DNA of 36,747 bases, from contig DAOUUW010000008.1 of assembly GCA_030667965.1 (NCBI GenBank), forward strand, positions 1 to 36,747. Direction: 5' to 3'. Below the pieces are notes generated by a model. It had not been told where the DNA came from. It worked only from the letters and a program-made list of their open reading frames with translations, and made no database searches. The stretch is from Deltaproteobacteria bacterium (GTDB lineage: Bacteria > Desulfobacterota > Desulfobulbia > Desulfobulbales > SURF-16). Positions 1 to 36,747 of the stretch are shown here, one piece after another. The translations under genes and the position numbers were made by a program. Positions within the stretch are counted from its first letter, which is position 1, and each line of letters begins with the position of its first letter.

Positions 1-110
1 AAAAGCATTCTTCTTTCTTGATCTTCCCATAACGGCCGCCCCTAACAATCAACCTACAGCCAAACCCTAACACGCACAATAACTTTTTTTTATTTTTTAA
101 AAGTTGCTGC

Positions 111-245
111 TCAATGTCATCAACTTAAGCCACCTTTACAACCCCTCACCCCGGCCCTCTCCCCAAAGGGGCGAGGGAGAAAATCCCCTCTCCAGGGGGA
201 GAGGGTTGGGGTGAGGAAGAAAACGCCTTAAGTTAATGACATTGA
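111..245. mobile_element. MITE-like non-autonomous element, copy 1
   Basis: Terminal inverted repeats tcaatgtcatcaacttaag (111-129) and cttaagttaatgacattga (227-245), 18/19 complementary, flanked by direct repeats GTTGCTGC (103-110 and 246-253). No ORF of note; interior is a C-rich/G-rich palindrome. Confidence 0.85.
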
Positions 246-342
246 GTTGCTGCTTACATTCGTGCAAAACAAAAAAATCTCCCTATAAACACAATATAAC
301 AAACATGGTGGGACAAATAGCGTCCTACCATATTTTATTTTT

Positions 343-381
343 CCCCCTCACCTCTTTCCTCTCCCCAAGGTGGAGAGGACG
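343..381. repeat. Fragment resembling the interior palindrome of the MITE-like element
   Basis: ccccctcacctctttcctctccccaaggtggagaggacgg resembles the interior of copy 1 (cccctcaccccggccctctccccaaagggg) but lacks the TIRs. Confidence 0.45.
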
Positions 382-420
382 GCCAATAGCCGCTTTCATG
401 GGTATGATATCAAAAAATGG

Positions 421-551
421 ATTCTTGCCGAACCTTCAGGGCAGGCATGTTGACAAAAAGGTATTCAGGCCATCCGTGTAGGAGCTGCCTGTTACAAGGA
501 AGCCTTCATTATGGCCGCCGCACAGTTCAAGAAAATGCATGGGGTCTTTGG
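421..551 (-). pseudogene. Truncated 3'-end copy of alpha/beta hydrolase gene
   Basis: Ungapped match to 2143-2273 at constant offset 1722. The minus strand encodes KDPMHFLELCGGHNEGFLVTGSSYTDGLNTFLSTCLP*, versus KDPKHFLELCGGHNEGFLVTGNSYTDGLDGFLSQYLP* at the hydrolase C-terminus. Confidence 0.85.
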
Positions 552-573
552 AAAATCTTCGTTAAGGTCATGT

Positions 574-1278
574 TTATTTCAATGTCGCTATTTCCCTTAT
601 ACGCTCTATGATTATCGGCACCCTTGCCTGACTTGCTTCATCCCCTGGCATATGACCGGGAAGGGCCTCCAGAAAACGATCATTGCCAAGCAGGTTTCGG
701 AATCGGTCAGCCAGGTGATTCCGCAACTCGTCAGCCACCAATCGTATCTCGCTTACTACTTCGGGTCTTCCGTCCAAAATCGCCACGATATCTTCCATAT
801 CGTGACTCATCAAAAAATCATTATTTCCCCGGCCATCGAACGCCGCAAATTTGCAGGCCAGAAAATATGGCGCTGTAATCATGCGGATTTGTTTTCCGGA
901 TGGCAAGGTCAGGAGTGCTGCTTCTTCAAGGGCCTCCTGATACCAAGTGCTTCCAAAACCCAATAACGATGGATCCGTCGGCATTACATCCAACAGGATG
1001 TCACCCGCCTTCCAACGGCAAATCGGGGCATTCTCGCTGGAGTCTTCCCCGAAGCCCTGTTCACGCAGTCGTTTCGCTAAGCGATAATATTCCGCCATGG
1101 TCGCAACTTCGGTGATAACATCAACATCATGGGTGAAACGAATCGGCGGCGCGGCAACGTCGGTGAGCAACAGGCCAGTGGCACACCCTCCGAGGAAGAC
1201 CAGTCGCTCTACCAGATCACCTAGATACTGAACCGCAATCTCCAATATTTCAAGATTTGGGTTAGCAACTCGACGCAT
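574..1278 (-). CDS. Nucleotidyltransferase-fold protein, AbiEii/AbiGii toxin-like
   Basis: 234 aa ORF with FLGGCATGLLL ... FTHDVDVITE, i.e. the GG(x) and hDxDh motifs of the NTase fold; overlaps the upstream wHTH gene by 17 nt. Confidence 0.7.
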   Translation of the reverse strand: MRRVANPNLEILEIAVQYLGDLVERLVFLGGCATGLLLTDVAAPPIRFTHDVDVITEVATMAEYYRLAKRLREQGFGEDSSENAPICRWKAGDILLDVMPTDPSLLGFGSTWYQEALEEAALLTLPSGKQIRMITAPYFLACKFAAFDGRGNNDFLMSHDMEDIVAILDGRPEVVSEIRLVADELRNHLADRFRNLLGNDRFLEALPGHMPGDEASQARVPIIIERIREIATLK

Positions 1279-1792
1279 AGCTATCCAACCGTATTTTCAA
1301 TTCTTTTATTGCAGCCTCACGTTCCCTGGCCCTGCCGCACCGGATAGCATCCACCAAAGTCAGTAATTCATAGAACTTTTTATCTGTTCGTGCCGCCCTT
1401 GATGCCTGTTTATACAATGGCGTAAAAGACAGCCCCCGCACGTCTCCCTCTGGATCCGGCCAGACCGGTGGTGGCTCTTCAGCGGCAGCTACAAATTTTT
1501 TAACAAGCGGCGGAGCAGCATAGGCGGTTGGCACCCCCCTCGTCATATCGCCAGGCCTGGCCCAAAAGACATATTTGACACCATGAATAAGAAATTCCTC
1601 AAGGTTTCGATAGTGCGGCACGAGCCTGTCTCCCAGTTTAACGGCAAGCTGCGCATCCAGGGCACGCTTTACCGAGGCATGAAGCTGGGAGGGACTCATC
1701 TTCAACTCAACAGCCAACCCTGCATATGACCATTGACGTTTTCCAATGACCGCCAATTTAAGTATCGCAAAAATATCCTGTGGTTTTAGCAT
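1262..1792 (-). CDS. Winged-helix/HTH protein, putative antitoxin or regulator partner of the NTase
   Basis: 176 aa ORF; N-terminal segment YAGLAVELKMSPSQLHASVKRALDAQLAV looks like a helix-turn-helix; overlaps the downstream NTase gene, upstream position as in AbiE-type pairs. Confidence 0.6.
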   Translation of the reverse strand: MLKPQDIFAILKLAVIGKRQWSYAGLAVELKMSPSQLHASVKRALDAQLAVKLGDRLVPHYRNLEEFLIHGVKYVFWARPGDMTRGVPTAYAAPPLVKKFVAAAEEPPPVWPDPEGDVRGLSFTPLYKQASRAARTDKKFYELLTLVDAIRCGRAREREAAIKELKIRLDSYASSC

Positions 1793-1801
1793 AATCGTGT
1801 T

Positions 1802-1853
1802 CCTTATTCTAGATTCCAGAATAGAGAATAAGGCAAGCCAAATAAAAAATCAA
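1802..1853 (-). promoter_or_regulatory. Putative sigma70 promoter with overlapping inverted-repeat operator upstream of the wHTH gene
   Basis: Minus strand TTGATT (1848-1853) - 17 nt - TATTCT (1825-1830); inverted repeat ccttattct (1802-1810)/agaataagg (1825-1833) covers the -10 and initiation region just before the ATG at 1792. Confidence 0.45.
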
Positions 1854-1976
1854 ATCTTTATTATCCAGAATTCTTTAAAGTGCTCTCATTTTACCCCTTC
1901 ACCGAAAAAATCCTCAAAAAAACTGAGGGAAATTACTGTCAGGAAGCAATGCTCTACATTTTTTGTTACTACCAAA

Positions 1977-2104
1977 TCAATGTCATTAACTTAAGCTATC
2001 AATTTATTTTTCCCCTCACCTAAATCCTCCCGGAGTCTCTCTCCGGTCGCTTACCTCCCAAAGGGGCGAGGATTTTAAAGGATGGCTTAAGTTAATGACA
2101 TTGA
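1977..2104. mobile_element. MITE-like non-autonomous element, copy 2
   Basis: Perfect 19-bp TIRs tcaatgtcattaacttaag (1977-1995)/cttaagttaatgacattga (2086-2104), flanked by direct repeats CTACCAAA (1969-1976 and 2105-2112). Confidence 0.88.
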
Positions 2105-2157
2105 CTACCAAATAATAATTCCCCGAGAATAGAATTAAAATTATTCCTGCCAAACAT

Positions 2158-3000
2158 TTACGGCAGGTATTGCGACAAAAAACCATCCAGGCCATCCGTG
2201 TAGGAATTGCCTGTTACAAGAAAGCCTTCATTATGGCCGCCGCAGAGTTCGAGGAAATGCTTGGGGTCTTTGGCCGATGCGTAGAGTTTTTGGCCATGGG
2301 TGAAAGGGATGATCTCGTCGTCCGGGCTGTGGACTACAAGGAGCGGGCAAGAGATAGACTGGAGATTTTTTCTGACATTGAAATGCAAACGACTCAGCAT
2401 TCTGACGGGCAGGAAGGGATAGAGTTGGGCGCCGATATCCGGTACGGATGTGAAACACGATTCAAGAATCAGGGCAGCAGGGTTGGTCATGGTGGCCAGC
2501 TGTGCGGCCACGGCGCCACCGAGTGAGCGTCCGAACAGGACAATATTCTCCGGTGGAATACCGCGTTTTTGCGTCAGGTAATGCCAGGCGGCATCGGCGT
2601 CCTGATAAAGTCCGGACTCGGAAGGTTTACCCTGGCTGCGGCCATAGCCCCGGTAATCGAAAATCAGGGTGCTGAGTCCCAGCTTATTGAACACCTGCAG
2701 GGATTCAAGGCGGTGGGAGATGTTGCCGGCATTGCCGTGGCAGAAAAGGACAACGCCTCGCGCCCGGTCTGCCGGGACGAACCAGGCATCAAGACGAATG
2801 CCGTCTTTGGTTTCAAGCTGCACAGATTCATAGTCAAGCCCCACCTCGGCCGGTGTCACACGTACGGATCGACTGGGGATATTGGGTAGAAACAGCAGAT
2901 GGGGTTGATAGAGGTAAACAAAAACAAGGAGCGCCCCATAGCCCACTGCAATCAGCAGCAGAATATTTGCAAAACCGTTCATCGACATTTGGGCTCGCAT
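2158..3000 (-). CDS. Alpha/beta hydrolase (BEM46/ABHD13-like) with N-terminal membrane segment
   Basis: FCHGNAGN, GRSLGG (GxSxG nucleophile elbow), C-terminal HSPDDEIIPF and GGHNEG (Asp/His); hydrophobic N-terminus. Confidence 0.85.
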   Translation of the reverse strand: MRAQMSMNGFANILLLIAVGYGALLVFVYLYQPHLLFLPNIPSRSVRVTPAEVGLDYESVQLETKDGIRLDAWFVPADRARGVVLFCHGNAGNISHRLESLQVFNKLGLSTLIFDYRGYGRSQGKPSESGLYQDADAAWHYLTQKRGIPPENIVLFGRSLGGAVAAQLATMTNPAALILESCFTSVPDIGAQLYPFLPVRMLSRLHFNVRKNLQSISCPLLVVHSPDDEIIPFTHGQKLYASAKDPKHFLELCGGHNEGFLVTGNSYTDGLDGFLSQYLP

Positions 3001-3013
3001 CCAGAAACCTGTT

Positions 3014-4819
3014 TCAATTATGATGAAGAGGAAGTTTTATCGTGATAGTGGTCGTGCCGTTTTCTGAGGAAATGTCAAATTTGCCTTGATTATTCTGGAT
3101 AAAACGGGAAACGATATTAAGGCCTCGCCCCAGGACAGTCCCCTGCTTGATCAGCTCGAGCTGGACCTTGGGGATTTCTCCTGAATTTTTTATTTCCAGA
3201 ACCGCCATTTTTTTTGACGAAAAACAACGCATTTCAATAAAGCCTCCAGTATCGGGAATAGCTTTTGTTGCGTTGTTCATAAGGTTGTCAAGCACCCGTT
3301 CCAGGCCGTAGCAGGTGCACATTATAATAAGATTGTCTTCAATGGCAGCCGGCTTGACACGAATATAGTTGTACTTTGCCTCTTCGATAACATGCTGATT
3401 CAGAGTAAATCGTTCTTTTGCAATTTTTCCCAGATCAATTTCTTCTTCGCGTCCCTCCCCTGTCATTGTCAGGGCCATCAGGTCCTGTAGTCTCGTTGTC
3501 TCCCTGGCAACAACATCCTGATAGGAAATCAGCTTGTCACGAACTGTATTTAAGTCCTCGCTGTCAAGCAGTTTCCTGCTGCGGGCTGCAAGTCCTGCAA
3601 CGGCTACTGCCGGGTTTTTAAAGTCATGCAGCATGTCTCCCAGAAATTCAAGCCGCATAGCCTTCATTATTTCCTTGCCGACAAATGTCAAAAGCTCAAT
3701 CTCGCCCTCAGTGAAATACTGTTTTTGCTGGGTGGCAAAATAGCAGAGGATATGGCGGGTTTCCGTTGCTGCCCGCATGGGCACCAGCAGGATGGAATAA
3801 ATCTGTTCCCTGTGAGCAAAATCCCGTAAACCTGGGCTGACCAAATTGCTTTTAAATGGGTCTTTAATCAGGACATAGGAAGGACCTATTCTTTCATAAG
3901 GCATGTCGGCATATTCTTTTGAGCCGTGAACAACGGCCCAGAAATAGTCGTGATGCTCCAGGGTAAACAGATGGCCATTTTCATGATACGCTCGACCTTG
4001 GGGATATGCCGCATCCTGACGGATACTTTTGCGGTCGTCCGAAAGGGTAAAGAGAGAGCAGCTGTGCAATTGGATGAGCTCGCCAAGTTCAGGGATGAGC
4101 AGGTTAAAAATATCTTTGAGCTTGATTCCTTCCCGGTTGCTGAGCTTAACAAAAATTTTATCGGAAATTGCCTCCTTTTTGTCGTTCAGGGCTTTCATGT
4201 CAATGATTCGTTTTTTTGCCATGACATAACTGACGCGTCTGGCAAGTGCTTCCGCCCATATGATTTCGTGCCTGCTGAAATGGCGGTCATCTTCTTTGTA
4301 ATAGATTTGCAGTGATCCTAAAATATCGTCACTTGAACCAACAAAGCTCGGCATGCGGAGCGGTACGGCTATCAGAGAGTGAACGCCCGTTTGGGCCACG
4401 ATGTTTTTATCTTTGTAAAGCGGGTTCTTCATTATGCTTGGTACAATAATGCTCCTGTTTTCCTCAACCACCCTGCCGGCAATTGAGTTTTTTACCGGTA
4501 TGGCCTCGGTACGTTCACAGTCTTTCAGGTTAGCGGCACCAAAAGTAAGCATTTTAAAGGATTTTGGGTCAAAGAGGCGGATCGAAGCTGCTTCGGCATT
4601 AAGATCATGCACAATGTTTTCTGCGGCAATTTCCAGAATTTCTTTCCTGGAAAGGGTCGGGTCAATGGCAAGAATTTTTTCGGTTTGCCGGATAAGTGAA
4701 GAGAGAAAATCAAGGAGATACTCTTTTTCTATGAGGCGAATAAGTTCATCACGCTCGCCTGAAGTCAAAGGCAGGTTTTTGAAAAAATCATTTTTATATA
4801 AAAAGTCACCAAGGTTCAT
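3014..4819 (-). CDS. GAF-domain sensor histidine kinase
   Basis: 601 aa; GAF-like segments, H-box MLHDFKNPAVAVAGL, N-box NLMNNATKAI, C-terminal GRGLNIVSRFIQNNQG. Confidence 0.8.
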   Translation of the reverse strand: MNLGDFLYKNDFFKNLPLTSGERDELIRLIEKEYLLDFLSSLIRQTEKILAIDPTLSRKEILEIAAENIVHDLNAEAASIRLFDPKSFKMLTFGAANLKDCERTEAIPVKNSIAGRVVEENRSIIVPSIMKNPLYKDKNIVAQTGVHSLIAVPLRMPSFVGSSDDILGSLQIYYKEDDRHFSRHEIIWAEALARRVSYVMAKKRIIDMKALNDKKEAISDKIFVKLSNREGIKLKDIFNLLIPELGELIQLHSCSLFTLSDDRKSIRQDAAYPQGRAYHENGHLFTLEHHDYFWAVVHGSKEYADMPYERIGPSYVLIKDPFKSNLVSPGLRDFAHREQIYSILLVPMRAATETRHILCYFATQQKQYFTEGEIELLTFVGKEIMKAMRLEFLGDMLHDFKNPAVAVAGLAARSRKLLDSEDLNTVRDKLISYQDVVARETTRLQDLMALTMTGEGREEEIDLGKIAKERFTLNQHVIEEAKYNYIRVKPAAIEDNLIIMCTCYGLERVLDNLMNNATKAIPDTGGFIEMRCFSSKKMAVLEIKNSGEIPKVQLELIKQGTVLGRGLNIVSRFIQNNQGKFDISSENGTTTITIKLPLHHN

Positions 4820-4907
4820 TAGATAGTGGCCAAGTTTGAATTATTTTTTTTGTTAAGCATTTATACCCTATTTTACCCCAGGAGGGGAGGAAAAATAATA
4901 CGGGAAA

Positions 4908-5738
4908 CTACCGCCTGATTCGCAAAAATGAAGGGAATTTGGGGATACCGGATTGATACAATCCGTAATATTTGAAGGTGATGACTGAGCCGGGAGGCGG
5001 TGGGTTCTCTCTTTCTTCATCGCTGAAGCCGATTCCTATTTTGAAACGTATTTTCGTATCCGGCAATTCAACCAGCAGAGAACCCATTCTGTCTTTATTT
5101 CTACCCGTTCCAGCAATGGAGGCAATGACCACGGCTTCTGTATCAGAATAGCTTTTTACTTTGAGAATGTCAGAGCTTCTTCCCTTGACATATGGGGAAC
5201 CGGGCTTTCTGAGGATGATACCTTCACCGCCCAGGTTTTCAATTCTCTGCAACTCAGCCTGGAGGTGTTGTACATCTTTCACCGGGTGGAGTTCTATGAC
5301 AAAGGCATAGGACGAGGGGTTGAGCTGAAACCACTTTTTTGCGGCCGGCAGTCTTTTCTCGATACCGCCGGGAACTTCAGGCGCATCAAAGATGGCAAAC
5401 TGCAAATCCAACCAGCCTCCATGCGCCTCTTTTTTCCTGACAATGCCGGAAGTTTTTTCAAAAGTTTCCCTGCCACCCCATATTTCTCCTTCAACGTGAA
5501 AAGGAGGAAAATTTTTTATAAAATCAGGATGGGGATGGAAAGGGATGCTATTTTTTGACAGAAGCTTCCTGCCATCCCAATAGCCTCTGACGCCGTCGAG
5601 CTTTTCACTCATCAGCCAATTTTCTACATCATTTTTTTCCTCATAAACAAGGGGCAGCATGATGTCCAGGGAATGAACTGAGGCGGGGAAAACAAGGAAT
5701 AATAGAAAAAAGAAAAGAGAGACGGCAGAGCGTGGCAT
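4908..5738 (-). CDS. ATP-dependent DNA ligase-like protein with signal peptide (LigE-type)
   Basis: SEKLDGVRGYWDG (KxDGxR nucleotidyl-transfer motif I), VEGEIWGG, GGEGIILRKPGSPY, DILKVK; hydrophobic leader MPRSAVSLFFFLLFLVFPASVHS. The ORF track extends to 5792, but the extra codons lie in a repeat and the ATG at 5738 has GAGGGG upstream. Confidence 0.8.
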   Translation of the reverse strand: MPRSAVSLFFFLLFLVFPASVHSLDIMLPLVYEEKNDVENWLMSEKLDGVRGYWDGRKLLSKNSIPFHPHPDFIKNFPPFHVEGEIWGGRETFEKTSGIVRKKEAHGGWLDLQFAIFDAPEVPGGIEKRLPAAKKWFQLNPSSYAFVIELHPVKDVQHLQAELQRIENLGGEGIILRKPGSPYVKGRSSDILKVKSYSDTEAVVIASIAGTGRNKDRMGSLLVELPDTKIRFKIGIGFSDEERENPPPPGSVITFKYYGLYQSGIPKFPSFLRIRR

Positions 5739-5747
5739 CAAGAAATT

Positions 5748-5784
5748 CCCCTCACCCCTGCCCTCTCCCCAGCGGGGAGAGGGA
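5748..5784. repeat. Palindromic intergenic repeat (MITE-interior-like)
   Basis: cccctcacccctgccctctccccagcggggagaggga: ccctctcccc/ggggagaggg stem; same motif family as the interior at 135-216. Confidence 0.6.
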
Positions 5785-5817
5785 GCAAACAAAGAGAACG
5801 TATGAAAGCAAGATCGC

Positions 5818-7113
5818 TTAATGTTTGAAAGACCTCTGGCCGGTGTATTTCATTGCCACCTGGGGATCTGCTTCGTTGCAGGCATTAATAGTTTCAAAGT
5901 CACGCATGGAGCCGCCTGCCTGCAGAATTGAGGTAACGCCCTGGCGAATGCCCACATCGGCGCCGTCGCGGTAGGGGAAGAAGGCGTCGGAGATCATGGA
6001 GGAACCCGGCAGGCCGCCGCGGTCTTCTTTGGTCTGGGTGTCAATGGCCTCTTTATCGGCCATATCGCGTTTGCCCTGCTCAATCTCAAGCGCCATATCG
6101 GCATAGGGAATGCCTAATTTGTCAAAACAGAGGATGTCTGCATACTTGACATAGGCCTTATGCACAGCGATCTCGGCAACGCCGACACGGTCCTGCTCAC
6201 CTGTGCCGATCCCCACGGTGCAGCCGTCTTTCACATAGATAACCGAATTTGACGTCACTCCGTGCTCAACGGCCCAGCCAAAGAGCATATCGTCTATCTC
6301 TTTCGGGGTGGGCCGGCGCTCACAGCGATATTCCTCGCCTTTGGAGATGGTCACCGCGTCCTTCAACTGATCTGCCCTGCGAATGGAATTAACGGCAGAC
6401 TGCTGGGCAATGATGCCGCCGTCGATAAGGCTTTTAAAATCAACAAAACGGTATTTTTCAAAATCCGCCAGGCGATCGATACGGGCCATTTTAATTACCC
6501 GCAGGTTCTTGCGCTGGGCAAGAATTTCCAGGGTACCGTCTTCAAATTCAGGGGCACAGACAACCTCAAGGTAATTCCGGGCCATGAGTTCGGCAGTGGC
6601 CTTGTCAACGGCGCGACTCAAAACAACCGCTCCGCCAAAGGCGGCAATACGATCGGCGCGGTTGGCCCTGTTATAGGCCTCGGACAGGGACTCGCCCAGG
6701 GCGACGCCACAGGGGTTGTTATGTTTGAGAATAGCAGCGGCAGGCCGGTCTACAAGATATTTAAGGATATTCAGGCCATTATCAATATCAGTAAGGTTAA
6801 TCTTGCCCGGATGTTTTCCCACCTGCAGCATGTCCTCAACGGAAATGCCGCTGACCAGACCGTTGCCCGGCTCGATAAACTTGCAGTCGCCCAGCACCAG
6901 ATTACCGTTGACAAGTTCATACAAAGCCGCTTCCTGGTCGGGATTTTCACCATAGCGGACGCCGCGCTCATCGACGGAACCGTCATCCATGGTGATTTTC
7001 CAGGTTCGTTTACGATACACCCGGGTCTGATCACCAAAGGAAATCTTGATCTCCATGGGGAAATGGTCGCCTAGGATTGTTGTGTACATTTTTTTAAGAT
7101 CTTGAGCCGCCAT
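5818..7113 (-). CDS. purH: Phosphoribosylaminoimidazolecarboxamide (AICAR) formyltransferase, stand-alone PurH C-terminal domain
   Basis: VRYGENPDQEAALY, LKHNNPCGVA, AFGGAVVLSRAVD, SMISDAFFPYRDG, VTSILQAGGSMRD; 431 aa with no recognisable N-terminal MGS/IMP cyclohydrolase domain. Confidence 0.88.
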   Translation of the reverse strand: MAAQDLKKMYTTILGDHFPMEIKISFGDQTRVYRKRTWKITMDDGSVDERGVRYGENPDQEAALYELVNGNLVLGDCKFIEPGNGLVSGISVEDMLQVGKHPGKINLTDIDNGLNILKYLVDRPAAAILKHNNPCGVALGESLSEAYNRANRADRIAAFGGAVVLSRAVDKATAELMARNYLEVVCAPEFEDGTLEILAQRKNLRVIKMARIDRLADFEKYRFVDFKSLIDGGIIAQQSAVNSIRRADQLKDAVTISKGEEYRCERRPTPKEIDDMLFGWAVEHGVTSNSVIYVKDGCTVGIGTGEQDRVGVAEIAVHKAYVKYADILCFDKLGIPYADMALEIEQGKRDMADKEAIDTQTKEDRGGLPGSSMISDAFFPYRDGADVGIRQGVTSILQAGGSMRDFETINACNEADPQVAMKYTGQRSFKH

Positions 7114-7160
7114 ATTGTTACTCCTCTTTGTTATGCTGATTATCTTGAAAATTATTTCTT

Positions 7161-7247
7161 AACGCAAAGACACAAAAAATCAAAGACTCAAAAAAGTGGT
7201 TATAATCTTTTCGCCTTTGTCCCTTTGTCCCTTTGTCCCTTTGCGTT
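7161..7247. repeat. Intergenic imperfect palindrome with tandem ctttgtcc units
   Basis: aacgcaaagacac ... tttgcgtt inverted ends; cctttgtccctttgtccctttgtccctttgcg contains an ~3x 8-bp tandem repeat. Lies mostly in the purH-thiH gap. Confidence 0.6.
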
Positions 7248-7252
7248 CTTGG

Positions 7253-8380
7253 TCAGTTCACCTGAAACGTCGCATCCCAATCCTTGCGGACCGGATCATA
7301 TCCTTTACGGCAAATATCCGAGCACACCTCCCGAATGGAGCGGTGATCTCCGACGGCAAACTGTTCTCCGCCAAGTTCCGGGTGACTATAGCCTCCGGGG
7401 GCGGTACATGAGCCGGCAGAATAGCGGGTCGGTCCCAGACCGATCATACCGTCGCGGAAACGTGCTTCCTCGCGGGTGGACAGCAGCAGTCCCACATCCG
7501 GATCAAAAATGCGCAGGGCAAAAATAAGCTGGGAAAGCTGGGGTTCTCCCACCTTGACCAGGGGCTGAAAATCTCCCTCCGCCGGGCAAAGCCGGGGAAA
7601 CGATACAGTGAGGGCGGTACGCCAGTAATGCTTTCTCAACCAGGCCAGATGCAGACCAAGGGCCACACCCTCAAGACGCCAGTCGGCAAGACCGAGGAGC
7701 GCCCCGATACCCACTTCCCGCATACCGGCGGCAGCGACCCTGGCCGGAGTTTGCAGACGATAATCAAAATCGCATTTTTTACCGGAAAGATGCACCTGGT
7801 CATACACTTTACGGTCGTAAGTTTCCTGATACACGGCAACACTGGTTATGCCGGCAGCAAATAATCTTGCGTATTCATCTTCTTCGAGGGGCTGCACCTC
7901 GATGGAGATTGCCGCAAATTTTTGGCGCAGCCGCCTGGCAATTTCCTCCAGATACTCCATCCCGAGCCGGGCCGGAGCCTCTCCGGAGACAAGAAGAATG
8001 TGGTTAAAGCCGCGCTGGTGCAAAATATCAGCCTCGGCCTCGGCCTCGTCATAGGAAAGAATACGCCGCTCTATCTTGTTGTCCGCAGCAAATCCGCAGT
8101 AGGCGCAACGGTTCACGCAGAAGCTGGAGAGGTAGAGCGGTGCATAGATCTGGATGGTGCGGCCGAAACGTCGATCCGTAATTTCGGCGGAACGTGCGGC
8201 AAACCGGGGCAAAAACGATTCCGCCGCAGGCGACAGCAAAGCGGCAAGGCCGTGGATATCGACTTTGTCACTTTGCAGGGCACGCTCAATATCGTTTTCA
8301 CTGCAACCGTCAATGAGAAGCGCAAGTTCTGTAAAATCAGGAATGGAAAATATATTCTGAGGTATCATGACATACTGCAT
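7253..8380 (-). CDS. thiH: 2-iminoacetate synthase ThiH (radical SAM)
   Basis: CVNRCAYCGF (CxxxCxxC radical SAM), VSGEAPARLGMEYL, VYQETYDRKVYDQVHLSGKKCDFDYRLQTPARVAAAGMREVGIGALLGL. Confidence 0.95.
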   Translation of the reverse strand: MQYVMIPQNIFSIPDFTELALLIDGCSENDIERALQSDKVDIHGLAALLSPAAESFLPRFAARSAEITDRRFGRTIQIYAPLYLSSFCVNRCAYCGFAADNKIERRILSYDEAEAEADILHQRGFNHILLVSGEAPARLGMEYLEEIARRLRQKFAAISIEVQPLEEDEYARLFAAGITSVAVYQETYDRKVYDQVHLSGKKCDFDYRLQTPARVAAAGMREVGIGALLGLADWRLEGVALGLHLAWLRKHYWRTALTVSFPRLCPAEGDFQPLVKVGEPQLSQLIFALRIFDPDVGLLLSTREEARFRDGMIGLGPTRYSAGSCTAPGGYSHPELGGEQFAVGDHRSIREVCSDICRKGYDPVRKDWDATFQVN

Positions 8381-8382
8381 TT

Positions 8383-8465
8383 ACCACAGAGCCCACAGAG
8401 GGCACAGAGAAATAAAACCCAAAAGGTCTTTACGGTTTTCTCTGTGATCTCTGTGATCTTGTGGT
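8383..8465. repeat. Intergenic hairpin repeat between thiG and thiH
   Basis: accacagagcccacagagggcacagaga (8383-8410) versus tctctgtgatctctgtgatcttgtggt (8439-8465), near-complementary arms. Confidence 0.75.
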
Positions 8466-8471
8466 TTATTT

Positions 8472-9239
8472 TTATCGTAAAAAATCCAGCCCTGTTTGAG
8501 GAGACGAGGCTGCAGCCTCAACCCCTTTTTTGCTGAGACCGGCTTCAAAGGCATCACGGCCCGCTTCTACCGCCATGGCAAAAGCCCTGGCAATTTTAAC
8601 CGGATCGCCGGCCACGGCGATGGCGGTATTAACCAGCACGGCATCAGCCCCCATCTCCATGGCCAGGGCCGCGTGGGACGGAGCGCCAATACCCGCATCC
8701 ACCACCACAGGCACCTGGGCCTGGTCAATAATAATTTCAATCTGGAAAGCGGTCATGATCCCCTGGTTGGTACCGATTAGCGAACCGAGGGGCATGACAG
8801 CCGCCGCACCGACATCCTGCAGCCGCAGGGCCAAAATGGGGTCGGCATTCATATATGGCAGGACAATAAAACCCTCTTTGACCAATATCTCGGTGGCCTT
8901 CAGTGTTTCCACCGGATCGGGCAGCAGGGTTCGCGGGTCCGGGGTAACTTCAAGTTTCAACCAGTCTCCACCACCCGAGGCCCTGGACAGACGGGCAAGA
9001 CGCAGGGCCTCGTCCGCATTCCTGGCCCCCGATGTATTGGGCAGGAAGAGATATTTCTTCCTGTCCAGCACGGACATGATATCATCATCAGGATTGTCAA
9101 GATCAACACGGCGCAGGGCCACGGTAACCATCTCGCATCCTGAGGCATCAAGGGCCTCTTTCATCACCCGGGGAGAGGAAAATTTCCCTGTACCGCCGAA
9201 CAGGCGAGATTTAAAGGTTCTTCCGGCAATGGTTAACAT
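8472..9239 (-). CDS. thiG: Thiazole synthase ThiG
   Basis: [96 protein letters not shown]. Confidence 0.97.
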
Positions 9240-9439
9240 CAGCCGCCTCCAACAAAACGTATTAATTCAAGCCGGGCATCTTCGGGCAAAACAAAGGAAT
9301 CATATTCCTCTTTTTTGACAATTATGCCGTTGCATTCGGCAAAAACAGTATCAGGATTGAAACCAAGTTCCTGTAAAAAAGCAACGAGCCTGATCCCCGG
9401 CTGGATTTCTCTTTTTTCACCGTTACAAATGATTTGCAT
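9239..9439 (-). CDS. thiS: Sulfur carrier protein ThiS
   Basis: [26 protein letters not shown]...[11 protein letters not shown] with C-terminal GG; internal ATG at 9439 preferred over the ORF start at 9460. Confidence 0.9.
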
Positions 9440-10097
9440 AGCCACTTTCTTTATCTTCAACCCCCAGCAGAATCCGCAGCGCCTGGTTTGCCTGGTGATG
9501 GGCGCAGATGCCCACTCTAGGAGCCATCAAACCATGTCCCTCAACCACCTCCGACTTTTCATCTCCAGCCAGGTAGACGCGGGGATAAATCCTTTTAGTC
9601 AGGATGCTGTTATTAGGACCAAATCCGGCCATGCCGGAAGCACCGACATAGCCCACACCCTTCATGCCGGTGTGCGCCGCCCGCAATGCCGCAGGCTTCA
9701 TGGCCGCATCGTCAAAACACTCCACAAGCACATCCACCCCCTTAAACCGCTCGGGGATAACCTGTTCAGTCAAACGCTCATTAATAGCCTGCAGGCTGAT
9801 ATAAGGATTAATTCGACGAAGTGTATCCAGCAGGGCTGCTGTCTTGGGCAGGCCGATCTGATCAATAAAATAATACTGGCGATTCAAATTACTCAGTTCA
9901 ACCACATCATAATCGGCCAGAAGCAACTTGCCAATACCTATTCTGGCAAGTGCAACCGCCACGGCAGAGCCAAGGCCGCCAAGCCCCATGATACCGACAA
10001 CACTTTTTCCGATTCTGGCCTGAATTTCCGGACCATGCCGCTGGGCAAGCACCTTGTTCAGGGCGTCAAGAGATGGTATGTCTTTCTTTTTATCCAT
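9423..10097 (-). CDS. thiF: ThiS adenylyltransferase ThiF (short form)
   Basis: VVGIMGLGGLGSAVAVALARIGIGKLLLADYDVVELSNLNRQYYF (E1-like ATP-binding and DxDxVExSNLNRQ motif); next to thiS. Confidence 0.92.
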   Translation of the reverse strand: MDKKKDIPSLDALNKVLAQRHGPEIQARIGKSVVGIMGLGGLGSAVAVALARIGIGKLLLADYDVVELSNLNRQYYFIDQIGLPKTAALLDTLRRINPYISLQAINERLTEQVIPERFKGVDVLVECFDDAAMKPAALRAAHTGMKGVGYVGASGMAGFGPNNSILTKRIYPRVYLAGDEKSEVVEGHGLMAPRVGICAHHQANQALRILLGVEDKESGYANHL

Positions 10098-10370
10098 GAC
10101 AAACGTATCGAGTTTATCGGCTTATTTATGCAAATCAGCCGGTTTGTATATCATTTTTTATCATTTTTTACAGAATTACTTATACATCAGAACAAAAAAT
10201 CACAATAGGTATTTTTACAGGCTTATTCCCCTGCTCTTGTTGAACTTAGTAGAAATACGTGGTATTTAAACCATGATTTTTTGATTCTTTGCTCTTTATT
10301 CCGTTATCATATTCGCTTTTAAATCCAAATACCTTTTTAAGGATGATCTTAACAGCTTTAGGGAGACAAC

Positions 10371-12182
10371 TTGACACAAGTCAGTTCTGAAAATATGCAA
10401 TGGTTGTCGGGTAATGAAGCCATTGCCCGTGCCGCATGGGAAGCCGGGGTGACCGTTGCTTCGGGATACCCGGGAACACCATCCACGGAAATACTGGAAA
10501 ACCTGTCAAAATATAATGATGTCTATACCGAATGGGCCCCCAATGAAAAGGTCGGCCTGGAAGTGGGCCTGGGCGCCTCCTTTGCCGGTGCCAGAGTTCT
10601 GGTAACCATGAAGCATGTGGGGCTGAACGTTGCGGCTGACCCTCTTTTTACCGCCTCCTATACCGGCGTTCGCGGCGGCATCGTCATCATAAATGCCGAT
10701 GACCCGGAAATGCACAGCTCCCAGAACGAACAGGACAACCGCAATTACGCTTTTGCTGCCAAACTGCCCATGCTTGAACCTTCCGATCCTGCCGAGGCAC
10801 GCCTTATGCTCAAAAAGGCGTTTGAGATCAGTGAACAATTCGACACCCCGGTTATCCTGCGCACCACCACCCGGGTGGCCCATGTCAAGGGCATGGTGGA
10901 AACAGGTGAGCGGCAGCTCGGCCCCATCCCGGTTGAGATAGTAAAAATACCGGAAAAATTTGTCATGCTGCCTGGCAACGCCCGCATTCGTCGCAAAGTT
11001 ATTGCAGAACGACAGGAAAAACTGGCCAATTTTGTTGAATCCTATGAAGGCAACCGCATTGAATGGGGTGACAAAAAACGGGGCTTCATCACCGGCGGCA
11101 TCTCCTATCTTTACGTCAAAGAGGCCTTCCCCGACGCATCTGTTCTGAAAATTGGCAGCACCTGGCCCCTACCCTTTGACATGATCCGCGATTTTGCCTC
11201 TCAAGTGGAAGAACTCATCGTGGTGGAAGAACTTGACCCTTTTCTGGAAACCCACATCAAGGCCCATGGCATCCCCTGCATCGGCAAAGAAAAAATACCG
11301 GCAATCGGCGAACTGAACTCTTTTATCATTAAAAAGGCGCTTGGTGAGGATACGGGTGAAATTTACGCCCCGGTGGAAATCCCGCCGCGTCCGCCCAACA
11401 TGTGTCCGGGCTGTCCCCATCGCGGTCTTTTTTACAGCCTGTCAAAATACGATGTCTTTATCTCCGGCGATATCGGCTGTTATACCCTGGGCTTTCTGCC
11501 GCCGCTTTCCGCCATGGATTCCTGTATCTGCATGGGCGCAAGCATCGGCGTGGCGCACGGTATGGAAAAGGCCCTGGGTGAAAACGGCAAGGGAAAAACC
11601 GTTGCCGTCATCGGCGATTCCACCTTCCTGCACTCGGGCATCACCGGCCTTACCAACATGGTTTACAATAAAAGCGCTTCCACGGTGATTATCCTGGACA
11701 ACCGCATCACCGCCATGACGGGCCACCAGCCCAATCCTGCTTCCGGCAGCACCCTGATGGGAGAGCCGGCCAATTCCATTGCCTTTGAGGAATTATGCCG
11801 GGCCTTGGGAGTCAAACATATCCGCACGGTGAATCCCCATGAAATCGACACCTGCATAAAGGTCTTGAAGGAAGAAATCGAGAGACCCGAACCCTCCGTC
11901 ATCATTGCCCGTGCCCCCTGCGTGCTGATCCCGGAGGAACGCAAGCGCAAAAAAACTCCCCTCACCTCTTCACTGGACAAATGCACCGGCTGCACTGCCT
12001 GCATCCGCATCGGATGCCCGGCCATCAGCTGGGTGCCCATTACACCGGAAGAGGGTGTCAAGCTGGGTAAAAAGAAAAAACAGAAAGGCTACAGCCGCAT
12101 CAGTGAAGACTTGTGCAACGGTTGCGGACAATGCCGGACGCTCTGTAAATTTGACGCCATTGCCGAAGCGGAGGGGAAATAA
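10371..12182 (+). CDS. iorA: Indolepyruvate ferredoxin oxidoreductase, alpha subunit
   Basis: TPP-enzyme motifs (SGYPGTPSTEILE, GDIGCYTLGFLPP, GDSTFLHSGITGL) and two C-terminal 4Fe-4S motifs (CTGCTACIRIGCP, CNGCGQCRTLCKF); TTG start. Confidence 0.95.
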   Translation: MTQVSSENMQWLSGNEAIARAAWEAGVTVASGYPGTPSTEILENLSKYNDVYTEWAPNEKVGLEVGLGASFAGARVLVTMKHVGLNVAADPLFTASYTGVRGGIVIINADDPEMHSSQNEQDNRNYAFAAKLPMLEPSDPAEARLMLKKAFEISEQFDTPVILRTTTRVAHVKGMVETGERQLGPIPVEIVKIPEKFVMLPGNARIRRKVIAERQEKLANFVESYEGNRIEWGDKKRGFITGGISYLYVKEAFPDASVLKIGSTWPLPFDMIRDFASQVEELIVVEELDPFLETHIKAHGIPCIGKEKIPAIGELNSFIIKKALGEDTGEIYAPVEIPPRPPNMCPGCPHRGLFYSLSKYDVFISGDIGCYTLGFLPPLSAMDSCICMGASIGVAHGMEKALGENGKGKTVAVIGDSTFLHSGITGLTNMVYNKSASTVIILDNRITAMTGHQPNPASGSTLMGEPANSIAFEELCRALGVKHIRTVNPHEIDTCIKVLKEEIERPEPSVIIARAPCVLIPEERKRKKTPLTSSLDKCTGCTACIRIGCPAISWVPITPEEGVKLGKKKKQKGYSRISEDLCNGCGQCRTLCKFDAIAEAEGK

Positions 12183-12760
12183 TGAAACCAAGTGGAAACA
12201 TACTTTTTTGCGGGGTTGGCGGCCAGGGCATCCTGCTGGCCAGTGAAATCACCGCCTTTGCCCTTCTTGAGAGCGGCTATGATGCAAAGAAAAGCGAAGT
12301 ACACGGCATGGCCCAGCGCGGCGGCTCCGTTGTGGCCCATCTGCGATTCGGCGACAAGGTTTATTCGCCGCTCATCGATCCGGGCAAGGCCGACTTTTCC
12401 GTTGCCTTTGAGACCATGGAGGCAGTGCGTTATCTGCCATTTTTAAACAAGAACAGCAAAGTTATCGTCAACATGCATCACATCGCTCCCCCTGCGGTAG
12501 CCACCGGCAAAATGACTTATCCCGACGATATACTATCCGAGCTTACCAAACGAAAAATTGCCACCTACCGGATGAATGGATTTGACATTGCCAAAGCCGT
12601 CGGTGAAATCAGGGCGGCTAATATCGCTCTGGTTGGTGCCCTGTCGACCTTTCTGCCGGTTACGGACGAGGTATTCCTGGAAGTTTTGAAAAAAAGAATC
12701 CCGCGAAAGCTTGACGAAAATATTGCAGCGTTTATGCAAGGCCGTAAAGTTACGCAATAA
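12182..12760 (+). CDS. iorB: Indolepyruvate ferredoxin oxidoreductase, beta subunit
   Basis: FCGVGGQGILLASEITAFALLESGYDAKKSEVHGMAQRGGSVVAHLRFG; directly follows iorA. Confidence 0.95.
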   Translation: MKPSGNILFCGVGGQGILLASEITAFALLESGYDAKKSEVHGMAQRGGSVVAHLRFGDKVYSPLIDPGKADFSVAFETMEAVRYLPFLNKNSKVIVNMHHIAPPAVATGKMTYPDDILSELTKRKIATYRMNGFDIAKAVGEIRAANIALVGALSTFLPVTDEVFLEVLKKRIPRKLDENIAAFMQGRKVTQ

Positions 12761-12796
12761 AAAATAACACCTGATCCCCTGTTTTGGAGTGTTCCC

Positions 12797-14098
12797 ATGA
12801 TCTATAACGAAGAATACGAAACCCTGCCACGGGAGGCCCTGGAGGCCGTGCAGCTGAAAAGGCTGCAGGCCCAGGTTGAACGAATCTATGCCACTGTGCC
12901 CTATTACCGGGCAAAAATGGATGCTGCCGGGGTTGCTCCAGGCGATATCAAGACCCTGGCCGACATCAACAAATTTCCTTTTACCACTAAAGAGGATCTG
13001 CGCAAAAATTACCCATTCGGCCTTTTCACGGTTCCCCTGGAAAGGGTAGTACGTATTCACGCCTCATCCGGGACCACCGGCCAGCCGACTGTTGTCGGGT
13101 ATACCAAACGCGATATTAAAATATGGGCTGAATTGATGGCGCGCTGCCTGACTGCGGCAGGGGCAACCCCGAAAGATATCATCCATAATGCATACGGCTA
13201 CGGCCTTTTCACCGGCGGACTGGGCGCTCATTACGGGGCTGAGACTCTTGGCGCTACCGTGGTGCCTGTTTCCGGCGGCAACACCAAACGCCAGATCATG
13301 ATCATGCGTGATTTCCAGTCAACCGTACTGCTCTGTACGCCGTCTTATGCGTTAAATCTGGCGGAGTCCATGGTTGATGCCGGAATTGATCCTGCGGAAA
13401 TGGCCCTCAGGGTAGGTGTTTTCGGCGCCGAACCCTGGAGCGAAAACATGCGTCAGGAGATTGAGAAAGCACTCGGCCTTAAAGCCATTGACATTTACGG
13501 CTTAAGTGAAATTATCGGCCCGGGTGTTTCTGTGGAATGTATTGAAGAACAACACGGTCTGCATATTATGGAAGACCATTTTCTGCCGGAGATCGTTCAT
13601 CCCGAAACCTTTGAACCGCTTCCTCTTGGAGAAAAAGGAGAACTCGTCTTCACAACCCTGACCAAGGAGGCCTTTCCGGTTATCCGTTACCGCACCAAGG
13701 ATTTTTCTCGCCTCATCACCAGTCCCTGCACCTGTGGCCGCTCCTTTTACCGTATGGAAAAAATCACAGGCCGTTCCGACGATATGCTCATTATCCGCGG
13801 CGTCAATGTCTTCCCCTCCCAGATCGAGCATGTCTTGATCAGCATCAAAGAAGTTGAACCGCATTACCAGATTATCGTTGAACGCCAAGGCTCTCTTGAC
13901 ACCATGGAGGTACAGGTTGAGGTTAGCGATACGTTGTTTTCCGATGCGGTAAAAAGACTTGAAGCGCTGGCCAAAACTATCCAGCATGAGATCAAAGATC
14001 TTCTCGGGGTAAGCTGCAAAGTAAAACTGGTCGAACCGAAAACCATCCAGCGCAGTGAAGGAAAAGCACAAAGAGTCATTGATAAGCGTAAAATATAA
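12797..14098 (+). CDS. paaK: Phenylacetate-CoA ligase-type arylacetate-CoA ligase (copy 1)
   Basis: [38 protein letters not shown] (AMP-binding), [33 protein letters not shown]. Confidence 0.93.
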
Positions 14099-14197
14099 CA
14101 TTTCCGGATTACGTTTTTATTATGGCAAACCATGGCATTGTGTTATGCAGACAAAAACTGATCTTTGACGGCAGCACGTCCGGCACAGGAGGAAAAT

Positions 14198-14629
14198 ATG
14201 AAAGTAGAACAGATTGCAATTTTTCTGGAAAATAAATCAGGAAGGCTGGCGGACATTACCGGTATTCTGGCTGAAAAAGGCATCAACATCAGGGCCATGT
14301 CCCTGGCAGACACGGCGGATTTCGGCATCTTGCGGCTCATTGTCAATGATACTGAAAATGCCCAAAAGGTCCTGAAAGAAAACGGCTTCACTGTTGGCAA
14401 AACCGAGGTCATCGTTGTCGAGGTGGCGGATAAACCAGGCGGTCTTGCCGGTGTGCTGCAAACAATAAAAGAGGGGGAACTCAACATTGAATACATGTAC
14501 GCCTTTACCCAGAAAAGCGGGGAAACAGGATTGATTATTTTCCGCTTTGACGAGATTGACAAGGCCATCGACATCCTTGTCAAATCCGGCGTGCGGCTCC
14601 TGAGCGGCGTGGAAGTATATGCAATATAA
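14198..14629 (+). CDS. Tandem ACT-domain protein
   Basis: MKVEQIAIFLENKSGRLADITGILAEKGINIRAMSLADTADFGILRLIV and repeated VADKPGGLAGVLQTIKEGELNIEYMYAF; ATG at 14198 preceded by AGGAGG. Confidence 0.88.
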   Translation: MKVEQIAIFLENKSGRLADITGILAEKGINIRAMSLADTADFGILRLIVNDTENAQKVLKENGFTVGKTEVIVVEVADKPGGLAGVLQTIKEGELNIEYMYAFTQKSGETGLIIFRFDEIDKAIDILVKSGVRLLSGVEVYAI

Positions 14630-14687
14630 GCAGGCGTTAATATTTTATATGGGTAGTTTTTTAATCAACTGAAAAAAGGAGATCATC

Positions 14688-15848
14688 ATGAAACGTTTTT
14701 TTCTTTCAACTGTAACGATTCTGTCCCTTTGGGCTCTGGCACTTGTTGCCTTGCCTGGGTCTTTACAGGCCAAGGAGATCAAAGTCGGAGCAATCCTGGC
14801 CGAAACCGGCGGAGCGTCTTTTCTGGGCGGCCCTGAAGGACGGACCATCAGAATGCTGGTGGATAAAATAAATGCCGACGGCGGTATTAACGGCGATACC
14901 ATCAAGCTCATTATCAAAGACTCCGGAGCCAATCCTGAAAAGGCAATTTCTTTTGCCAAGCAGCTCATTGAAGAAGAAAACGTCCTCGCCATCCTTGGAC
15001 CTTCCACCAGCGGCGAAACAATGAAAATCAAACAAATCTGTGAGCAGGGAAAGACAATTCTGCTCTCCTGCGCTGCAGCTGAAGTCATTGTTGACCCGGT
15101 TGCCCAGTATGTTTTCAAAACCCCCCAGAAAGACAGTTTTGCTGTTAAAAAAATCTATATGGAAATGAATAAATTAGGCATTTCCAAGATTGCGGTTTTG
15201 GCGGGTAACACCGGTTTCGGTAAGGCAGGAAAAGGCCAGCTGGTTAAAATTGCCCCTGAATTCGGCATCGAAGTTGTCGCCACCGAAGTGTACGATAAAA
15301 AGGCAACCGATCTCAGTGCAGTCATTGCCAAAATCAAGGCAAACAAAGACATCCAGGCCGTTGTAAACTGGTCCATTGTTCCGGCCCAGGCTATTGTTGC
15401 CAAGAACATCCGCCAGGCCGGTTGGGATGTCCCCATCTTCCAGAGCCACGGTTTTGGTAACATTAAATACGTTGAAGCTGCAGGTGCGGCTGCTGAAGGA
15501 ATCATCTTCCCTTGCGGCCGTCTGCTTGTAGCGGACAGCCTGCCTGACAGCAATCCCCAGAAAACAGTGCTGATGCAGTATAAACATGATTATGAAACAA
15601 AATTCTCCGAAACGGCCAGCACCTTTGGCGGCCATGGTTATGACGCAATCATGATTCTCACCGAAGCTATTAAGGCTGCCGGCAGCACCGAAATGGAGAA
15701 AGTCCGTAGTGCCATTGAAAATCTGCAGGGCTTTGTCGGCACCGGTGGTGTTTTCAACTTCACGCCGGCCGACCATAACGGCCTTGATATGGACTCTTTT
15801 GCCATGATGACTGTGAAAGACGGCAAATTTGTCCTTTATGAAAATTAA
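14688..15848 (+). CDS. ABC transporter periplasmic substrate-binding protein, LivK family
   Basis: Signal peptide, then IKVGAILAETGGASFLGGPEGRTIRMLVDKINADGGINGDTIKLIIKDSGANPEKAISFAKQLI (type I PBP, branched-chain amino acid class). Confidence 0.92.
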   Translation: MKRFFLSTVTILSLWALALVALPGSLQAKEIKVGAILAETGGASFLGGPEGRTIRMLVDKINADGGINGDTIKLIIKDSGANPEKAISFAKQLIEEENVLAILGPSTSGETMKIKQICEQGKTILLSCAAAEVIVDPVAQYVFKTPQKDSFAVKKIYMEMNKLGISKIAVLAGNTGFGKAGKGQLVKIAPEFGIEVVATEVYDKKATDLSAVIAKIKANKDIQAVVNWSIVPAQAIVAKNIRQAGWDVPIFQSHGFGNIKYVEAAGAAAEGIIFPCGRLLVADSLPDSNPQKTVLMQYKHDYETKFSETASTFGGHGYDAIMILTEAIKAAGSTEMEKVRSAIENLQGFVGTGGVFNFTPADHNGLDMDSFAMMTVKDGKFVLYEN

Positions 15849-15874
15849 CAGGAACCGTTCTTTTTAGAATGAAG

Positions 15875-15908
15875 GGGCTGCGGATATTTTTCGGCAGTCC
15901 TTTTTTTT
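15875..15908 (+). terminator. Putative (partial) intrinsic terminator after the livK-like gene
   Basis: Stem gggctgc-type 7 bp (15875-15881/15894-15900) followed by tttttttt. Confidence 0.65.
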
Positions 15909-15949
15909 CTGCTTTGTTCCTGAATGCACACTGTTTTATTAAAAAAAAA

Positions 15950-15999
15950 TGTAACTGTTCAGCTGGATAAACCGAAGACTGAACACCTGAATAGTTACA
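15950..15999. repeat. 50-bp inverted-repeat element between livK and livH
   Basis: tgtaactgttcagctg (15950-15965) and cacctgaatagttaca (15984-15999), 14/16 complementary, bounded by A-tracts. Confidence 0.65.
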
Positions 16000-16015
16000 A
16001 AAAAATCATGCAGCA

Positions 16016-16906
16016 ATGACATCGGAACTTTTTTTACAATATCTTTTTGCCGGCATAACCTATGGCAGCATTTACGCTATTGTCGCCATTGGTTTTAATA
16101 TTATTTACAATACCACCGGCATCATTAATTTTGCCCAGGGAGAATTTGTCATGCTTGGCGGCATGCTGTCCATCTCCCTCCATACTTTTCTTCCCCTGCC
16201 CCTGGCAATCGCTATTGCCGTTATCATAACCATGATAATCGGCGCCCTTATTGAGATAATTTTTATTCGCTGGCTTGAAAGCCCTTCAGTGCTGCGCATG
16301 ATCATTATCACCATAGGCATTTCCATTTTAATACGCGAAGCTGCCCTGCATGTATGGGGAGAGGGTGTACGGTCACTGCCGTATTTTAACGGCAATGAAA
16401 TTTCTTCAATCCGCATTCTGTCAACAAATGTTTCTCCGCAGGTTCTCTGGGTTATTGGCGTTTGCGCTGTTATTGTTGTGCTGCTCAGCCTCTTTTTCAA
16501 ATTCACCTCCCTGGGGCAGGAAATGAGGGCCTGTTCGTCCAACAGGCTGGCCGCCACCCTATGCGGTATTAATACAAAAAACATGGTGACCCTCTCCTTC
16601 ATGCTCAGCGCAGCAATCGGCGCCCTGGCCGGATGTGTCGTCTCGCCGATTACCTATACGCAGTATGACAGTGGTACCGGCCTTGCTATTAAGGGATTCA
16701 CCGTGGCCGTTTTAGGCGGCCTGGGCAACAGTATGGCTGCCGTAAGCGCCGGCTTGTTGCTCGGCATCATTGAGGCCTTCAGTATCGACATCGTCCCGCT
16801 GGCTTTTCAGGATGCCATTTCCATCTCCATTCTTCTCATAATTCTCTTTGTCCGACCCCATGGTTTGTTCGGCAGCAAGGAAGCTGCAGGATTAAAGGAA
16901 TTTTGA
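16016..16906 (+). CDS. livH: ABC transporter permease, LivH family
   Basis: AGITYGSIYAIVAIGFNIIYNTTGIINFAQGEFVMLGGM; GFTVAVLGGLGNSMAAVSAGLLLGIIEAF. Confidence 0.94.
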   Translation: MTSELFLQYLFAGITYGSIYAIVAIGFNIIYNTTGIINFAQGEFVMLGGMLSISLHTFLPLPLAIAIAVIITMIIGALIEIIFIRWLESPSVLRMIIITIGISILIREAALHVWGEGVRSLPYFNGNEISSIRILSTNVSPQVLWVIGVCAVIVVLLSLFFKFTSLGQEMRACSSNRLAATLCGINTKNMVTLSFMLSAAIGALAGCVVSPITYTQYDSGTGLAIKGFTVAVLGGLGNSMAAVSAGLLLGIIEAFSIDIVPLAFQDAISISILLIILFVRPHGLFGSKEAAGLKEF

Positions 16907-17970
16907 TGAAGACACAAAGATTTATCCCATTTTTTCTTCTGGCTCTGGTTCTTGCCGGGTTGCAGTTCCTGACCCAGATAACCGACACTTCATATTATCT
17001 GACCCAGATGACCATGACGGCATACTATTCCCTGGTCATTATAGGACTTTGCCTGGTCATGGGCTATGCCGGTCAAATCTCCCTTGGGCATGCCGGTTTT
17101 TTTGCCATCGGCGGCTATACCTCTGCCGTCCTGACAACCTATAACCTTATTCATCTCCTTGAAAAGGGCAACAGCTTTGTTCTTTTTCTTGCCGGCAAAG
17201 GACTGCTGGTTAATGGTGAAAACCTTTACGGAGAATCGCTCCTCTATGTCACACCATGGCTTGCCTGTATTCTCGCCCTCGTCCTGACCGCCCTGATCGC
17301 TTTTTTAATCGGTATTCCGGTGCTGAAACTTAAAGGCCATTATCTTGCCATGGCCACCATGGGTTTTGGTATAATTATTTACCGTGTGGTGCTTGCTTGG
17401 GAAATTATGGGTGAGGCGGACGGTATTTCCGATGTGCCGGGATTCACATTAATGCCCGGCATTACCGTTAATGGTGATTTCAGTAACCGGATACAAAATT
17501 ATTATATTGCCTGCACCATTCTCCTTGTCGCATTTATCCTGCTTCAGAATCTTATACATTCACGTGTAGGTCGGGCATTACGGGCCATTCACGGATCAGA
17601 GGAGGCCGCTGATGCAATGGGTGTCAACACAGCACGGTATAAACTCTACACCTTTGTACTCAGTGCTGTCTTTGCGGCATTGGCCGGTATTTTCCTCACC
17701 CACTACAATGGCGGTATCGGCCCTTCTGAAGCTGGAATCATGAAATCAGTGCGATATGTGGCAATCGTGGCAATCGGCGGCATGGCCAGCATGTGGGGAA
17801 CATTGATAATGGCATCCGTTCTTAACTTTCTTTCCCTGCGCGGCCTGTTTGGTTCCTATGACGATGCTGTTTTCGGGGTTATTCTCATTATTATTATGCT
17901 CTTTGCCCCTGACGGAATACTGCGTCTGCATATCTGGCAACGATTTAAAAAATTTAAAACAGGCAAATAA
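16906..17970 (+). CDS. livM: ABC transporter permease, LivM family
   Basis: GYAGQISLGHAGFFAIGGYTSAVL; AMATMGFGIIIYRV; overlaps the livH stop. Confidence 0.94.
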   Translation: MKTQRFIPFFLLALVLAGLQFLTQITDTSYYLTQMTMTAYYSLVIIGLCLVMGYAGQISLGHAGFFAIGGYTSAVLTTYNLIHLLEKGNSFVLFLAGKGLLVNGENLYGESLLYVTPWLACILALVLTALIAFLIGIPVLKLKGHYLAMATMGFGIIIYRVVLAWEIMGEADGISDVPGFTLMPGITVNGDFSNRIQNYYIACTILLVAFILLQNLIHSRVGRALRAIHGSEEAADAMGVNTARYKLYTFVLSAVFAALAGIFLTHYNGGIGPSEAGIMKSVRYVAIVAIGGMASMWGTLIMASVLNFLSLRGLFGSYDDAVFGVILIIIMLFAPDGILRLHIWQRFKKFKTGK

Positions 17971-17981
17971 ACGAGACTGAA

Positions 17982-18752
17982 ATGACACTTTTAGATGTTA
18001 AAAATGTCAATAAACGCTTTGGTGGACTTCAAGCGGTAAGCGATGTAAGTTTTACCGTGGATCGAGGTATGATCAAGGCCGTCATTGGCCCTAACGGAGC
18101 CGGAAAGACGACACTTTTCAATCTTATCTCCGGCAACACCCCCCTCAACTCCGGCACAATTTCCTTTAACAATAAGAAAATTCATGGCTTTAAACCATAT
18201 CAGGTTGCCCAATGCGGTATTTCCCGCACCTTCCAGAACATCAAACTTTTTCATGATATGACGGCCCTGGAAAACGTCATGGTTGGTCGCCACACGAAAA
18301 GCCGTGCCGGATTTATGGCAGGCATGTTTCATCTGCCGTTTACCTGGGGTGAAGAAAAAGAAATCCGGCATAAATGCCTTGAACTCCTTGAGCTTCTTGA
18401 AATAAGAGAACTGGCGGATGTTGAGGCTACAAGCCTTTCCTTTGGACAGCAGCGTGCCGTGGAGTTTGCCAGAGCACTGGCTTCAGAGCCCGACCTGCTG
18501 CTGCTTGATGAGCCTGCGGCCGGTCTCAATATTTATGAAACTGCCGAGATTGCACGCCTCATCAGCAAAATCCGCTCACAGGGAATAACGGTTCTGCTTG
18601 TTGAACATGACATGTCCCTGGTTATGGATATTTCCGACGAAATTGTTGTTTTAAGTTTCGGCCGGAAAATAGCTGAAGATACACCACGTGAAATACAGCA
18701 GAACAAAGAAGTGATACAAATTTATCTTGGTGACGATGATGTTGAGAATTAA
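17982..18752 (+). CDS. livG: ABC transporter ATP-binding protein, LivG family
   Basis: Walker A GPNGAGKTTLFNLI, signature LSFGQQRAVEFARALA, Walker B DLLLLDEPAAGL. Confidence 0.95.
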   Translation: MTLLDVKNVNKRFGGLQAVSDVSFTVDRGMIKAVIGPNGAGKTTLFNLISGNTPLNSGTISFNNKKIHGFKPYQVAQCGISRTFQNIKLFHDMTALENVMVGRHTKSRAGFMAGMFHLPFTWGEEKEIRHKCLELLELLEIRELADVEATSLSFGQQRAVEFARALASEPDLLLLDEPAAGLNIYETAEIARLISKIRSQGITVLLVEHDMSLVMDISDEIVVLSFGRKIAEDTPREIQQNKEVIQIYLGDDDVEN

Positions 18753-19485
18753 AAACCTGGAGTCAGGTTATGGAAAGCTGCGTGTTTTAAAACGCATCTC
18801 CATGCATGTGGACCCAGGGGAAATCGTCACCATTATCGGTGCCAACGGTGCCGGTAAAACAACACTTCTCTACACAATTGCCGGCATGATTAAAGCTTCT
18901 GACGGTGAAATTGTTTTACTGGGCGACATAATCAGCAATACCAAACCCGAAAAAATAGTTGCTGCCGGCTGCTCTCTCGTGCCTGAAGGACGGCAAGTTT
19001 TTTCTACTCTTTCCGTGCACGAGAACCTTATCCTGGGCGGTTATGTGCAATACAAGAGACAAAAACAGGATACCAAAAAGGAACTACAGAAAATTTATGA
19101 TATTTTCCCTGTTTTAAAAGAACGGGAAAATCAGCTTGCCGGCACTCTTTCCGGTGGAGAGCAACAAATGCTTTCCATGGGGCGCTCCCTGATGGCAAAA
19201 CCGAAACTCATCATGCTGGACGAACCGTCAACCGGCCTGGCCCCACTGATCATTAAAAATATCTTTCAGATTATTTTACAGCTTCAACAATCCGGCAACA
19301 CGGTTCTGCTTGTCGAGCAGAATGCCAAAGCAGCCCTTGGTATCTCCGACCGGGGTTATGTCCTTGAAACAGGTAAAATTATTCTCCAGGGACCGGCTGA
19401 AGACCTCCTTGGCAACAGAGACGTGCAACGGGCCTATCTTGGTCGTGATGTTGCAGCTGAAGGTGCTGTTTGTGAGCTGGATTAG
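18736..19485 (+). CDS. livF: ABC transporter ATP-binding protein, LivF family
   Basis: Walker A GANGAGKTTLLYTI, signature LSGGEQQMLSMGRSLM, Walker B LIMLDEPSTGLAP; overlaps livG end. Confidence 0.95.
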   Translation: MMLRIKNLESGYGKLRVLKRISMHVDPGEIVTIIGANGAGKTTLLYTIAGMIKASDGEIVLLGDIISNTKPEKIVAAGCSLVPEGRQVFSTLSVHENLILGGYVQYKRQKQDTKKELQKIYDIFPVLKERENQLAGTLSGGEQQMLSMGRSLMAKPKLIMLDEPSTGLAPLIIKNIFQIILQLQQSGNTVLLVEQNAKAALGISDRGYVLETGKIILQGPAEDLLGNRDVQRAYLGRDVAAEGAVCELD

Positions 19486-19515
19486 CAGCCATTTATTGAA
19501 TTTGGAGGTTTTGAT

Positions 19516-20814
19516 ATGTACTGGGATGAAACAAAAGAATGTATGCCGCGGGAAAATCTTGAGCAGGTGCAGCTTGAACGGCTCCAATCAACACTTTATC
19601 GAGTTGCAACCCATGTCCCCTTTTACCGTAAAAAGTTCAAAGAACTCAAGGTTGATCCTGACGGATTTCGTTCTCTTGAGGGGCTGAGAAATCTGCCTTT
19701 TACAACAAAGGATGATTTACGCAACAACTATCCTTACGGACTTTTTGCCGTTCCCCTGCGCGATGTTGTCAGAGTTCATGCATCATCAGGCACGACCGGC
19801 ATAGCCACCGTTGTCGGCTACACGAAAAACGACATAAAAAACTGGGCCGATATGGTTGCCCGTGTTCTCACGGCAACTGGTGTGACAAAGGATGATGTTG
19901 TGCAGATAGCTTTCGGCTACGGACTTTTTACCGGCGGTTTCGGCCTGCATTACGGTTCAGAAAGAATCGGTGCTTCAGTTATTCCCATCTCCAGCGGCAA
20001 CACGAAACGGCAGATACAGATCATGCAGGACTTCAAGACCACCACTTTAATCTGCACACCCAGTTATGCCCTGCTCCTTGCCGACAAAATGATGGAAATG
20101 AATATTAACATAAACGCCCTTGCACTGCGATATGGTCTTTTCGGCGGAGAACCATGGTCTGAGGAGATGCGCAGGGAAATTAGCAGCAAGCTCAACATTA
20201 TTGCCACGGACAACTATGGGCTCAGTGAGGTTATGGGACCTGGTGTTGCCGGCGAGTGCAGTCAGTGCAACGGATTGCACATCAATGAAGACCATTTCCT
20301 GGTTGAGGTCATCAATCCTGACACCATGGAACCTGTTGAACCGGGTGACCTGGGAGAACTTGTATTCACCACCCTGACCAAGGAAGCTTTCCCTGTTATC
20401 CGCTACCGGACCCGTGATCTTGCACGGCTTCTTCCCGAACCCTGCCCGTGTGGTCGTACATTTCGCCGAATGAGCCGGGTCATTGGTCGCACAGACGACA
20501 TGCTTATCATCAAGGGAGTCAATGTCTACCCGATGCAGATTGAATCAATTCTTTTTGATATCAAGGGCACGGAACCACATTACCAAATCGTTGTTGAAAG
20601 GGAGGGCCGTCTTGACAAGGTGACTGTGCTGGTTGAGGTAATGGAATCCATCTTTTTTGACCAGATGAAAAAACAGAGGCAACTGATAGACCATATCAAA
20701 AAAAAGCTGACCTCTGAACTTGGAATCGATGTTGATGTCAAGCTCGTTGAAGAAAAAACACTGGAGCGCTTTGAAGGGAAGGCAAAAAGAGTTATAGATA
20801 AACGCAATCTTTAA
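19516..20814 (+). CDS. paaK: Phenylacetate-CoA ligase-type arylacetate-CoA ligase (copy 2)
   Basis: [74 protein letters not shown]; paralogous along its length to 12797-14098. Confidence 0.93.
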
Positions 20815-20816
20815 AC

Positions 20817-20849
20817 ATAAAAAAAGCCCGCCATTAAGGCGGGCTTTTT
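20817..20849. terminator. Bidirectional intrinsic terminator between paaK (copy 2) and the cold-shock gene
   Basis: aaaaaaagcccgcc-attaa-ggcgggcttttt: 7-bp GC stem with A-tract and T-tract on opposite sides. Confidence 0.9.
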
Positions 20850-20872
20850 AATATAATGTAATAGAAAAAAGC

Positions 20873-21073
20873 TTAACGTTTCCTTACATTAGCTGCGGCA
20901 GGTCCTTTTTGACCATCTACAATATCAAAAACTACAGCCTGGCCCTCACCCAAGGTCTTAAAGCCTTCCTCTTCAATTGCTGAAAAATGCACAAACACAT
21001 CATCGCCATCTTCGCGTTCAATAAAACCAAAACCCTTTGACTCATTAAACCACTTAACTTTTCCTTCTACCAT
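20873..21073 (-). CDS. Cold-shock protein, CspA family
   Basis: [32 protein letters not shown]; 66 aa. Confidence 0.96.
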
Positions 21074-21251
21074 CTTGCTGCTCCTTCATTCCCTTCAGGA
21101 ATACTTAAAAAAATAAAAAAATTACATATTTCGCAGGTTAGAATAATAAATTTACCCTAAAAAACGTAAATCCTACAAAAAATGTAAATGTACTGACTTT
21201 AGCTAATACCAAAAGAATTAGACCAAAGCAAGAAACTTTTACTATTTCCAT

Positions 21252-21283
21252 AAAAAAACCCGGAACACGTTATATGTCCCAGG
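21252..21283 (-). terminator. Terminator of the ribosomal superoperon
   Basis: Minus strand cctgggaca-tataacg-tgttccggg (9 bp with two G-U pairs), then ttttttt, downstream of rplQ. Confidence 0.75.
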
Positions 21284-21315
21284 TAAAAATAACTCAAAAA
21301 TGAAAAACTAATTTT

Positions 21316-21702
21316 TTAGTTGCCGGCGTTATTTCCTGATTCAGCCTGATAATTTACAAGCTCAATAATGGCCATTGGTGCGGCATCCCCGATCCTGTTA
21401 CCGGTCTGAATAATACGAGTATAGCCACCATTCCTGTCCATATATTCGTTGCTCAGCTTATCAAAAAGCTTATCAACAACTCTTTTGTCACGAATAAAGG
21501 AAAGAGCCTGACGTCTTGCGTGCAAATCACCACGCTTGCCAAGAGAAATCATTTTATCAGCAACTTTACGAAGTTCTTTTGCTTTCGGAGTTGTGGTAAC
21601 TATTCTCTCATGCTCAAGTAAAGAAGTAACCATATTACGCATCAAAGCCTTACGATGTGCAGTGGTGCGACCAAGTCTTCTTCCTGTTTTTCTATGCCTC
21701 AT
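21316..21702 (-). CDS. rplQ: 50S ribosomal protein L17
   Basis: [37 protein letters not shown]. Confidence 0.98.
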
Positions 21703-22768
21703 TGTTTAACCTCACATCATCCTGATCATCAGCGATAGATGATTCAGGTGGTTCCCAATTATCTATTTTCATACCAAGTGAAAGATCCATCACTGAAAGA
21801 AGCTGCTTAATTTCATTGAGTGATTTTCTGCCAAAATTCTTTGTTTTAAGCATTTCGGCTTCTGTTTTCTGTACTAGTTCACCGATAAAACATATTTGAG
21901 CATTACGCAGGCAATTAGCAGAACGAACAGAGAGCTCCAAATCTTCAACACTTCGAGATAAACCTGGATTAACCTCATTATCATCAAAATCATCTTTCTT
22001 TTCTACAATTTGAGGTTCAACCTGTTTTTCATCAAAATTGATAAAAACATTCATCTGCTCTTTCTGGATTTTAGCTGCATATGCAAGCGCATCTTCAGGC
22101 TTTACGCTCCCGTCGGTATGTATTTCCATGGTCAGCTTATCATAGTCGGTACGCTGACCTATACGGGATTGGCTGACAATTGTTTTGACTTTTTTTATCG
22201 GTGTAAAAATAGCATCTACAGGGATAACACCAACAGCCTGGTCTTCATGTTTATTTTTTTCTGCAGGAGAATAGCCCTTGCCCCATTTTACCTCAAACTC
22301 GGCAACAAACTGACCATCACCACTTATTGTACAGATATGTTTATCAGGATTCATAACCTCAACAAAAGCACCTGTAATTATATCAGCAGCAGTAACCGAA
22401 CCTTTCTCTCTCTTCTCAATCTTGACAATAGCTGTTTCATCATGAAAAAGCTTTAAGCGTACTTCTTTTAAATTCAATATGATTTCAGTCACATCTTCCA
22501 ATATACCCGGAAGTGTGGAGAACTCGTGCAATGCACCGTCTATTTTAACGGCAGTAATCGCAGCGCCCTGTACAGAAGAAAGAAGTATTCGCCTCAATCC
22601 ATTGCCAATGGTGGTTGCAAAACCCCGTTCTAGTGGCTGGCATATAAATTTACCATAGCTCTCAGTATGGGTATGCTTGTCAACTTCTAAAGGATTAGCT
22701 ACAATAAGATCGCGCCAATTACGATAAAATGGAGTAGATTCCTGAATCAGGATTTCCTCATTTGTCAT
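21692..22768 (-). CDS. rpoA: RNA polymerase alpha subunit
   Basis: [28 protein letters not shown]-terminal [47 protein letters not shown]. Confidence 0.98.
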
Positions 22769-22819
22769 TATAATTCTCTTGGTCTATTTCCAAATAGTCA
22801 AAGGGAGTAACATTAACCA

Positions 22820-23449
22820 TTACTTGGAATAAAGTTCGACAATAAGCTGTTCCTGGATCGGCATGGTAATATCCTGCCTTTCAGGCATGGCTTTAGCTTT
22901 ACCACTAAAGTTGGTTTGATCAAGTTCAAGCCAGTTAGGAATCCCACGGCGGGCAACAGCTTCAAGGCTGTCAGTAATTGCTTCAATCTTACGACTTTTT
23001 TCTCGGATGGAAATAACATCATTCACAGAAACAAAAAATGAAGGTATATTTACTTTTTTACCGTTTATCAGAACATGGCTATGCTTTACAAGTTGCCTGC
23101 CCTGTGTCCTTGAGGACGCAAAACCCAACCTGAAAACTACATTATCAAGCCTTCTTTCGAGCAGAACAAGGAGATTTTCACCTGCTACGCCTTTTGCTCT
23201 CTCAGCCTGCTCAAAGTACCTTCTAAATTGGCCCTCAAGCATGCCGTAAGCACGGCGCACTTTCTGCTTTTCTCTCAACTGAATAGAGTAATCAGATTCC
23301 TTCCTCATCCTGGCCTGCCCATGCTGCCCAGGAGGAAATGCCCTTCTTTCAAAAGCGCATTTATCAGAATAACACCTGTCTCCTTTCAGAAACAATTTAA
23401 TTTTTTCTCTGCGGCATTGCCTGCAGACCGCTCCTCTATATCTTGCCAA
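22820..23449 (-). CDS. rpsD: 30S ribosomal protein S4 (zinc-binding, C+ form)
   Basis: [65 protein letters not shown]. Confidence 0.97.
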
Positions 23450-23511
23450 TGTATCCCTCCGTTATTACATGTTCAATAACGTTTCGGTCATAAAATTTCT
23501 AATTACGCTGC

Positions 23512-23904
23512 TTATACTCTTCTTCTCTTGGGAGGCTTACAGCCATTATGAGGAACAGGGGTAACATCACAGATCCTGCTCACTTCAAAACCGACCGATT
23601 GTAAAGTACGAATCGCAGATTCCCTGCCGGGACCTGGGCCCTTTACCTTAACCTCTACTTTACGCATACCATGTTCCATTGCAACCTTCGCAGCAGTCTC
23701 TACAGCATTCTGTGCGGCAAAAGGAGTACTTTTTCTAGAACCTTTAAAACCCAAAACTCCGGAACTAGACCACGATATAACATTGCCCTGCTTATCAGAA
23801 ATGGTAATCAGGGTATTATTAAAAGTAGATTTTATATGAACAATACCTTCCGGTACATTCTTTTTTTCTTTACGCTTAGTGGTACGTTTCTTCGGACTAG
23901 CCAT
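23512..23904 (-). CDS. rpsK: 30S ribosomal protein S11
   Basis: [43 protein letters not shown]. Confidence 0.98.
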
Positions 23905-23947
23905 GTATTTCTCCTGTTCAAGTCCTTTTTAATGCAGACAAAAAAAA

Positions 23948-24316
23948 TTATTTTTTACGTGAACCTGGTGTACGTCGAGGACCTTTTCTTGTCCTGGCAT
24001 TTGTTTTTGTCCTCTGGCCTCTGGCAGGAAGACTACGGCGATGTCTGATTCCACGATAGCAACCTAAATCCATCAGGCGCTTAATATCCATTGCTACTTC
24101 ACGCCTCCTATCACCCTCTACAGGGTAATCAGCGTCAATAATTTGTCGTATAGTAACTGCATCTTCATCAGTAAGAGAATCACTATTCATCGTACGTGAT
24201 AATCCTGCCTGATCAAGAATCTTTTTTGATGTTGTACGGCCTATACCATGAATATAGGTAAGGGCTATTTCCATGTGTTTATTTTTGGGTAAATCTATGC
24301 CTGCAATACGAGCCAA
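23948..24316 (-). CDS. rpsM: 30S ribosomal protein S13
   Basis: [51 protein letters not shown]. Confidence 0.98.
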
Positions 24317-24343
24317 GGGGCTACCTCCCGATTATCTTTCCGG

Positions 24344-24457
24344 CTATCCCTGCCGTTGTTTATGTTTTTTAACCTTGCATGCAACACGGACAACCCCTTT
24401 GCGCTTATATACTTTGCAATCGCTGCACATTTTTTTAACTGATGCACGTACTTTCAT
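24344..24457 (-). CDS. rpmJ: 50S ribosomal protein L36 (C+ form)
   Basis: My own translation of the minus strand: [37 protein letters not shown]; below the ORF-track length cutoff. Confidence 0.96.
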
Positions 24458-24472
24458 ATTTTATCCTTGCTG

Positions 24473-24706
24473 TTAATTCTTTTTTTGATTCCGGGACCTG
24501 AACGTAACTCTACCTCGAGTCAAATCGTAGGGTGAAAGCTCAATAGTAACTCTGTCACCAGGCAATATTTTTATGAAATGCATACGCATTTTACCGGAAA
24601 TATGTGCCAACACCTTATGTCCATTGTCAAGCTCCACACGAAACATTGCATTGGGCAAAGGTTCGATTATTGTCCCTTCTACAGAAATGGCTTCTTCTTT
24701 AGCCAT
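24473..24706 (-). CDS. infA: Translation initiation factor IF-1
   Basis: [69 protein letters not shown]. Confidence 0.97.
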
Positions 24707-24823
24707 AAAAATAATTCCTTATCAAGCAGGTAAAACTGATTCTCTTATAATCGATTCATAAAAAAAACAATTTATTATCATAACATATTTTATACGAATT
24801 TCAAAATTAAAATATCTAAAAAA

Positions 24824-25591
24824 TTAACTTTCTGTGCCGTAACTCAATATTAAAGGACCATCTTCGGTTACAGCAACAGAATGCTCAAAATGCGCAGAAA
24901 GGCTTTTGTCACTGGTTACTACAGTCCATCCATCACGCAGAACCTTTACTTCATAGCCTCCGGCATTAACCATCGGCTCAATGGCAATAACCATACCGGG
25001 CAGAAGTTTAGCTGATCTCTCATTCCGATTATAATTTGGCACCTCAGGTGGTTCATGCAGAGATTGACCAATGCCGTGTCCTACAAATTGACGAACAACA
25101 GAATAACCAGCCTGCTCAACATAATTTTGAACAGCCTGTGAAATATCAGATACCCTATTGCCAACCCTAACCTGTTCAATGCCATTGAACAGAGATCCAC
25201 GGGTAACGTTCAAAAGTTTTTCAGCGGCAGAATCAATTTTGCCGACAGGAAGTGTTACAGCTGCATCTCCAAAGAAACCTTTATATTTTACGCCAAAATC
25301 AATACTGAGAATATCACCTTCTTTTAAAACAACCTTTTTAGAAGGAATACCATGAACAACTTGTTCATTTAATGACACACAGAGACTTCCAGGAAACCCT
25401 CTATACCCTTTAAAAGCAGGAACAGAGCCTTTACTGCGAGCAAATTTTTCAGCTAATTTATCTAATTCTAAAGTTGTAACTCCGGGTTTTATATAATCCC
25501 TGAGCATAGATAGCGTCTGTGCCACTATCTGATTTGCCTCCTTCATAATCACAATCTGTGAAGGAGACTTTAAAATAATTACTGAAGCCAT
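24824..25591 (-). CDS. map: Methionine aminopeptidase, type I
   Basis: FPGSLCVSLNEQVVHGIPS, LSIDFGVKYKGFFGDAAVT, FVGHGIGQSLHEPPEVPNY, GMVIAIEPM. Confidence 0.97.
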   Translation of the reverse strand: MASVIILKSPSQIVIMKEANQIVAQTLSMLRDYIKPGVTTLELDKLAEKFARSKGSVPAFKGYRGFPGSLCVSLNEQVVHGIPSKKVVLKEGDILSIDFGVKYKGFFGDAAVTLPVGKIDSAAEKLLNVTRGSLFNGIEQVRVGNRVSDISQAVQNYVEQAGYSVVRQFVGHGIGQSLHEPPEVPNYNRNERSAKLLPGMVIAIEPMVNAGGYEVKVLRDGWTVVTSDKSLSAHFEHSVAVTEDGPLILSYGTES

Positions 25592-25604
25592 AAGAATTCC
25601 GGAT

Positions 25605-26915
25605 TTACCGTCTGCCCTTAATACGTCCTGTCTTTAAAAAACCGTCATAATTGCGTGAAATTGAATGCGACTCTATTTGTGAAAGAGTATCAATAGCAAC
25701 ACCCACAACAATCAACAAGGCTGTACCGCCAAAATAAAAGGGAACATTCAACTGGTCTATTAATATCGTCGGCAGCACACAGACAAGACTGACATAAATA
25801 GCACCAATAACAGTTAAACGGGTGATAACTTTATCAATAAATTCAGCGGTGCGTTTACCCGGTCGAACACCAGGGATAAAGCCACCGTTCTTTTTTAAAT
25901 TCTCTGATACATCTACCGGGTTAAAAGTGACTGCAGTATAAAAAAAGCAGAAAAAGACAATCATTCCAACAAAGAGCAGCGTATGAAGAGGACTTCCCCA
26001 AGCCAACAAAGATGAAGCTCGCTGTATCCAGTCAACCTGAATAAACCCGCCAATCGTTGCCGGAAACATCATAATAGAGGATGCAAAAATCGGCGGAATA
26101 ACACCGGATATATTTATCTTAAGAGGGAGATGGGATCTCTGCCCGCCATACATCTGACGTCCAACCATCCGCTTTGCATACTGTATGGGGATTCTGCGCT
26201 GGGCTGTCTCAAAAAATATAATAATACCTATTACACCGACCATCATGACAAGCAAAATCGGCAGAAAAATCAAAGTCATCTCACCGGTGCTGAACATCTT
26301 AAATGTATTAACAATGGCAGCCGGTAATCTGGCAACAATACCTGCAAAAATAATCAATGATATTCCATTGCCTATACCCCGTTCCGTCACCTGCTCACCA
26401 AGCCACATTAAAAAGGCGGTACCCGAGGTCAGAGTCAAAATGGTCATAAGCCTGAAAGCCCAACCGGGATCTATGACAATCATTTCATTTCCGACAGGAG
26501 CAGCCATGCCTTCAAGCCCGATACTAATCATCGTAGACTGAATAATACTAAGGCCGACAGTGGCATACCGGGTGTATTGGGTAATCTTTCTCCGTCCGGC
26601 TTCACCCTCTTTTTTCAATGCCTCAAGATGCGGAACAACCACAGTCAAAAGCTGAAAAATAATCGATGCGCTGATATAGGGCATAATTCCAAGGGCAAAA
26701 ATAGAAAAATTTTCTAAAGCGCCACCGGAGAACATGTTAAACATGCCAAAAAGCGTGCCTGCATTTTTTTCAAAAAAGGCTGCAAGAGCCTCTCCATTAA
26801 TCCCAGTGGTGGGGATCTGCACACCTGCACGATATACTGCAAGCATGAAAAGCGTAAACGTTATACGTTTTCTCAGCTCAGGTACAGTTGCAACACTTTG
26901 TAAAGCACCTGCCAT
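25605..26915 (-). CDS. secY: Protein translocase subunit SecY
   Basis: [83 protein letters not shown]. Confidence 0.98.
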
Positions 26916-26929
26916 TGAATTACCCCTGT

Positions 26930-27367
26930 CTATTCGATGGTTCCGCCCGCGCTCTCAATTTTACGGCGGGCACCATCGCTGACTTTATCTACTGCAACAA
27001 TAAATTTTTTAGATATATCCCCATCTCCAAGGATTTTAACGAAAGAATCCTTGGCTTTTATAAGCCCTGCATTTATCAATGCGTCGCGGTCAACTCTACT
27101 GTCACTTTCGAGTTTCTCAAGATCCCTGACATTAACAATTGCAAATTCCTTACGAAAAATATTATTAAATCCACGCTTGGGCAACCTGCGTTGCAGAGGC
27201 ATCTGACCGCCTTCAAATCCCGGTTTAATTCCACTACCGGAACGAGCCTTGAAACCCTTATGACCACGACCTGAAGTTTTACCATGACCTGAACCATGGC
27301 CTCTACCGAGACGTTTTTTCTGCTTACGTGCACCCTTTTGAGGGGATAGATTTGATAATGAAAGCAT
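26930..27367 (-). CDS. rplO: 50S ribosomal protein L15
   Basis: [41 protein letters not shown]. Confidence 0.97.
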
Positions 27368-27549
27368 TATATCTCCTCCACAGCAACAAGATGTTGGACC
27401 TTATTGATCATTCCCCGAATTTCAGGAGTATCTTTACGAACAATTATTTTGCTCGTTTTAGTAAGACCCAATCCCGTAACAGTAGCTCGAATCTTCTCTG
27501 TGCTGCCTATCACGCTTTTTGTTAATATAATTTTAAGCTCTTTTGCCAT
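27367..27549 (-). CDS. rpmD: 50S ribosomal protein L30
   Basis: [55 protein letters not shown]. Confidence 0.95.
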
Positions 27550-27652
27550 GACCATACCTGTTAAAAACCTGTTACCAATAAATCAGGAACAGGTTTTGAC
27601 AATTTATTTATGTAAAATGTGTTTTGTTAATTCAATGGAGGAGGTAGAAGCA

Positions 27653-28159
27653 TTAAACCAGAATCTCTTCGACTGTCATTCCCCTCTGTGCGGCAATCTT
27701 CTCAACACTACGTAATCTCCGCAGTCCATCCATTGTCGCCTTGACAAGATTATGGGGGTTATGCGAACCAAGACATTTAGTGAGTATATTCTGCACTCCT
27801 GCGGCCTCAAGTACAGCACGAACAGCTCCACCGGCAATAACACCTGTACCGGCGGATGCAGGCTTCAGCATTACCTTGCCGGCTCCATACTTACCGTCAA
27901 TTTCATGGGGTATACTCACATCAGTAATGGAAACAGGCTTCATGTCTTTTCTTGCTCTTTCAACACCTTTACGGATAGCTTCCGGAACCTGATTGGCTTT
28001 ACCCAATCCATATCCAACACTACCATTTCCATCGCCCACAACAACGATTGCACTAAAGCTGAACCTTCGACCACCCTTGACAACCTTAGCAACCCTGTTG
28101 ATAAAAACAATCTTTTCGATAAGTTGATCATCCATCTTATCGTTTTTGAAATCAGCCAA
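27653..28159 (-). CDS. rpsE: 30S ribosomal protein S5
   Basis: [51 protein letters not shown]. Confidence 0.98.
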
Positions 28160-28221
28160 CTTGAACCCCCAAATAATGCGTATAGTTTAAATGGAAAATG
28201 CTATACAAGTCATAAATAAAT

Positions 28222-28587
28222 CTAAAAGCGCAGACCACCTTCGCGCGCACCGTCAGATAAAGCCTTTACTCGTCCATGATAAATATAACCACCCCTATCA
28301 AAGACAACTTTCTCCAAACCATGGGCTTTCATTTTTTCAGCGAGTAATTTACCGACCTGACGTGCCTGCTCTTTTTTACTGTTACCTTCCGCATCACTAA
28401 AGGCCTTATCACAGGTAGACATAGAGCAGAGCGTGTGTCCGGCTACATCGTCGATAACCTGTGCATAAATATGTTTGGCACTTTTAAATACACGAAGTCG
28501 GGGCACTTCTTGAGTCCCGGAAATTTTTTTTCTTATTCTTTTAACACGTTTGTTACGTGCAACTACCTTTGGATTTGTTTTCGACAT
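28222..28587 (-). CDS. rplR: 50S ribosomal protein L18
   Basis: [60 protein letters not shown]. Confidence 0.97.
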
Positions 28588-28619
28588 TATCGTGACCTGA
28601 TTAATTCGAGATTACTCTG

Positions 28620-29156
28620 TTACTTGGAAGCAGTTTTTCCTGCTTTCCTTACAATATGTTCACCTTCATACCTGATTCCTTTTCCTTTATAGGGTTCAGG
28701 TTTTCTGATCGAACGAATCTTCGCAGCCGTCTGACCGACAAGTTCCTTGTCAATGGACTCAAGAGAAATGGTCGATTTGTCTACTGTCCCTGCAACACCT
28801 TCGGGCAAGGTAAAAACAACGGGATTTGAAAATCCCACATTCAGGGTTAAAACATTATTTTTCATATCAGACTTATAACCCACTCCTTCAATAACAAGCT
28901 TCTTGGTAAACATCTTTTCCGTACCAATTATCATATTATTAACCAGAGTGCGGGTAAGGCCGCTGAAGGCACGAGTACGTTTGCTGTTGTCAAGGCATTT
29001 CACCGTAATGACACCATCAGACTGAACCAGTTCGATCTCCGGACGAATAATACGTTCAAGAGATCCCTTTGGGCCGTCTACTTTTACATGTGTACCATTA
29101 ATATCTACTTTAACCCCAGCAGGCACATTGATGGGTTGATTGCCTATCCTCGACAT
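28620..29156 (-). CDS. rplF: 50S ribosomal protein L6
   Basis: MSRIGNQPINVPAGVKVDINGTHVKVDGPKGSL; EPYKGKGIRYEGEHIVRKAGK. Confidence 0.98.
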   Translation of the reverse strand: MSRIGNQPINVPAGVKVDINGTHVKVDGPKGSLERIIRPEIELVQSDGVITVKCLDNSKRTRAFSGLTRTLVNNMIIGTEKMFTKKLVIEGVGYKSDMKNNVLTLNVGFSNPVVFTLPEGVAGTVDKSTISLESIDKELVGQTAAKIRSIRKPEPYKGKGIRYEGEHIVRKAGKTASK

Positions 29157-29251
29157 TGGGTATCTCCAATTTATCGTACTAACGTTACTTACTTAATTAT
29201 ATAAACCGTGGAGTGGGTAGCGTACTGCACAAAACATTAAGGCGCAGGAAA

Positions 29252-29650
29252 TTACCATACATTACAAAGAATTTCTCCACCGACTCCGTTCTTCCTGGCT
29301 TCTCTGTCAGTAAGAATTCCTGAGGAAGTTGAAAGAATGGCAATTCCGAGTCCGCTCATAACCTTTGGAATCTTATCGGATTTAAGATAAACACGACAAC
29401 CGGGCTTACTTACTCTTTTCAGTCCGGTGATAACACAGTTATTATGCTTATCATATTTGAGACCGATTTTGAGAATTCCCTGCTTATCATCTGCAAGAAC
29501 TTCCACATCCGACACATATCCCTCTTGTTTGAGTATATCAGCTACATTCTTTTTAAATTTAGAATGCGGCATCTCCAGAGAGTCAAATTTTACCAAACGT
29601 GCATTTCTAATTCTGGTCAGCATATCTGCCAGAGGATCACTCATAGACAT
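29252..29650 (-). CDS. rpsH: 30S ribosomal protein S8
   Basis: [50 protein letters not shown]. Confidence 0.98.
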
Positions 29651-29692
29651 AAAAATACTCCTTTTGCATCCAATACAAATGAGAATTAAATT

Positions 29693-29878
29693 TTACCAGC
29701 TTGACTTTGTTACGCCGGTTATCTCACCGCGAGACGCAAGGGTTCTAAAGCAAATCCGGCAAATCCCGAACTTACGAATAAAAGCGCGTGGTCTTCCACA
29801 AAGCGGACATCGATTATAAGCACGAACCTTGAATTTAGGCGTACGCTCACTTTTTGATATTAAGGATTTCTTAGCCAA
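29693..29878 (-). CDS. rpsN: 30S ribosomal protein S14 (zinc-binding type)
   Basis: [61 protein letters not shown]. Confidence 0.97.
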
Positions 29879-29898
29879 CCTCTTCCTCCTGGACAGTA

Positions 29899-30438
29899 CT
29901 ATTTACGAAAAGGCATTCCTAATGTACGTAAGAGAAAACGTCCCTCTTCATCAGTCTTTGCATTGGTGGTAATAGTGATATTAAAACCTTTAATCTTATC
30001 GATTTTGTCGTAATCAATTTCAGGGAAAATAATATGTTCCTGAATACCCATGGAAAAATTACCCCTACCGTCAAAACCTGTTGCTTTCACTCCCCTGAAG
30101 TCACGAACCCTGGGCAGAGCGATATGGACGAGCTTACTATAAAAATCATACATCATTTCATGACGCAGCGTAACGCGGCAGCCAATGGGCATACCTTCGC
30201 GCAACTTGAAGCTGGCAATGGATTTCTTTGCCTTGGTGACAACTGATTTCTGCCCGGCAATCATGGTCATCTCATTAGATGCACCCTCAACAATTTTCGG
30301 ATTTTGAACAGCTTCACCAAGTCCCATGTTAAGAACAATTTTCTCAATCTTGGGAACCTGCATAATATTCTTATACCCAAACTCCTTCATGAGCTTAGGT
30401 ATACATTCTTTTTTGTAGTACTCTTGCAAACTGGACAT
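29899..30438 (-). CDS. rplE: 50S ribosomal protein L5
   Basis: [39 protein letters not shown]; start at 30438 preferred because GGAGGC precedes it. Confidence 0.97.
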
Positions 30439-30459
30439 TCTAGCCTCCAATGAAACAAA

Positions 30460-30795
30460 CTATACGTTTGCCTCTATTGATTCACCACACTTCTTACATA
30501 CACGAGACTTACTGCCGTCATCCAAAATTGATGTCTTAATCCGGACGGCTTTAGCGCATTTTGAACAAATAAGCATCAAATTGGAAACATGTATTGGAGC
30601 TTCCATATCAATAATTCCACCTTGCTGATTATTCATATTGGGCTTCATATGGCGCTTTACAATATTTATTTTTTCAACTTTCGCTTTATTTAATGCGGGA
30701 AATATTTTGGTAATCTTGCCTACACGCCCTTTGTCTTTACCGGCAATAACCTCAACCTTATCATTGAGCTTGAGATAATTTTTTCCTACAGCCAT
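30460..30795 (-). CDS. rplX: 50S ribosomal protein L24
   Basis: KLNDKVEVIAGKDKGRVGKITKIFPALNKAKVEKINIVKRHMKPNMNNQQGGIIDMEAPIHVSN; CxxC...CxxC tail. Confidence 0.97.
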   Translation of the reverse strand: MAVGKNYLKLNDKVEVIAGKDKGRVGKITKIFPALNKAKVEKINIVKRHMKPNMNNQQGGIIDMEAPIHVSNLMLICSKCAKAVRIKTSILDDGSKSRVCKKCGESIEANV

Positions 30796-30869
30796 CAGTC
30801 AATCCCCACTACTTATTTCTTTTTTAAAGGTCAATCATTATATTCGTTAAGCCGGCAACTCGTCGGCAT

Positions 30870-31238
30870 CTAAAGTACTTCAGGTGCAAGAGATACTATT
30901 TTCATATAACCATGAGCACGAAGTTCGCGTGCAACAGGACCAAATATCCTGGTTCCCATTGGTTCGCCGGATGCGGTAAGAAGCACTGCTGAATTTTCAT
31001 CAAATTTAACGGAAGTATCATCTTCACGCCTTAATTTGTATGCTGTGCGAACTATTACAGCTCGCATGACATCACCTTTTTTCACCTTTGCATTCGGCAT
31101 TGCCTCTTTAACGGTGACAACTATCACGTCTCCGACCCTGGCATATCTTTTCTTTGTACCTCCAAGAACTCGAATACAAAGTACCTTCTTTGCTCCAGAA
31201 TTATCTGCCACATTAAGGACGGTTTCTGTCTGTATCAT
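30870..31238 (-). CDS. rplN: 50S ribosomal protein L14
   Basis: [74 protein letters not shown]-track start 31310 is too far upstream. Confidence 0.97.
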
Positions 31239-31335
31239 ATCTTCACCATCAACCCGGTACAAACCGGATATTACAGTATAAAAATTACCTGAACTCCTAA
31301 ATAACAACACATAAAAGGAGCTTCATTTAATAAAA

Positions 31336-31596
31336 TTAAACGGCTTGTTCAAGAATTGAACGTAATCTCCACCGTTTACTTTTACTCAACGGACGACATT
31401 CCTCAATAAGTACCTTGTCTCCAATTTTACAGAGATTCTGAGGATCATCTGCCATATATTTGACTTGCCGGCGAATATATTTACCATAGAATTTATGGGG
31501 GATTAAACGCTCGGTGAGGACAACAACACTTTTTTCCATTTTATCGCTTGTTACAACGCCGATTCTGGTCTTCTTGTTTGCTTTATTTTCAGACAT
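31336..31596 (-). CDS. rpsQ: 30S ribosomal protein S17
   Basis: [57 protein letters not shown]. Confidence 0.96.
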
Positions 31597-31653
31597 CTGT
31601 ATTTCCCACAAATATGATCACATACGACCATGTATCATTAAGTATCTTTTTTA

Positions 31654-31845
31654 TTACGCCCTGAGTTTCTCAGTCATGACGGTCTTGCACCTGGAGATAT
31701 CTTTTTTCAGCTCATGCAATCTGGAGGTATTCTCAAGGGGCCTGATACCGTGCTGAAAACGCAATTTATTCAATTCTTCAGCAAGATCAACTGATTTCGA
31801 CTGCAAATCCTCAACACTCATCTCACGCATATCTTTGGCAATCAT
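31654..31845 (-). CDS. rpmC: 50S ribosomal protein L29
   Basis: [57 protein letters not shown]. Confidence 0.96.
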
Positions 31846-32258
31846 AATGTTGTACTCTTTGTAATTACTTTCGTTTGAAAAGGAAGTTTGTTGCCGGCCA
31901 GAGTCAATGCTTTTATAGCAAGACTTTCTTCAACACCGGTTATTTCATAGAGAATTCTGCCGGGCTTAATGGGGGCGACCCAAGAGTCAGGACTGCCTTT
32001 TCCCTTACCCATTCTAGTTTCCGCCGGCTTTTTGGTAACTGGTTTGTCCGGGAAAACACGAATCCACATCTTGCCGCCACGCTTCACAGTTCGACTGATT
32101 GTAATACGGGCAGCTTCTATCTGCTGGGCTGTCATTTTGCCACACTGAGTTGCCTTTAAGGCATAATCACCAAATGATATTGATGAACCGCGTAAAGCTT
32201 TACCTTTCATGCGGCCCTTCATCTGTTTTCTATGTTTAACTTTTTTCGGACTAAGCAT
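31842..32258 (-). CDS. rplP: 50S ribosomal protein L16
   Basis: [59 protein letters not shown]. Confidence 0.98.
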
Positions 32259-32362
32259 TAAATTTTACCCTAATCAATATCAAGCACAACAGTACTCGGC
32301 TTGAACTTATTACAATATAAAAACAAGGCGTATCCAAGAACCTTGTTAAAATAGATGGTATA

Positions 32363-33010
32363 CTATTCCAAAAGCTGTTCTGCCTCAGACAACACTTCAC
32401 CCTTGAAAATCCACACCTTTACACCGATAATACCGTATGTGGTCTTTGCCTCAGCAAAGCCGTAATCAATATCAGCTCTCAATGTGTGAAGAGGAACCCG
32501 TCCTTCACGGTACCACTCGCGTCGTGCCATCTCAGCACCGCCTAATCTACCGGAGCAGGCTATCTTAATACCTTTTGCACCGAACTTCAAGGCGATATTA
32601 ACAGACTTTTTCATTGCCCGTCGAAATGCAATACGTCTTTCCAGCTGCAGGGCAACATTTTCTGCGACAAGCTGTGCATCGGCTTCAGGTCGTCTAACTT
32701 CCTGAATATCGACAACACATCTCTTGTTTGTGAGCTTATCAAGTTCTTTTTTAAGCCCCTCTATTTCCGCCCCTTTCTTTCCTATAACAATACCAGGCCT
32801 AGCTGTATGAAGTTTTAATTTCAGCTTTTCACCGGTACGGGCGATATTAATTTTTGAAAGTCCCGCATGATACAGTCTTTTTTTCAAAAATTTTCTGATC
32901 TTTTGATCTTCAATTAAATTTTTCGAATAATCACGGTCTGCATACCAGGTTGACTCCCAGGAACGAACAATATTAAGGCGCAAACCTATTGGATTAACTT
33001 TCTGGCCCAA
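32363..33010 (-). CDS. rpsC: 30S ribosomal protein S3
   Basis: [76 protein letters not shown]. Confidence 0.98.
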
Positions 33011-33088
33011 AACCTTCCTCCATCACAAAAACATTTTTGTATTGAACAGCCTTATCAGGATAAATACTTAACAAACAAATTTAATGAA

Positions 33089-33421
33089 TCAAATCTCATC
33101 TAACACGACGGTTATATGGCTGGATCTCTTCAGAATCCTTGAAGCCCTGCCCATTGCCCTCGGACGTATACGCTTCAGCATGGAGCCACCGTCAACATAC
33201 ACCTTTTTAACATACAAGGTATCAACATCTATCGATTCGTTCTGGCTTGCATTTGCCACGGCGGACTCTACAACCTTACGAAGAATCCGTGCACCTTTTT
33301 TCGGCATAAAACGCAAATTATTGAGCGCTTCCTCTACCTGCCGGCCACGAATTATATCTGCAATCAGCCGTGCCTTCTGCGGTGAAATCCTTATATTTCT
33401 AACAACTGCCTTCGCTTCCAT
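33089..33421 (-). CDS. rplV: 50S ribosomal protein L22
   Basis: [58 protein letters not shown]. Confidence 0.97.
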
Positions 33422-33455
33422 TGCTTACTGACTCCTTTTCAGGTGAAAAGTATTC

Positions 33456-33731
33456 TTACTTTTTGCCCTTTCTGTCACCGGAATGGCTGTAAAAAGTACG
33501 CGTGGGGGAAAATTCACCCAACTTGTGACCAACCATGTTTTCCGTAACAAAGACAGGAATGAATTTTTTCCCATTATGTACGGCAAAGGTAAGACCAACC
33601 ATCTCAGGCAGTATGTCTGATCTGCGAGACCAGGTTTTTATAACCTTTCTTGAGCCGCTTTCCTTTGCGTTTTCAACTTTTTGCAACAAATGATCATCAA
33701 CAAACGGACCTTTTTTTATTGAACGTCCCAC
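33456..33731 (-). CDS. rpsS: 30S ribosomal protein S19
   Basis: [70 protein letters not shown]. Confidence 0.98.
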
Positions 33732-33746
33732 GTTATTTCCCCCTCA

Positions 33747-34571
33747 CTACGACCTTTTCTTGACGATATCTTTATCCGATTGCTTACGCCGTCTCGTCTT
33801 AAATCCTTTAGTCGGTACGCCCCAAGGAGTACATGGATGACGACCACCTGAACTCTTCCCTTCACCACCACCCATCGGATGGTCTACCGGGTTCATAGCT
33901 ACACCGCGAACTTTCGGTCTTTTCCCTTTCCATCTATTACGGCCGGCTTTGCCAATTTTCTGACTGTCATGTTCGACATTACCAATCTGACCAATGCACG
34001 CCCTACACTTACAATGAAAACGCCGCACCTCACCGGAAGGCAATTTCACCAGAACATTGTCCCCTTCCTTAGCCATCAACTGAGCAGAAACACCGGCACT
34101 GCGAACCAACTGAGCACCTTTGCCGATTCTCATTTCAACATTATGAATAATGCTGCCCAGAGGAATATTGGCCATTGGAAGGCAATTGCCTATTTTAATA
34201 TCAACAGTTTCCCCTGTCTCTACTACGTCACCAACCTTAATGCCGAGAGGAGAAAGAATATATCTCTTTTCCCCATCTGCATAAAAAAGTAGAGCGATAT
34301 TTGCTGATCGATTCGGATCATATTCTATTGAAGAGACCTTCGCTGGAATATTTTCCTTATTTCTTTTAAAATCAATAACCCTATACTTCCGTTTATGGCC
34401 ACCACCTATATGCCTGGCAGTAATACGGCCATTATTATTACGGCCGCCGGATTTTCGAAGCGGTTCAACCAGACTTTTTTCAGGTCTGGATTTAGACAGT
34501 TCCGGGTTCACTATTGAAACATAGTTCCTTCGACCCGGCGATGTCGGTTTATAGGTCTTCATTGTTGCCAT
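33747..34571 (-). CDS. rplB: 50S ribosomal protein L2
   Basis: [74 protein letters not shown]. Confidence 0.98.
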
Positions 34572-34614
34572 TTCTTACCCCGAATATTTAGTTATACGAT
34601 AAATAAAATGCAGG

Positions 34615-34905
34615 TTACAGCTCTTCAAGAAAATCAATTTTATGTCCTTCGGCAAGCTGAACTACAGCTTTCTTCCAATCAGAACGCCGGCCGATACGAG
34701 CACCGACTCTTTTCTTCTTACCGTGCATGTTCGCAGTGCGAACCTTGTCAACCTTGACATTAAACAGGTGCTCAACAGCAGATTTTATCTGTATTTTATT
34801 TGCCTTGGAATGCACTTTCATAACTATCTGATTATGCTCTTCCTGCAGAAACATACCTTTTTCAGTAAGGCATGGTTTCTTTATGACATTATATATATCA
34901 ATCAT
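34615..34905 (-). CDS. rplW: 50S ribosomal protein L23
   Basis: IYNVIKKPCLTEKGMFLQEEHNQIVMKVHSKANKIQIKSAVEHLFNVKVDKVRTANMHGKKKRVG. Confidence 0.97.
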   Translation of the reverse strand: MIDIYNVIKKPCLTEKGMFLQEEHNQIVMKVHSKANKIQIKSAVEHLFNVKVDKVRTANMHGKKKRVGARIGRRSDWKKAVVQLAEGHKIDFLEEL

Positions 34906-35525
34906 GAAAGCAACCTCTCTTCAAGCTGGCCGATGCAAGGCTGGAGAAGGATGATATTCTTGTGCAGAAGAATGTCATACACATTAACACCTTCAGTTGT
35001 CATAACCTTGTAGCCGCTAACGTTTCTTAATGACTTTTCCAAATTCTCATTCTGCCCGGGTATTACAATAAGTGCATTATCTATATTAAGCGTACCCATG
35101 ACATTGATAAAATTTTTGGTCTTGATTTCATCCATTTCAAAATTGTCAAGTACAAGCAGGCGCTCTTCAGACAAACGAGCGCTCAATGCCATTTTAAGGC
35201 CTAATTTTTTAACTTTTTTGGGCAGTTTAAACGCATAGCTGCGAGGTTTTGGTCCGAATACTGTACCGCCACCACGCCATATAGGAGATTTACGAGTCCC
35301 AGTTCGTGCGCGGCCCGTACCTTTCTGTCGCCAGGGTTTTGCGCCGCTACCACGAACTTCCCCCCTTGTCTTTGTGCAGGCATTACCAGACCGACGACTT
35401 GCCCGTTGCATCCTGACAATATCATGCAAAACATAAAGTTTTACATCAACAGCGAAAAGCGAGTCATTAAGTTCAATTTCCCCGACTTTTTCATTTTTAA
35501 TATTTAATATGCCTGTTACAGCCAT
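34902..35525 (-). CDS. rplD: 50S ribosomal protein L4
   Basis: [64 protein letters not shown]. Confidence 0.98.
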
Positions 35526-35546
35526 TTTTCGGCACCTCTCAGATCT

Positions 35547-36176
35547 TTACTTAGTGAAAAACTGCAACAACCCTTTATTTGTACCGGGCAAAGACCCTTT
35601 CAGTACAATAACATTCTGTTCACTGCGAACATCAAGAATTATCACATTCTTTTTGGTGATGAGATTGTTTCCCATCCGACCAGGCATCTTTTTCCCTTTA
35701 ACAACCTTACTCGGTGTTGCACTACAGCCAATTGACCCAGGGGCACGATGAAACATTGATCCATGTGTTTTGCCACCGCCACTAAAGCCATGTCGTTTAA
35801 TAACACCCTGGAATCCGCAACCTTTAACTTTGCCACTAACATCAACAATGTCACCAACTTTAAAGAGATCGCCAGCGACAATTTCCTGACCAATCTCATA
35901 CTGGTCAGGATCTTTAACGCGAAACTCCTTTATATGATAAAAACAACCCTTACCGGCGCTTTTAAAATGTCCGATCATCGGTTTATTCTCGCGGGACTCT
36001 TTCTTTGTCCCATAACCGACCTGTATGGCATTATACCCTTCTTTTGCTTCAGTTTTTTTCTGAAGAACAACACAGGGACCCGCCTCAACAACAGTGGCGC
36101 CAATAGCAACACCATCCTCAGTATAGATGCGTGTCATGCCGATTTTTTGTCCTAAAATACCAATTGCCTTAGGCAT
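35547..36176 (-). CDS. rplC: 50S ribosomal protein L3
   Basis: ILGQKIGMTRIYTEDG; GKVKGCGFQGVIKRHGFSGGGKTHGSMFHRAPGSIGCSATPSKVVKGKKMPGRMG. Confidence 0.98.
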   Translation of the reverse strand: MPKAIGILGQKIGMTRIYTEDGVAIGATVVEAGPCVVLQKKTEAKEGYNAIQVGYGTKKESRENKPMIGHFKSAGKGCFYHIKEFRVKDPDQYEIGQEIVAGDLFKVGDIVDVSGKVKGCGFQGVIKRHGFSGGGKTHGSMFHRAPGSIGCSATPSKVVKGKKMPGRMGNNLITKKNVIILDVRSEQNVIVLKGSLPGTNKGLLQFFTK

Positions 36177-36274
36177 AGCTTCTGTCCTAGTTATGTTTAA
36201 ATCATACGCTCTTCGTGTCTGATTTTATTTGTCGTAATGTCTACCACAAAGCATCATTACTACAACTTGATTTA

Positions 36275-36586
36275 CTACAACTTGATTTCTACATCCACAC
36301 CGGCTGAAAGCTCAAGCTTCATCAGAGCATCAATGGTCTGTTGAGTCGGCTCAAGAATATCAAGCAACCTGCGGTGTGTTCTCATCTCAAAAGCTTCACG
36401 TGATTTTTTATCCACATGCGGTGAGCGAAGAACACAATATTTATTTATTGAAGTAGGAAGCGGAATCGGTCCGGCAATAATTGACCCGGTCCTCTTAGCA
36501 GTATCAACTATTTCATGGGTAGACTGATCTAAAAGCTTATGATCGTACCCTTTCAACCTGATACGAATTTTCTGTGTCTGAATCAT
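36275..36586 (-). CDS. rpsJ: 30S ribosomal protein S10
   Basis: [76 protein letters not shown]. Confidence 0.98.
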
Positions 36587-36596
36587 GCTCGTATCC

Positions 36597-36747
36597 TTAT
36601 TCTATAATTTCGTTAACAACACCGGCACCGACAGTACGGCCACCTTCGCGAATTGCAAAACGAAGGCCGACTTCCATGGCGATTGGTGTAATAAGAGAAC
36701 CTTCTATCGTTACGTTATCCCCGGGCATTACCATCTCTACGCCTTCA
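36597..36747 (-). CDS. tuf: Elongation factor Tu, C-terminal part (truncated by window edge)
   Basis: My own minus-strand translation: [49 protein letters not shown]. Confidence 0.96.

Follow-up and report, generated by a model that had tools for sequence, protein, structure and literature searches.

A conserved, probably self-regulated wHTH-nucleotidyltransferase gene pair resembling AbiE and MenAT toxin-antitoxin modules, with a predicted antitoxin of a distinct family

In AbiE type IV toxin-antitoxin systems, a gene for a wHTH protein precedes and overlaps the gene for an AbiEii-superfamily nucleotidyltransferase (NTase), and the NTase motifs have been defined as I (hG[G/S]), II (R...DhD), III (KLxAaxxR), and IV (+DxxD) (PMC3985639). 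The MenT1 toxin of Mycobacterium tuberculosis has the catalytic residues T39, D41, K137, and D152 (PMC11375011) and adds cytidines to tRNA 3' ends (PMC10435456). A third point of reference is PDC-M21, a two-protein entry in PADLOC; the PDCs are unvalidated candidates that came out of a guilt-by-embedding screen (PMC12988326), and no paper naming PDC-M21 was found in the open-access literature. Here we describe a wHTH-NTase gene pair in a stretch of 36,747 nucleotides (the window). The window corresponds to contig C66 in a draft genome of 3.06 Mb that holds a single copy of the NTase gene.

An initial annotation of this DNA had proposed two overlapping open reading frames of 176 and 234 aa that share 17 nt. 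Both are present (Table 1), on the minus strand, which had been left unstated; the wHTH gene comes first, the overlap spans 1262-1278, and the NTase translation contains FLGGCATGLLLTDVAAPPIRFTHDVDVI, as quoted in that annotation. The PADLOC profile PDC-M21A matched the wHTH protein (E = 5.4e-43, residues 18 to 169), and PDC-M21B matched the NTase (E = 8.7e-67, residues 1 to 232). These matches, all four AbiEii motifs, and an operator-like palindrome support the earlier proposal of a candidate toxin-antitoxin or defense module, and the AbiE-like layout that had been pointed out, with a wHTH gene upstream of and overlapping an NTase gene with motifs I to IV, holds. The nearest homologues of the pair are in Desulfobulbaceae.

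Table 1. Positions of the gene pair and neighboring features in the window
Feature	Position	Strand	Basis or remark
wHTH protein gene (PDC-M21A), 176 aa	1262-1792	minus	ORF and PADLOC profile match
NTase gene (PDC-M21B), AbiEii/MenT-type nucleotidyltransferase, 234 aa	574-1278	minus	ORF and PADLOC profile match
Imperfect palindrome CCTTATTCTCTATTC-TG-GAATCTAGAATAAGG, candidate operator	1802-1833		Ends ~10 nt before wHTH start codon
Alpha/beta hydrolase gene, intact, upstream of pair	2158-3000	minus	3' end is repeat copy 2143-2273
Degenerate copy of hydrolase 3' end (~38 codons)	about 421-555	minus	Repeat and protein identity
MITE-like inverted-repeat element	111-245		8-bp direct repeats GTTGCTGC at 103-110 and 246-253
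Second MITE-like element	1977-2104		Own 8-bp direct repeats CTACCAAA at 1969-1976 and 2105-2112

The pairing of the two genes is obligate. Among 80 genome loci from Desulfobacterota, Acidobacteriota, Pseudomonadota, Myxococcota, Calditrichota, Cloacimonadota, and other phyla, the wHTH gene lies directly upstream of the NTase gene in 77, and the 3 exceptions are cut by contig ends; it is present at every locus with upstream room (77/77). The neighborhood survey that the initial annotation had called for found the partner in 136 loci overall, that is, beside 136 of 141 NTase segments, some of the genes being split into two frame-shifted pieces. Those that appeared unpaired were rejected as such: L036, L055, and L059 are contig-end truncations, and L038 and L160 are each the second part of an interrupted frame, the first part of which has its partner. 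In the Desulfobacterota, the same 9 genomes carry both strong matches (9/9). The junction between the two genes has a median of -4 nt, with an overlap in 112 of 130 cases. Among the outcomes that the annotation had named as speaking against a module were homologues occurring mostly apart and loss of catalytic residues. Homologues were paired wherever the upstream sequence sufficed, and the only catalytic-residue change among 130 NTases was a single D97N, D97 being kept in the other 129. Because homologues occur in the same order in many phyla and D51, D53, K143, D160, and D163 are invariant in the 130 NTases, this is not a chance pair of open reading frames.

Of the genomes sampled, strong matches occurred in about 29 of 369 for the class to which a Legionella locus belongs, in about 10 of 199 for the phylum that includes an Acidobacteriaceae locus, and in 9 of 297 for the phylum of the window. 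Corynebacterium glutamicum, a nonpathogenic species included as a control genome, also matched both PADLOC profiles. Relatives occur on 115 plasmid records, including an 8.2-kb Acinetobacter plasmid. Phage records and viral contigs searched with the NTase and wHTH alignments yielded no relatives. Locus L111 (G244:C44) encodes a wHTH protein that matches M21A in part; the stretch examined around it contains no NTase gene, and the locus may be an orphan or a remnant.

The NTase carries motif I as G30G31, motif II as R47-x-T49-x-D51-x-D53, with the AbiEii-specific arginine 4 residues ahead of the first aspartate, motif III as K143-x-x-A146-F147-x-x-R150, and motif IV as H159-D160-x-x-D163, where H replaces K/R. 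Besides the five residues named above, G30, G31, R47, T49, and A146 are invariant among the 130 homologues. Pfam and NCBIfam searches returned nothing significant for either window protein; the Pfam family AbiEii (PF08843) matched 7 of 15 homologous NTases, with a best E value of 3e-7. When the NTase family was compared with an AbiEii-like NTase family by hhalign, the result was 98%. The loci with weak M21B matches (L010, L011, and L013 to L015) were used solely in this profile comparison; they were rejected as family members, as theirs is a separate AbiEii-like family whose upstream gene is larger in most cases. In a Foldseek search with the AF2 model of the NTase (pLDDT 93), MenT1 chains (8an5, 8rr5, and 8an4) occupied ranks 1 to 4 with E values of 3.9e-6 to 1.1e-4, followed by a Helicobacter pylori NTase and TglT (Rv1045). 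The global likeness to MenT1 is moderate (TM 0.51 by query and 0.63 by target), and T49, D51, K143, and D160 correspond to T39, D41, K137, and D152 of MenT1. By analogy with that toxin, the window NTase would add nucleotides to tRNA 3' ends. A serine or threonine two residues before the first aspartate is, as far as is known, general in AbiEii-type motif II, so T49 by itself does not show that the NTase is phosphorylated.

The wHTH protein (AF2 model, pLDDT 95) consists of an N-terminal winged helix (about residues 1 to 60) and a conserved C-terminal domain. No full-length structural match was found; similarity to solved proteins is confined to the winged helix. The conserved columns are D6, G86, T89, W111, P125, D148, R151, and R156, of which those from G86 on belong to the C-terminal part. 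The AbiEi family was not matched by the window protein at an E value of ≤1 or by any of 15 homologues, in agreement with the earlier description of a short partner without an AbiEi domain; the Pfam family MarR_2 was matched by 3 of the 15. The structural comparison proposed in the initial annotation thus succeeded for the NTase, which lies nearest MenT1, and, together with the Pfam searches, gave no AbiEi or MenA relationship for its partner. Since no such relationship was found, the antitoxin family appears distinct, though the layout and the NTase are AbiE/MenAT-like. The wHTH protein is predicted to be both antitoxin and autorepressor. Because its C-terminal domain matches no known antitoxin, we infer rather than read from homology that this domain neutralizes the NTase.

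The candidate operator in the window is a variant of a family palindrome, ATTCNNGA-N-TCNNGAAT, that is found just ahead of the wHTH start across phyla. Regions upstream of 128 homologous wHTH genes were compared with upstream regions taken as controls from the same loci (n = 300). A palindrome that outscored 20 of 20 shuffles occurred in 59% of the wHTH regions and 8.7% of the controls, a palindrome score of ≥9 in 50% and 4%, and the motif ATTCNN(N)GA-N0-2-TC(N)NNGAAT (the ATTCNNGA-N-TCNNGAAT type) in 42/128 and 1/300; these counts are not independent, as the rows are related, and the motif nonetheless spans several phyla. The palindrome centers concentrate 20 to 30 nt ahead of the wHTH start. 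This conserved position before the wHTH gene supports autorepression, in which the wHTH protein would repress its own operon through the candidate operator. A sigma-70 promoter scan gave no match centered on the palindrome. In several relatives (e.g., L053, L064, and L048), the palindrome was seen by eye to be flanked by TTGCGC and TAGAAT, which could plausibly serve as -35 and -10 elements.

Some relatives carry a third gene that encodes a phosphatase. A gene for a calcineurin-like phosphoesterase abuts or overlaps the NTase 3' end at 15 distinct loci from Legionella and other gamma- and alphaproteobacteria (including L018, L057, L062, L068, L089, L094, L097, and L101). At 14 loci, mostly on proteobacterial plasmids, the gene at this position encodes a PP2C phosphatase (including L019, L021, and several of L125 to L137; in L125 it lies ~200 nt downstream). 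Both types were called with purpose-built HMMs, and Pfam confirmed representatives, several PP2C matches being weak. Two further plasmid loci have an annotated PP2C or Ser/Thr phosphatase, and one Geobacteraceae locus has a different calcineurin-like protein. In the NTase tree, which was built with FastTree only and has some long branches, one branch with a support of 91 separates the PP2C from the calcineurin-like types, and 0 of 500 shuffles were as clustered. No description of operons combining such an NTase with a PP2C phosphatase or a metallophosphoesterase was found in the open-access literature. The window locus has no phosphatase gene; downstream of the NTase gene there is nothing but a MITE-like element and the fragment of the hydrolase gene. 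That phosphatases of two unrelated folds are encoded next to the same NTase suggests that phosphorylation matters to the system. Phosphorylation as a shared switch would explain both: the NTase would be held off by wHTH-promoted phosphorylation of T49, and two lineages would independently have added unrelated phosphatases that reverse or tune it. In the two-gene form of the window, reversal of the modification would fall to phosphatases of the cell or to turnover of the antitoxin. We regard this scheme as tentative and rather unlikely.

The duplication and mobile-element scars noted earlier around the pair are real. A 131-bp repeat (421-551 and 2143-2273, 85% identical) copies the 3' end of the hydrolase gene, and the degenerate copy retains 79% identity over 39 residues (hydrolase residues 242 to 280). 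The location of the module between the intact gene and this copy indicates that it arrived by or with a duplication or replacement at the end of that gene. Two inverted-repeat elements also flank the pair. They belong to a MITE-like family with 19-bp inverted termini (TCAATGTCATTAACTTAAG), a length of about 128 to 135 bp, and 8-bp target repeats; the termini have 39 matches genome-wide (≤2 mismatches), often 109 bp apart, versus 0 for a reversed control pattern. Each element has separate 8-bp direct repeats, so the two inserted independently, and a composite transposon was rejected for the same reason. Since none of the other sampled genomes of the window's own family and order carries the pair, its acquisition here appears to have been recent. 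Elsewhere in the window (21000-36747), the G+C content is lower (0.37-0.45, down from about 0.46-0.54), and the GC skew stays negative throughout.

The analysis shows two genes that are obligately linked, an NTase whose active site is intact and whose predicted fold is MenT-like, and a palindrome that is conserved. On this basis, we consider it likely, at a probability of roughly 65%, that the two genes form one operon and encode an autoregulated AbiE/MenAT-like toxin-antitoxin module with a distinct antitoxin family. The module is real and conserved and is probably self-regulated. As the toxin, the NTase would add nucleotides to an essential RNA, most likely to tRNA 3' ends as MenT1 does, and once released it would stop translation. 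The wHTH gene overlaps the NTase gene from upstream and is translated first; its product would repress the operon by binding the palindrome and would hold the NTase inactive through its C-terminal domain, perhaps by way of phosphorylation of T49, which it would promote as MenA1 does that of T39 in MenT1. The NTase would become free once the wHTH protein is lost, as might happen when a plasmid is lost or a phage attacks, and the module may thereby serve plasmid maintenance or phage defense.

The same module could have defense as its main role, acting primarily in anti-phage abortive infection, in which a phage trigger would set the NTase free; this is also what the PDC label in PADLOC conveys. 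We judge this plausible, at somewhat below even odds. The pair is a PADLOC candidate from the guilt-by-embedding screen (PMC12988326), and AbiE can act both as a toxin-antitoxin system and in phage defense (PMC3985639). On a plasmid of Mitsuaria sp. 7 (L126, 211-7797), genes of a type I restriction system enclose the pair, with hsdM/hsdS on one side and a DEAD/DEAH-helicase (hsdR-like) gene on the other; in Acinetobacter haemolyticus, the pair sits beside BREX genes, and of the other relatives, one is downstream of a DNA methyltransferase gene and others are near other toxin-antitoxin or Abi genes. Against a primary defense role, no enrichment of defense genes over same-genome controls could be shown with PADLOC in 18 genomes (133 neighbor versus 135 control proteins and 85 versus 213 families, the controls being inflated by a CRISPR-Cas locus that they happened to include), and none of the genes immediately adjoining the pair in the window was recognized as a defense gene.

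It is also conceivable that the NTase is a regulatory protein-modifying enzyme that nucleotidylates the wHTH repressor or itself, which would make the pair a gene regulation switch and not a toxin-antitoxin module. Some NTases do modify partner proteins, as MNT does in HEPN-MNT, and obligate pairing and a candidate operator before the wHTH gene are compatible with such a switch. We consider it improbable: the closest fold is that of a tRNA-modifying toxin, MenT1, no conserved third target operon was seen in the two-gene form found in the window, and a patchy distribution with plasmid carriage better fits a mobile toxin-antitoxin module. That the pair is a functionless, decayed leftover of a mobile insertion might be read from the duplicated hydrolase end and the two MITE-like elements flanking it and from its absence in the genomes that were sampled from its family and order. 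Yet both frames are intact, the catalytic and family-invariant residues and the candidate operator are kept, and the MITE-like elements came in independently, which leaves decay very unlikely. An antibiotic-modifying NTase (ANT/Lnu-like) with its regulator is brought to mind by LnuA and ANT(2'') among the Foldseek matches, but these fall orders of magnitude below MenT1 in E value and the AbiEii-specific motifs III and IV are present; we give this explanation hardly any weight.

The pair itself was already listed, as PDC-M21; this analysis adds the candidate operator, statistics on motifs and co-occurrence across the family, and the variants that carry a phosphatase gene. If the toxin-antitoxin reading is correct, at least one additional, unrelated family of antitoxins partners AbiEii-type toxins; it sits under a conserved self-repressing operator and occurs across several phyla and on numerous plasmids. 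Active-site phosphorylation has so far been shown for M. tuberculosis MenT toxins, and the two phosphatase recruitments would allow a direct test of whether it is general in the toxin superfamily. The reading also provides a concrete first function to examine for an unvalidated candidate.

Compared with known systems, the window pair is a member of PDC-M21: adjacent, overlapping genes match its two profiles over nearly their full length, and PDC-M21 is itself an unpublished, unvalidated candidate. With HEPN-MNT, the pair shares a two-gene module with a small NTase, whereas its partner is a wHTH protein with no HEPN domain and its NTase is of the AbiEii/MenT type. The kinase-kinase-phosphatase defense module KKP has a phosphatase gene adjoining the toxic partner (PMC11341870), analogous to the PP2C-bearing relatives; here there is no kinase, and the window locus lacks the phosphatase. 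AbiE shares the leading wHTH gene, the overlapping NTase gene with motifs I to IV, and a palindrome before the operon, and where AbiE has a wHTH repressor acting on inverted repeats in its own promoter, the window has a conserved palindrome at the right place. It differs in that the 176-aa partner lacks the AbiEi C-terminal domain of the AbiE antitoxin, the NTase falls below Pfam AbiEii detection, and the spacing between motifs I and II is x19, versus x15 in AbiE. In AbiE, the NTase toxicity is neutralized with no complex being formed. MenAT1 offers the nearest solved structure, and the predicted NTase fold is MenT type with invariant equivalents of its catalytic T/S, D, K, and D; MenA1, in contrast, is a small SymE-like two-helix protein, and MenA3/4 antitoxins are of COG5340, while the partner here is a wHTH protein with another C-terminal domain. 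As far as sequence and predicted structure go, the mechanism is AbiE/MenAT-like; by its antitoxin, the module is a member of neither.
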